64,000 nt of DNA. Origin: Fidelibacterota bacterium. Lineage in GTDB: Bacteria > Fidelibacterota > Marinisomatia > Marinisomatales > TCS55. Location: contig DTTO01000053.1 of assembly GCA_012964665.1 (NCBI GenBank), forward strand, positions 1 to 64,000, written 5' to 3'. The translations under genes and the position numbers were made by a program. Below the pieces are notes generated by a model. The model was given only the letters and a program-made list of their open reading frames with translations. It was not told the origin of the DNA and made no database searches. The number at the start of each line of letters is the position of its first letter. Within the stretch, counting starts at the first letter, position 1. Below are positions 1-64,000 of the stretch, in pieces.

Positions 1-2696
1 TTGTAAGTGCTTTGGCGGTTATGTACTTGTATCTTTCCACAGTAAAACTAATCTCAAACTATCGAGGTAAGATCCAAACTCAGATGGATTCCATCATCGC
101 TTTCGGCGGATCATTTGTAGGTGCACTAACCTTTGCTTTTACCGACTCCCATTGGTTCAATGCCGTAGAGGCAGAAGTGTACGGTTTCTCAACATTCTTT
201 ACGGCAATTGTGGTTTGGCTCATCCTTCACTGGGCAGAGCGTGCGGACGAAAAAGGCAATGAACGCTATATCTTGATTATTGCCTATATCCTTGGTTTGG
301 CCACCGGTGTACATTTGATGAACCTTTTGGCCCTCCCGTTTATTGCTCTCATCATATTTTTCAGAAAATTTGATTTTTCTTACAAAGGATTTCTTATTAC
401 CACCATAATAACAGGCGTAGTCTATCTTATTATTAATGTGGGCATTATTAACGGTATGCCAAAACTAGTGGGTAGGTTCGGCCTAAACTTGGTCATTATC
501 TTTAGCCTTGTAGTGGTGGGATCTATGATTGCTACCATAATTGCAAAAAAATTCCAGTATGCCTTGGCCCTTACATCCATTGTATTAATTTTAATTGGCT
601 ATTCCAGCTATGCCACAATCTTTATCCGTTCCGGACAAGAGCCTGCCATTAATGAAAATGATCCGTCTACCGTTGCCCGCGCCATTGCATATATGGAACG
701 GGAGCAGTACGGACAAATGTTTCAGTTTCCAAGACGATATGATGGTCTACCGCCAAAGCATGAAGCGGTGGGTCGCCCCACTAACGGGCGCGATTATTCT
801 TCCAGACAGGAACGGAAATACAAATCATACCGGATGGATAAACAGTGGAACTATTTTTGGAACTATCAGGTCAAGAAAATGTATTGGCGGTATTTTCTCT
901 GGCAATTTGCGGGTCGTGGCCCCAGCACAGAGAAATGGGTGACTGCCTATGGTGCCAATACCAATGAAGATGGGGTTGATTGGTTCCAATTTGGTTTACC
1001 CCTAGCATTTTTATTTGGATTGTGGGGGATGTTTTATCATTTCCAGCGTGATAAACAGCAAGCCTTTTCAGTGTTTAGTTTGTTTCTTATGACTGGCTTA
1101 ATGATTATTTTTTATGTTAATCAGGACAACCCTCAACCACGGGAACGTGATTACTCTTACGTTGGCAGTTTCTTTGCTTTTTCCATGTGGATCAGTATTG
1201 CTGTTGCAGCGTTGTGTGATAACCTTCATGCTTTTATAAAAGGAAAACCTGCGGCAAAAAGTTTTATAATCGGTGCTATGGTGGTTTTACTTGTGGTCAT
1301 GCCAGGCATCTTACTAAAAGCTAATTACCATACTCATGATCGTTCAGATAATCGACTTGCTTGGGATTATAGCTACAACATTTTGCAATCCTGTGAACCG
1401 AATGCAATCCTATTTACCAACGGAGATAACGATACCTTTCCACTGTGGTATTTGCAAGAAGTGGAAGGAGTGCGTAAAGATATTACAATTGCAAATCTCA
1501 GTCTTTTAAATACGGAATGGTATATCCGCCAGTTAAGGAATTCTCGCCGTGGACAAGTGGATCAGGAAGGTCGAGAATTGGATCGGTTTATTAATATGTC
1601 GGATACCCAGATCATGGATATTGCCTCAGGCCTTCAGCCATGGCAGGCACGCAATGTGCAAATACCGGCGCCTAAATCAGTAAAAAATTCTGATGGTTAT
1701 ATTGAGTGGAAAGTAAATCCTACTTTTGCTGGCGCAGCCTTGATGGTAAAAGATATGATGATTTTGAAGATCATCAATGATGCACAATGGAAATACCCTA
1801 TCTATTTTGCCGTTACGGTTCCCTCATCCAATCGCTTAGGCCTTGAGCCATTCCTGGAAATGGAGGGCCTCGTATACCGCGTACGGGATTATAAGGTGGA
1901 TCCCCGGAATCCAATCAATGAAGCGAGGATGTGGACCAACCTTATGTCAGGCTCCGGATCTGAAATTTGGTCTCAGGACCTTGAGGCTAGGGATTGGTTG
2001 GAAAAGGAAGATGAGATTTGGTCAAAAAAATATAAATCCGGGTATTTATTTAGAAATCTTGGACGGGAGGATGTTTATTATTTTCCTACCACCAATATCC
2101 GCCTATTGCAAAACCTGCGCAGTGCTTATATGCAGTTAGCGGCCTTTCATTATATGGCTTATAAAGATAATGAAAATGGAGATAAAGATAAGGCCGATCT
2201 CCATCGTGAAAAGGCACTTGAAGTAATGGCCAAAATGCAGGATAATATTCCTGAAAAAACTATTCGTTTCGATTCGAAAGATCTTCATTATCAGGTAGGA
2301 CGTCTGTTTGGGGAGTTGGGTAACAAGGATGAGTTAAGGCGCATTATTGATAATCTTATGATGAGGGACGATCTTACCATCCGCGATAGAGTGGATTTTG
2401 GGCAGGTCTATATTTCTCAATTGGATTCATTTGAAATTGGTCGCGCTATTTTTGAAGTGTTGTACGCTGATTTTAATCAAATCGAAAATGGAGATCTTCG
2501 TGTCACACAAAAGGAAATGGAAGAATGGCGGAAAAATTTCACACAAATTGTTTCTTCCCTTGTATATACATACAAACAGTTGGATCAACACTCTGAGGCA
2601 GAAGCGATACTTGCAGATTGGCTGGATAAAAATCCTAATGACCCGGTGGCACAAAAATTATTGGAAGATCTAAAAACTGAAATGGGAAAGGGGTAA
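1..2696 (+). CDS. DUF2723 (TMEM260-like) multi-pass membrane protein, 5' truncated by window edge
   Basis: Open frame continues upstream of the first listed start to base 3 (VSALAVMYLYLS...). Multiple TM segments, then FTNGDNDTFPLWYLQEVEGVRKDI typical of DUF2723 proteins, and a TPR-like C-terminus. Confidence 0.8.
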   Translation, partial: VSALAVMYLYLSTVKLISNYRGKIQTQMDSIIAFGGSFVGALTFAFTDSHWFNAVEAEVYGFSTFFTAIVVWLILHWAERADEKGNERYILIIAYILGLATGVHLMNLLALPFIALIIFFRKFDFSYKGFLITTIITGVVYLIINVGIINGMPKLVGRFGLNLVIIFSLVVVGSMIATIIAKKFQYALALTSIVLILIGYSSYATIFIRSGQEPAINENDPSTVARAIAYMEREQYGQMFQFPRRYDGLPPKHEAVGRPTNGRDYSSRQERKYKSYRMDKQWNYFWNYQVKKMYWRYFLWQFAGRGPSTEKWVTAYGANTNEDGVDWFQFGLPLAFLFGLWGMFYHFQRDKQQAFSVFSLFLMTGLMIIFYVNQDNPQPRERDYSYVGSFFAFSMWISIAVAALCDNLHAFIKGKPAAKSFIIGAMVVLLVVMPGILLKANYHTHDRSDNRLAWDYSYNILQSCEPNAILFTNGDNDTFPLWYLQEVEGVRKDITIANLSLLNTEWYIRQLRNSRRGQVDQEGRELDRFINMSDTQIMDIASGLQPWQARNVQIPAPKSVKNSDGYIEWKVNPTFAGAALMVKDMMILKIINDAQWKYPIYFAVTVPSSNRLGLEPFLEMEGLVYRVRDYKVDPRNPINEARMWTNLMSGSGSEIWSQDLEARDWLEKEDEIWSKKYKSGYLFRNLGREDVYYFPTTNIRLLQNLRSAYMQLAAFHYMAYKDNENGDKDKADLHREKALEVMAKMQDNIPEKTIRFDSKDLHYQVGRLFGELGNKDELRRIIDNLMMRDDLTIRDRVDFGQVYISQLDSFEIGRAIFEVLYADFNQIENGDLRVTQKEMEEWRKNFTQIVSSLVYTYKQLDQHSEAEAILADWLDKNPNDPVAQKLLEDLKTEMGKG

Positions 2697-2768
2697 TGGT
2701 TTATGGGAAATGATAAGACACCGATTTAATTCCATATTCCATTTCTCGCCTTTCATTTAACTTTTAAG

Positions 2769-3806
2769 ATGGCTCAACCCCTTGTATCGGTAGTCATTCC
2801 CCATTGGAACGGAGTAGAGGTTCTTTCTGAATGCCTCGAATCCCTTTCTGAAACGAAATACCCAAATATGGAAATCATTGTGGTGGATAATGCTTCTACC
2901 GATGGAAGTCCCGATTGGGTCAGTCTCAATTTTCCCCAAGTAAAATTGATCGAAAATGATCGAAATTACGGTTATGCCGGCGGATGCAATCGCGGCGCCA
3001 AAGTAGCCGAAGGCGAATATCTTGTTTTCCTTAATAATGATACGATTCAGGACCATCACTGGTTGGCTGGTTTAGCTGATTTTATGAATTTAAATTCCAA
3101 TGTGGCGGCAGTTCAGCCCAAGATCCTAAACTTTTTTGAACGAACAAAATTTGATTATGCTGGTGGTGCCGGCGGCTGGCTGGATGTACTGGGATTTCCC
3201 TTTGTTCGTGGGCGTGTATTTTTAGAGCGGGAAACAGACAAGGGTCAGTATGATAAATTGCGACCAATTTTCTGGGCTAGTGGTACGGCCATTATGGTGC
3301 GGAAATCCGATTTCGAAACAGCGGGAGGCTTTGATGAAATATTCTTTGCGCACCAGGAAGAGATTGATCTATGTTGGAAGTTTCACCTGATGGGTAAGGA
3401 AGTATGGGCTATCCCCAACTCAACCTTATATCACAAAAATGCTGTTACCCTGCCCATGTTTACCCGTATGAAACAATACCTTAACCACCGAAATTCTTAT
3501 TTAATGGTTTTATCAAATTATAGCCTGCCGATTACTTTATACTTGGCACCAATTCGTTTCGCCTTAGAATTAGTAGCGGCGCTGTATGCCATTGTCCGTT
3601 TAGATTTGAATCATTTGCTTGGGATCATTCAAGCCCAGCTATGGATTCTGTTCCACCCACATGTTATTTTTCATCGCAGGAAAAAAGTGAGACAGATTCG
3701 AAAAATAAAAGATAAAAAGGTTTTCCAGCGCTTGTACTGGGGCAGTGTTGTTTTTGATTATTACATCCGCCGCAAGAAAACTTCAGCGGAGATTATTCCA
3801 GAGTAA
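2769..3806 (+). CDS. Family 2 glycosyltransferase
   Basis: VSVVIPHWNGVEVLSECLESL, VDNASTDGS, FLNNDT, HQEEIDLCWK motifs of GT2 enzymes. Confidence 0.9.
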   Translation: MAQPLVSVVIPHWNGVEVLSECLESLSETKYPNMEIIVVDNASTDGSPDWVSLNFPQVKLIENDRNYGYAGGCNRGAKVAEGEYLVFLNNDTIQDHHWLAGLADFMNLNSNVAAVQPKILNFFERTKFDYAGGAGGWLDVLGFPFVRGRVFLERETDKGQYDKLRPIFWASGTAIMVRKSDFETAGGFDEIFFAHQEEIDLCWKFHLMGKEVWAIPNSTLYHKNAVTLPMFTRMKQYLNHRNSYLMVLSNYSLPITLYLAPIRFALELVAALYAIVRLDLNHLLGIIQAQLWILFHPHVIFHRRKKVRQIRKIKDKKVFQRLYWGSVVFDYYIRRKKTSAEIIPE

Positions 3807-4631
3807 TTATTTTTTCAATCCCTTGACATAGTTATCTCTATGTACAGGATCTATTTCTGATAACCGGTAGAGCATATCGTTTTGCCCTAATAGGTTTAAT
3901 CTGCGCGTCAATTGTTTTCGGTGAGCATTTAAAAAATAGAGTGTTCTTCCCGTAGGGAATTGAGCAAAAACAATTTCCAAGCCCTTCATCATTAAGTTAA
4001 ATTCTTTCAGTGCTTCATCTGGTTTCCCCTGATCAAATAGATCCATCGCTAAATAATAAGCAAAGCGTGCTTCACGGAGACCTTTATTTCCTGTTACCTC
4101 TTTCAGAAGTTGCACCCGTGATCCCCATCCTTTCGGAAAATCAGAAGCCATCCCCCTCAAAGCGATTTCTCGAGCCTGGTCGTAGGCATGGTTTCCGCCG
4201 TAATAATTATAAGTATCCATATATCCTGCAAAAATAGCGTAAGCGTAAAAAGCCAAAAAGCTTCCCAGTGGATCAAATATCACCGGGTCAAAATGGATGG
4301 CGCCCCCAGGGTTATAATAAAACTGAACAGCTTTATCAAAATAACGAATGTCCATTCCATCAGAAATGAGAACCTGGGCGTGGAATGTTTTAAGCCCCCC
4401 TCTTTGGGCCACACCTTGGAAGGCAATAGAAATATGGAGAGGAATTTTGAGTCCCTGAAAATCTACATTCCAGATTCGTCCCGAAAAAAAACGCGCTACT
4501 TCATCCTTTAGAGAAGAAATTTCCTGGCGTTCGCTGTCATGCAGAAGTCTATCATCCACGGAAACATCCACTTTCCCAAATTGGGCATAGGAAAGAGCCG
4601 ATGACAAGACCAAAGTGAGGATTATTCTCAT
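3807..4631 (-). CDS. DUF4835 / PorD-like protein
   Basis: Signal peptide; RIWNVDF, FDPLGSFLAFYAYAIFAGYMDTY and C-terminal IDPVHRDNY match the DUF4835 pattern as remembered from Bacteroidota PorD proteins. Confidence 0.75.
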   Translation of the reverse strand: MRIILTLVLSSALSYAQFGKVDVSVDDRLLHDSERQEISSLKDEVARFFSGRIWNVDFQGLKIPLHISIAFQGVAQRGGLKTFHAQVLISDGMDIRYFDKAVQFYYNPGGAIHFDPVIFDPLGSFLAFYAYAIFAGYMDTYNYYGGNHAYDQAREIALRGMASDFPKGWGSRVQLLKEVTGNKGLREARFAYYLAMDLFDQGKPDEALKEFNLMMKGLEIVFAQFPTGRTLYFLNAHRKQLTRRLNLLGQNDMLYRLSEIDPVHRDNYVKGLKK

Positions 4632-4773
4632 GGTTGGAAGGTAAGGGATATCCCCCCATCAAAAAAAGAACAGGATACCTCGGGGCTAGGCACGGTGAAC
4701 TTCTGCAGTCGAATATCAATCTACAAAGGCTTAACCATGTTAACTCTCTACATTATTTATGTTAATTTCTAGG

Positions 4774-6207
4774 ATGGCAAATATTCAGCATTTACTCGAC
4801 ACACAACCTGAACCGCGTTACACCCTCAAGAAAATCGGTGAAATTGCCGAAGCCAATAAAAAAGAAGCCTATGTAGTGGGAGGTGTGGTACGTGATCTAT
4901 TTCTGGATCGAAAACTAAATGAAATTGATATTATGGTTATTGGAGATGGGATCGAATTTGCCAAACTATTGGCGAAAGAAATGGGCGTTAAAAAAGTGAT
5001 CCCATTCCCAAAATTTTCTACAGCTCATATCCCCACCCAACCAATACCAATCGAGGTGGCTGCCGCTAGGGAAGAAACTTATGAAGCCAATTCGCGAAAA
5101 CCAAACAAGGTGGTATATACAGATTTAACTGGTGATTTAGTCCGTCGTGATTTTACAGTAAATGCGATGGCGATGAGCTTGATTCCGAAAGAATTTGGTG
5201 AACTCCATGATCCTCATAATGGTGTCCGGGACCTGATGGCTAAGCAATTGGTCACTCCTTTGAATCCGGATGAAACATTTTCGGAAGATCCATTGCGAAT
5301 GATGCGAGCGGCCCATTTTGCAGCCAGTCTTGATTTTCATATTGAAGAAAAGTGTTATGAATCCATGCAACGACAGGCAGAAAGGATCCAAATTGTCTCC
5401 CAGGAACGTATTACAAGTGAATTCACCAAAATATTATCCGCATCGAAACCATCGGTAGGTTTGATTATTCTTCAAAAGGTGGGGCTAATGAAACATATTT
5501 TTCCTGAAATCCATACCATGTACGGTATAGATCAAACAGGCGAATGGCACCATAAGGATATTTTTTATCATACCATGCAGGTAGTCGATAATGCTGCGAA
5601 TTTGTCCAATAAAATGAAGCTAAGATTTGCAGCCTTGGTGCATGATATTGCCAAACCAAAAACCAGACAGATTGATTCACAAAAAGGATACACCTTTCAT
5701 GGACATGATGCCGTAGGGGAAAAAATGTTGAATCAAGTGGCCAAGCGAATGAAGTTATCCAATGATTTGAGAGATTATCTTAAGAAATTGACGCTGCTTC
5801 ATCTACGTCCCATTGCCCTAGCAAAAAATGAAATTACAGATTCCGCTATTCGGCGTGTAATGGTGGCCGCTGGTGATGACCTGGATGACCTGCTTACCTT
5901 ATGTCGGGCGGATATCACCACCAAGAACCCGCAACGAATAAAGAAGTATATGGGGAATTTCGAGCGGGTAGAAGCCAAAATGCAGGATGTGACCGAACGG
6001 GATTCCTTGAAAGCATTTCAGTCTCCTGTGCGTGGAGATGAAATCATGCGTACATGCGGGATTTCTGAGGGTCGCGTTGTTGGTCAAATTAAGAATGTAA
6101 TTGAAGAAGCAATATTAGATGAAAAAATTGATAATAATTATGAGGCGGCACTTTCGTATTTAATGGAAATAAAAGATACCATAATGGCTGAAAGTAAGCG
6201 GGGATAA
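4774..6207 (+). CDS. CCA tRNA nucleotidyltransferase / poly(A) polymerase family with HD domain
   Basis: VVGGVVRDLFLDRKLNEIDIMV, RRDFTVNAMA, EDPLRMMRAAHFA, HD motif ALVHDIAKP. The listed ORF begins at 4759; ATGGCAAAT at 4774 is the likely start. Confidence 0.9.
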   Translation: MANIQHLLDTQPEPRYTLKKIGEIAEANKKEAYVVGGVVRDLFLDRKLNEIDIMVIGDGIEFAKLLAKEMGVKKVIPFPKFSTAHIPTQPIPIEVAAAREETYEANSRKPNKVVYTDLTGDLVRRDFTVNAMAMSLIPKEFGELHDPHNGVRDLMAKQLVTPLNPDETFSEDPLRMMRAAHFAASLDFHIEEKCYESMQRQAERIQIVSQERITSEFTKILSASKPSVGLIILQKVGLMKHIFPEIHTMYGIDQTGEWHHKDIFYHTMQVVDNAANLSNKMKLRFAALVHDIAKPKTRQIDSQKGYTFHGHDAVGEKMLNQVAKRMKLSNDLRDYLKKLTLLHLRPIALAKNEITDSAIRRVMVAAGDDLDDLLTLCRADITTKNPQRIKKYMGNFERVEAKMQDVTERDSLKAFQSPVRGDEIMRTCGISEGRVVGQIKNVIEEAILDEKIDNNYEAALSYLMEIKDTIMAESKRG

Positions 6208-8435
6208 TGAAAAATTATTATTTCATTTATATTATACTGTATTCTTCAATTTTAATGGCACAGGATATATCCGGTTCGATTAAAGACCGTATTACTAATG
6301 CATCTTTAAGTGGTGTAAATATTACTGTTCAGAACTCTGAATATGGTGTTTCCAGTGATGAACTTGGAAATTATGTATTGGATATAACTGATTTTAATAA
6401 TGATCAGGTGGTCAAATTTCAGCATATTGGTTATGAAGAAATATTTATCAGGGTAGATAGTCTGGCAAAATCATCCCATTTGAGAATGATGCCCAGAGCA
6501 ATCCAATTTGAGACCATTGAAACAGCTGGGAATAAACGGAAGCCTACCATTGAGAAAGATCTTCCTCAAACCGTTTCGATTATCCAGTCAGAGGCATTTG
6601 AATTAAGAGGTTATACGGATGTAGGAGACTTACTAGGAACAGACCAGAGTATCCAGGTGGAGGAATCCCTTAGCGGTCGAAAGACCATATCCATTCGTGC
6701 AGGTAATGCCGATGATGTATTAATTCTGTATAACGGGATTCGTCTCAACCGCGCCTTTGATAACGTGTTTGATCTTTCTTTAATTGATATGCAAAATATT
6801 GAACAGATCGAAATCGTGAAGGGAGGGCATTCAGTTTTGTATGGTCCTGATGCTTTTTCCGGCGTAGTGAATATCGTCCCAAGAAACACAAAGAATAAGT
6901 GGTTCAAATTCTCCCAACAGTTTGGTAGTTATAAATCCGGGTTTTGGAACGTCAATGGACAGCTGCGCGTGGGCGAATTCTTTACTTCCATTAATCAAAA
7001 GCGGGGCACCTACCGGCGCCAGTTCGATGAATTTGACCTAGCGTCTGGAGGGTTAGTTTCTGCCTTGAATCATACTTCAGTAGATGTGAATCAACAGATT
7101 AACCGGGGTTGGATATCTGGTGGCTTTGACCTCAACCTAGCTCATGATAAACAAGCTTACGATAACAACAGGGATAATACTGCGATCAATTCGACCAATA
7201 ACCTTTTCGGTTTGCGATATACCGGTTTGTTGGGACCCCTGGGGGAAGTTGAATTCGGTTACGGTAATCACAGTTATTCCGAGATTCAGGGATTGAATAA
7301 TCTTGCGGGGATGATTTCTCGCAATTTGGATCACAATTCTAAAAAATTCGAAACCAGAAAGTATATTAATCTGGACAAATTGGAATTCATGTTCAGTGCT
7401 CAAATGGAGAAATCATTTTTGCGGTTTTGGGATGATCGCGCCATGAGTGATGTGACGCAGATTGGTTTGAAAGGGGCTGACCTGAATCGGAAACAATTCG
7501 GATTTGCCAGTGTAATTAAGCTGCATAGCAAGGGGGATGAGGAAGGCCGTTGGCTCACGGATCTTGATATGAGTATACGGCAGGACAAAGTACAAGACAG
7601 TAAATCCCGGTTGATTTACCGGGGCGAACACCAAACAATAAATGACGGTAAAGTATTCTTGGATTTTGGAGAGAACGACTGGAAACATACTATTGTTAAG
7701 TTTTCGACCATCGCATCGCACCGGCAACCGAACCAAACAATTGGATTCTGGGTCACTACCGGTACCAATGTGAAGTTCCCAACCCTACAACAGCAAATCA
7801 GTCTCACAGATCTTCCAACTGAAGGACAGACTACACTTTTCCCAGAAAAAATGAAATCTTTGGAAATTGGCATCAGTATAGTAAATAAACCGAAAGGGAT
7901 CCCGGATATTGATCAGATCGAATTTCAAGGGAGCTTTTTCAGAAATGACTATACCGATAAGATGCGGGTGACCTATTTATTGGGCATGCCAGTTGGGTAC
8001 TACGATAATGTGGGCCTAGCCAATATGGTCGGCTATGAAGGAAATGCGAAGTTTAAAATCTACAATGGCCTTATGGTAGCTGAAGCCGGTTTCTCAAAAT
8101 ATAATCTATCTGATTTAAGTGTATTTCCGTTCAAGTCTACATATAAGTTGACAGGAAAAGTTACAGGGGAATGGAAATTCATTTCTTTTGGGTATCGCTG
8201 GTTCAGAGAAAGCGAACAAATTGGGTGGATTCTTTTGCCAAGAGAAGAATTCAAAGAGATTGAGTTACCGAGTTTTTCAAACTATGATTTAAGTATGACC
8301 TTTGATCTTAATGTGGGTCCGGTAAAAGGGCAGCTTTCCTATTCCGGCAGAAATCTGAAAAAAAACGATACAACTCTAGATGGGCTCTTATTAAGAGATA
8401 CACGTAAATACATAACCTTCAGCGCCGAATTTTAA
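6207..8435 (+). CDS. TonB-dependent outer-membrane receptor
   Basis: N-terminal CarboxypepD_reg-like domain; plug motif IEQIEIVKGGHSVLYGPDAFSGVVNIV; beta-barrel C-terminus. Confidence 0.9.
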   Translation: MKNYYFIYIILYSSILMAQDISGSIKDRITNASLSGVNITVQNSEYGVSSDELGNYVLDITDFNNDQVVKFQHIGYEEIFIRVDSLAKSSHLRMMPRAIQFETIETAGNKRKPTIEKDLPQTVSIIQSEAFELRGYTDVGDLLGTDQSIQVEESLSGRKTISIRAGNADDVLILYNGIRLNRAFDNVFDLSLIDMQNIEQIEIVKGGHSVLYGPDAFSGVVNIVPRNTKNKWFKFSQQFGSYKSGFWNVNGQLRVGEFFTSINQKRGTYRRQFDEFDLASGGLVSALNHTSVDVNQQINRGWISGGFDLNLAHDKQAYDNNRDNTAINSTNNLFGLRYTGLLGPLGEVEFGYGNHSYSEIQGLNNLAGMISRNLDHNSKKFETRKYINLDKLEFMFSAQMEKSFLRFWDDRAMSDVTQIGLKGADLNRKQFGFASVIKLHSKGDEEGRWLTDLDMSIRQDKVQDSKSRLIYRGEHQTINDGKVFLDFGENDWKHTIVKFSTIASHRQPNQTIGFWVTTGTNVKFPTLQQQISLTDLPTEGQTTLFPEKMKSLEIGISIVNKPKGIPDIDQIEFQGSFFRNDYTDKMRVTYLLGMPVGYYDNVGLANMVGYEGNAKFKIYNGLMVAEAGFSKYNLSDLSVFPFKSTYKLTGKVTGEWKFISFGYRWFRESEQIGWILLPREEFKEIELPSFSNYDLSMTFDLNVGPVKGQLSYSGRNLKKNDTTLDGLLLRDTRKYITFSAEF

Positions 8436-9292
8436 TGAAAAATTATTGGTCCTATTTTTTTGGTTTTCTTGTTTTTTTTGTGGCATGCGAGGAAAATCCA
8501 TTCTTTGGGGATGATAAAATTTCTAACCGGTCTATTACCGGTAATGTAAAATTGGATAAGGTAGAATACTATCCCGATGGTTACCATGGTGGTGTATTTG
8601 TATGGGCAGAAGGATTAGGGATCAAAACCACAACAGATATCGATGGTTCATTTGAATTAATCCTCCCAGCGGCCAATGACCCTTCCATGGGCGCAATTGT
8701 AAATGGAGAATACACCATTCATTTCTTTTTGGGGAATTATCAAATCTCAAAAGTGATAGTAGAATTTGCTGCCGGTCAAATTGTATCCGATGACAATACA
8801 ATCACTCCTGAAGGTGAACTTAGAAAAACTATTTCTATGACGCGATTGATGGGTATGCATACGACTGTTTCACCAGAAATCATTACGGCCGGTTTTGATA
8901 GTAATATAAAAGTAGACGTTGATATCACATCTGATCCAAGTGAGGTATTTGTTTATCTAAAAAAGATTTCTACGCGTGACGGTTCTATTTATACTGGACT
9001 TTTTATAAAAGAAGCAGATTCAAATAAACTTGCCTATTTAGTTGACATAGATAGTGCGATTATCATGCGGGAAGACATTATGAGTCCAGGCAAGAATTTG
9101 GAAATTGAATTTGACTATGCTAGTTCAAATTTATCAAGTGGTACGTATGAAGTGATTCCATATCTGATTGTGGATCGAAGCGATGTGCCTGAAGGATTGA
9201 AGCAAGCTATTGGATTAGGATTTGATTCATTTAATCAAAATTATTTTCAATATCCCTTTAAACGAACTGGGGGTAAACTGGTTATACAATAA
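8435..9292 (+). CDS. Hypothetical lipoprotein, probable partner of the upstream TonB receptor
   Basis: Lipobox FFVACEEN; stop/start overlap with the TonB receptor. Confidence 0.7.
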   Translation: MKNYWSYFFGFLVFFVACEENPFFGDDKISNRSITGNVKLDKVEYYPDGYHGGVFVWAEGLGIKTTTDIDGSFELILPAANDPSMGAIVNGEYTIHFFLGNYQISKVIVEFAAGQIVSDDNTITPEGELRKTISMTRLMGMHTTVSPEIITAGFDSNIKVDVDITSDPSEVFVYLKKISTRDGSIYTGLFIKEADSNKLAYLVDIDSAIIMREDIMSPGKNLEIEFDYASSNLSSGTYEVIPYLIVDRSDVPEGLKQAIGLGFDSFNQNYFQYPFKRTGGKLVIQ

Positions 9293-9308
9293 ATAATATA
9301 TCGAAAAA

Positions 9309-9324
9309 CAATAAATATTTATTG
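9309..9324. promoter_or_regulatory. Candidate operator: 16-bp perfect palindrome CAATAAATATTTATTG upstream of the DUF2975/XRE pair
   Basis: Exact self-complementarity read directly. A related half-site CAATAAATAATATA starts 22 bp upstream at 9287. Confidence 0.4.
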
Positions 9325-9383
9325 AAAAAAGGTTAATTGTGCATTAGCTTCGCGGCCCTAAACTGGTAATCGAAGGGGTTTTG

Positions 9384-10016
9384 ATGGCTAAAATAGAAAA
9401 TAGGAAAATCGTTGCAACAGCAGATATAACATTACGCATAATCTTTTATTTATTTATTCTTGGAACCACATTTTTCATGGGAAAAATGTTGATGGGGCCA
9501 ATTTTAGGACTTGCAGATCATAGTTCAGGATTAAGTACGCCGATGGAATTTTCTGTGTCCGAACAAGGTACCGCCACCTTTGATGCGGACAATGTCGTAC
9601 CGGTAAAGATTGTGCGGGGCAGAGGTATCGTTCAAATTAATAGACCGGTTCCTGCTGTACTTATGATACCTTTTTTCCTTTTAAACCTTATTTTTTCGGG
9701 ACTGATATTATGGGTCGTTTATTCATTATGGAAAATCGTTCAATCGGTTCGACAAAAAAATCCTTTTACTACTATCAATGGTAAACGACTTAGGATTATT
9801 GCTTTCTCAATGGTTGGCATTGAATTGATCAGGGGATTAGCTGATCTTACCAAAATGCTATATCTAGAGCCAAGGTTGCATTTTGAAACAATATTAATAC
9901 GATCAGACATCTCAATAAGTTTTCATGTTATTATTGCTGGTTTGGTTATTCTTGTTATCGCTGAGGCGTTTCGTATAGGTGTAGAGATTAAAGATGAACA
10001 AGAATTTACAGTCTGA
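9384..10016 (+). CDS. DUF2975 family membrane protein
   Basis: Four predicted TM segments, RGLADLTKMLYLEPR, and immediate overlap with a small XRE regulator, the usual DUF2975 context. Confidence 0.75.
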   Translation: MAKIENRKIVATADITLRIIFYLFILGTTFFMGKMLMGPILGLADHSSGLSTPMEFSVSEQGTATFDADNVVPVKIVRGRGIVQINRPVPAVLMIPFFLLNLIFSGLILWVVYSLWKIVQSVRQKNPFTTINGKRLRIIAFSMVGIELIRGLADLTKMLYLEPRLHFETILIRSDISISFHVIIAGLVILVIAEAFRIGVEIKDEQEFTV

Positions 10017-10240
10017 TGCAAATCCGGATTAATTTAGATGTAATGATGGCCCGGCGGAAAATATCCCTGGGCGAACTGGCGGGAAGAGTCGGGATCACCC
10101 AGGCTAATTTATCTATTCTGAAAACAGAAAAAGCCAGGGCGGTTCGTTTTTCAACTTTAGAAGCGATCTGCCAGGAATTAGACTGTCAGCCAGGGGACAT
10201 TCTGGAATTTGTACCAAATGAAAAAAATGATAATAAATAA
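10016..10240 (+). CDS. Small XRE/Cro-type HTH regulator
   Basis: MMARRKISLGELAGRVGITQANLSILKTEKARAVRFSTLEAICQELDCQPGDILEF is a Cro/C1-type HTH. Confidence 0.9.
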   Translation: MQIRINLDVMMARRKISLGELAGRVGITQANLSILKTEKARAVRFSTLEAICQELDCQPGDILEFVPNEKNDNK

Positions 10241-10315
10241 AAATCGATGAAACTTTTATTGATCCATGTTGTCGAAGATACGAGGTAGAATAAGAAATGA
10301 AGGCAGGATAAAATT

Positions 10316-11029
10316 ATGTTAGGAACCATGATAAATGTGATCACTGCCCCCGGTGAAACATTTGAAACGATTGTAAAGGAATTTAATTGGAAACAGGCAT
10401 TATTACCCATTGGCTTGCTCATGGGTTTGGCTGTTGTTTCTGGATTTGTGTTGCAGGAATTAATTGCGGATCTTCAATGGGAACAAATACAAAAAAGTAT
10501 TGAAGGAAATGCCCAAATCCCAGAGGAACAAAAGGAAGAAATTCTTTCTAGTCAATATGATCAGGTATACTCAATGACGGGTGGAAGGGCAATATTCACA
10601 TATTTGAGTATGGCAATTTCATGGCCGATTCGAATTGTTTTTTTTACGTTATTTGCCATGTTGGTTGGAAATCTATTTTTAGGAGGTGGGGGAACATACG
10701 GTCAGATGTTCACGCTCACGGCTTTTGCCTATATGCCTTCTGTAGTTGAATATATCATTAAAACTCCAATACAATACATTTCTGATAACATCATGATATA
10801 TACGGGCCTGGGTGTATTGGGTGTCGGCGAACAAGGGGAATTTCTCAACAGTTTTTTAGCCGGTATCGATGTGTTTGCATTCTGGCGTGTGTATTTGGTG
10901 GCTGTGGGGATGAGTATCCTTTATAACAAATCAACAAAATCTACGCTATCTGCCGTGACTGGTCTATGGATCTTTGGTATAGTTGTATTTGCAGGTATGG
11001 GTGCAGCAGCAGCGGGTATTTTTGGTTAA
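10316..11029 (+). CDS. YIP1-family membrane protein
   Basis: N-terminal PGETFETIVKEFNWKQALLPI and multiple TM helices typical of bacterial YIP1 proteins. Confidence 0.75.
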   Translation: MLGTMINVITAPGETFETIVKEFNWKQALLPIGLLMGLAVVSGFVLQELIADLQWEQIQKSIEGNAQIPEEQKEEILSSQYDQVYSMTGGRAIFTYLSMAISWPIRIVFFTLFAMLVGNLFLGGGGTYGQMFTLTAFAYMPSVVEYIIKTPIQYISDNIMIYTGLGVLGVGEQGEFLNSFLAGIDVFAFWRVYLVAVGMSILYNKSTKSTLSAVTGLWIFGIVVFAGMGAAAAGIFG

Positions 11030-12356
11030 GAAAGGAAAGCAAACTATTATTAAACATATTTTGATTTTTTTCCCCCTTACCTTGGGGCTCAGCCAATCCT
11101 ATTCTCTGCAGGATGCAGTTGATATTGCCTTAAAGAACAAAGAAGCATTGAAAGCATCTGCCATGGACCTGGCGTATTCCCGGCAGGGGGTGAAAGGATC
11201 ATACAGTGGTATTTTGCCCTCACTCCGGTTTTCGGGAGGTATGAACGAAGCTCGTTTTCCTTCTCAAATCGGTGGTTATAATGCAGAAACAGGTGAATTG
11301 ACATTAGGTAAAATCAATAGTCAAATAAGTGCCTCATCCAGTATTTCGCTTTCTCAGAATATCTATGATGGGGGCGTATGGTGGAATACCATACGACAGG
11401 CAAAAAATAGTTATCGGATTTCGGAGCAATTTAATCGTCAAGTAAGGTCCAATATCATCCGAAATGTACATGCTGCTTATTTCAATTATCTCAAAGCATT
11501 ACAGTTGCTGGATGTAGCCCGCTCTAACCTTATGAGTTCCCAACAACAATTGGCATTGGCAGAGACCAGATACGAATTGGGTTCTGCTAAAAAAACGGAT
11601 TTATTAAAAGCGGAAGTTCGTTTTGGGCTGGCACGGATTGATGTAGTGAATAACGATGCGGCTCTCCAAAATGCTTATTTAACTTTGAAAAATGCAATCG
11701 GACTGATTGGGTCGGATCAGTATTTTACGGTTGAGGAAGTTGAGGCGCCGTTGGAAATTGTACCTGAATTTGAAACAGGGTTTGAGCTGGTTCAAAAATT
11801 CAACCCCAGTGTAAAAGCAAAACAATATCAAATTACGGGGGCTGAACTCAGTGAAAAGCTTGTCAAAGGCACCCGCTTGCCTAATATCAGGGCCAGCGCC
11901 AGCTATTCTGGTAACGCAGATAATATTGGAGACGCCATTAGTAATAGCTATAATGATCAAAAACGGATGAATACAGGAATTTCCTTATCTATTCCAATCT
12001 TTTCTGGCAACAGTATTCAATCGCGCATCCAGCAGGCTAAGATCAGCGTAGATAAACAGGAATCAGAATACTTAACACAACTCCAGGATTTATCGGTGCA
12101 ACTTCAGGGAATCTTAGACCAATTAAATAATTATCAAGAAATCATTCCAATTAATGAAACTGTACTTGTTTCTGCTGAAGAAGATTTAAAACTGGCTCAG
12201 GTAAGGTATACTCAAGGATCAACAACCATATTGGAAGTACTGGATGCCCAGGTATCCGTAGTCCGTGCAAGGTCATCTCTGATTCGCTCCAAATATGACG
12301 CATATATTGCACAAACCAATTTAAAAGGATTGTTGGGAACCTTAGATTCAGAATAA
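11022..12356 (+). CDS. TolC-family outer-membrane efflux protein
   Basis: [14 protein letters not shown], two coiled-coil OEP repeats, [18 protein letters not shown]. Likely TTG start at 11022 rather than 10983. Confidence 0.88.
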
Positions 12357-12378
12357 AAAATTATTAGAGGAGAAAATA

Positions 12379-13746
12379 GTGGCTAAGAAAAAATTAACGA
12401 AGAAGAAAAAATGGCTCATATTTGGCGGCGGCGGTATCTTACTGATCATCATGATCATAGCCAGTTTGGCTAAGGACAGCACAGAAACCGTTCAGGTTGA
12501 AACAGAAAAAGTTGGGCTACAGACTGTGATTCATAAAGTGAATGCCAGTGGTAAAATTCAACCAGAGACGGAAGTGAAGATCTCGGCAACCTCATCAGCA
12601 TGGATTGACTCCATTACGGTCAAAGAAGGAGACAATGTCAAAAAAGGCCGACACTTGATTTCACTGGATCGAAAGCAGTTATTTGCCAACTATAATTCCA
12701 CTGCTTCATCGGTTCGTTCAGCCGAAGCCCGTTTAAAACAAGAAGAAGCTTCTAAAAAGCGGGTAGAAAACATGTATAATCAGAATTTAGCATCGGACCA
12801 AGAATTGGAGGCGGTCCAGGCCTCATATCAGATTGCTAAGAGTTCATTGGAACAGGCTAATTCCTTATTGGAATTTCGAGAGGATGAACTGGATAAGGCT
12901 CGCATCATGGCACCCCAGGATGGGATCGTTACGGCCGTATATAAAGAAGTGGGTGAAATGGCCGTAGGCGGCATGTTTCAGGCTGAAGTTCTCATGATTA
13001 TTGCAGATCTGAAACGTATGGAAGTACTTGTTGATGTAAATGAAAATGATGTGGTGTCTGTTTCTCTTGGTGATACGACTGAAATCGAAATAGACGCTTT
13101 CCAAGATACCCTATTTTATGGAGTTGTGAGTGAAATCGCACATATGGCCCAGACCAGCGCCATGGGACAAGCGGAGCAGGTGACTAATTTCCAGGTAAAA
13201 ATAAGGATTATTGATGTACCTAAAGAAATTCGTCCCGGTATGAGTGCCACAGCCAATATTATTACAGACAAAAAAGAAAATGTGTTGGCAATCCCAATCC
13301 AAAGTTTGACCGTTCGCCCAGAAGGATCAGAAAAATCAGTATTTGGGAAGGGCAGTCGCTCCGGCGGTAAAGATGGGGAGGAAAAACCCAAAGCGAAGAA
13401 AATGGAAGAATTGGTTTTTGTCTTGGCAGATAAACCCGGGGGTGTGCTTCGCGATGGTAAAATATCTGAATTAGATAAAAAATCATCCAAAAAAGCGAAA
13501 GTACCGAAGGATGCAAAAGTGGCACATATTCGTCCTGTAAAAGTAGGTATTTCATCTGAAACCCATTATGAAGTATTGAGCGGATTGGAAGAAGGAGAAG
13601 AGATTGTGACAGGTAGCTATCGTGCCATCAGTAAGGATTTATCTCATAATAAAGCAGTGAAAACTGGCGATGATGAAAAAGGCGGAAAAAAAGGATTCAG
13701 TGTTGCTATCGGCACAGAAAAAGATAATGACGAAAAGAAAGACTAA
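12379..13746 (+). CDS. MacA-like periplasmic adaptor (HlyD/RND family)
   Basis: N-terminal [36 protein letters not shown], coiled coil, [17 protein letters not shown] start. Confidence 0.9.
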
Positions 13747-13748
13747 TT

Positions 13749-14456
13749 GTGGCTGATCTTATATCATTGAAAGAAATCAAACGCTATTATGATGTAGGTG
13801 GTGAGATCGTTCGTGCGCTGGACGGTATTGACTTAATTATTGAGCCAAATGAATATATTTCCATTATGGGACCCTCTGGATCGGGTAAATCTACCCTTAT
13901 GAATATGATCGGTTGTCTGGATACGCCTACAAAAGGTGTTTATGAATTCGAAGGTGAGTTAGTCCATGAAATGGATGATAACCAGTTGGCATCCATCCGA
14001 AATCGCAAAATCGGATTTGTGTTTCAGACCTTTAATCTACTGCCCAAAGCCACGGCGCTTCGGAATGTGGAGGTGCCTTTGATTTATGCCAATATCTCTA
14101 AAAGTGAACGGATAGAAAAAGCAGAAAAAGCGCTCAATGCTGTGGGTCTTCATGATCGGATGCATCATAAACCCAACGAACTTTCTGGGGGGCAGCGTCA
14201 GCGTGTGGCCATTGCACGTGCTCTGGTAAATGATCCTTCCATTCTTTTAGCTGATGAACCAACTGGAAATCTTGATTCAAAAAGCGGTGTTGAGATCATG
14301 AAAATACTGGACAGTCTACATGATGACGGTAATACCATTATTTTAGTGACCCATGAAGAATATATCGCCGACCATGCAGATCGGACAATTAATCTTTTCG
14401 ATGGTAAAATAAAAGAGGATATTAAAACAAATAAAAGAATAAGGGTTTCTTCATGA
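13749..14456 (+). CDS. MacB/LolD-type ABC transporter ATPase
   Basis: Walker [10 protein letters not shown], signature [15 protein letters not shown], Walker [13 protein letters not shown]. Confidence 0.95.
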
Positions 14457-15670
14457 TCGGACTTTTCTGGGAAAATCTCCGCATCTCTCTCAGCTCTATT
14501 TTTTCCAATAAATCTCGATCGATTCTCACTGCATTAGGGATTATTATCGGTGTTCTTTCCGTGACGTTAATGGGTACACTTATTTCCGGTTTGGATCGAA
14601 CCTTTGAAAAAAGTATGGCGGGATTTCGCAGTGATGTCCTTATGATCAGCCGGATGGAGTGGTTCAGCGGTGACGTCGATTGGTGGGAAATGCGTAACCG
14701 TCCACGTATCCGTGAGGAGTATGGCGAAAAACTATTGGAGCGTTCCCAATTTGTGGAAGCGGTAGCCCCTGTATCCGAAAGGGGCGGCAGTATTATTCGG
14801 GGGGATCGCCGGATCGATTCCCGATTCTTTGGTACAACGACAGATTATTTAGCCACGAATACTTCAGTTGAGGTTGAAAAAGGGCGTTTTTTTAGTGATG
14901 GAGAACAGCGTTCCGGTGCACGGGTTCTCGTGATTGGTGGTGATGTGGCTGACGCGCTTTTCCCTGATGAGGATCCATTGGATAAATATGTGAAAATCGG
15001 GAATTATAAATTTCGTGTGATCGGAATTCTAAAGAAAATGGGCAAATTCATGGGGCTTTTCAGTATGGATAATCAAGCAACCATGCCGTTGGGTACCTAT
15101 AAAAGGTTATATGCTCGTCGGGGGTGGATGACGATGCGCGTGAAATTAAACACAGATCAGGCGGATTTGGCAAGGGAAGAAGTTCGAGGTATTATCCGTC
15201 AATTGCGCCGTTTGAAACCAACGGAAAAAGACGATTTTGGCATTAACCAGTCCTCTACATTAGAAGCTCAATACAAGGCCATTAAGCTGGCCATCGGTGG
15301 GACGGGTCTATTTATCACCGCACTTTCACTAATTGTAGGTGGCATTGGTATCATGAATATCATGTTCGTTTCTGTAAAAGAGCGCACACGGGAGATCGGT
15401 GTACGAAAAGCCCTCGGTGCCACACAGACTATGATCCTGGGCCAATTTTTGATGGAGGCGGTTATGATCTGCCTCATTGCAGGGCTTATGGGTATGGGTT
15501 TGGCTTACGGGCTGAGTTTCATTATTGACAAATTTTTTCCATCAGCAATGCCCATTGGACTTGCCATAGGATCCATTATACTTAGTGTAATCATTGGGGT
15601 GGTCTCCGGATTGGTACCCTCCTACCAGGCTGCCAGACTGGACCCTATTGACGCCTTGAGGTACGAATAA
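14453..15670 (+). CDS. MacB-type ABC transporter permease
   Basis: MacB_PCD/FtsX architecture; [29 protein letters not shown]. Confidence 0.92.
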
Positions 15671-16926
15671 TGGCAAAATTCTCTCACGTCAACAGTACGA
15701 TACGGGAAGGCTTTCGCATGGCCATTGAGGCCATTCGCCAGAACAAGCTTCGATCTATTCTTACTCTTTTAGGAATCAGCATCGGCGTCTTTTCCGTGAT
15801 CGGTGTAATGACGGCTATCCGTACTTTAGAATCCTCAGTGAATTCTCAATTGGATATTTTGGGAACAAATACATTTACCATTAATAAATCTCCGGCAATA
15901 CAGATCCATGGTCCGGGTGGGAATAGGAAGATCCGACAACGAAAGAATATTACTTACGCCCATTATGAAGAAATAAAACGGAAAGCCAAATTACCTTTGA
16001 GAGTAAGTGTGTTAGATGGCACTGGAGAGCGTAACATTAGATACAAAGATAAAACTTTAAAAAAATCAGCAGAATTACGCGGTGCTGATGAGTGGGCTCT
16101 CCGCTCAATTAATGCTTATTTGGCTGATGGGAGAAATTTTACACCCGATGATATCCGTTTTGCAAGGAACGTGACCATCCTTGGGCCGGATATTCTGGAT
16201 ATCTTGTTTCCTTTTGAAGATCCTCTTGGGAAAGCCATCAAGATCAAGGGCATCGACTACACCGTAATCGGTGTAACGGAACGAAAAGGGCAAGCATTTG
16301 GTCAGAGCCAAGATTATTTTGTTCTTATTCCAATTTCTTTATATATCCAGCGATTTTCCAATAGGTGGACATCTTTAGGAATTGTTTTTGAAGCGGAATC
16401 CGCGGATATGTATGAAAAAACGATGGATGAGGCTATTGGTCTAATGCGAGTGATTCGAAAAGTACCTGTAGGTGAAGAAAATGATTTTTCTATTCTTTCT
16501 AATGAAGAGCTGATGGAAACTTTTGCTGGTTTCACTGGCGGCATCAAAATCTTTGCCGGTTCGGTGAGTGTCATCGCTTTACTTGTGGCAGGGATTGGTA
16601 TTATGAATATCATGCTCGTTTCGGTGACAGAAAGGATTAAAGAGATCGGTATTCGAAAAGCCATAGGTGCAACTCGAAGAGATATATTAACCCAGTTTCT
16701 TATGGAAGCGATTTTCTTGAGTCAATTTGGCGGTGTGGTCGGAGTCATTTTAGGAATTGCTGGAGGCAATGTAGTGGCGATTGTCCTTAATGTACCCGCG
16801 GTGGTGCCCATGGACTGGGCCTTTTACGGTATGGCGGTGTGCTCTTTGATTGGTATTGGCTTTGGAATTTATCCAGCCTGGCGAGCTGCTAATCTTGACC
16901 CAATTGAATCTCTAAGATTCGAATAA
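15670..16926 (+). CDS. MacB-type ABC transporter permease (second copy)
   Basis: [33 protein letters not shown]; parallel to the upstream permease. Confidence 0.92.
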   Translation: MAKFSHVNSTIREGFRMAIEAIRQNKLRSILTLLGISIGVFSVIGVMTAIRTLESSVNSQLDILGTNTFTINKSPAIQIHGPGGNRKIRQRKNITYAHYEEIKRKAKLPLRVSVLDGTGERNIRYKDKTLKKSAELRGADEWALRSINAYLADGRNFTPDDIRFARNVTILGPDILDILFPFEDPLGKAIKIKGIDYTVIGVTERKGQAFGQSQDYFVLIPISLYIQRFSNRWTSLGIVFEAESADMYEKTMDEAIGLMRVIRKVPVGEENDFSILSNEELMETFAGFTGGIKIFAGSVSVIALLVAGIGIMNIMLVSVTERIKEIGIRKAIGATRRDILTQFLMEAIFLSQFGGVVGVILGIAGGNVVAIVLNVPAVVPMDWAFYGMAVCSLIGIGFGIYPAWRAANLDPIESLRFE

Positions 16927-17095
16927 ATCTCTCCTGTTCCTTCTTGGATGACGAAGGACGATTCACCTAAATTTCCAGGATATTTTTCATTCAATTATTT
17001 ATGTTTGAGGTACGGTACAGGCTTATAGGATTTTGGTTTGTTTGCACATCCGTCCTACACCTGTCTCTACACCACGAAAAGGTAGGTGGATAAAA

Positions 17096-17794
17096 ATGAA
17101 AGCGATCGGTGTAATTCCGGCTCGGCTACATTCCATCCGTTTCCCGAAAAAAATTCTACATCTGATTGAAGGGAAACCTATGGTGGTTCGAGTCTATGAA
17201 AAAGCTCGCACAGCCAAATCGCTGGATGATGTAATTGTTGCCATTGATGCGGATGAAACAGCAGAAGCGTTGAAAGAATGGAAGGTAAAAACCGTTATGA
17301 CTGCTGATGATCACGTGTCCGGTACAGATCGTGTTTATGAAGTAGTAACTGATATGGAAGTGGATGTGATCGTCAACATCCAGGGGGATGAGCCGACTAT
17401 TGATCCACAACTGATTGATGAATTGGTGATGCAGTTTGAAGATGACTCTATTGTAATGGCTACCGTGGCAGGGGAACAGATGGATGTGGAAAATATATAT
17501 GATTTGAATACGGTAAAAGTATTGCTGGATACAGAAGGATTTGCGGTTAATTTCCGGCGTGAACCTGTTCCTCATGAAATTGGAGGGTACTACCCCCACA
17601 TGGGATTGTATGGATACAGAAAAAAGACATTGGAACAAATGACTAATTTGGCTCCTTCTGAAAATGAAAAGGCGCTGAAGCTGGAACAGTATAGAGCTAT
17701 AGATAATGGTATACCAATCAAGGTGATTCTTACGGAAAAAGTGAGCAAGGGAATTGATACAATTGATGATTTAAAACTGTTTGAAAGGGCATAA
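17096..17794 (+). CDS. kdsB: 3-deoxy-manno-octulosonate cytidylyltransferase
   Basis: MKAIGVIPARLHSIRFPKK, NIQGDEPTIDP, MGLYGYRK. ATG at 17096 preferred over 17033. Confidence 0.93.
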   Translation: MKAIGVIPARLHSIRFPKKILHLIEGKPMVVRVYEKARTAKSLDDVIVAIDADETAEALKEWKVKTVMTADDHVSGTDRVYEVVTDMEVDVIVNIQGDEPTIDPQLIDELVMQFEDDSIVMATVAGEQMDVENIYDLNTVKVLLDTEGFAVNFRREPVPHEIGGYYPHMGLYGYRKKTLEQMTNLAPSENEKALKLEQYRAIDNGIPIKVILTEKVSKGIDTIDDLKLFERA

Positions 17795-19419
<1,625 letters not shown>

Positions 19420-19420
<1 letters not shown>

Positions 19421-20229
19421 TGGGTAAACAGGTTAATGTTGGGAATGTTGTTTTTGGTAGTGATGCGCTGCCATTGATTGCTGGACCCTGTGTAATTGAA
19501 TCGTTGGATCACAGCCTGAAGATGGCTGAATCCATTAAGATGATTACCGAAAAAATTGATATGCCGTTCATATTTAAAAGTTCTTTTGATAAGGCCAACC
19601 GTACTTCAATGAATTCATTCCGAGGGCCCGATATGGATCAGGGTTTGGAAATTCTTTCGGCCGTGAAATCTGAAGTGGGTGTTCCCGTTTTAACTGATGT
19701 TCATCTACCTGATCAGTGCTTACCCGTTTCTGAAGTTGCCGATGTACTGCAGATCCCTGCCTTTTTATGCCGACAGACAGATCTACTTATGGCAGCAGGA
19801 AAATCAGGGACACCGGTAAACATAAAAAAAGGCCAGTTCTTAGCTCCAGGAAAAATGAAACATGCAGCCGAAAAAATTGCAAACACCGGTAATCAAAATA
19901 TTTTGCTTACTGAAAGAGGAACCTCCTTTGGCTATGGGCTTATTTCCGATATGACTTCTATCTCCATCATGCAAGAATCAGGTTATCCGGTTGTATTTGA
20001 TGCCACCCACAGTGCCCAGATTCCTGGTGGCGGTGCCAAAACTGGCGGGCAACGGGGAAACATCCCAATCTTAGCCAAAACTGCTGTTGCTGCTGGCTGT
20101 GATGGAATTTTCATGGAAGTTCATGATCATCCGGATGAAGCAAAATCGGATGCAGCCACCCAATGGCCTTTGGATAGTTTGAAGGGATTACTTCAAACTT
20201 TATTGAAGATTCATGAGGTAATTCGGTAG
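19420..20229 (+). CDS. kdsA: 3-deoxy-8-phosphooctulonate synthase
   Basis: IAGPCVIES, FKSSFDKANRTS, DATHSAQIPGG, EVHDHPDEAKSDAATQWPL. Confidence 0.96.
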
Positions 20230-20763
20230 TTGAATTACGACACTTCAAAAGTTAAAATGATTATTTCTGACGTGGATGGTGTAATGACCGATGGTTCCAT
20301 CTACATAGGCAAAGGCGGTTTGGAGCTAAAGCAGTTTTGTGTATCAGATGGTTTCGGTGTCGCATTACTTCGTGCTGCAGGGCTAGAATTATCCCTCATC
20401 TCTGGTCGGGAATCAGAAGCTACGGCCGAACGTGCAAAAGAATTAAAAATCGAAAATGTATATAATGGTACCCTGAATAAAATTCCACCCTATGAAGCAA
20501 TAAAGAAAAAATATAATTTAACCGATAATCAAATTGCATACATCGGTGATGATTTAATCGATATTCCAGTGATGGAATTAGCAGGTGTACCCATTGCCAC
20601 TGACAACGCTGTTCCAGCCGCAAAAAAAGCAGCTGTTTATGTTACTCAAAATGGTGGTGGTCATGGTGCTTTCCGCGAAGCAGTAGAATGGTTGCTCACC
20701 AAACAGGACCGATTAACAGAAGTCATCAATTTGCTGCGGGAAAAGGTTCAGAATCAAAAGTGA
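20230..20763 (+). CDS. kdsC: KDO-8-phosphate phosphatase (HAD family)
   Basis: ISDVDGVMTDGSIYIG, ISGRES, IGDDLIDIPVM. TTG start. Confidence 0.93.
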   Translation: MNYDTSKVKMIISDVDGVMTDGSIYIGKGGLELKQFCVSDGFGVALLRAAGLELSLISGRESEATAERAKELKIENVYNGTLNKIPPYEAIKKKYNLTDNQIAYIGDDLIDIPVMELAGVPIATDNAVPAAKKAAVYVTQNGGGHGAFREAVEWLLTKQDRLTEVINLLREKVQNQK

Positions 20764-21296
20764 AATTAATTTTTTCTTTATTAATGGCGTTTGCCACTTT
20801 TGGCTGTGAAACTTCTGATGTGAAACGGACTGGAGAATCTCGCATTGGCCGCCCAGACGCGGAAAGCTGGGATGTCATTATCACCCTTACTAATGAAGGG
20901 GCGAAGCGAGCCGTTATTCGATCAGGGCATTTAGAAAAGTATAATAAACAGCAATATATACTTTTAGACCAAAATGTGGATGCTGACTTTTTTAATAAGA
21001 AAGAAATCTATACTACCAATCTTATCTCTAATATTGCGGAAGTAGACGAAGAGGAGGATTTTATGGTAGCTATCGGTGATGTGGTGGTTGTCTCAGATAG
21101 TGGTGTTACCCTGTTTACCGATACCTTATCATGGGATAATGTGAGAGAAAAAGTGTTTACTAATGATTCCGTTGTTTTCATTACAGAAAACCAGGACACG
21201 CTCTACGGAATTGGATTTGAGTCTGATGTGGAATTAAATAATTGGAAAATTCTGAAACCAACCGGTGTTTTTCATGAGGACAAAGATGAAAAATAA
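20760..21296 (+). CDS. lptC: LPS export lipoprotein, LptC-like
   Basis: Lipobox ATFGCETS, LptC/OstA-like beta repeats, located between kdsC and lptB. GTG start at 20760 overlaps the kdsC stop. Confidence 0.75.
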   Translation: MKLIFSLLMAFATFGCETSDVKRTGESRIGRPDAESWDVIITLTNEGAKRAVIRSGHLEKYNKQQYILLDQNVDADFFNKKEIYTTNLISNIAEVDEEEDFMVAIGDVVVVSDSGVTLFTDTLSWDNVREKVFTNDSVVFITENQDTLYGIGFESDVELNNWKILKPTGVFHEDKDEK

Positions 21297-22020
21297 TCAT
21301 CAGAAACTCAGTGCCAAAGGACTTCATAAACGGTATGGCAAGCGCTGGGTAGTCCGGGATGTAGATTTGAATGTAAATAAGGGAGAAATTGTCGGATTGC
21401 TGGGACCGAATGGCGCCGGGAAAACAACCACCTTTTATATGATTACGGGTATGATTAAACCGACAAAGGGTCAAATTTATCTGGATGATAATGAAATTAC
21501 TGATCGTGCTATGTATCAACGTAGCCGCTCTGGGATTGGTTATCTATCCCAGGAACCCTCTATTTTTGGAAAACTTAGTGTTGAGGATAATCTCCACCTT
21601 GTGCTGGAGATGTCAAATTTACCTAAAGAGGAACAAGCTGAAAAAGTGGAACAACTATTGGATGATTTGTCCATTCAGCATATTCGCAAGAATAAGGGAA
21701 GCAATTTGTCGGGAGGTGAGCGTCGTCGCGTAGAAATTACGCGGAGTCTGGCCATTGACCCGGATTTTATGTTACTGGATGAACCCTTTGCTGGCGTTGA
21801 TCCCATCGCCGTCGAAGATATTCAGTCCATTGTTCATTCTCTGAAAAAACGGAATATTGGTGTATTAATTACGGATCACAATGTACGTGAAACACTTTCA
21901 ATCACTGATCGATCATATTTATTATTCGATGGGAAAATCTTGAAATCAGGTACATCTGAATTTTTAGCAAACGATGAAGAAACACGTCGTCTTTATTTAG
22001 GAGAAAAATTCCGACTTTAA
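21286..22020 (+). CDS. lptB: LPS export ABC transporter ATPase
   Basis: GLLGPNGAGKTTTFYMITGMIKPTKGQIYLDD, GIGYLSQEPSIF, LSGGERRRVEI, LLDEPFAGVDP. Confidence 0.95.
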   Translation: MKNNHQKLSAKGLHKRYGKRWVVRDVDLNVNKGEIVGLLGPNGAGKTTTFYMITGMIKPTKGQIYLDDNEITDRAMYQRSRSGIGYLSQEPSIFGKLSVEDNLHLVLEMSNLPKEEQAEKVEQLLDDLSIQHIRKNKGSNLSGGERRRVEITRSLAIDPDFMLLDEPFAGVDPIAVEDIQSIVHSLKKRNIGVLITDHNVRETLSITDRSYLLFDGKILKSGTSEFLANDEETRRLYLGEKFRL

Positions 22021-23369
22021 TGCCACGCCTAAAGCAAAGACAATCTTTACGCCAAACCTTATCTCCCCAGCAGGTGATCCAGGCCAGTATTCTCCAACTT
22101 AATGTATCCAATTTGGAACAAAAAATATTAGATGAACTGGAAAGCAATCCTGTTTTAGAGCAGGCTGAAACACAGGATGATGAAGAGGTTATTAACTCGG
22201 AAAATGAAGAAGTAGATTTTGAGGAAGATCCCGATGAGTATGAACCCGCCAACATATATGATAATACGAGAAAAGAGAATCGTGAATTGCCAGTGCGGGA
22301 GCAGCTGGACTTTGCGGAGGGGTTGGTAAGGCAGTTGGACAACTTCAACCTATCAGACTTGGAACGTGCAATTGCGGAAGATATCCTCTGGAATCTGGAT
22401 GAGAATGGCTATCTGGCTGTTGATCCGATATTAATTGCAGATCGTTATGATCGAAAAGAGGAAGAGGTGAAGCATGTACAAGATAAATTACAACAACTGG
22501 AACCGCCGGGCATTGCTGCCAAAGATTTGCAGGATTGTCTTTTAATTCAGTTGAAGGGGGAAGAAGATACTTTGGCATACCAGATCGTGTCCAAATATTT
22601 TGATGATTTTGCCAATCACCGTTATGACAGACTACAGAAATATCTGGATATATCAAAAGATTCTCTTGTTGAAGTTATTGAAGAAATCAGCAATTTAAAT
22701 CCCCGTCCTGGCGATGGGAAAATTGGAATTGGCACTGAAACGGTCATTCCAGATCTATTGGCAGTTCAGCAGGATAGGAAATGGGTAGTAATTATTAATG
22801 AATCTTGGATTCCAGAACTGAATTTAAGCAATGAATATGTGACAATGTTAAATCAGAAAGATTTGCCGGGGGAGACACAAAAATACCTTAAGGAAAAATT
22901 TGACTCTGCTTCCTGGTTTATCCATGCAATTGAACAAAGGCGTCATACACTTACTGCAGTGATGGAAGCTATCATTAAACGGCAAAAGGGATTTTTTAAA
23001 GGGGAAATTGAATTGTTAGTACCTATGAAGCTCCAAGATATTGCCGATGATATTGATATGGATATTTCTACTATCAGCCGCTCTACGCGAGGGAAATATG
23101 TTGATACACCTTATGGCATTTTTGAATTAAAGTCCTTTTTTACCGAAGGATATAAACTGGAAAGCGGTGAAGAAGTCAGTACTAAAGCGATTAAAGATTT
23201 ACTAAAAAAACTGATTGATGATGAAGATAAAAGTTTTCCATTGACCGATACAGATTTAGCCAATCAGCTAAAAGATGGGGGTTTTCCTGTGGCTCGGAGA
23301 ACAGTAGCAAAGTACAGAGAACAATTACATCTTTCTGTCGCACGATTGCGACGCGAATTAACTTATTAA
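22020..23369 (+). CDS. rpoN: RNA polymerase sigma-54 factor
   Basis: RQTLSPQQVIQASILQLN, acidic region, ISTISRSTRGKYVDTPYGIFELKSFF, RPON-box-like VARRTVAKYREQL. Confidence 0.95.
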   Translation: MPRLKQRQSLRQTLSPQQVIQASILQLNVSNLEQKILDELESNPVLEQAETQDDEEVINSENEEVDFEEDPDEYEPANIYDNTRKENRELPVREQLDFAEGLVRQLDNFNLSDLERAIAEDILWNLDENGYLAVDPILIADRYDRKEEEVKHVQDKLQQLEPPGIAAKDLQDCLLIQLKGEEDTLAYQIVSKYFDDFANHRYDRLQKYLDISKDSLVEVIEEISNLNPRPGDGKIGIGTETVIPDLLAVQQDRKWVVIINESWIPELNLSNEYVTMLNQKDLPGETQKYLKEKFDSASWFIHAIEQRRHTLTAVMEAIIKRQKGFFKGEIELLVPMKLQDIADDIDMDISTISRSTRGKYVDTPYGIFELKSFFTEGYKLESGEEVSTKAIKDLLKKLIDDEDKSFPLTDTDLANQLKDGGFPVARRTVAKYREQLHLSVARLRRELTY

Positions 23370-23381
23370 CAAGAGGAAAAA

Positions 23382-24344
23382 ATGCAATACAAACGTATCA
23401 TTGTCGGAGATTCTGAGATAAAAGTTCCAATATTATCACTGGGAGCATTACCTATAGCAGGGATCGCTTTACTTCTTTGGCTTCTTTCGGGAGTTTATAT
23501 GGTTGGCCCAGATGAAGTCGGTGTCGTGCAAACATTCGGTAAGCATTCAAGAGTGGCCCAATCGGGGTTGAATTACCATTTCCCATTTCCAATTGAAAAA
23601 GTGCAAACACCCAAGGTAACGGAAGTAAAACGCATCGAGATCGGATTTCGTACTGTTGGGAAAAACCAATATCAAACGGTTCAACGGGAAAGCCTGATGC
23701 TCACCGGGGATGAAAATATTGTTGATGCGGAAATGATTGTCCAGTATCGTATTAAGGATCCAGTGGCTTATTTATTCAATTTCATTAAACCGGAGGTAAC
23801 CGTCAGGGAAGCATCGGAAGCGTCCCTAAGAACAGTGGTAGGCCGACATAATATTGATGAAGCGCTCACTTCAGGGAAATTTATGATCCAGGAAGAAACC
23901 AAGTTCTTGGTCCAAGAAATTCTAGATAAATATAAATCAGGAATTTTGGTCGTTGCGGTGCAGTTGCAGGATGTCAGTCCACCCGAACAAGTTATTGCAT
24001 CATTTAAGGATGTGGCATCAGCAAAAGAAGATAAAAACCGGATGATAAATCAGGCAGAAGGATATCGCAATGATATCATTCCTAAAGCGCGGGGTGAAGC
24101 CCAGGCCAGAATTCGGGAAGCAGAAGGTTATAGGGAAGCCCGCATTGCCCGGTCAGAGGGTGATGTCGCCAAATTTAGTGCGGTACTGAAAGAATACCGT
24201 AAGGCCAAAGGCGTTACTGAAACACGTATGTATTTGGAAACGGTCGAGGAAATTTTATCGAATCGTGAAAAAATAATAGTGCCAGATTCAGAAAATGGGA
24301 ATTTAATTAATCTATTGAATCTGAAAGCAAAGGGGGATAAATAA
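23382..24344 (+). CDS. hflK: HflK-like SPFH protease modulator
   Basis: SPFH/band-7 fold, FGKHSRVAQSGLNYHFPFPIEKV; followed by hflC. Confidence 0.9.
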   Translation: MQYKRIIVGDSEIKVPILSLGALPIAGIALLLWLLSGVYMVGPDEVGVVQTFGKHSRVAQSGLNYHFPFPIEKVQTPKVTEVKRIEIGFRTVGKNQYQTVQRESLMLTGDENIVDAEMIVQYRIKDPVAYLFNFIKPEVTVREASEASLRTVVGRHNIDEALTSGKFMIQEETKFLVQEILDKYKSGILVVAVQLQDVSPPEQVIASFKDVASAKEDKNRMINQAEGYRNDIIPKARGEAQARIREAEGYREARIARSEGDVAKFSAVLKEYRKAKGVTETRMYLETVEEILSNREKIIVPDSENGNLINLLNLKAKGDK

Positions 24345-24346
24345 TC

Positions 24347-25195
24347 ATGAAAAAGATACTGTTAGCATCGGTAGCAATCCTTGTTCTTTTAGGGCTGACT
24401 ACAGTTTTTATCGTAGATGAAAAAGAACAGGTAGTCATTCTCGCATTTGGGAAACCGGTTCGCACTATCCTTGAACCGGGTATAAATATGAAAGTGCCTT
24501 TTCCATTCCAGGAAAAAATCAAGTTTGATGACCGTCTGTTGGAATATGACTCTCCACCGGAAGAAATATTGAGCAAGGATAAAAAAACACTCATTGTTGA
24601 TAACTATGTCCGTTGGAGGATTGTAGATCCGCTCCAGTTTTTGAAAACAGTTCAAGCTATTCCTATTGCATTAAGTCGCATGGATGATATTGTATATTCT
24701 GAACTACGCCGGGAATTGGGTACCCATGACATGGTTGAAATCATTACTGAAAATAGAGAGAAACTCATGGAAATAGTGACTTTCAATAGTAATAAGGCAA
24801 CCTTGGATTATGGTATTGCGGTGATAGATGTTCGTATCCGGCGAGTAGATCTTCCAGCAGAAAATGAAGAATCGATCTATGCCCGGATGGAAGCGGAAAG
24901 GAATCGACAGGCCAATAAATTTCGGTCAGAAGGCGAAGAGGAAGCCCAAAAGATTCGCGCCGCAACTGATAGAGATAAAACCATCATTCTAGCAGATGCA
25001 TATAAAGATGCGGAACGGCTTCGAGGTGAAGGAGATGCAGCGGCAGTGGAAATCTATGCTAAGGCCTATTCTGCTGATCCAAAATTTTATGAGTTTGTTC
25101 GTACACTAGATATGTATAAGAAAATTATCGATGATAAGACCACATTAGTCCTACCGTCGAATTCACGTTTGTTTAAACTATTATTGGAAAAATAA
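24347..25195 (+). CDS. hflC: HflC-like SPFH protease modulator
   Basis: FIVDEKEQVVILAFGKPVRTILEPGINMKVPFPFQE, YARMEAERNRQANKFRSEGEE. Confidence 0.92.
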   Translation: MKKILLASVAILVLLGLTTVFIVDEKEQVVILAFGKPVRTILEPGINMKVPFPFQEKIKFDDRLLEYDSPPEEILSKDKKTLIVDNYVRWRIVDPLQFLKTVQAIPIALSRMDDIVYSELRRELGTHDMVEIITENREKLMEIVTFNSNKATLDYGIAVIDVRIRRVDLPAENEESIYARMEAERNRQANKFRSEGEEEAQKIRAATDRDKTIILADAYKDAERLRGEGDAAAVEIYAKAYSADPKFYEFVRTLDMYKKIIDDKTTLVLPSNSRLFKLLLEK

Positions 25196-25741
25196 ATGGA
25201 TGTCAATATTCGATCGACCACCATTTTAGGTGTGCGTAAAAAAGGAAAGATAGCCCTTGGTGGTGATGGCCAAATTACATTTGGCGATATGGCCATTAAG
25301 CAGAAAGCTGTCAAGGTGCGCAGATTCAAATCTGATAAAAACTTGATCCTTGGAGGCTTTGCTGGTGCTGCGGCTGATGCACTCACCTTATTTGATAAGT
25401 TTGAATCCAAGCTGGATGAATATGAAGGTGATCTTAAGCGTGCCGTAGTTGAATTGGCTAAGGAATGGCGGACGGATAAATATCTCCGCAATCTAAAAGC
25501 ACTACTGGCACTGATGGACAAACGGCATGCATTTATTGTTTCTGGTGATGGTAATGTCATTGAACCAGACGGTCCGATCATTGCCATTGGTTCCGGCGGC
25601 GGTTTTGCGCAGGCAGCGGCTACAGCATTCATAAAAAGCACTACTTATCCAGCCAGAAAAATTGTGGAGAAATCACTTCAAATCGCCGCTGATTTATGTA
25701 TTTACACCAATGATTCGATTACAATTTTAGAGATAGAATGA
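25196..25741 (+). CDS. hslV: ATP-dependent protease subunit HslV
   Basis: TTILGVRKKGKIALGGDGQITFGD, GFAGAAADALTLFDKFE, IAIGSGGGFAQAAA. Confidence 0.95.
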   Translation: MDVNIRSTTILGVRKKGKIALGGDGQITFGDMAIKQKAVKVRRFKSDKNLILGGFAGAAADALTLFDKFESKLDEYEGDLKRAVVELAKEWRTDKYLRNLKALLALMDKRHAFIVSGDGNVIEPDGPIIAIGSGGGFAQAAATAFIKSTTYPARKIVEKSLQIAADLCIYTNDSITILEIE

Positions 25742-27078
25742 GCCAATTGACCCCGAAAAAAATTGTAAAAGAATTGGACCGATTTATTGTTGGCCAATCC
25801 AGTGCCAAAAGGGCAGTAGCTATCGCCTTGCGAAACCGTTGGCGGCGTCAGCAGATTGAAGGAACGATGCGGAATGAAATTGTTCCTAACAATATTATAC
25901 TGATCGGTCCAACCGGTGTCGGTAAAACAGAAATTTCTCGACGATTAGCCAAATTAGCCAAAGCACCATTTGTTAAAGTAGAGGCCAGCAAATTCACCGA
26001 GGTTGGTTATGTAGGGCGTGATGTAGAATCTATCATTCGGGATTTAACTGATGTGGCTATGAGTATTGTCAAAAGGGAAAAAAAGGAAGAAGTCAAGACT
26101 CTGACTGAATCGTTGGCTGAAGAAAGGATCTTAGATTCTCTTTTTCCCAGTAACGGATCCCATAAACCCACTAAAGCAGAGAGAGAACGTCACAGGAAGA
26201 CTAGGGATCGACTGAGACAAAAATTATTAAATGGCGATTTTGAAGATCGTGAAATTGAAATTGAAGTAATTGAAGAAACTACACCTATGATGCAGATTTT
26301 TGGACCGCTTGGTGGCAGCGATGACATGGGAATGAATTTGAAAGAAATGCTTTCCAATGTGATGCCCGGGCATAAAAAGCGCCGAAAAATACCTGTTTCA
26401 GAAGCTCGACATATCCTCATTGAAATGGAGGCAAATAACCTTATAGATCAAGAGGAACTTATGCGGATGACAAAACGAAAGGTTGAGAATAACGGTATTG
26501 TCTTTTTGGATGAAATTGACAAAATCGTGGATAAGAATAGTGGCGCCTCCGGACCTGATATCAGCAGGGAAGGTGTTCAGCGGGATTTATTACCGATTGT
26601 TGAAGGCAGCAGGGTACCGACGAAATACGGTATGATTAAAACTGATCATATCCTTTTTATTTCAGCGGGGGCATTTCATGGTTCCTCCCCGTCAGATATG
26701 ATCCCTGAACTTCAGGGTAGGTTCCCAATTCGGGTGGAAATGAATAAATTGACTGTCAACGATTTTGTTAAAATTCTGAAGCATCCCGAATCATCTTTGA
26801 TCAAGCAATATATGGCTTTGCTGGGTGCAGAAAATGTAACCTTAAAATTTGATCCAGATGCAATTCGGGAGATTGCAAAGATGGCCGCTGAGGTGAATCA
26901 AAAAATGGAAAATATCGGAGCCAGAAGATTGCACACAGTAATGACAACATTATTAGATGGGTTTATGTTTGAAGAATACAGTGGTAGAAGGAAAATAATT
27001 ACAATTACCAAAAAGATGGTTGATGAAAAATTAAAAAACATTGTTAAAGATCAGGATTTGAGTAAATACATATTATAA
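25738..27078 (+). CDS. hslU: ATP-dependent protease ATPase subunit HslU
   Basis: LDRFIVGQSSAKRAVAIALRNRWRR, GPTGVGKTEI, KFTEVGYVGRDVES, VFLDEIDKI. Confidence 0.97.
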   Translation: MSQLTPKKIVKELDRFIVGQSSAKRAVAIALRNRWRRQQIEGTMRNEIVPNNIILIGPTGVGKTEISRRLAKLAKAPFVKVEASKFTEVGYVGRDVESIIRDLTDVAMSIVKREKKEEVKTLTESLAEERILDSLFPSNGSHKPTKAERERHRKTRDRLRQKLLNGDFEDREIEIEVIEETTPMMQIFGPLGGSDDMGMNLKEMLSNVMPGHKKRRKIPVSEARHILIEMEANNLIDQEELMRMTKRKVENNGIVFLDEIDKIVDKNSGASGPDISREGVQRDLLPIVEGSRVPTKYGMIKTDHILFISAGAFHGSSPSDMIPELQGRFPIRVEMNKLTVNDFVKILKHPESSLIKQYMALLGAENVTLKFDPDAIREIAKMAAEVNQKMENIGARRLHTVMTTLLDGFMFEEYSGRRKIITITKKMVDEKLKNIVKDQDLSKYIL

Positions 27079-27100
27079 AGAATGTGGATTGAGTAATTAG

Positions 27101-28027
<927 letters not shown>

Positions 28028-28042
28028 TTTAATCCAATAGTT

Positions 28043-29023
28043 ATGACAAACTCTGAGCTCAAAATAATCGCTAGTCAAATCCTTCGCGAAGAAGGGCAGG
28101 AATTGATCAATGCTGCTGACCGTGTTCAGGATAACGTTGTTCAGGCTTTCGAGATCATAAAAGATCACCCCGGTAAAGTAGTGATTTGCGGTATGGGTAA
28201 GTCTGGACTTGTTGCACAGAAGATTGCAGCCACATTGTGCAGTATCGGTACAAAGGCTGTGTTTCTCCACGCTGCGGAAGCAGTTCATGGTGACTTAGGT
28301 ATTTATGCTCCAGGAGATCCAACGATTCTTATCTCAAAAAGCGGCGCCACAGAAGAATTAATGAGATTAATACCCATTTTGAAAGAATTTGAATCACCGT
28401 TGATTGGAATAATAGGTAATATGAAATCTCCCTTAGTTGATCAAATGGATGTTGTGCTGGATGCTTCTGTAAAAAAAGAAGCGGACCCCTTGGGAATTGT
28501 TCCTACCTCTAGTACAACCCTGACAATGGCCATCGGTGATGCCCTAGCTGCTGTGTTGATGGGCAATCGTGGTTTTAATCATGAAGATTTCGCCAAATTG
28601 CATCCTGCTGGTGATTTAGGACGGCGCCTTCGGCTCACTGTAGCACATATTATGCAACCAATTAAAAATGTTGCAGTGGTAAAGATAAATGACTCTGTAA
28701 GGAAAGTAGTCATTGAAATGACAGAGAAACCGCAAGGCGGAGCGTTGGTAATGGATGGCGATAGCATGCTTTTAGGTATTGTCACTGAGGGTGACCTGCG
28801 CCGCTGTTTAGCAAACAATGGTGATATTGATCAATTAAAAGTCACTGAGGTAATGACTTCAAATCCAGTTTACATTTCTAAAGATGCTCTGTTAAAAGAT
28901 GCTGTAACATTAATGGAAGATCGGAAATCTCAAATATCCGTATTACCGGTTGTCAACGGTAATGGGAAGTCCTGTGCCGGTTTACTGCGGCTTCACGATA
29001 TCTATCAGACGCAACTGTTTTAA
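28043..29023 (+). CDS. kdsD: Arabinose-5-phosphate isomerase (SIS plus two CBS domains)
   Basis: GMGKSGLVAQKIAATLCSIGTKAVFLHAAEAVHGDLG, HPAGDLGRRL, C-terminal CBS pair. Confidence 0.93.
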   Translation: MTNSELKIIASQILREEGQELINAADRVQDNVVQAFEIIKDHPGKVVICGMGKSGLVAQKIAATLCSIGTKAVFLHAAEAVHGDLGIYAPGDPTILISKSGATEELMRLIPILKEFESPLIGIIGNMKSPLVDQMDVVLDASVKKEADPLGIVPTSSTTLTMAIGDALAAVLMGNRGFNHEDFAKLHPAGDLGRRLRLTVAHIMQPIKNVAVVKINDSVRKVVIEMTEKPQGGALVMDGDSMLLGIVTEGDLRRCLANNGDIDQLKVTEVMTSNPVYISKDALLKDAVTLMEDRKSQISVLPVVNGNGKSCAGLLRLHDIYQTQLF

Positions 29024-29026
29024 ATA

Positions 29027-29884
29027 TTATTTATACGATTCCCATCTGACTTCATAGGTTCGATAGGAAACTTTGTCTCCTTCAGACAGTGGAATAACCA
29101 ATTTAAATTCACTTACAGATCCGGGTTCGAGGGCGGTATCTGCTCGTATACCGCTAAAATATTTTTGTTTTTTCCCGGTAACAAAAACAGAATCTTTTTG
29201 AATAAGCATTGTTGTGGGAGACCAAAGGTTAGCAATCACTCGTACAAAGTCGGCTCGTTTTGTTCCAATATTTTTAATTTTTCCGGTTATTTCTTCTCGA
29301 TCCGGGAAGGCGTTTACAAAGGGTTCACCCGTTAGCTCAACTTTGGCATTCGGTGGTAAATCATCTGTAATATTTACAATGCGATCCCGTTCGATGGCTA
29401 ACTGTCCGATAGATGTTTGAAGAATAATTCCTAAATCATCTTCTTGAATAATTTCACCGTTTACGATAGTACCATTTTGTAGTTCAATACGATGTCGTAA
29501 TTGTGGGATTTTAATTAAGTTGAGTAATTCTTCATCGATTGTTGGTATGGGGCCTCTACCTTTTTCGTAAACGGAAATAACTCGTTTAAGAGAATCCATT
29601 TGTTGATGAAGGATATCAATACTGGATTTCAATTCAAAAAAGGGTTCACCTAGAGGGAGTTTATCTCCTTTTTCGTCCATTTCACGCACTTCAGGTAATG
29701 GGATCAGACTATCGTCAACTGTTGTGTCTGGTGTTTCTACTATTTCATTTGGTTTGATTGTTTGAACTGAATTCGAATCTATGGCAGTAGTTGTATCGAG
29801 TGGTGCCACAATAACGGTGGTATCCGCTTCATCTTGAGAGAAAAGGGCGCTAAACAACAAAATAAGTGCTGGAATCTTATTCAT
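29027..29884 (-). CDS. Hypothetical secreted protein
   Basis: Signal peptide; LRHRIELQNGTIVNGEIIQEDDLGIILQTSIGQLAIERDRIVNI; overlaps the upstream HEAT lipoprotein gene. Confidence 0.65.
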   Translation of the reverse strand: MNKIPALILLFSALFSQDEADTTVIVAPLDTTTAIDSNSVQTIKPNEIVETPDTTVDDSLIPLPEVREMDEKGDKLPLGEPFFELKSSIDILHQQMDSLKRVISVYEKGRGPIPTIDEELLNLIKIPQLRHRIELQNGTIVNGEIIQEDDLGIILQTSIGQLAIERDRIVNITDDLPPNAKVELTGEPFVNAFPDREEITGKIKNIGTKRADFVRVIANLWSPTTMLIQKDSVFVTGKKQKYFSGIRADTALEPGSVSEFKLVIPLSEGDKVSYRTYEVRWESYK

Positions 29885-31010
29885 TCAAGATAACTGCTTT
29901 TTGGTGTGCTTCGAAGGTCCTCCGGTGGATTTCCTGTTCGTAAGTTTCATACTCCCCCAAATTCTTCACAGTTTGGATGACGGCCGAATGTAGTTTGAAT
30001 TGATCAGGATCAGATAAAATTGGCATAATGAAAGGGATTACAGTCTCATCACCTAAGTCCGAAAGTTTCTCAATTGCCTTGATACGAATATCCTGAGGGT
30101 AGGCGTCATTCATGGCAATTTCTTTTACCGCTTTTTGAATTTGAGGATCTTTGAATTCACCCAGTGCTTCTAGGAGGGTATTCAGTAGGTTGTAATATTG
30201 ATCTTTTCCTGAACGGTAAGTTTGCAGTAGTGCAAGGATTAGATTTTCTTCCTTCACACCCTTCATTGTATTTAAGGCGAAATCCTGAACTTCTAAATTG
30301 GTCTGCGGGTCTCCCAATAATTCCGCAAAGGCACCAGCTACCTGGGATGGGTCTTTTTTCCCTAGGATCTCTAATGCGCGATTGCGAATGCCCAGATTTA
30401 CATCTGGATCCCTTGCAATTTGTGTAAGAATGGGAACCACCTCATCAGTTCCTAATGCACCCAGTGTTTCTGTCAGAAGTCTTTCCGTTCGATTATAATT
30501 ATTTCGGCTAATTTCATATAGGTCTAGTAATGCAAGCACCTGATCTTTGGTGCGGACCTTATTTAAATTCTGAACCAGTGCCATTTGTAACGAATTGGTC
30601 TTTTCTTCTACTTTATTCATGGCATTCACCATGGCGTCTGCAGCTCGAGGGTCATCCTTGAATTCGGCTAATAACTCGATCGAAGCCACCATGAAAGTCA
30701 CATCTAGAGCTGCTGCTTCACCCACCGTTTCAGAAATCGCATTTAAAGCGGTAGGATGTTGGGTTTCCGCTAGTGCTTTTCCAGCAGCTATCCGTACATC
30801 GAATGGTTGATTGGTGTCATTATAAATCGCAATCATTTCTTCAATGGCTTGGAGTTTTCCTTCACTAAAAGATGTTCTGAGGTTGTCAATCAACTCAAAA
30901 GAAATATCGTCTTTTTCATCCTTTCCTGGCCAGAATTTCTTTAGCATAGAACATCCCTCAAGAAAAAGGAATGAAGAAAGAATTATAATGGTGAGATTAT
31001 GGCGTTTCAT
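29877..31010 (-). CDS. HEAT-repeat lipoprotein
   Basis: Lipobox FLEGCSML; repeated helical units such as DPDVNLGIRNRALEILGK and NDAYPQDIRIKAIEKLSDLGD. Confidence 0.8.
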   Translation of the reverse strand: MKRHNLTIIILSSFLFLEGCSMLKKFWPGKDEKDDISFELIDNLRTSFSEGKLQAIEEMIAIYNDTNQPFDVRIAAGKALAETQHPTALNAISETVGEAAALDVTFMVASIELLAEFKDDPRAADAMVNAMNKVEEKTNSLQMALVQNLNKVRTKDQVLALLDLYEISRNNYNRTERLLTETLGALGTDEVVPILTQIARDPDVNLGIRNRALEILGKKDPSQVAGAFAELLGDPQTNLEVQDFALNTMKGVKEENLILALLQTYRSGKDQYYNLLNTLLEALGEFKDPQIQKAVKEIAMNDAYPQDIRIKAIEKLSDLGDETVIPFIMPILSDPDQFKLHSAVIQTVKNLGEYETYEQEIHRRTFEAHQKAVILNE

Positions 31011-31743
31011 GATTTCCCCAAAATTTTAATTTCAGATCATGGCCGTCAAATATGGCATAAGAAAAAAAGCTTAGCCAGTCTCCAAGAATCAATAATTTAC
31101 CACCATTAAGTGTTAATTCCTTTGCCTGGTGGTAATGGCCGGTAATAAAATAATCATACCCTTCTTCTAACCGTTTTTGGGCATGAATCGACATTTCATC
31201 CGATATCTTTTTGTTGTATTCCTTGGAATGATGATAATGTTTTCCCTTTTTAGAAACCCACTCACCAATCCTATATCCCAGTCGCGGATGAAGCAACCGG
31301 TAGGTCCAAATAAATAAACGGGAATGAAGTAATCTTTTCAGCAGTCGATAACCTTTGTCCCATGACAAATAACCATCCCCATGGGTCATGTAAAACTTTT
31401 TACCATTCACATCGAAAGTTGTATCCGAAAAATAAGTATGGTCAAACAGGGTTTCGGTAATGAAATCACGGACCCAATAATCATGATTTCCAAGGATGAA
31501 ATGTACTTTTATTCCTGCTTCACGTAATTTTATTATTTCGTAGTAGAAGGGGAAAAATACTTTGGGTATCACATCTTTGTACTCGAAATAAAAGTCGAAA
31601 AGGTCACCATTAATCACAAGCGTACCACCAGATTTTTTCACATGATGAAAAAATTCGAACAGGATATCTTGTCGTTTTACCTCAGATTCTGTTCTTTCCA
31701 GCATTAAATGGATGTCGGAAATAAAATAGACTGGCAATTCCAT
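30997..31743 (-). CDS. UDP-2,3-diacylglucosamine diphosphatase-like metallophosphoesterase (LpxH-like)
   Basis: ISDIHL, NGDLFDF, LGNHDYW, THGDGYLSWD, ITGHYHQA calcineurin-type motifs. Confidence 0.85.
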   Translation of the reverse strand: MELPVYFISDIHLMLERTESEVKRQDILFEFFHHVKKSGGTLVINGDLFDFYFEYKDVIPKVFFPFYYEIIKLREAGIKVHFILGNHDYWVRDFITETLFDHTYFSDTTFDVNGKKFYMTHGDGYLSWDKGYRLLKRLLHSRLFIWTYRLLHPRLGYRIGEWVSKKGKHYHHSKEYNKKISDEMSIHAQKRLEEGYDYFITGHYHQAKELTLNGGKLLILGDWLSFFSYAIFDGHDLKLKFWGNHETP

Positions 31744-31880
31744 ATAGGCTAAAATACTGTTTCATCGAGGGGACAGTCAATCTTGAAACTAGAAAAATTA
31801 ATTAAATTATATTTTAACATTTTTTGTTGAATATCGTCGAAATTCAGGAACTAACGAATTAAATTCAAATATATAATAGT

Positions 31881-34800
31881 ATGATACGCATTATTTTCCT
31901 CATCATCTTCGCAGCATCATCGATGCTCAGCGCACAAACCTTCGGTCAAAATAAAGTACAATACAGGGATTTTGATTGGAATTTTATCTCATCACCTCAA
32001 TTTGACATTTACTATTACGGCAATGAAATTGAATTGGCACATTTTACAATGGCAGCTGCTGGTGAGGCCTATGAACAAATTGGAAAACACCTGCGCTGGA
32101 ATTTGAAAAAACGGGTTCCCATTATTGTTTACCATTCCCACAATGAATTTCAACAGACAAATGTGATTGCACAGTACATGCAGGAAGGGATTGGCGGAGT
32201 AACGGAATTATTCAAAAATCGAATTGTTATACCTTTTGAAGGGGATTATGCAGCATTTCGCCACGTTATTCATCATGAATTGGTCCATGCAATGATAAAC
32301 GATTTGGTATACGGTGGTAGGATGCAAAATGTAATTTCGGGTCAGATAAGGCTCCAAATCCCACTTTGGGCAAATGAAGGGTTAGCCGAATACCTATCTG
32401 CGAATTGGGATACAAAAGCAGATATGACAATCCGTGATTTAGCCATTAACGAGCGTATCCCAACCATACGTGAACTGGAATACTTTTTAGCCTATAAAGG
32501 TGGCCAATCGGTTTGGCGATTTATTGCCGCCAAATACGGTCGTGAAAAAATCGGCGAAGTATTTCAAGCGATGAAAATAAGAGGAACGGCGGAAGCGGGA
32601 TTTAAAGAAGCGCTCGGTATGGATTTTGAAGAGTTAACTGAACAATGGCATAAATATATTAAAAAGGAATATTATCCCGATGTGGCTGGAAGGGATGAAG
32701 TCGAAGATATTGCTAAACGGCTAACCGATCACAAAAAAGCCAAGAACTTTTATAATGTTTCACCCACAGTTTCTCCCGATGGAAGTAAAATTGCAGTTTT
32801 ATCTGATCGATCAGGATATATGGATATTTATATTTTGGATGTTGTAACAGGAAAAAAAATCAAGCGGTTGATCAAAGGAAGCCGATCGATCAATTTTGAA
32901 GAATTGAAATTTCTCCAGCCCGGAATTAGTTGGTCGCCAGACAGCAAAAATATTGTGCTTGCAGCCAAATCGGGTGCATTTGATGCCCTTTATTTAATTG
33001 ATGTTAATACAGGAAAACAGAAAAAAATAATTTTTGAATTGGATGGCGTTTTTACCGCGTCTTGGAGTCCGGATGGGAAACAGTTGGCTTTCGTTGGAAA
33101 TGAAGGTGGTGCCAGTGACATTTATATCTATAATCTTGATAATGAAAAGAGAAAAAATATAACGGATGATATTTTTTCTGATACCGAACCATCCTGGAGT
33201 CCAGATGGGAAAATGATTGCTTTTGTATCGGACCGTGCCGGTCTAAGTAATAACGGTAAAACTACTGCCAAGGACATGATTAATCACAATTACGAACAAA
33301 AGGATATTTATACCATTGATGTTTTATCCGGGAACATATCTCGTATCACCGAAACAGATTATAATGAAAATTATCCGATTTTTGCCCACACAGAGAATAA
33401 ACTGTTTTATACTGCAGATTTCCAGGGTACATGGAATCTATTTCGCTATGATTTCAATACAAATGAATCCCAAGCTGTCACAAATTTACTCACAGGGCTT
33501 TTTCAGTTAAGCCTAACCCAGGATGATGCAACAATGGTATTTACGGGTTATTCCGGGCTGGGCTGGGATGTTTATCGTGTGAATAACCCCCTCAGTTTAG
33601 GTTCCACTGAGCTTTCTCCTACTAATTTTATCTTAAACCGGGAAGAAAATGATAAAGAAGAACTTGTTGACCTAAGAAAACATAAAAGAAAAGGAAGTGA
33701 CGCCAATACGACCAATTTTTCGACATATATTTTTGCCTGGGAATTTGAGCATTATAACGACGATCAATCTTTAGATAATCAGCCATTGGAGTCCAAACCC
33801 GATTCAGTCTATAGAAAGGATGATGGAGAATATATTCCTCAGGTTTACAAAACCCTTTTCAGTTTAGATGTTGCCCAAGGACAATATGGGTACAATAACG
33901 TATTTGGCCATCAGGGATTAATTATGTTTTATTGGAGCGATATCATGGGTGATCACCAGATATCTGCGGCAATGCAATCCCAGATTTCATTATCCAATAG
34001 TGATTATTATTTGAATTACGGCTACCTAAAAAGACGCATGGATTACTATTTCACTTTATTCCACCAGGCAGATTTCTTTTTTGCTGGATACTCTATAAAT
34101 GAAATTAATACACTCACGGAATTAACAGCCCGAATGCGTCATTTTGGATTTGCCGCTATGGTATCGCGACCTTTTAATCGCTTTCACCGCATCGATGCGG
34201 GTGTTATAGTGCATAATCTGGAATATAAGTTATTTGAAATTGATCCATTACTAAATCAAAACAATGTTGTTCAGGATGATGGTTTCGCCTCAGCAAATCC
34301 TACTGTGAGTTATATTTTTGACAATACTGTTTTTGGCTATACCGGACCGGTAGATGGGTTTCGTCAAAATACGACCATTGAATTTAGTCCCGCTATGGGT
34401 AACAAGGGGATTTCCTATCAAAAGATCAAGATTGATATGCGCAAATATCATATGGTGTCGAGAGATTATTCATTTGCCGGACGAGTATATTTTGGAACAA
34501 GTACCGGTAAAAATCCGCAGAAATATTTTTTAGGAGGAATGCAGAATTGGCTTTTAGGTACAGGAACGACGGATGGTGTTAAAGATGATGAAACAGGAGA
34601 ATCTCGCTGGCGCAATGTTATCCTAGACAGTCAAAATAATACGCTGCTTCAGGATATTTATTTTTCTGAATTTGCATATCCCTTGCGGGGAGCCCGTTTC
34701 TCTGAACGATTTGGGACAAATGTATTTTTGGCCAATTTTGAATTCCGGTTCCCTTTTATCCAATATTTTCAGCTAGGCTTTCCGAAAATTCTTTTAGGAA

Positions 34801-35051
34801 ATATCCGTGGACATATTTTTATGGATATTGGAGCAGCCTGGGATGATCCACGGGAATTTTCAGACTTTGCGTATTTACAAACAAAATACGGTAATAATTT
34901 GCCAGATAAATTTTCTCCTTGGGTCAAGTCCATCGGTTATGGCATTAAATTACCAGTTTTTATGCTGTTCCGTATTGAAGCGGCCTATGACTGGACCGAT
35001 AGCGGATTTTCCAAACCCCAATGGTATCTTTCCATAGGGTATGACTGGTAA
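31881..35051 (+). CDS. Secreted gluzincin-like peptidase domain + TolB/PD40 beta-propeller + outer-membrane barrel
   Basis: HHELVHAM...WANEGLAEYLS (HEXXH + downstream E), repeated SWSPDGK(Q/M)LAFV PD40 units, C-terminal barrel strands ending LSIGYDW. Confidence 0.82.
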   Translation: MIRIIFLIIFAASSMLSAQTFGQNKVQYRDFDWNFISSPQFDIYYYGNEIELAHFTMAAAGEAYEQIGKHLRWNLKKRVPIIVYHSHNEFQQTNVIAQYMQEGIGGVTELFKNRIVIPFEGDYAAFRHVIHHELVHAMINDLVYGGRMQNVISGQIRLQIPLWANEGLAEYLSANWDTKADMTIRDLAINERIPTIRELEYFLAYKGGQSVWRFIAAKYGREKIGEVFQAMKIRGTAEAGFKEALGMDFEELTEQWHKYIKKEYYPDVAGRDEVEDIAKRLTDHKKAKNFYNVSPTVSPDGSKIAVLSDRSGYMDIYILDVVTGKKIKRLIKGSRSINFEELKFLQPGISWSPDSKNIVLAAKSGAFDALYLIDVNTGKQKKIIFELDGVFTASWSPDGKQLAFVGNEGGASDIYIYNLDNEKRKNITDDIFSDTEPSWSPDGKMIAFVSDRAGLSNNGKTTAKDMINHNYEQKDIYTIDVLSGNISRITETDYNENYPIFAHTENKLFYTADFQGTWNLFRYDFNTNESQAVTNLLTGLFQLSLTQDDATMVFTGYSGLGWDVYRVNNPLSLGSTELSPTNFILNREENDKEELVDLRKHKRKGSDANTTNFSTYIFAWEFEHYNDDQSLDNQPLESKPDSVYRKDDGEYIPQVYKTLFSLDVAQGQYGYNNVFGHQGLIMFYWSDIMGDHQISAAMQSQISLSNSDYYLNYGYLKRRMDYYFTLFHQADFFFAGYSINEINTLTELTARMRHFGFAAMVSRPFNRFHRIDAGVIVHNLEYKLFEIDPLLNQNNVVQDDGFASANPTVSYIFDNTVFGYTGPVDGFRQNTTIEFSPAMGNKGISYQKIKIDMRKYHMVSRDYSFAGRVYFGTSTGKNPQKYFLGGMQNWLLGTGTTDGVKDDETGESRWRNVILDSQNNTLLQDIYFSEFAYPLRGARFSERFGTNVFLANFEFRFPFIQYFQLGFPKILLGNIRGHIFMDIGAAWDDPREFSDFAYLQTKYGNNLPDKFSPWVKSIGYGIKLPVFMLFRIEAAYDWTDSGFSKPQWYLSIGYDW

Positions 35052-35110
35052 AGCTTACTGCCTTTCAGCTTGATTCTGCACTCAGCCTGACTCAATTTCT
35101 CACTTATATT

Positions 35111-37599
<2,489 letters not shown>

Positions 37600-37600
37600 G

Positions 37601-38545
37601 TTGAGGTACGTTTCCATATTGATCCTGACGGTTGCTTTCAGTTTTGGGCAAAATCTAGAAGTAAGTTTTATGCGCTTTTATGCCAACGATCACGATTATA
37701 TGGCTGACAATCGTCTTTTGGCAACCAACCGCTTTGAGAAACCGCATATCCAGGTTTTTTATAATGACCGCAAAGTCCCTGTTTTAAAAGAGTGGATCAA
37801 TGCAGAAGGAGAATCCATTAAGAAGGAAGTTTTAGAATATGGCAACGATAATAAATTGGTCCGGCGTTATTTTTTAAACTCTGATCAAAAGCCGGACAGT
37901 TTGATCCAATTCGGCATGGATGAGCCCTGGTCAGAAGAATTCCGCAAAGTTTCAAGCGAACAGAGTAACAACTATTATGAAGGGCAAGAATCAAAATTTA
38001 TTCTCAATAAGGCAGATCAAATACAATCGATACAGTTTATCAATGTTCGGGGCGAACAATACGGAGAAATTAATTTTATATACGATCACCTGGGGTTACT
38101 CAGCGGCGAGGTCTGGACATCATTTCCAGATGGGAAAGTTATCCGACGGTTTGCCTATGAAGTAGATATGCTTGCTAACCGCAAAGAAATTTGGGAGTAT
38201 GATCGCAATGGACAAGAACTAAGCCATGTAGCTTTGACGCAACCTCCTGCGAGCCAATTGTATAAAACACCACCACCCAGGTATGGCAATCGGCTGGATG
38301 AAATATCAATTTTATTAGAAGATATTCATGAGAAAAAAATAAATGTACCTTTTGATGTATTTATACCCAAAACTGACTATGATTTAATGATTTTAACCAA
38401 TGGTGACAGTTTAATGATCCATTTGGTAGAATTAGGAGTACAACGTGTTAAATTTATCATTGCAGGTGAAAAAGATGAATTAACTATGCCCAAGTTTCGA
38501 GTGGAATCAATCACTTCCAGGTATGGGGAACGCATTTACCCCTAA
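37601..38545 (+). CDS. Hypothetical secreted protein
   Basis: Signal peptide LRYVSILILTVAFSFG; toxin-like N-EYGND-type repeats, no confident family. TTG start at 37601 assumed; listed ORF begins at 37538. Confidence 0.6.
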   Translation: MRYVSILILTVAFSFGQNLEVSFMRFYANDHDYMADNRLLATNRFEKPHIQVFYNDRKVPVLKEWINAEGESIKKEVLEYGNDNKLVRRYFLNSDQKPDSLIQFGMDEPWSEEFRKVSSEQSNNYYEGQESKFILNKADQIQSIQFINVRGEQYGEINFIYDHLGLLSGEVWTSFPDGKVIRRFAYEVDMLANRKEIWEYDRNGQELSHVALTQPPASQLYKTPPPRYGNRLDEISILLEDIHEKKINVPFDVFIPKTDYDLMILTNGDSLMIHLVELGVQRVKFIIAGEKDELTMPKFRVESITSRYGERIYP

Positions 38546-38609
38546 ACTTGCATTGCGATAAACACAGTGGGTAAATTGAATACTCTATAACCACATACTA
38601 GAGGATTGA

Positions 38610-39380
38610 ATGAAGTTTTTGAAACATTTTACCTTCTCCGCCTTTTTATTTCTTGCATTTGGGTGGGCACAATCCTACCCGCCCCCAACCACGCTAGTGA
38701 CAATACCTTCTGCTGGAACACTTGTACGGGGCAGTTATGCAATGCAGATGCGCATTCAAAAGAATGGAGGGTTAACTACGTCGTTGCGTGCTGGCCTTAC
38801 TGACCGCTTCCAATTTGGTCTTTCATTCGGATCAGCTAATTTAATTGGCGATGACAGCTTAGTATGGTATCCCAGACCTGAAGCACATTTGAAATATCGT
38901 CTCATTGATGAAACTGAATCTGTGCCTGGGGTCTCAATGGGATTGGATACACAAGGTATAGGAAATTTTAATTCTGCCGATTCCTTGATGCGGTATGATG
39001 TAAAAGCTATGGGATTTTTTATGGCCGCTAGCAAAAATTGGGTAACACCATTAGGGAATCTGGGTATTCATGCCGGAACAAACTATAATTTTGCCGAAGT
39101 GAATGATGGTGATAAAGATATAAATTATTTTTTCGGAATGGATATGGAATTCAATCCGGAATTATCTGTGCTAATGGAATATAACGCGGCCCTTAATGAA
39201 AATGACATGACGGCCAAAACAATGTCTATTAGTCGCGGAGGTTACTTGAATGCGGCCATCCGGTGGACATTTGTAGAGCATCTACATATTGAAATGGATT
39301 TTAATAATCTTCTGTTTGATGATGAGAAAGTGGATTACTTCCAGCGGGAATTAAAAATCACGTATATCGAATATTTTTAA
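38610..39380 (+). CDS. Hypothetical outer-membrane beta-barrel protein
   Basis: Signal peptide and amphipathic beta-strand pattern, C-terminal aromatic IEYF. Confidence 0.6.
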   Translation: MKFLKHFTFSAFLFLAFGWAQSYPPPTTLVTIPSAGTLVRGSYAMQMRIQKNGGLTTSLRAGLTDRFQFGLSFGSANLIGDDSLVWYPRPEAHLKYRLIDETESVPGVSMGLDTQGIGNFNSADSLMRYDVKAMGFFMAASKNWVTPLGNLGIHAGTNYNFAEVNDGDKDINYFFGMDMEFNPELSVLMEYNAALNENDMTAKTMSISRGGYLNAAIRWTFVEHLHIEMDFNNLLFDDEKVDYFQRELKITYIEYF

Positions 39381-40144
39381 TGTACATAAATTGGTTAATC
39401 GCAATTTTATGGCTTAGCGGTCTATATGCGCAAACCAATTTAGAAAAAGGATTAGCTGCCTATAACCGTAGGTCCGAAGGGAGCATTGAAGATCGGGCAC
39501 AGCCGGCAGCAATCAATGAAGCGATTAAATACTATCAATTAGCTTTGGATGAACCAGGTGTGGAAATTGATGCTGCTATTGGACTATTAAAAGCCTATTA
39601 CTTTAAAGGGAAATATGTCAGTAGAAAAGAAGATGAACAAAAAGCCGTTTTTGATAAAGCGAAAAATCTGGCATTAACCTATATAGATAGATATCCAGAG
39701 AAACCCGGTTTCCACTATTGGTATTTAACAAATCTGGGCAGTTGGGCAGAGGTCTATGGCATCCTGACTGCTGCTAGAGAAGGTGTTGCCGATCAAATGA
39801 AAAACCACGCCATGCAGATTATTGCATTAGATCCGAAATACGAAGATGGTGGCGGATATCTCATGTTGGGTGCCGTCCATTTTAAGTCACCCTATATACC
39901 ATTTATTTTATCCTGGCCCGATAATGAAGAAGCGGTAAAATGGTTGCAAAAAGCGTTTAAAACTGGTGAAGCGACTCCGGTCCAAAAAGTGTATTTATCC
40001 CAAGCACTTTATAAAGAAAAACAAAAAAGTAAAGCTATTGCAATTTTGCAAGAAGTGACCAACATGACTCCTTCTTTAGTTGACCCTGTGAGCGATTGGG
40101 AGCAGATAAAAAAAGCCAGAGCCCTGCTACAAAAATACCAATAA
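39380..40144 (+). CDS. TPR-like secreted protein
   Basis: Signal peptide; helical repeats; LGAVHFKSPYIPFILSWPDNEEAVKWLQKAF resembles TRAP transporter TatT-type/TPR proteins. Confidence 0.6.
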   Translation: MYINWLIAILWLSGLYAQTNLEKGLAAYNRRSEGSIEDRAQPAAINEAIKYYQLALDEPGVEIDAAIGLLKAYYFKGKYVSRKEDEQKAVFDKAKNLALTYIDRYPEKPGFHYWYLTNLGSWAEVYGILTAAREGVADQMKNHAMQIIALDPKYEDGGGYLMLGAVHFKSPYIPFILSWPDNEEAVKWLQKAFKTGEATPVQKVYLSQALYKEKQKSKAIAILQEVTNMTPSLVDPVSDWEQIKKARALLQKYQ

Positions 40145-40157
40145 TTAATATTCATCC

Positions 40158-40700
40158 ATGTCTGAATTAAAAGAGATACGAATTTCTTCGGAAAAAATAT
40201 TTTCTGGTCGATTGATCAACCTGTATCTTGACCAAGTTAAGTTACCCAATGGGAAAAACAGCACCCGCGAATGGATTGACCATCCAGGGGCTGTCTGCCT
40301 TATTCCCATTTTAGCTGATGGAAATCTATGTTTAATTAGACAATTCCGTTATGGCCCAGGAGAGGAATTCATTGAAATACCAGCTGGAAAGCTGGATGAG
40401 GGAGAAAATCCGGTGGATTGTGCTTACCGTGAGCTGGAAGAGGAAACGGGATTCAAGGCGAATAAACTCACTTTTTTGACCAACATTCATCCTGCTATTG
40501 GTTTTTGCAATGAAAAGATGTGGATGTACCTGGCTGAAGACTTGGAGAAGACAGAGAAGCGACTTGATCAGGATGAATTTCTTGAACTGCTTCCCACGCC
40601 ACTTCATACTGCTTTGGATTGGGTCTTGTCTGGTAAAATCACCGATGTAAAAACAGTGATCGGTATTTTGTGGGCTGAACGAATTCTCAAACGTTCATAA
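40158..40700 (+). CDS. NUDIX hydrolase, ADP-ribose pyrophosphatase-like
   Basis: EIPAGKLDEGENPVDCAYRELEEETGF Nudix box. Confidence 0.92.
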   Translation: MSELKEIRISSEKIFSGRLINLYLDQVKLPNGKNSTREWIDHPGAVCLIPILADGNLCLIRQFRYGPGEEFIEIPAGKLDEGENPVDCAYRELEEETGFKANKLTFLTNIHPAIGFCNEKMWMYLAEDLEKTEKRLDQDEFLELLPTPLHTALDWVLSGKITDVKTVIGILWAERILKRS

Positions 40701-40712
40701 TATTTCCCCACT

Positions 40713-41657
40713 ATGATCGAAGGTCTTTCTAAAAAAGTCAAAGCCAAGGCAAAAGAACTGGGCTTTGAGAAAGTCGGTATTACCAATGCTGAGGCAACTC
40801 CTGACGCAAAAAACAACTTGGATCAATGGTTAATGGCCGGTAATCATGCTACAATGCAATGGATGGCCAAAAACAACGAAGCGCGGGGAGATATTCGCAG
40901 TTACTTTCCTGACGCAATGTCAGTGATTTCTGTGGGGATGAATTATTATGTAGGCAAAAACCAAACTAGCATTCAATCTGATTATAAATTTAGTAATTAT
41001 GCTTGGGGCGAGGATTATCATCGGGTACTGAAAAGAAAGCTGTTTGAATTATTAAAATGGTTGAAAGCAAAAAGTGCAGACATAAATGGTATTGCATGTG
41101 TAGATACATCCCCAGTAATGGATAAAATCTGGGCCCAAAAAGCAGGATTAGGATGGCAGGGAAAGCATACCAATCTGATTACCCGGGATTACGGCAGCTG
41201 GCTTTTCCTGGGAGAATTGATCGTAAATATCAAAATGGAATATGATGTGCCATTTGACGAGGATCTTTGTGGTACTTGCAGCGATTGCATTGATGCATGC
41301 CCTACACAAGCACTAGATTCATATCAGATTGATTCGGGCAAGTGTATTTCCTACCGTACGATTGAACATCGGGGTAATTTTAATGAGGGAGAAGCAGAGT
41401 TGGATAGCTGGATATATGGTTGTGATATTTGCCAGCAAGTCTGTCCCTGGAATGAAAAATTTGGACAGATAAGTAATGAACCCGCTTTTCAGCCTCGACA
41501 GGAAATTTTAAATTGGTCAAATAAAGATTGGGTTGCCCTGGATGAAGATCAATTTCGTAAATTGTTCAAACGTTCAGCGGTAAAACGCACCAAATTTTCT
41601 GGCTTAAGCAGAAATATTTTAACGAACAGGAATAAAGACACTAAAAGACAAAATTGA
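40713..41657 (+). CDS. queG: Epoxyqueuosine reductase
   Basis: CGTCSDCIDACPTQAL and CDICQQVCPWN 4Fe-4S motifs, AQKAGLGWQGKHTNLI. Confidence 0.94.
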   Translation: MIEGLSKKVKAKAKELGFEKVGITNAEATPDAKNNLDQWLMAGNHATMQWMAKNNEARGDIRSYFPDAMSVISVGMNYYVGKNQTSIQSDYKFSNYAWGEDYHRVLKRKLFELLKWLKAKSADINGIACVDTSPVMDKIWAQKAGLGWQGKHTNLITRDYGSWLFLGELIVNIKMEYDVPFDEDLCGTCSDCIDACPTQALDSYQIDSGKCISYRTIEHRGNFNEGEAELDSWIYGCDICQQVCPWNEKFGQISNEPAFQPRQEILNWSNKDWVALDEDQFRKLFKRSAVKRTKFSGLSRNILTNRNKDTKRQN

Positions 41658-41738
41658 TTGTGCACTACTGGATAAATAATGATCAATTTCCATTCTTTAT
41701 GACCTTTGTGCCTTTGCCTTTCAAAAGAGGAAATTAAT

Positions 41739-42401
41739 ATGAGAAAAGTAGGAGTTTTATTATCAGGGTGTGGTGTCAACGATGGGGCAGAAATCCATGA
41801 ATCTGTGATTACTATGCTGGCGCTGGATCGTGCAGAAGTAGAAATGGTTCTAATGGCGCCTAATATTGATCAAATGCATGTAGTTAACCATTATACAGGG
41901 CAGGAAATGGATGAATTTCGGAACGTACTTGTAGAATCCGCCCGGATTGCCAGGGGAGAAATAAAAGATATGGCTGAACTCAGCGGAAACGATTTGGATG
42001 CATTGATTATGCCCGGTGGTTTTGGAGTGGCCAAAAACCTATGCGACTATGCCATGGCAGGTGCGGAATGTTCTGTCAATCCTGATGTTTACCGTTTAGT
42101 TAGTGAAATGCACCTTGCCGGTAAGCCGATTGGTGCAATTTGCATTGCTCCGGCAATGATGGCTAAAATTTTGGGAGAGCAGGATGCGTCTGCTGAAATG
42201 ACTATCGGTTCTGATGAAGTTACGGCAGGAGATATTGAAAAAATGGGTAGCACGCATATAGCGTGCCCGGTTTCGGATATGGTAGTGGATAAAGACAATA
42301 AGCTTGTAACCACACCGGCCTATATGGAAGCCAAGTCCATCAAAGAAGCGGCAGAGGGGATTGAAAAGCTGGTGGCAGAAGTTTTATCTATGGTTGAATG
42401 A
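41739..42401 (+). CDS. elbB: ElbB-like DJ-1/PfpI glyoxalase-type protein
   Basis: VGVLLSGCGVNDGAEIHESV, IMPGGFGVAKNLCDYA, GKPIGAICIAPAM. Confidence 0.93.
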   Translation: MRKVGVLLSGCGVNDGAEIHESVITMLALDRAEVEMVLMAPNIDQMHVVNHYTGQEMDEFRNVLVESARIARGEIKDMAELSGNDLDALIMPGGFGVAKNLCDYAMAGAECSVNPDVYRLVSEMHLAGKPIGAICIAPAMMAKILGEQDASAEMTIGSDEVTAGDIEKMGSTHIACPVSDMVVDKDNKLVTTPAYMEAKSIKEAAEGIEKLVAEVLSMVE

Positions 42402-42700
42402 TAAAAGTTGCCAAACTATCTGAGATTCCTCAATGTGGGAGTAAACTTGTTATGGTGGGGGATACGCCCGTGGCGCTATTCAATATTAAAGGAAAGATTC
42501 ATGCCTGGGATAATCGTTGCCCTCACCGGGGGGCGTCCTTGGCGGATGGAAATATTACAGAAAATGTGATTCAATGCAAATTCCACCTTTGGAAATTTGA
42601 TGTCAATAAGGCTTGTGCTTTGGCGAACCCAGATATAAAAGTAAAATCCTATTCTGTGGAAATGCGAGGTGACGGCATTTATTTAGGGTCATCCTTGTAG
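42398..42700 (+). CDS. Rieske 2Fe-2S ferredoxin-like protein
   Basis: CPHRGASLADG and CKFHLWKFD Rieske motifs. Confidence 0.9.
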   Translation: MIKVAKLSEIPQCGSKLVMVGDTPVALFNIKGKIHAWDNRCPHRGASLADGNITENVIQCKFHLWKFDVNKACALANPDIKVKSYSVEMRGDGIYLGSSL

Positions 42701-42713
42701 AACGCTTCGTCAA

Positions 42714-43667
<954 letters not shown>

Positions 43668-43719
43668 TTATTTATGTAATAATCCATAACGAAATTACAT
43701 CTATTCGAAAGGTCTATAA

Positions 43720-43760
43720 ATGAAAAACCCCGCTCTACATCGTAGAGCGGGGTTTTTCAT
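43720..43760 (-). terminator. Intrinsic, potentially bidirectional terminator downstream of rplU-rpmA
   Basis: Perfect arms ATGAAAAACCCCGCTCTAC / GTAGAGCGGGGTTTTTCAT with a 3-nt loop. Confidence 0.92.
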
Positions 43761-43781
43761 TAGAATGAAATGAAGTTCGTT

Positions 43782-44039
43782 TTATCCGTTATTAAACACG
43801 CTGACAATCTTGCGGCTACGGCCTTGACGCTTAAATTTGACGACGCCGTCAGCAATCGCAAATAAACTATCATCACCAGCTCGGCGAACATTGATCCCAG
43901 GATGAATTTTTGTACCGCGCTGTTTCAGAATGATTCCGCCAGCAAGAATGCTTTGTCCATCAGCCACTTTCACTCCTAACCATTTGGCATTAGAATCACG
44001 ACCATTCTTGGAACTGCCTACACCTTTTTTATGTGCCAT
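43782..44039 (-). CDS. rpmA: 50S ribosomal protein L27
   Basis: [39 protein letters not shown]. Confidence 0.98.
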
Positions 44040-44041
44040 AA

Positions 44042-44416
44042 TTAATCTTCCTTCTTTTTGGGTTTGATAGCTTTTTTCTTTGGTGCTGCCTTTTTCTTTG
44101 GTGCTGAGGTTTCGATCTTATCAATCTGAATTAATGAAAAACTTTGACGGTGCCCATTTTTTCGCCGATAACCTTTCCGCCGTTTTTTCTTGAATACAAT
44201 CACTTTTCGATCTCGCCCGTTGTTAAGGACAGTTCCGGATACAGATACATTTTTAACTACCGGCTCACCTATCCGAACTTTTTTACCATCGGCTGTAAGA
44301 AGTACTTGATCAAATTTGATCTTTTCTCCGGCTTCAGTCCCCAGACTAGCCACCTTAATTTGGTCGCCTTCTGTGACACGGTATTGTTTTCCTGATATAT
44401 TAACGATTGCGAACAT
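44042..44416 (-). CDS. rplU: 50S ribosomal protein L21 with basic C-terminal tail
   Basis: [44 protein letters not shown]. Confidence 0.97.
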
Positions 44417-44442
44417 GATTTTTCCAAAAAAAGCTGCTGAAT

Positions 44443-46017
44443 TTAAGCTAACTCATTCTTGTGTTCAACACCAACATGTTCAATTTCTTTCTGGCCATTT
44501 TTTGTGGTTAAAAAACGAAATTCATCACGGGCAATTTCCTGATTTCCCTCAATAATGATATAAGTAAAGTTTTGCCACATTAGCCCACGTAAGGCTTTTT
44601 TATTATCTTTAAGAAAACGGGCAATCTCAGGATGAAGTTCCAATTTGAGCTTTAAACTGCGGTGTTTGGATTTATATCTGCGCAACCAATGGTCAATTCT
44701 CGTAAGGAGCGTTTCCCGGGACATAATGCGCCCTGAGCCGTGGCAAGTTGGACATTCTTCGCTCATGGAATCTAATAGGCTTAAACGAATTCTTTGTCGA
44801 GTCATTTCTAATAGACCGAATTCAGAAATGGGAGAAACGGCCACTTTGGCTCGATCTTTTTTTAATTCCTTACGAAGTTCATAATAAATTTTTCGCCGGT
44901 TCGCTTCTTCACGCATATCAATGAAATCTATGACAACGAGGCCAGATAAATCTCTTAAACGAAGTTGACGAGCAACCTCTTTACATGCTTCCGAATTGAT
45001 TTTAAGTGAATTTTCTTCATGGTTTTTTTTGCCAATAAAACGGCCACTATTTACATCCACAACTACCATGGCTTCTGTCTTTTCAATAATAAGATAGGCA
45101 CCGCTTTTTAGCCAAACTTTTGGCCTGAGAAGTTTATCCAGTTCTTTTTCAATCCCCATGCTTTCAAATAGGGGCTGTTTCAGTCTATAATGCTCCAGAT
45201 GACTGGCCATATTGGGTGAAACATCCTCCAAGTATCCTTGAAGCTTGCGATAAAGCTTTTTGGAATCGATTACAATTTTACTGATATCGGGGGTAAATAA
45301 ATCTCGGACTACACTAGAGGCAGTTTCTAAATCTTTATAAACCAAAGCTGCCCCTTTGGTCCGGTTACTTTTTTTTTGCAGTTTTTTCCAATTTTCAATC
45401 AAGTTAGAATAATCATTTTGAATAAGCTCTTCGCTTTTCCCTTCAGCAACGGTACGAACAATGACACCCACTCCCTTCTTTTTCATGGAGGAAACAATTT
45501 TCTTTAACCGACGCCGTTCATATTTATCCCATATTTTTTTAGATATGCCAATATAATTGACGTTAGGGACTAGAACCAGTAATCGTCCAGGTAGCGCAAT
45601 TTCTGTTGTGACACGGGGGCCTTTCCCAGCAAATGCTTCCTTAATTACCTGAACAAATATATCCTGTCCGGATTTTAATTCAACATTGATGTCATCCCGA
45701 AATTTTCGCCGATTTTTTTTGGCGCCATTTTTACTATTTTTTTGCTTGGATGAACGACGGTCTTCGTCATCTATATCTGCCAGGTAGGCAGAATTTTCTA
45801 TTTCAGAGAAAGGGAGGAATGCATTGATATCATAACCGATATCAACAAAGGCAGCCTGCATGCCGGGTAGGACGTTCTCAACCTGTCCTTTATAAATGTT
45901 TCCCACCATGCGCTGGCTTTCCTGCTTCTCGACATACACTTCAACAAGTGTCCCATCTTCAACAATGGCAATTCGAGATTCCCCCATACTTTCGCTGATA
46001 AAAATCTCATTTTTCAT
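44443..46017 (-). CDS. rng: Ribonuclease E/G
   Basis: S1 domain IYKGQVENVLPGMQAAFVDIGYDINAFLPFSEI, LVVIDFIDMREEANRRKI, CPTCHGSGR. Start MKNEIFISE at 46017. Confidence 0.93.
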   Translation of the reverse strand: MKNEIFISESMGESRIAIVEDGTLVEVYVEKQESQRMVGNIYKGQVENVLPGMQAAFVDIGYDINAFLPFSEIENSAYLADIDDEDRRSSKQKNSKNGAKKNRRKFRDDINVELKSGQDIFVQVIKEAFAGKGPRVTTEIALPGRLLVLVPNVNYIGISKKIWDKYERRRLKKIVSSMKKKGVGVIVRTVAEGKSEELIQNDYSNLIENWKKLQKKSNRTKGAALVYKDLETASSVVRDLFTPDISKIVIDSKKLYRKLQGYLEDVSPNMASHLEHYRLKQPLFESMGIEKELDKLLRPKVWLKSGAYLIIEKTEAMVVVDVNSGRFIGKKNHEENSLKINSEACKEVARQLRLRDLSGLVVIDFIDMREEANRRKIYYELRKELKKDRAKVAVSPISEFGLLEMTRQRIRLSLLDSMSEECPTCHGSGRIMSRETLLTRIDHWLRRYKSKHRSLKLKLELHPEIARFLKDNKKALRGLMWQNFTYIIIEGNQEIARDEFRFLTTKNGQKEIEHVGVEHKNELA

Positions 46018-46329
46018 ATCCTTACTCCAAAGATTTACCAACTATGGGCTATTTTTATTTTGGATTGGAGATGAAGGGAAGGAAGCATTCGGCCCTTCAG
46101 CCGAGATAGAATTCCACAGAATGAATCAATTTAATCTTCTGAAGGTGGAAAAATTTTTGCAACTATTTTCGATAGGTCTAAAATCAGACCGAAAAAACTT
46201 TTTGGACACGCACCTTCAATTCATCTACATCCAATGAAGAAAATACATAGTGTAGTCCAACTGACCAAGAAATATAACAGATTGATAATAAGTTTGGCTT
46301 CAATTCGATTTTACTATTAATTTAGATCA

Positions 46330-46381
46330 GTCGTGATTTGCGCCCTATTTGCCGCGACATAAAAAAATGGTGCTAAAAAGG
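46330..46381 (+). ncRNA. SAM-II/SAM-V-type S-adenosylmethionine riboswitch aptamer
   Basis: GUCGUGAUUUGCGCCCUAUUUGCCGCGACAUAAAAAAAUGGUGCUAAAAAGG. P1 = 46330-46334 with 46354-46358; conserved GAUUU at 46335-46339; GC 46351-52 pairs with GC 46372-73; CC 46344-45 pairs with GG 46380-81. 3' core GCUAAAAAGG matches the SAM-II core as remembered from the metX/env-12 aptamer. Confidence 0.85.
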
Positions 46382-46413
46382 TTTTCAGCCCCGAAATAGC
46401 ATCGGGGCTTTTT
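46368..46413 (+). promoter_or_regulatory. Riboswitch expression platform: antiterminator/terminator switch for metH
   Basis: Terminator AGCCCCGA(46387-94)/UCGGGGCU(46402-09)+U-run. Alternative hairpin UGGUGCUAAAA(46368-78)/UUUUCAGCCCCG(46382-93), one mismatch and one bulge, consumes both the aptamer 3' core and the terminator 5' arm. Confidence 0.8.
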
Positions 46414-46416
46414 GTT

Positions 46417-49400
46417 ATGAACAGTATTACAGAAATATTTAAAAAACGGATCCTGGTGCTGGACGGTGCCATGGGAACCATGGTACAGTCATACAATTTG
46501 TCTGAGGTAGATTTCCGTGGTGAGCGCTTTGTATCGCATTCAAATGATTTGAAAGGTAACAATGATATTCTGTGCCTTACCCGTCCTGATGTGATAGCTG
46601 AAATTCACCAAGCTTATTTTGATGCAGGTGCAGATATTATTGAAACCAATACTTTTAACGCCAACTCTATTTCCCAGTTAGATTATGCCGCGGAAGACCT
46701 AGCCTATGAGATCAATCTAGAAGCAGCAAAGATTGCTAAAACCGTAGCAAAAAAATACACTGACAAATCGCGTTTTGTAGCCGGTGCAATAGGGCCAACT
46801 AACCGCACTGCTTCCCTTAGTCCCGATGTCAATAATCCGGGATTTCGAAATATTTCCTTTGATGAATTAAAAGATGCTTATTTTGACCAGGCAAAGGGAC
46901 TTTTTGATGGAGGTGTTGACCTTTTTCTCATTGAAACGGTATTTGATACATTGAATTGTAAAGCTGCCTTGTTTGCGGTGCAGGAACTGTTGGAAAATAA
47001 GGGAGCAGATATTCCTGTGCTTGTTTCCGGAACCATTACCGATGCCAGCGGACGTACTCTCTCGGGACAAACAGTGGAGGCATTCTGGTATTCGGTTTGT
47101 CACGCTAATCTCACGGCTATAGGGCTTAACTGTGCACTAGGTGCAGAACAAATCCGTCCTTGGCTGGATGAATTATCATCTGTAGCAAATACCTATGCAT
47201 TTGTCTATCCCAATGCGGGGCTTCCCAATGAATTTGGTGAATATGATGAAACGCCGGAAAAAATGGCCAATATTATTCGAGAATTTGCAGAAAGTGGACT
47301 AGTAAACCTTGTTGGTGGTTGCTGTGGTACAACACCAAGCCATATCAAGGCGATTGCAGAAGCAGTGGATGGGATAAATCCAAGAAAAATTCCGATTATT
47401 GAGCCATTAACTAAATTAAGTGGACTCGAGCCAGTTACCATCCGACCAGATAGCAATTTCGTGAATGTGGGAGAGCGAACCAATGTGACGGGTTCGGCCC
47501 GTTTCCAAAGTCTGATCAAGGAAGATAATTACGAGGAAGCCTTGTCGGTAGCCCGGCAACAGATCGAGAATGGCGCTCAAATAATTGATGTAAACATGGA
47601 TGAAGGACTTTTGGATTCGGAACAAGCCATGGAAACTTTTCTGCGGCTGATTGCTTCCGAGCCGGATATTGCCAAAGTACCTGTCATGGTGGACTCCTCC
47701 AAGTGGACTGTGCTGGAAACAGGGCTGAAGAACCTGCAGGGAAAAGGCATTGTCAATTCTATTTCTATGAAAGAGGGTGAGGGTGAATTTATTCGCCAAG
47801 CCAAAATCATCAAGAATTATGGTGCTGCCGTGATCGTAATGGCCTTTGATAAAAAAGGTCAAGCAGATACTTATGATCGGAAAGTTGATATTTGTACAAG
47901 GGCTTATCATATTTTAACAAAAAAGGTTGGATTTTCACCGGAAGATATCATTTTTGATCCGAATATTTTTGCCGTAGCCACTGGCATCGAAGAACACAAC
48001 GAATACGGTAAAGCATTTATTGATGCAGCCAAAACGATCAAAGAAACATTACCAGGAGTTCATATCAGTGGTGGTGTAAGTAATCTTTCTTTTTCCTTTC
48101 GGGGAAATAGCGGTGTCCGTGAAGCTATGCATTCTGCATTTTTATATCATGCAATTCAGGCAGGGATGGATATGGGAATTGTTAACGCCGGACAACTTAC
48201 TATTTACGATGAAATTGCACCTGAGTTAAAAGAACGAGTAGAAGATGTTATCTTTAATCGTAGGAATGATGCCACAGAAAGACTGGTCGAAATTGCAGAA
48301 GGATTCAGGGGTGTTAAAAAAACGCAAGAAAAAGATTTAACTTGGCGACAAAATGCTGTAGAAGAACGATTAAGTCATGCTCTGGTGAAAGGTATCACCG
48401 ATTTTGTTATTGAGGACACGGAAGAAGCTCGAAAACAATATAGTCGTCCAATTGAGGTAATTGAAGGGCCCCTGATGGATGGGATGAACGTGGTGGGAGA
48501 TTTATTTGGTACGGGAAAAATGTTTTTGCCTCAGGTGGTAAAATCCGCACGGGTGATGAAAAAAGCAGTTGCCCATCTTATTCCATTTATTGATAAAGAA
48601 AAAGATGAATTGGGTCTTACCGATAAATCCAACGGTAAAATTGTCATGGCAACCGTAAAGGGGGACGTCCATGACATAGGGAAAAATATTGTGGGTGTGG
48701 TACTTGGTTGTAATGGCTATGATGTGATTGACTTGGGGGTAATGGTCCCATCTGAAAAAATATTATCTACCGCCCAGGACATAGGTGCTGATATTATCGG
48801 TCTTTCAGGGCTGATTACACCTAGTTTGGATGAAATGATTCACGTGGCCAGTGAAATGGAACGCCTAAAATTTGATATTCCTCTGCTCATTGGTGGTGCC
48901 ACCACCAGTCGCACGCATACTGCTGTAAAAATCGAAGAAAATTATACTGGGCCTACGGTTCATGTGATCGATGCATCCCGGGCTGTGGGTGTGGTAAGCA
49001 AGCTCTTCAATGAAGATGAAAAAGCAGATTTTGTGGATGGTATTCGGAAAGATTTCGAACAGATACGTGTTACTAGAGCCCAAAAGACTGCTACTAAAAC
49101 GTTATCCCTTGATGATGCAAGAAAACGGAAGTTTGTAGTTGATTGGGATAGTTCCCAGACTCTAAAACCCAAGTTGCAGGGCATAAAAGTATTTGAGGAT
49201 TATCTTTTGGATGAACTGGTAGATTATATTGACTGGTCACCCTTTTTTCATGCCTGGGAGTTAAAAGGGGTCTATCCCAAAATATTATCCAACAAAAAGT
49301 ACGGAGAGGAAGCCCAAAAACTTATAGATGATGGTCAGGGTTTATTGCAGCGGATCGTAGGAGAAAAATTATTGACTGCCAAGGCTGTCATTGGTATTTA

Positions 49401-49956
49401 CCCTGCACATGCGGAAAATGAAACGGTTTTTTCAGAAGGCGTTGAATTCAATTTTTCGCGCCAGCGGGTAGATAAGGGTAGAAATCAGCCCAATTACAGT
49501 CTGGCGGACTTTATTGCACCAAAAAATGATTTTCTAGGAATGTTTGCCGTAACTACCGGTCATGGACTGGAAGCAATTGTAAAAGAATTTGAAGATCAAA
49601 ACGATGATTATAACGCCATCATGGCCAAAGTATTGGCGGATCGTTTAGTGGAGGCCTTAGCGGAAAGGATGCACGAACGGGTCCGGAAGGAATTCTGGGG
49701 ATATGCTTCTGATGAACAAATGAGTAATGAAGAATTAATCAGAGAAAAATATAAGGGTATACGCCCAGCGCCGGGTTACCCGTCTTGCCCTAGCCATAAA
49801 GAAAAAGATAAGATTTGGTCATTGCTGGAAGTGGCAAAGAATACGAGCATTACCTTAACAGAAACCCGGGCCATGTACCCAGCTGCCTCAGTATGCGGGT
49901 GGTATTTTTCCCACCCAGAATCACGCTATTTTTCTGTGAGCGATATTGGTTTATAA
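46417..49956 (+). CDS. metH: Cobalamin-dependent methionine synthase
   Basis: [48 protein letters not shown]12 site [30 protein letters not shown]-terminal AdoMet activation domain. Confidence 0.98.
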
Positions 49957-50548
49957 AGAAGACACGGCCCAATTTTGGGAAGACATTTATCTGGAAGATG
50001 ATGCGGGCTGGGATCTGGGTGGTATTACACCAGTTTTTGATAGTATTGCTGATGAGTTAAACCATGGTCGGGTATGTATTGTAGGCTGTGGCCGTGGTTA
50101 TGATGTAGTTATGTTTGCCCAAAAGGGATTCGAGGTCACAGCAGTCGATTTTGCGCCTTCAGCAACAACAGCGTTGGAAACAATATCTAAAGAAGAAAAT
50201 GTGAATGTCCAGATACGCCAGTCTGATATTTTTTGTCTTACACCAGAATATGACGGTGTTTTTGACTATGTTATTGAGCAAACTTGTTTTTGTGCCGTCA
50301 ACCCTGAGCGCCGACAGGAATACGAAAGGTTGGTATACAAAATTTTAAAACCGGGCGGAAAATTGATTGGCCTATGGTTCCCTCTGGATAAGACAATATC
50401 AGATGGGGGACCGCCATGGGGAACAACTATTGATGAAGTAAAATCCATTTTCAAAAATGATTGGATTATTGAAAACGAAGAATTTCCAGAAAAATCCATT
50501 CAACCCAGAAAAAATCGTGAAAAACTCATTATTTTTGAAAAACAATGA
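49946..50548 (+). CDS. SAM-dependent methyltransferase, TPMT/thiol-halide methyltransferase-like
   Basis: [60 protein letters not shown] start, 11-bp overlap with metH. Confidence 0.85.
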
Positions 50549-51207
50549 TTGACCAATCCACCTTTAATTTTTTGGCAGACCTGAAAAATAATAATCGCCG
50601 GGAATGGTATCATGCCAATAAAGATCGGTTTAAGGATTCCCAACAGAATTTTATCGATTTTGTGGCCATGATACTGTTTCGAATTTCAGAATTCGATCCG
50701 GATATGATTGGTACTGAACCAAAAGACTGCTTGTTTCGTATTTATCGCGATATCCGTTTTTCGAAAGATAAAACACCATATAAGACCTGGTTTAGCGCTG
50801 GGATGAACCCCGGAGGGAAAAAACGGATGGGTGCAGGATATTATATCCATGTAGGACCAGGAGATTGTTATATTGCCGGTGGTGTTTGGCATCCAGATAA
50901 AGAGACATTATCGGCCATTCGTGAATATATCATTGGCTGGCCAAACCAATTTAATGGTATTGTAAATGATTCCGGGTTTGTAAAAATGTTCGGCAGATTA
51001 AAAGGGGATAAACTGAAAGTTGCGCCAAAAGGTTATCCGAAAGATCACCTCCAGATTCAATGGCTGAGATATAAGGATTTTATCGTAAGCAAGAATGTTC
51101 ATGATAAAGAACTTCAATCGGATAAATCTTTTGATATTGCCTATAATGTATATTATCAAATGGCGGATTTCATTTTTTATTTGCGTAGAGCAATCAAACA
51201 ATCATAA
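50545..51207 (+). CDS. DUF2461 (TIGR02453-type) protein
   Basis: FLADLKNNNRREWYHANKDRF, FRIYRDIRFSKDKTPYKTWFSAGMNPGG, GAGYYIHVGPGDCYIAGGVWHP. Confidence 0.9.
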   Translation: MIDQSTFNFLADLKNNNRREWYHANKDRFKDSQQNFIDFVAMILFRISEFDPDMIGTEPKDCLFRIYRDIRFSKDKTPYKTWFSAGMNPGGKKRMGAGYYIHVGPGDCYIAGGVWHPDKETLSAIREYIIGWPNQFNGIVNDSGFVKMFGRLKGDKLKVAPKGYPKDHLQIQWLRYKDFIVSKNVHDKELQSDKSFDIAYNVYYQMADFIFYLRRAIKQS

Positions 51208-51235
51208 AAATATAGTATTCAACCTAACTTTTGTC

Positions 51236-52024
51236 ATGCGTTCTGAATTAAATATAGCAAAAGAAGCAGCTCTAGAGGCTGGCAGTGTTATCCTTAATTA
51301 TTATAAAGCAGATTATGAGATTAAAGATAAAGGGTACCATAATCCCGTTACCACAGCTGACCATGAAGCGGATTCACGACTGAAAGAGATCCTGATGGGA
51401 GCTAGACCGGAATATGGTTGGTTATCAGAAGAATCGGTGGACTCCGCAGAACGACTACGTAAAGAACGAGTTTGGATTGTGGACCCATTGGACGGGACCA
51501 AAGAATTCATTGAAGGGGTGCCCAACTTTGTTGTGAGTGTGGCTTTGGTCGAAAATGGCGTATCAATTGTAGGTGTTCTATTCAACCCAGTAACAGGTGA
51601 AATTTTTACTGCGTCTCAAGGTGAAGGGGCTCAATTAAATGGTGAAGCTATTCAGTGCACAACAAAAGAAAATTTACAAGATACGGTGATTTTGAATAGC
51701 CGGTCGGAAACCCGTCGGGGACTTTGGAAACCGTATGAAGGTATTTTTGGTAAACTGAAGGCTGTTGGTTCGGTGGCCTACAAGCTGGGTTTAACCGCTG
51801 CCGGGCATGCGGATATATTCGCATCTTTGCGTCCGAAAAATGAATGGGATATTTGTGCAGGGACTTGTATTGTTCATGAAGCGGGCGGAAAAGTGATTGA
51901 CCTAAACGGCAATGATATTATTTTTAATCAGGGAAAGACCTTAATAGAACCTGGTTTGATTGCTGGAGATAACCACGCTGTAGATAAAACATTTAGCGTA
52001 CTTACTGCAAAGACCATAGGATGA
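51236..52024 (+). CDS. cysQ: 3'(2'),5'-bisphosphate nucleotidase / inositol monophosphatase family
   Basis: EESVDSAERLRKERVWIVDPLDGTKEFIEGVPNF, KNEWDICAGTCIVHEAGGKV. ATG at 51236 preferred over 51095. Confidence 0.88.
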   Translation: MRSELNIAKEAALEAGSVILNYYKADYEIKDKGYHNPVTTADHEADSRLKEILMGARPEYGWLSEESVDSAERLRKERVWIVDPLDGTKEFIEGVPNFVVSVALVENGVSIVGVLFNPVTGEIFTASQGEGAQLNGEAIQCTTKENLQDTVILNSRSETRRGLWKPYEGIFGKLKAVGSVAYKLGLTAAGHADIFASLRPKNEWDICAGTCIVHEAGGKVIDLNGNDIIFNQGKTLIEPGLIAGDNHAVDKTFSVLTAKTIG

Positions 52025-52983
52025 CTCAAATACCAAAAGATGCAATTAAGTGTTTAGATAAGGGATTTGTCAGGCTCGTGGATTCCATGGGTGGTGATGA
52101 TGCGATTGTTCAAGCCGCTCGGGTCAGCTATGGGAAGGGAACCAGCAAAGTCTCGCAGGATAGAGGGCTAATCCGATATCTCATGCGCCACCGCCACACT
52201 ACGCCCTTTGAAATGGTGGAATTTAAATTCCACTGTAAAATGCCCATTTTTGTAGCTCGTCAGTGGGCACGTCATCGAACAGCAAACATTAATGAATATT
52301 CACTGCGATATTCAGAGGCGAGAGATGAATTCTATTATCCTGATCCAACGCAAATTCAATATCAAAGTGCCCTTAATAAGCAGGGACGAGCTGGAAAAGT
52401 GCCAAAAAAACTGACAGATAAGGTACTTCAGTATTTTAAGGAAATATCCGAAAGAAGTTTTGACATGTACCAAGAACTGAATGAAGCTGGTCTGGCACGC
52501 GAATTAATTCGCGCCATTCTACCAGTAAATCTTTATACCGAATGGTATTGGAAAAATGATTTACATAACCTCTTGCATTTCATTGGTTTGCGGTCTGATA
52601 GCCATGCGCAGTATGAGATTAGAGTTTATTCAGATGCAATGGCGGAATCGGTAAAAAAGACAGCACCTCACGCTTGGGAATCCTACCAAGACTATGTTGT
52701 GAAAGGAATGCGTTTTTCTCGAATTGAACAGAGTCTTTTGGAACGAAATTTACCTGATCGCGTTGTTGATGATATTTTAGAAGATCTTGCCTACCAAATC
52801 ACGGCTACCCTAAATAAGAATAAACCGCGAAATGAACCGGATCTGTATCCATTATATCAAAAGCAGGGTGGGGCCGATTCTGAAGCTGATTTCAAATTGA
52901 AATGGGATTCGGGCGAGATCAAGATTGGGAATGTACGGGAACTACGTGAGTTTAAACAAAAGCTGGAGAGTTTGAAACACTAG
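52021..52983 (+). CDS. thyX: FAD-dependent thymidylate synthase
   Basis: ThyX signature RHRTANINEYSLRYSEARDEFY; LRSDSHAQYEIRVY. Confidence 0.97.
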   Translation: MTQIPKDAIKCLDKGFVRLVDSMGGDDAIVQAARVSYGKGTSKVSQDRGLIRYLMRHRHTTPFEMVEFKFHCKMPIFVARQWARHRTANINEYSLRYSEARDEFYYPDPTQIQYQSALNKQGRAGKVPKKLTDKVLQYFKEISERSFDMYQELNEAGLARELIRAILPVNLYTEWYWKNDLHNLLHFIGLRSDSHAQYEIRVYSDAMAESVKKTAPHAWESYQDYVVKGMRFSRIEQSLLERNLPDRVVDDILEDLAYQITATLNKNKPRNEPDLYPLYQKQGGADSEADFKLKWDSGEIKIGNVRELREFKQKLESLKH

Positions 52984-53031
52984 CCACGTAGCGGCAGAGT
53001 ACACGGCAATAATGATACATTATTTTTATAA

Positions 53032-53202
53032 CTAAACTCTGTAATCACTCTGAGAAACCCGAAAGAAGAACATCATCAACGACTTCGAGGGCAGTATATC
53101 AAAAGTGGGTTGAATGGCGTCCTGGATTCCGAAATAATTGAAATATTGCTTAATTTTAGTAGAACGTACCGCAAAGATTGCAAACGACTGACCATGGAAT
53201 GA
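53032..53202 (+). pseudogene. radC N-terminal (UPF0758 HhH) fragment without a normal start codon
   Basis: Translation LNSVITLRNPKEEHHQRLRGQYIKSGLNGVLDSEIIEILLNFSRTYRKDCKRLTME*, between TAA at 53029 and TGA at 53200; matches the RadC N-terminal pattern (GHRxRLRxRFxxxGLxGxxDxExLELLLxxxxPRKDxK). Confidence 0.75.
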
Positions 53203-53209
53203 TTTAGAT

Positions 53210-55423
53210 ATGTCTATCTTTAACAGAGCAGAAGTTGTCGATCAAAATTTCAAAAAGTTCGTGAAAGAAGGGAATTTTCCCCCAGCACGTACAAATTTGC
53301 TACTATCCCAGACTAATATAAAAACGTCAGAACTGGTTTCCATCTTTGAATCTCAAGTATTGAGTCGACACATGGATCTGAAGGCACGGCTCTTGAAAGA
53401 TAAAGGAAAATGTTTTTATACCATTGGAAGTTCTGGGCACGAAGGAAATGCAGTATTTGGAAAAGTATTTCCATACACGGACATGGCATTTCTTCATTAT
53501 CGAAGTGGACCGTTTTTTATTGAGCGATCCAAACAGGTGCCAGGGACCACCCCCATTTATGATATGGCGCTATCGTTCATGGCATCATCAGAAGATCCTA
53601 TCAGTGGTGGGCGCCATAAAGTCATAGGTAGTAAGGCATTAAACATTCCGCCCCAAACTAGTACTATTGCTAGCCATTTTCCGAAAGCTGTGGGGACTGC
53701 TTTTTCCATCGATCGGGCGAAGGATCTAGATATTCCGGAGCGAAAGATAAAAAGCGGGAGTATCGTACTGTGCAGCTTCGGTGATGCTAGCGTAAACCAC
53801 GCCACAGCATTGAGCGCTTTCAACACAGCTAGTTGGATCACCAGCCAAGGTGGCCACATGCCAATTATTTTTATTTGTGAGGACAACGGTACGGGAATTT
53901 CCGTCCCAACCTATGATAAGTGGATTGAAAAAAATTTTGTAAATCGTACTGAGATGGTTTATATCCAAACCGATGGGCTCCATCTTATTGATTTGATGAT
54001 CAAAACACGCAGTGCTGAACAAGATTGCCGAATTAACCGCAGGCCCATTTTTCTCCATATGAAAACCGTGCGACTAATGGGCCATGCAGGCTCTGATGTG
54101 GAAGTCGGCTATCTATCTTTACCAGATATTGTAGAGACTGAATTCAACGATCCGCTACTTCATTCTTCACGAATACTTATGGAAAACCAATGTTTATCTG
54201 ATGATGATATTTTGAAACTTTATGAATCGTCTCGCAATCAGGTAAATCATGTTTTTGATGCATCCACGGTTCGGCCAAAACTGGAATCATCTAAAGATGT
54301 TATGGCATCCATCACAGCCATTAGAGAAAAAAGAACAGTACCAAAACAGCCTAGCACAAAGGAACGAAAATCATTATTTGGGAAAGAATTTAATCGCATA
54401 GAACAACCCCAGCACATGGCAAAACTCATTAATTATACCCTGTCTGATATCATGCTTCAATATCCGAATACGGTGGTATTTGGTGAAGACGTGGCCCAGA
54501 AAGGTGGTGTTTATCATGTAACGGCGGACCTGTATAAACAATTCGGCTTGCGTCGTGTATTTAACAGTCCATTGGATGAAACATCTATCATCGGGTTTGG
54601 CGTTGGATTTGGTCATAATGGGTTTATCCCAATCCCAGAAATCCAATTTCTTGCCTATCTTCATAATGCGGAGGATCAATTGCGCGGTGAAGCAGCCACA
54701 TTACCTTTTTTTTCTGAAGGACAATTCACAAATCCTATGGTGCTTCGTATTCCGGGGCTTGCCTATCAACAAGGGTTTGGGGGTCATTACCATAATGATA
54801 ATTCACTCACGATTTTTAGAGACATCCCTGGGCTGATCCTTGCGGTGCCGTCCAATGGTGCTGACGCAGCAAAAATGCTCAGGACAGCCGTTCGTGAAGC
54901 GTATGAGAACGGACGCGTTGTGGTATTTTTAGAACCGATCGCCCTTTACATGAAGAAAGACCTTCACGAACTTAAAGATAGAAAATGGAAATTTCAGTAT
55001 CCGGGGTTGGAGGAAGATATTCCTCTGGGTGAATTCGCTGAATATGGGAAAGGGAGGATACTCACTATTATCACATATGGGAATGGACTTTATTTATCGC
55101 TCCAGGCCCAATTGGAAATTGAGAATAGATTAAAGAAAAAGATCAAAGTGATCGACTTGCGGTGGCTGTCAGAAATTGATATACAAAAATTGTTAAAAGC
55201 AATTGGCACTTGCGTAAACGTGCTTATCGTTGATGAATGCCGACGAACCGGTTGCCATGGAGAAGGACTCATGGCTCAGTTGGTAAGTGAATCCGAAAGG
55301 CCGATGAACCTGAAACTCCATGCTGCGGAAGATAGTTTTATTCCACTTGGTGTGGCTGCCACGGCAACGCTTCCAAGTAAAGAATCTATTATCCAGAATG
55401 CCTTGGAATTGATAAATGGCTAA
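53210..55423 (+). CDS. Fused 2-oxoacid dehydrogenase E1 alpha/beta (thiamine-diphosphate dependent)
   Basis: Alpha half FYTIGSSGHEGNAV, SFGDASVNHATALSAFN; beta half VVFGEDVAQKGGVYHVT, FNSPLDETSIIGFGVGFGHNG. Confidence 0.92.
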   Translation: MSIFNRAEVVDQNFKKFVKEGNFPPARTNLLLSQTNIKTSELVSIFESQVLSRHMDLKARLLKDKGKCFYTIGSSGHEGNAVFGKVFPYTDMAFLHYRSGPFFIERSKQVPGTTPIYDMALSFMASSEDPISGGRHKVIGSKALNIPPQTSTIASHFPKAVGTAFSIDRAKDLDIPERKIKSGSIVLCSFGDASVNHATALSAFNTASWITSQGGHMPIIFICEDNGTGISVPTYDKWIEKNFVNRTEMVYIQTDGLHLIDLMIKTRSAEQDCRINRRPIFLHMKTVRLMGHAGSDVEVGYLSLPDIVETEFNDPLLHSSRILMENQCLSDDDILKLYESSRNQVNHVFDASTVRPKLESSKDVMASITAIREKRTVPKQPSTKERKSLFGKEFNRIEQPQHMAKLINYTLSDIMLQYPNTVVFGEDVAQKGGVYHVTADLYKQFGLRRVFNSPLDETSIIGFGVGFGHNGFIPIPEIQFLAYLHNAEDQLRGEAATLPFFSEGQFTNPMVLRIPGLAYQQGFGGHYHNDNSLTIFRDIPGLILAVPSNGADAAKMLRTAVREAYENGRVVVFLEPIALYMKKDLHELKDRKWKFQYPGLEEDIPLGEFAEYGKGRILTIITYGNGLYLSLQAQLEIENRLKKKIKVIDLRWLSEIDIQKLLKAIGTCVNVLIVDECRRTGCHGEGLMAQLVSESERPMNLKLHAAEDSFIPLGVAATATLPSKESIIQNALELING

Positions 55424-56429
55424 AAAGCGGATTGTGGTTATTTGTCCAGGGCGAGGAACCTATACCCGCGAGACTTCAGGCTATTTAAAACCATACGGTG
55501 TTACCGCGCAGCCGCAGATTGAATGGATAGATAAACAGCGAAAGAATGCAGGCCTTCAAACAATTTCGGAGTTGGACGCTTCCACATTCAAATCGAAGAC
55601 CCATATGGCAGGTGAGAATGCATCTCCGCTGATCTATGCCTGTAGTCTATTGGACTTTCTATCGATCGATCAGGAGAAATATGAGATCACAGCAATTACT
55701 GGGAATTCCATGGGATGGTATATCGCTCTGGCGCTGGGCGGCGCCATGTCAAATAAAAATGCATATCACTTAATCCAAACAATGGGATCCATAATGATAA
55801 AAGGAATCATCGGTGGACAGATCATTTATCCCATTGTCAGTAAGAACTGGCAACCGGATGGCGCCAAAAAGGATATGGTATTATCAGAGATTGAAAAAGC
55901 TGGCGCCTTTGTATCTATTATTTTAGGAGGATATGTTGTCATCGGTGGTGAAAGTAAGGCGCTGGATGCCCTCTTAAAAAAACTCACTAAAGATGATCAA
56001 TATCCATTTCAATTACCTTTTCATGCGGCGTTCCATACACCACTGTTGGAGACTGTTTCAAGTAAAGCATTTGAAATGATATCAGAATCCACATTTAAAA
56101 ATCCCTCAATTCCATTGGTGGATGGCCGAGGGAAAATTTGGTCACCATTTTCGACTGATATACAAGCGCTTTATCGATACACCTTGGGAGATCAAGTAAC
56201 ACAATCCTACGATTTTACTTCAGCCGTTACTGTGGCCATAAAGGAATTTTGTCCAGATAAATTAGTTTTGCTTGGTCCAGGAAATACATTGGGTGGTGCC
56301 ATTGGACAAATTTTGATTCAAAATAATTGGCAGAACCTAAATTCGAAAAAAGCTTTTTTAGAGCGGCAAAATAATGATCCTTATCTAGTTTCAATGGGAA
56401 TGAAAGAGCAAAAGAATTTGGTATGCTAA
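55416..56429 (+). CDS. FabD-like acyltransferase domain protein
   Basis: ICPGRGTYTRET, nucleophile elbow GNSMGWY, catalytic-His-like FHAAFHTPLL, ALLLGPGNTLG-type C-terminus. 8-bp overlap with the E1 gene. Confidence 0.82.
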   Translation: MAKKRIVVICPGRGTYTRETSGYLKPYGVTAQPQIEWIDKQRKNAGLQTISELDASTFKSKTHMAGENASPLIYACSLLDFLSIDQEKYEITAITGNSMGWYIALALGGAMSNKNAYHLIQTMGSIMIKGIIGGQIIYPIVSKNWQPDGAKKDMVLSEIEKAGAFVSIILGGYVVIGGESKALDALLKKLTKDDQYPFQLPFHAAFHTPLLETVSSKAFEMISESTFKNPSIPLVDGRGKIWSPFSTDIQALYRYTLGDQVTQSYDFTSAVTVAIKEFCPDKLVLLGPGNTLGGAIGQILIQNNWQNLNSKKAFLERQNNDPYLVSMGMKEQKNLVC

Positions 56430-57550
56430 ATCATCAAAAGATTGAAATTCTAGATTCCACTTTGAGAGAAGGGGAACAGACTCCAGGTGTCTCTTTTTCT
56501 GTGAAACAAAAAATTGCAATGATAAAACGATTAGATGCTTTTGGTATGGATTTTATTGAGTTGGGTCACCCAGTTGTGTCCCCTGATGTGTATGAAGCAG
56601 TAGAAACATTAAATGATCTTGAATTACATGCGAAAAAAATGGCTCACGGGAGGGCCAGTAAATCAGATATTAATGATGTAGCCACCATTGGTGTAAAATG
56701 GATGGGGATATTTTTTGGAACGTCACCATTGAGTTTGAAACACAAATTCAATGTAACAAAATCAGAAGCATTAAAGCGTATCGAAACATGTGTGAAGTAT
56801 GGTAAAGACAAAGGGCTCAAGCTTCGTTTTACTGCAGAAGACGCTAGTCGGACCAATTTAGATTTTCTAATACAGGTAGGACAAGTGGTCCAGGAGTGCG
56901 GAGCGGAGCGCTTTAGCCTGGCGGATACAGTAGGTTGCCTAACTCCCGCCAGGATGAAAGAACTTGTAACTAATATAAGATCAGAAATAGACCTTCCGCT
57001 CCATGTACATTGTCATAATGATTTTGGTTTGGCTACTGCCAATGCCCTCGCTGCATTGGAGTCAGGTGCTCAGTGTGTGGATGTAACCGTGAACGGGATG
57101 GGTGAGCGCTGCGGGTTGCCCCCTCTAGCCGAAGTGACCACAATCTTGACGGAGTTATACAAGGTCAACCACAATTGGGATTTGGGACTGCTTCCGGAAT
57201 TATCCAAACTGGTTGAATCGTTTTCTGGGCGTATATCCGAAGCGAACCAGCCGATTGTGGGAAAAAATGCGTTCACACATAAAGCTGGATTACACGTTAA
57301 AGCTGTTATGGAAGAACCAAAATCCTACGAAGCTATTTCGCCAGAAACTGTTTATCGGAAGAGACATATAGTTATCGATAAATACACAGGAAAAGCAGCA
57401 CTCAAAAACAAACTGGATATAATGGGAATGCACTTAAAGGACTGGCAATTAAAAGCCACTTTAAAAGAGATAAAAGCGCATCCAGAAAAAGTTTCCTGGA
57501 AAGATGACGAACTAATATCTCTCGCCAATTCAATTATAATAAAGGTGTAA
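56423..57550 (+). CDS. Homocitrate synthase / isopropylmalate synthase family
   Basis: EILDSTLREGEQTPGV, RFTAEDASRTN, HVHCHNDFGLATANA, NGMGERCGLPPLAEV, FTHKAGLHVKAV. Confidence 0.9.
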   Translation: MLNHQKIEILDSTLREGEQTPGVSFSVKQKIAMIKRLDAFGMDFIELGHPVVSPDVYEAVETLNDLELHAKKMAHGRASKSDINDVATIGVKWMGIFFGTSPLSLKHKFNVTKSEALKRIETCVKYGKDKGLKLRFTAEDASRTNLDFLIQVGQVVQECGAERFSLADTVGCLTPARMKELVTNIRSEIDLPLHVHCHNDFGLATANALAALESGAQCVDVTVNGMGERCGLPPLAEVTTILTELYKVNHNWDLGLLPELSKLVESFSGRISEANQPIVGKNAFTHKAGLHVKAVMEEPKSYEAISPETVYRKRHIVIDKYTGKAALKNKLDIMGMHLKDWQLKATLKEIKAHPEKVSWKDDELISLANSIIIKV

Positions 57551-57577
57551 TTTCCGTCACAATTAATAGGAATTTTC

Positions 57578-58750
57578 ATGAAAGAATTAGGCCCTGATTT
57601 TTACAATATTACGGATCTGCTTTCAGAAGAAGAATTACTGATTCAAAAAACAGCCCATGACTTTGTTCAGGCAGAGTTTATGCCAATTATTAACGAGCAT
57701 TATGAAAAGGCCACCTTTCCCATGGAATTAGCACCAAAACTGGGTAAACTGGGATTTATGGGCTCGGCCCTGCCAGAAAAATCAGGTGGTGCTGGCGTGA
57801 GCAATGTGGCTTACGGGTTGATTTTACATGAGCTTGAACGGGGTGATTCCGGACTACGCTCTTTTGCCAGTGTACAAGGGGCCTTGGTGATGTACCCCAT
57901 CCATTCCTATGGATCTGATGAGCAAAAAGCAAAATGGCTCCCCGCACTAGGTGCCGGTACCAAAATCGGTTGTTTTGGGCTCACCGAACCCAATTTTGGT
58001 TCAAATCCAGGAGGAATGGCTACGACCTGTAATAAAGAGGGAGATGTTTGGGTAATCAATGGCAGCAAAATATGGATTACCAATGGTTCTGTGGCCGATG
58101 TAGCAGTGGTTTGGGCCAAGGATAATAATGGTGTTATTCGAGGATTTTTGCTGGAAAAGGGGATGGACGGGTTTTCCGCTCCTCTACAGCATGGGAAATG
58201 GAGCCTACGAGCATCCGTCACATCAGAACTGGTGATGGATAACGTTCGCGTTCCTGATTCAGCCATGTTACCGAATATTGAAGGATTGAAAGGGCCGCTG
58301 AGTTGTCTAACCCAAGCTCGCTATGGAATATCTTGGGGTATGGTTGGGGCCGCTGTGGATTGTTACAACACAGCTTTGGAATATTCAAAGGACCGTAAAC
58401 AATTTTCCAAACCCATTGCCGGTTATCAACTCACCCAAGCCAAACTAGCAGAAATGATTACTCGGATTACAGAAGGGCAACTTTTAGTCTATCGCTTGGG
58501 TCGGTTGAAAGATGAAGGCAAAATGACCTTCCAGCAAGTGGCCATGGCCAAACGGAAAAACTGTGCTATGGCTCGAGATATTGCCCGGACTTCACGGGAG
58601 ATATTGGGAGCGAATGGTATCACAGAAGACTATTCTCCCATCCGCCACATGGCCAATATTGAGTCGGTCTATACTTACGAGGGTACCCACGAAATGCATA
58701 CATTGATTCTTGGTGAGGCAATAACTGGTATGGCAGCATTTGATTCTTAA
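57578..58750 (+). CDS. Acyl-CoA dehydrogenase, glutaryl-CoA dehydrogenase-like
   Basis: LTEPNFGSNPGGMATT, GSKIWITNGSVADVAVVWAK, GANGITEDYSPIRHMANIESVYTYEGTHEMHTLILG. Confidence 0.9.
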   Translation: MKELGPDFYNITDLLSEEELLIQKTAHDFVQAEFMPIINEHYEKATFPMELAPKLGKLGFMGSALPEKSGGAGVSNVAYGLILHELERGDSGLRSFASVQGALVMYPIHSYGSDEQKAKWLPALGAGTKIGCFGLTEPNFGSNPGGMATTCNKEGDVWVINGSKIWITNGSVADVAVVWAKDNNGVIRGFLLEKGMDGFSAPLQHGKWSLRASVTSELVMDNVRVPDSAMLPNIEGLKGPLSCLTQARYGISWGMVGAAVDCYNTALEYSKDRKQFSKPIAGYQLTQAKLAEMITRITEGQLLVYRLGRLKDEGKMTFQQVAMAKRKNCAMARDIARTSREILGANGITEDYSPIRHMANIESVYTYEGTHEMHTLILGEAITGMAAFDS

Positions 58751-58825
58751 GGGAAGAATATTATTGTAAGTTTAACGGCCTCGGGAATATAAACTGCATA
58801 AAATTCTAAGATTGTTTTAAATATC

Positions 58826-59992
58826 GTGTTTGAAGCCTTTACTAACCGATTTGTCCCCGTTTCAAAAGAATCGGCACGGATCTACCGCGCAAAAATTGGC
58901 GTATTTCAGGGTTGGGTGTCCGTTTTTCTAAATGGTTTTTTATTTATTATAAAAATGGCTATCGGACTGATGGTAGGTGCCATCAGTGTGATTGCCGATG
59001 CAATCCACACTTTATCTGATGTCATTTCGTCTTCTCTCGTAATTTGGGGGTTCAGACAGGCTGAAAAGCCGGCCGATGTTGAACACCCCTATGGTCATGG
59101 CCGAGCAGAATATATTGCCACCTTGATTATTGCCACATTGCTGTGTGTGGCGGGTATAGAATTCATCGAAGTGGCCATTGATCGGATCCGCCACCCGGAA
59201 GTCGTCAAAGCAAAATGGTGGATGATAGTTGTGCTGGCAATAACTATCGTGTTAAAAGAGATCACAGCCCGGTACGCGGAATTTCTTTCATCTAAGATTG
59301 CTTCCGGTACCCTTCATGCCGATGCCTGGCACCACCGCACCGATGCTATATCCAGTCTGTTAGTTGTGGTTGCTATGATTGCGAGTACGTATGGTTATCC
59401 GGCTGTGGATGGATGGGCTGGCCTAGCAGTGTCTTTATTTCTAATCTATACCGGTTTTGAGATCGCCCGGGATGCAATCGATGACCTCATTGGGAAACCA
59501 CCCACAATGGAAGAAGTAGAAAGCATTCGGCAAATCGTTTTGGGAGTGGACGGTGTTTTAGGGGCTCATGATATCACTATCCATAGTTATGGACATGATA
59601 AATTTGTAAGTGTTCACGTAGAAATTGATGCTTCTGAAACTACGGCCGTGGCCCATGATATTTCTGAGGAAGTTGAAACACGTATTGAAAAAGCCATGGG
59701 AGTGGAGCCCACCGTACACATGGACCCGGTTCATCCAAAAAATCCTATGGTGCAGGATATCACTGTCTATTTAGATAAAGCTTGGTCAAAAGATGATCGG
59801 ATTACTGATATCCATGATATCCGCGTAGTAAATACAGAAAACCATCATTTGATTCTTTTTGGAATAAACGTAAAGGCTGGTTTGAGCCAAAACCAGATTG
59901 TGGAATGTTCTCAGTCCTTAGAAGATGATTTAAAGCGTAAATTTGATGGATTTGAGATCAATATCAAGGTATCGCCTCTCCACCGTTATTGA
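58826..59992 (+). CDS. Cation diffusion facilitator transporter
   Basis: ISVIADAIHTLSDVISS, EHPYGHGRAEYIATL, ADAWHHRTDAISS. Confidence 0.94.
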   Translation: MFEAFTNRFVPVSKESARIYRAKIGVFQGWVSVFLNGFLFIIKMAIGLMVGAISVIADAIHTLSDVISSSLVIWGFRQAEKPADVEHPYGHGRAEYIATLIIATLLCVAGIEFIEVAIDRIRHPEVVKAKWWMIVVLAITIVLKEITARYAEFLSSKIASGTLHADAWHHRTDAISSLLVVVAMIASTYGYPAVDGWAGLAVSLFLIYTGFEIARDAIDDLIGKPPTMEEVESIRQIVLGVDGVLGAHDITIHSYGHDKFVSVHVEIDASETTAVAHDISEEVETRIEKAMGVEPTVHMDPVHPKNPMVQDITVYLDKAWSKDDRITDIHDIRVVNTENHHLILFGINVKAGLSQNQIVECSQSLEDDLKRKFDGFEINIKVSPLHRY

Positions 59993-60760
59993 TCAATTAA
60001 TTTCTCCTGAATAAAATTGGATTTCTTTTCCATCTACCTCAATTACTGCCGATCCTGATTCACCCAGTGATTTAAATATTCCGGAAACAATTTCATCGCC
60101 TTTGTGGAACTGAATTTCTTCTTTCAAATGGCCGCAAGCAGCTTCCCATTCAAATTGTATTTTATCTATATTTTTGGGAAGGCCGCTAATCCATGGTTCC
60201 AATTCGTTTAGAATTTCAGCCAAGACCCTTTCTCTTTGGTAAAATTTTTTCGATGCTATATGCAAGGAATTGGCGCTTGATTGAATTGCAGGGTCAAAAT
60301 CTTCTTTGGTTTCATTTACATTGAGCCCAATACCAATTACAACCTGATTGAGAAGATTTCCTTTGACCTTTGATTCACAAAGGATACCGCCGATTTTTTT
60401 ACCATTTAACAACAAATCATTAGGCCATTTTAATTTTACTGATGCATTAAATTGCGCCAGAGCTTTTTGAATAGCAACGCCAGAAAGTATCGGCAGCCAT
60501 CCAGAAATTACTGGTTCTAAATCAGAAAAAAGTAGGATAGAAAATGTGAGACTTTTATCCGGTGCTGCGTACCATTTTCGATCAGAGCGACCCCGACCCT
60601 TATATTGGTTATCTGTAATCAAAAGGGCGCCCGATTGAACGCCCTCATCAATAATTTCCCAAGCCTCTGAGTTTGTGGACTCCAGCCGACCATAGTATTC
60701 GATCTGTTGACCAAGAAACCTGGTTTTTAAATTGGCCTGGACCAGGCTGGTGAAAATCAT
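59993..60760 (-). CDS. birA: Biotin-[acetyl-CoA-carboxylase] ligase
   Basis: STNSEAWEI, QYKGRGRSDRKWYAAP, KLKWPNDLLLNGKKIGGILCES, VIGIGLNVN. Confidence 0.93.
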   Translation of the reverse strand: MIFTSLVQANLKTRFLGQQIEYYGRLESTNSEAWEIIDEGVQSGALLITDNQYKGRGRSDRKWYAAPDKSLTFSILLFSDLEPVISGWLPILSGVAIQKALAQFNASVKLKWPNDLLLNGKKIGGILCESKVKGNLLNQVVIGIGLNVNETKEDFDPAIQSSANSLHIASKKFYQRERVLAEILNELEPWISGLPKNIDKIQFEWEAACGHLKEEIQFHKGDEIVSGIFKSLGESGSAVIEVDGKEIQFYSGEIN

Positions 60761-60766
60761 GTCAAT

Positions 60767-61435
60767 TTATGCGTTAGGGTCTAGTTTTTCCCGCAGTTTC
60801 AGGGTCATGCCTGGCGTAAGTATGCCAGCATTGGCCTTGATAGTTTCTTCATTATCCCAAAGCAAAATAATCCATGATTTTGCATCACCGTATTTTTCTC
60901 CAGATATGTTCCATAGGTTATCTCCAGATTTCACAGTGTAAGCCAAATAAGTTGGTTCTGCTATTTTTGCTGAAATGCGTTCCTTTTGAATGTTCAGAAA
61001 ATTGTAGGGATAAATAATATTAGGATTATTTCCAATATTATCTTTATTCCAAGCATAGATATTCCGCCATAGACGAAAATCGCCATATTCTTTTTTGGCG
61101 ATTTTAATCAAGTAATCATTGGGCAGAACCATATATTTTTCCCATGCAAAATCAGGGAATAAAACTTCCGGATCGATCTTGATTTCATTTTTCTGTTGCT
61201 CTGCCACTGTGTTTTTATCCGTATTCATGTCGATAGCTGGGCCATGTTCCAGCATATCGGCAGTGCTGCTTTCTTCAGCTGCGAATGTAGCTTCTTGTGG
61301 TGCAGGTAATTTCGCTCTTTCAAATTCGCTTGAATTCTGTACTGATTCAGTGTCCTGCAGTTCCAGAGGCGGGGCAGACTGTTTACCGCATGAAACAAAG
61401 ATGAATACTATTAAGAGTAATGTGGATTTTCTCAT
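60767..61435 (-). CDS. LysM-domain lipoprotein
   Basis: Lipobox FVSCGKQ; C-terminal LysM YTVKSGDNLWNISGEKYGDAKSWIILLWDN. Confidence 0.85.
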   Translation of the reverse strand: MRKSTLLLIVFIFVSCGKQSAPPLELQDTESVQNSSEFERAKLPAPQEATFAAEESSTADMLEHGPAIDMNTDKNTVAEQQKNEIKIDPEVLFPDFAWEKYMVLPNDYLIKIAKKEYGDFRLWRNIYAWNKDNIGNNPNIIYPYNFLNIQKERISAKIAEPTYLAYTVKSGDNLWNISGEKYGDAKSWIILLWDNEETIKANAGILTPGMTLKLREKLDPNA

Positions 61436-61581
61436 TTAACGATCCTTTATAACGAGGTTAGATATCAATATCTAATGATTTATTTTAAAAAACGAATCAA
61501 CGCGATAAATGTTCCAAATATGTATTATATCCGTTAATTCGCTTCATGAAATTCTACTAAATATATTGAAGAAAAAAGAGT

Positions 61582-63072
61582 TTAAGTTTGCACGAATTCC
61601 CCAAATTGTTTTCTTAAAACATCTGCTATTTCTCCCAGTGTACATTCGGCACGCACACAATCAATGATTGCAGGCATCAGGTTTTTCTGGCTTTTCGCAT
61701 GCGTTTCTAATTGCGATAATTTGGTATTAACGGTATCATTATCTCGGTCGTTTTTTACTGCTTTTACACCCTCAATTTGCTTACGAACTGATACCGGATC
61801 GATTTTCTGTAAAATTGGTTCTGGTTCGTCATCCTCCACATAAGCATTAACACCAACAATTTTTCTTTTTTCGCTATCAATTGATTTTTGGTGTGCATAG
61901 GCGCTTTTAGCAATTTCATTTTGGACCCACCCAGTCTCAATAGCTGAAATCGTCCCACCCATGGCATCAATTTCTTCAATGATTGACATAGCCTCATTTT
62001 CTAAGTCGGAGGTTAATTGTTCGATTACCTCACTTCCGCCCATGGGATCAACAAACTGGGTTACGCCTGATTCATGGGCGATAATCTGCTGGGTGCGCAG
62101 CGCCAGTTTAGCGGAATGATCAGTTGGAAGTGCCAGCGCTTCATCAAAAGCATTGGTGTGCAGAGATTGGGTGCCCCCTAAAACTGCCGATAAGGCCTGT
62201 ATGGTCGTTCGAGAAACATTGTTATCCACTTGCTGGGCAGTAAGCGTGGAACCGCCGGTTTGGGTATGAAAGCGGCATAGCATGGCTTTTTCGTTGGTGG
62301 TTTTAAATCGATTTTTCATGATTTTTGCCCATAGACGGCGTGCAGCACGGAATTTTGCTATTTCTGTCAGAAAATCGTTATGGGCGTTAAAAAAAAAGGA
62401 TAGTTGTTTCCCAAATTCATCAACTTTCAACCCTTTATCAATGGCAGCCTGTACATAAGCAATCCCGTTTGAAATAGTAAATGCCAGTTCCTGGGCAGCA
62501 GTAGATCCGGCTTCACGTATGTGATATCCTGAAATTGAAATTGTGTTCCATTTCGGTACATGATCAGAACAAAATGCGAAAATATCTGTAATCAACCGCA
62601 TTGATGCCTCGGGTGGATAGATATAAGTACCGCGGGCGATATATTCTTTTAATATATCATTCTGAACTGTCCCCCGCAATTTTTCAATAGAAATGTTTTT
62701 TCTTTCTGCAACGACAATATAAAGAGCCAGCAATGTGGCCGCAGTTGCGTTAATTGTCATAGAAGTTGAAACCTGATCGAGTGGAATACCATCAAATAAT
62801 CTGTCCATATCGTTAATAGAGGAAATGGGCACACCCACTTTACCTACCTCACCTTCAGCCATTGGGTGATCGGAATCATAACCGATTTGGGTAGGCAGGT
62901 CAAAGGCCACCGAAAGGCCGGAAACTCCCTGATCCAGTAAATAACGATAACGCTTATTTGATTTCTCCGCTGAAGTGAAACCGGAATATTGACGCATGGT
63001 CCAAAAGCGCTCCTTGTACATTTTAGGATAGATCCCACGGGTGAAAGGAAACTGACCCGCTTTTTCAGCCAT
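61582..63072 (-). CDS. Acyl-CoA mutase catalytic subunit, methylmalonyl-CoA mutase large-subunit type
   Basis: [76 protein letters not shown]. No B12-binding domain in the ORF. Confidence 0.9.
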
Positions 63073-63815
63073 TATCTTATGCCCCGTTCTTTTTTAATAT
63101 TTTGATAGGCATCATTCAGCGCTTTGAATTTTTCTTCAGCCAAATTTTTTAAATCTTCGCCCAAATGTGCAACCTTGTCGGGATGGTACTTTGCGGCCAT
63201 TTTACGGTAAGTTTTCTTCACTTCATTATCTGTTTCAGATGAGTCTAATCCCAAGATCTTATAATCGGAAAGTGTATCCTTAAAAAACATGGCCTGGATT
63301 GAATCGAAATCATTATCGTTGATATTCAAATAGCGGGCGAGTGTATGGATGACCTTGACTTCATCGGGATGAACATGGCCGTCGGCTTTTGAAAGCCCAA
63401 ATAGGACATGAATGAGTTCCAATCGGCTGGAATGATCCATAGATCGAACGATCTGCCGGCAGACATCTCGCAAGGGATAATCCTGCTTAATAATGTCTTT
63501 AAACAGGGTCATGAAATCCTGCACCTGGTTCTGGTTGAATTGCTTAGACAAAAATTGCTTCACATAATCGAGTTCTGATTTCAGCATTTGTTTATCTGCT
63601 TTCATAACGGCTCCAAATAGAACCAGCAGTGAAACGATAAAATCCCCCGGTTTTGTTTGCGGGTAAGCCTGGGATTGATAAGCGCCCCCGTATGTTGAAA
63701 ATGATGAACCTCCCTGCCGACCGGACATGCCGGCTAATGTATAGCCGATGATGGCTCCGATGGGTCCACCCAGTGCCCAACCGAGGCCCCCCCCACAGCA
63801 TTTTTTTACCAACAC
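63072..63815 (-). CDS. DjlA-like co-chaperone (glycine-rich N-terminus, TerB-like, C-terminal J domain)
   Basis: TerB-like helical middle; J domain with [37 protein letters not shown] start. Confidence 0.85.
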
Positions 63816-64000
63816 TCACTTAATTTTATCCTTTCAAGAGTTGGCAAAGTTAATACTATTTTCTTTCCCTTCAGAATGCAGAAGAAACCAACGTAAACTA
63901 ATTTTGGAAATTTCAAAGAAAACAAAAGCGGCGTTATGGTGGAACCGTTTGGGTACAAAAAAAGATTTGGGATCAGAAACCATGTCTCTTTCAGTAAACG

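Follow-up and report, generated by a model that had tools for sequence, protein, structure and literature searches.

A SAM-II riboswitch upstream of metH in Marinimicrobia and its predicted antiterminator

The metH leader and its SAM-II aptamer

The stretch of DNA analysed here (the window, 64,000 nt) encodes the cobalamin-dependent methionine synthase MetH on its forward strand, with a TIGR02082 match of 1732 bits (cut-off 1011) and all five Pfam domains present. The metH ATG at 46417 lies 35 nt downstream of an aptamer of the SAM-II family, which places the element before a gene of the methionine/SAM pathway. A TPMT-family SAM-dependent methyltransferase gene (49946-50548, +) overlaps the end of metH by 11 nt; it may be co-transcribed with metH, and hence may also be under riboswitch control. 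The leader and gene comprise the following features.

46293-46327, + strand: probable promoter before P1, with a T-rich -35-like element (TTTGGC region) and an A+T-rich -10-like element (TTAATTT region)
46330-46334, + strand: P1 5' strand, GUCGU, whose closing pair covaries
46335-46339, + strand: conserved GAUUU (L1), invariant in relatives apart from some with AAUUU
46340-46353, + strand: loop GCGCCCUAUUUGCC, with GC at 46351-46352
46343-46352, + strand: P2 5' strand, made up of CC (46344-46345, shifted register), UAUUU and GC (46351-46352)
46354-46358, + strand: P1 3' strand, GCGAC, pairing with GUCGU with one U-G
46359-46371, + strand: A-rich linker between the P1 3' strand and GCUAAAAAGG
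46368-46375, + strand: predicted antiterminator 5' strand, UGGUGCUA, overlapping the P2 3' strand (GCUA in common)
46372-46381, + strand: P2 3' strand, GCUAAAAAGG, a SAM-II hallmark, with GCTAAA in 82/82 relatives
46387-46416, + strand: intrinsic terminator, AGCCCCGA, loop AAUAGCA and UCGGGGCU, then UUUUGUU, abutting the metH start codon
46397-46404, + strand: predicted antiterminator 3' strand, UAGCAUCG, comprising the terminator loop and the start of the 3' arm
46417-49956, + strand: metH, cobalamin-dependent methionine synthase, 1179 aa

When a 601-nt stretch was searched with all Rfam families, the element at 46330-46381 (+) matched the SAM-II model RF00521 with 34.3 bits (E 5e-6; match extent 46320-46397, + strand). 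Default cmscan of the window returned no matches because this score lies just below the curated gathering score of 36 bits. Across the host assembly (1.59 Mb, 75.6% complete) the element was recovered with RF00521 at E 3.1e-6 and the runner-up reached 14.7 bits (E 0.67), making it the sole credible RF00521 place in the assembly. RF00521 also gave weaker matches at other places of the genome (≤14.7 bits), which we regard as background; low-scoring matches to further Rfam families within 46100-46700, SNORD28 among them, we put down to chance. The original prediction of a SAM-II-type aptamer directly upstream of metH, whose letters and coordinates were correct, is thus borne out by the family match together with conservation in relatives. 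The leader element is a real SAM-II riboswitch. It adds one member to a known class and has a switch specific to its lineage, and its class membership suggests that the RNA binds SAM. GAUUU at 46335-46339 is presumably L1, which holds the ligand-site uridines of SAM-II.

Comparison of related leaders supports both helices. The closing pair of P1 occurs as T-G, T-A, G-C, A-T and C-G and is paired in 81/82 sequences, against 66.4 in permuted alignments (0/2000 permutations), while the remaining four P1 pairs are invariant. In P2, the pairs CC/GG and GC/GC are nearly invariant among relatives, and the base before CC pairs with the base after GG in 54/77 (41.4 permuted, 0/2000); this covariation independently points to the pseudoknot, a feature absent from the Rfam model. 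Covariation of P1 and P2 across metH leaders, as well as retention of GAUUU and GCUAAAAAGG in them, agrees with what was originally proposed. Plain minimum-energy folding of the leader gave an ordinary energy (z -0.47) with P1 missing from the fold, which is uninformative because a pseudoknot cannot be held by plain folding.

Upstream of P1, T reaches 79%/65% at -35/-34 and A 86% at -10 in 85 relatives, counted from the first base of P1, and their best -10-like hexamers gather at -14 to -11 before P1. Judged from consensus only, 46293-46327 is probably the promoter, with transcription starting at about P1.

The window copy carries a one-base peculiarity. Each of the other 81 distinct relatives that were parsed has exactly 5 nt separating CC from GC in the P2 5' strand; the window reads CCCUAUUUGC where a sister genome (L040) reads CCCUAUUGC, and this additional U is unique to the window among 82 distinct relatives. 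The description of the strand as CC, exactly 5 nt, then GC therefore holds if CC is taken as 46344-46345, but fails in the unshifted register. Reading CC one base later restores the 5-nt spacing but gives up the third P2b pair, which is retained in the unshifted register only. The extra U may be genuine, slightly detrimental, or an error of sequencing or assembly, and given this insertion the window copy might bind SAM poorly. That the aptamer is damaged or weakened in the window copy, or carries an assembly error there, and is intact in relatives would fit with the uniqueness of the insertion and its absence from the sister genome. We consider this reading unlikely, as the covariance model does not penalise the extra U (34.3 bits versus 34.0 in the sister), the CCC run permits a shift back to 5-nt spacing, and the other conserved positions and the switch helix described below are all intact.

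Distribution of the element among Marinimicrobia

The nearest named relatives of the window metH come from Candidatus Neomarinimicrobiota (Marinimicrobia/SAR406) MAGs, a phylum that NCBI now lists as Fidelibacterota, in the FCB group. At E≤0.1, RF00521 matched 56/61 near genomes and 3/14 unrelated controls, none of the latter over the gathering cut-off; at E≤0.001, it matched 106/247 genomes of the phylum and 0/14 controls. Scores above 36 bits were reached in 55/247 phylum genomes, mostly by the homologous metH element, and the Rfam cut-off thus misses about half of the Marinimicrobia members. The host had been correctly recognized as non-proteobacterial, but its oddity was overstated, given the breadth of these matches and the fact that papers from 2005 and 2007 had already described SAM-II from the Bacteroides group (PMC1273637, PMC2258182).

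Within the window's order, 89 of the 96 metH-bearing genomes carry the element (E≤0.001); among the seven exceptions, two metH matches begin inside the gene at a contig edge. G026, also of this order, matches RF00521 at E 0.0015 and lies outside the 89 counted. Directly downstream of the parsed Marinimicrobia elements we found metH in 82/90 cases, and of the other eight, three are too short to tell and two more match metH further in. None of the 27 alphaproteobacterial SAM-II elements examined has metH downstream. Because the element is present in nearly all metH-bearing genomes and usually sits directly upstream of the gene, SAM-II appears to be the ordinary metH regulator in this order. SAM-II was found in 2/198 genomes of the Bacteroidota class of Gillisia, both below cut-off, and this class therefore yielded no control set.

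Several further observations concern the distribution of metH and SAM-II. Members of one family of the order (f15; G086-G103 and others), with genomes of 0.4-1.0 Mb, mostly have neither metH nor SAM-II, which is a joint loss. SAM-II also lies directly upstream of metH in betaproteobacterial MAGs (L060, L069 (Accumulibacter), L061 and L081), and metH as a SAM-II target is thus not confined to Marinimicrobia. One contig labelled Nitrospinales (L064, JAKUOQ010000102.1) has metH (82% identical) behind a SAM-II leader of the Marinimicrobia type, and is probably mis-binned.

A terminator that covaries with the aptamer

The original prediction did not mention an expression platform, which consists here of a terminator at the metH start and a covarying antiterminator. 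An intrinsic terminator is present in 85/89 parsed Marinimicrobia leaders, usually located just upstream of the start codon, by a few bases. Its loop in relatives reads UAGC, UUAGC or similar and can thereby pair with the aptamer's GCUAA, and the bases flanking this loop motif track the variable bases of the aptamer (GGU/ACC, GAU/AUC, GUU/AAC, GA/UC and CAAAUGC/GCAUUUG). The aptamer/terminator pairing even extends to GCUAAAAAGG/CCUUUUUAGC.

The mean contiguous pairing of this switch helix is 6.88, compared to 6.18 ± 0.10 when terminators are swapped among leaders (0/5000) and 4.74 for shuffled hairpins. The permutation result persisted after thinning to 60 sequences at 0.9 similarity (0/5000) and to 22 at 0.8 (5/5000), and was not significant at 0.7, where only 5 elements are left (272/5000); shared ancestry is not fully removed in these tests. 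A single-column test with the register set independently of the aptamer compared the base before GCUAA with the base after (U)AGC (columns N-1 and M+1) and found them paired in 68/81 leaders versus 51.7 permuted (0/5000), in 43/46 versus 33.4 among those with the partner inside the terminator loop (0/5000), and in 32/40 versus 22.1 after thinning to 40 sequences (0/5000). A loop base that follows an aptamer base points to pairing of the two, since the terminator loop base would otherwise have no evident reason to do so. A few relatives lack a good switch helix (L113, L176, L178 and L021).

Two other registers were considered and dropped. Pairing of GGUGCU with AGCCCC of the terminator 5' arm, our first antiterminator candidate, was abandoned because the complementarity in relatives lies in the loop and 3' arm. 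The register seen in Alphaproteobacteria, in which the strand after GCUAAA faces the terminator, was without signal in Marinimicrobia, where 3507/5000 permutations reached the observed value.

In Vienna folding of the window leader, whose energies leave out the pseudoknot and SAM, the antiterminator is favoured when its strand has just emerged (-16.9 versus -11.1 kcal/mol for the partial terminator), while the terminator is favoured at full length (-22.4 versus -19.6 kcal/mol for the antiterminator). In some relatives the antiterminator is favoured even at full length. A constrained fold also allows the linker at 46359-46365 to pair with the terminator U tract at 46409-46415. Based on complementarity, covariation and energies, the antiterminator helix is predicted to exclude both the P2 pseudoknot and the terminator.

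We consider it likely that this riboswitch is a transcriptional OFF switch for metH. Transcription would start beside P1, and the nascent aptamer would fold P1. Abundant SAM, bound with the GAUUU loop strand on one side and P2 on the other, would lock GCUAAAAAGG (46372-46381) in the pseudoknot, and the terminator hairpin (46387-46409) would then fold undisturbed, such that RNA polymerase would stop at the U tract, before the metH AUG. When SAM is scarce, free UGGUGCUA (46368-46375) would pair with UAGCAUCG (46397-46404) once the terminator loop is transcribed, taking three bases of the terminator 3' arm and allowing transcription of metH; the outer A-rich linker could also take up the U tract in this fold. 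Because UGGUGCUA shares GCUA with the P2 3' strand, pseudoknot and antiterminator are mutually exclusive, and the choice between antiterminator and terminator would be a race during transcription, tipped by SAM holding GCUAAAAAGG. The anatomy, the family match, conservation, covariation of P1, P2 and the switch helix, and the identity of metH are observed, while SAM binding and the direction of control, both taken from the SAM-II class, and the termination efficiency are what we infer in this scheme. It is also fairly probable that Marinimicrobia, in which SAM-II is almost universal on metH, use a lineage-specific "loop-capture" platform, in which the pseudoknot strand pairs with the terminator loop and 3' arm in a register unlike that of Alphaproteobacteria, forming an antiterminator supported by covariation.

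Alternatively, SAM-II could act mainly on translation, with SAM hiding AAAAAGG as a Shine-Dalgarno (SD) sequence and the hairpin serving as a spacer. AAGG hardly varies, no SD is present beside the metH AUG, and AAGG would lie ~12 nt from the AUG if the hairpin were excluded. Such hiding of an SD has been proposed for metX SAM-II and, at a distance, for S. meliloti metA, whose SD lies within the aptamer, 74 nt upstream (PMC9373788). Conservation of GCUAAA..GG is, on the other hand, accounted for by binding in SAM-II, a spacer would need neither a terminator with a U tract before the AUG in nearly all leaders nor a loop that covaries with the aptamer, and SD use is weak in the window (an SD-like tetramer precedes 16/48 long ORFs versus 15% at random positions). 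We therefore regard translational control in place of termination as quite improbable, although translational control in addition to termination may occur.

Very improbable is the reading of the element as a SAM-V aptamer or as a SAM-II-like aptamer for another ligand such as SAH. SAM-V and SAM-II have a fold and binding site in common (PMC6061858), and the original prediction had named both types; the SAM-II part stands on the RF00521 match, slightly under the gathering score as it is, whereas the SAM-V part falls, with RF01826 giving no match at E≤10 in 46100-46700. In addition, the platform is transcriptional as in SAM-II, SAM-V being translational (PMC6061858), and the metH context fits SAM. 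Chance resemblance, suggested by a short motif in an A+T-rich leader, a score under the gathering cut-off and the ordinary folding energy, is practically negligible, being already refuted by the order-wide conservation with covariation and by the genome-wide E of 3e-6. The transcriptional SAM-II switch remains our preferred reading.

Comparison with known SAM-II and related systems

Structurally, SAM-II is among the best-studied riboswitch aptamers. Direct evidence on switching by its transcriptional members is little, and a 2007 survey called SAM-II switching mechanisms not experimentally established (PMC2258182). The ~85 leaders found here hold aptamer, switch helix and terminator within ~90 nt, and this compactness makes the transcriptional SAM-II mechanism directly testable. 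They also point to regulation of B12-dependent methionine synthesis by SAM level in an abundant uncultured marine lineage. We found no paper on SAM riboswitches in Marinimicrobia/SAR406 in the open-access literature; the SAM-II class is known, and its near-universal use on metH in this order, together with a legible switch, is absent from the open-access papers found.

The Marinimicrobia aptamer has the same fold and SAM site as SAM-V (RF01826), including the tandem SAM-II/SAM-V of Pelagibacter (PMC6061858, PMC11508383), but SAM-V is translational and its model fails to match the window element. Some Marinimicrobia carry a different tandem, in which an RF00521 aptamer is followed by a hairpin and U tract and then by an RF01726 "SAM-II long loop" aptamer:

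L117: tandem SAM-II, 599-675 and 714-772
L121: tandem SAM-II, 522-598 and 636-694
L174: tandem SAM-II, 408-483 and 517-589
L175, - strand: tandem SAM-II, 3563-3489 and 3447-3389
L188, - strand: tandem SAM-II, 3783-3710 and 3689-3631
L190: tandem SAM-II, 1-62 and 104-162

These tandems are usually followed by an SD sequence. The genes they precede are small and uncharacterised and are not methionine genes; several copies occur in some genomes, and phage-like exonuclease genes lie near that of L117. For mobile-element genes, SAM sensing would be an unusual feature.

In Betaproteobacteria, the metXZ RNA element (Leyn 2014, PMC4239095) likewise has a pseudoknot before methionine genes, then terminators and a speculated antiterminator, but it lies on metX/metZ and was not identified there as SAM-II, to which it is possibly related. 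A group of leaders from another class (L235-L263, the class of G250) has a P1 that is mostly GCGCC/GGCGC, and complementarity is often seen in them between GCUAAAGCG and CGCUUUAGC, the latter in the loop and 5' arm of the terminator, which reads as a third switching register; the metXZ element may be this SAM-II variant.

Terminators downstream of many SAM-II aptamers were noted in 2005 and 2007 (PMC1273637, PMC2258182). The same order of SAM-II aptamer and intrinsic terminator is found in S. meliloti metZ and metA, and metZ yields a ~100-nt terminated RNA that increases at high SAM (PMC9373788). In this 2022 study a SAM-II-driven antiterminator was not predictable for S. meliloti metA (PMC9373788), whereas in Marinimicrobia it is legible and covaries.

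Compared to the SAM-II metA motif (RF00521 SAM_alpha; Corbino 2005, PMC1273637), the Marinimicrobia element has the same P1 and H-type pseudoknot, GAUUU, GCUAAA(A)AGG and 5-nt P2 spacing, for which the window's own copy needs the register shift, and the same arrangement of P1 near the transcription start, a terminator downstream and a methionine gene. It differs in its phylum, in its metH target and in a P2b of only 2-3 bp. In 23 alphaproteobacterial elements with a terminator, GGUCGG, the strand that follows GCUAAA, matches the 5' arm of the terminator. Permutation gave a weak signal for them, probably since both strands show little variation. The switching strand of Marinimicrobia, unlike that of these sampled Alphaproteobacteria, comprises GCUAA and the bases upstream of it, and is complementary to the terminator loop and 3' arm.

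Follow-up and report, generated by a model that had tools for sequence, protein, structure and literature searches.

The metH gene of a Candidatus Marinimicrobia genome is preceded by a short RNA leader that is probably a SAM-II riboswitch, one that would turn metH off by premature transcription termination and whose antiterminator would form between the SAM-binding core of the aptamer and the apical loop of the terminator. The window, by which we mean the whole 64,000-nucleotide stretch of DNA that was analysed, is part of a 1.6-Mb draft genome, and the leader is shared before metH across the order and in related families; there are reasonable grounds for regarding it as one of a class of SAM-II attenuators, extending through the phylum, whose terminators carry the complement of the SAM-binding strand in their own apical loop. 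The family of the aptamer, the terminator, the conservation of the leader, the coupled changes between core and loop, and the overlap of the core-loop helix with both P2 and the terminator are all computed from the genomes, and the coordinates of the individual elements are listed in Table 1.

Table 1. Elements of the metH leader and the adjoining gene, with positions in the window.
Feature	Position	Strand	Basis
Putative promoter, -10/-7-like element TAATTTAG (TAATTTTG in several relatives)	46318..46325	+	Composition upstream of P1
SAM-II aptamer, P1 stem (46330-46335/46353-46358) and loop	46330..46358	+	RF00521 match; P1 pairing in relatives
P1-loop strand, 5' partner in P2	46343..46352	+	
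Pseudoknot P2 3' strand GCUAAAAAGG, conserved SAM-pocket strand (predicted)	46372..46381	+	P2 pairing; family match
Antiterminator 5' strand UGGUGCUA, sharing 46372-46375 with the P2 3' strand	46368..46375	+	Covariation; own-versus-swapped energies
Antiterminator 3' strand UAGCAUCG, within the terminator loop and first 3'-arm bases	46397..46404	+	Covariation, energies, folding
Intrinsic terminator hairpin, 8 bp, 7-nt loop, -14.0 kcal/mol	46387..46409	+	Sequence, folding, conserved position
U-tract UUUUUGUU, reaching the start codon	46409..46416	+	Sequence; equal layout in relatives
metH, cobalamin-dependent methionine synthase, 1179 aa (putative controlled gene)	46417..49956	+	NF007024, TIGR02082

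A full-length match to the SAM_alpha covariance model (RF00521; 34.3 bits, E 2.9e-6) covers positions 46320-46397, and the aptamer before metH belongs to the SAM-II family. Its score is 1.7 bits under the RF00521 gathering cut-off of 36; an Rfam scan of the window at the gathering threshold returned no match and a permissive run returned this one, which is also the sole SAM_alpha match in the window's own genome at E < 0.01. The model matches 37 of the 40 genomes in the family (14 of the 40 above the gathering score) and 92 of the 130 in the order, with additional families of the class also represented. Among 24 relatives 96.5% of P1 cells and 98.2% of P2 cells in the alignment are paired, the P2 pairs being mostly invariant, and P1 and P2 taken together with the GCUAAA core reach 97.4%, with little covariation because most pairs do not vary. 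An earlier note on this DNA had proposed a SAM-binding class of aptamer upstream of metH, and the family match and the pairing in relatives bear this out, with SAM-II as the predicted class. The P2 loop strand in the window carries an extra U (UAUUUGC, 46348-46350), all 23 aligned relatives having one U fewer; this residue may account for the shortfall against the gathering score, and it could weaken or tune SAM binding. Directly 3' of the aptamer is a methionine/SAM gene, as expected of SAM-II: the metH ORF is full length and scores above the cut-off for both NF007024 (1997 bits) and TIGR02082 (1732 bits). Divergent from it, at 44443-46041 on the minus strand, is a gene for an Rne/Rng-family ribonuclease (TIGR00757, 491 bits).

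Between the aptamer and the gene, where an attenuator should have its GC-rich stem and U-tract, sits the intrinsic terminator that had been described previously, AGCCCCGA-AAUAGCA-UCGGGGCU, with all of its eight pairs, the UUUUGUU that follows and the ATG at 46417. A scan for terminator-like patterns performs no better than chance (seven sites found against 7.2 expected, in 8 kb), and we have therefore relied on conservation as evidence for the terminator: a GC-rich hairpin followed by a U-run occurs at the matching position before metH in 85 distinct leaders of the phylum. Almost every metH leader follows a common plan, in which an aptamer ending in GCUAAA-AGG is succeeded, after 3 to about 20 nt of spacer, by the GC-rich hairpin, the U-run and the AUG; in nearly all of them the terminator ends shortly before the metH ATG, and the stem lies 4-10 nt from the AUG in most. 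The terminator helix itself gives no covariation signal in an alignment (A1) that comprises 24 leaders from the family, since species differ in the length of the stem and the register of the loop, and the plain minimum free energy of the leader is unexceptional (z -1.1).

The proximity of the hairpin to the start codon raises the question of whether its main or additional effect is to keep ribosomes from loading on read-through mRNA, which we consider unlikely. In favour of this, the hairpin stops 7 nt short of the AUG, terminators lying no more than 10 nt from a start codon have been named as a 'dual' class (Barrick and Breaker 2007), and the well-studied SAM-II examples act on translation (PMC10907184); against this, the stem is followed throughout by a U-tract for which translational control has no need, the AUG is more than 10 nt away in several relatives, and there is no Shine-Dalgarno sequence here. 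A G-rich stretch in the 3' arm had been put forward for that role, a suggestion that has to be withdrawn since the G-run is not conserved as G (CCGGC, UCGAGGU and AAGGGCU in relatives), and Shine-Dalgarno motifs are barely enriched in the window as a whole (11 of 54 ORFs, versus 6 of 54 in the control). The translational SAM-II/SAM-V type, with a Shine-Dalgarno sequence in the P2 3' strand no more than about 15 nt from the AUG, was also rejected; the metH AUG begins 36 nt past the end of P2, with the terminator in between. Translational repression by the hairpin on top of termination is nonetheless a possible refinement of the attenuation that we favour.

The evidence for the antiterminator comes from the terminator loops. 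In the relatives these read AAUAGCA, UUAGC, CUAGCAC, AUAGCA or UUUAGC, which are complements of the aptamer's GGUGCUA/GCUAA, and the two sides match in pairs such as GUUGCUA:UAGCAAC, GAUGCUA:UAGCAUC, GAGCUAA:UUAGCUC and GGUGCUA:UAGCACC. UAGC is present in the loops of 43 of 72 riboswitch-linked terminators and of none of 11 unrelated strong terminators at the same loci, a background limited to the loci examined. In alignment A1 the helix of 46369-46375 with 46397-46403 was scored against 500 shuffles: 94.6% of its cells are paired (88.4% shuffled), with eight cells changed on both sides (2.4 shuffled), nine further pair types (6.2 shuffled) and a covariation score of 0.251 (0.136 shuffled), a value that none of the 500 shuffles reached, and slid registers of the helix fail, with 17-54% paired. 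Because GCUAA is near-invariant in the relatives, presumably for SAM binding, this covariation rests on the three flanking pairs.

An alignment-free comparison of the 85 distinct leaders gives the same picture, in that the core pairs with its own loop at -8.26 kcal/mol, compared to -6.94 for loops swapped between leaders and -3.65 for shuffled ones, and none of 20,000 permutations was as low as the true pairing. When each of the 39 genera is represented by a single leader, no more than 0.0002 of the loop swaps equal the true value; with one per family the test is marginal, 0.034 of swaps being as good. As long as the 3' arm has yet to emerge, the lowest energy belongs to the core-loop fold in 74 of the 85 leaders, versus 23.6 with shuffled loops. 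The 11 in which it is not the minimum include a leader designated L105 and the genus of L096, L097 and L103 (g31), which keeps aptamer, terminator and metH and has loops (UCUCAAU, UCUACAU) in which the complement to the core is lost. The core-loop helix, with its coupled changes, supplies the mutually exclusive antiterminator that attenuation calls for.

In the earlier note the antiterminator was likewise built on the SAM-binding strand, and that choice of strand was right; the partner was taken to be the 5' arm of the terminator, and here we find instead the loop and the beginning of the 3' arm. In that version the core strand pairs with UUUU-C-AGCCCC (46382-46393) and buries the terminator 5' arm, an arrangement that we regard as highly improbable as the conserved switch. 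Such a hairpin (46368-46393) can indeed be drawn, it is found also in L024, whose spacer is near-identical, and when growing chains were folded from 46330, with the pseudoknot ignored, it was favoured at chain ends 46391-46400, before the core-loop helix (46402-46406) and the terminator (from 46408). It is weak, however, at -3.4 kcal/mol with a U-C mismatch (46371/46390) and a bulged C46386, and it is not conserved: in A1 58.1% of its cells are paired, one position is unpaired in all but one of the 24 relatives, and covariation is absent. Nor is the core any better matched to its own 5' arm than to others, with -2.64 kcal/mol versus -2.52 swapped and -2.99 shuffled in the 85 leaders, and with 0.68 of swaps matching the true value at one leader per genus (39 genera). 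We have therefore discarded it as the switch on the grounds of pairing, covariation and background-level energy, and in this species it may form transiently as an intermediate.

The conserved SAM-II aptamer, terminator and leader before metH make the terminator-based OFF logic that was originally suggested the best reading, and the following sequence of events is proposed with the core-loop helix as antiterminator. An A/T-rich, -10-like element stands out in the positional composition 6-12 nt upstream of P1 in the metH leaders of the phylum, which would place the start of transcription at about 46328-46330. For SAM-II generally, it has been noted that transcription possibly starts just a few nucleotides 5' of P1 (Corbino 2005, PMC1273637). 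A start site downstream of 46330, which would have spoken against the proposal, is not indicated, the -10-like element being 5' of P1 across the phylum. Without SAM, UGGUGCUA would be free to pair with UAGCAUCG once this has emerged, and the pairing would delay or block the terminator, so that RNA polymerase continues into metH. In the presence of SAM, GCUAAAAAGG would be held in the P2 pseudoknot, leaving the loop free, the 8-bp hairpin would close, and transcription would halt in the U-tract directly before the AUG.

The antiterminator 3' strand shares 46402-46404 with the terminator 3' arm, and on geometric grounds the full core-loop helix and the terminator should be mutually exclusive, because no nucleotides are left for bridging. 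At equilibrium the terminator (-14.0 kcal/mol) beats both the core-loop helix alone (-5.7) and the whole antiterminator fold (-9.4) in the window, so that read-through without SAM would have to be kinetic, with the loop captured while about five nucleotides of the 3' arm are still to come. We infer SAM binding, termination, the start site and kinetic control alike from sequence comparison and folding. That the terminator is constitutive, with SAM having little effect on metH and the core-loop complementarity having some other role or being a functionless inheritance, is most improbable, since without switching it would be difficult to account for the coupled changes in core flanks and loop and for the conserved aptamer immediately upstream, even though the terminator is the most stable fold and the terminator downstream of the Sinorhizobium meliloti metA SAM-II switch was not predicted to respond to SAM (PMC9373788).

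SAM-II-like aptamers are also present elsewhere in the phylum at loci without metH, including L038 (at 1400-1590 and about 10670), L042, L046, L047, L109, L113, L114, L118, L119 and L120. These are often tandem, with a SAM_alpha-like aptamer and terminator followed by an aptamer resembling the SAM-II long-loop family (RF01726, 33-41 bits, below the gathering score of 44); SAM-V had been suspected for the tandem elements, and the Rfam match was to SAM-II long-loop instead. Downstream are short hypothetical genes, with a possible AAA ATPase at L109 (weak, below-cut-off Pfam matches); no methionine-like gene follows these aptamers, and four of five scanned proteins have no Pfam match. At two of the non-metH loci, L038 (G038:C5:255171) and L121 (G153:C40:2139), the leader and the start of the downstream gene are alike in genomes from two separate families, a resemblance that points to either a mobile element or shared contamination.

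If the proposed wiring is correct, a single strand of about 8 nt serves both as ligand pocket and as antiterminator, and the entire device, from start site to AUG, fits within about 88 nt. It would be an example of a terminator loop, rather than a separate antiterminator segment, reading the state of the aptamer, and it bears on how kinetic control operates in the shortest transcriptional riboswitches. For this uncultured marine phylum, the assignment of a putative SAM switch to metH appears to be new; the literature searched, which covers few subscription journals, holds no paper joining Marinimicrobia or SAR406 with SAM-II. Relative to known SAM-II attenuators the novelty is in the connection of loop and core, the aptamer family and the terminator platform having been known before. 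The earlier opinion that a terminator is unusual for SAM-II is not upheld by the literature: putative intrinsic terminators were described in many SAM-II leaders in 2005 (Corbino 2005, PMC1273637), others downstream of SAM-II were reported in 2007, and the S. meliloti metZ switch was described as terminating in an experimental study (Scheuer 2022, PMC9373788).

The S. meliloti metZ switch (PMC9373788) resembles the metH leader in its aptamer fold, P1/P2 layout and GCUAAA core, and likewise in having a methionine gene, a downstream terminator and OFF logic, the last being a prediction here; it differs in that in the metH leader the aptamer core is predicted to find its antiterminator partner in the terminator loop. 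A set of 63 distinct terminator-bearing leaders of the SAM-II type, nearly all of them alphaproteobacterial, shows core-loop pairing close to background (-4.56 kcal/mol versus -3.99 shuffled), so that the wiring is characteristic of this phylum and not of SAM-II in general. A few Rhizobiaceae leaders (such as L133, L161 and L162, from Hoeflea and another member of the family) are exceptions in which the loop complements the aptamer strand (AAGUCGC:GCGACUU, with GUCGC:GCGAC), possibly by convergence. The metX SAM-II RNA from the Sargasso Sea metagenome (PDB 2QWY) shares the aptamer class and the SAM pocket strand, whereas it hides a ribosome-binding site in P2 and acts on translation (PMC10907184); in the metH leader a terminator lies between P2 and the AUG. 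In the guanidine-IV riboswitch, whose aptamer is different, the terminator loop also takes part in the switch, and the logic is the inverse of that proposed here: guanidine promotes the loop pairing and read-through (ON), whereas in the metH leader the ligand-free RNA would pair the loop and SAM would release it (OFF).
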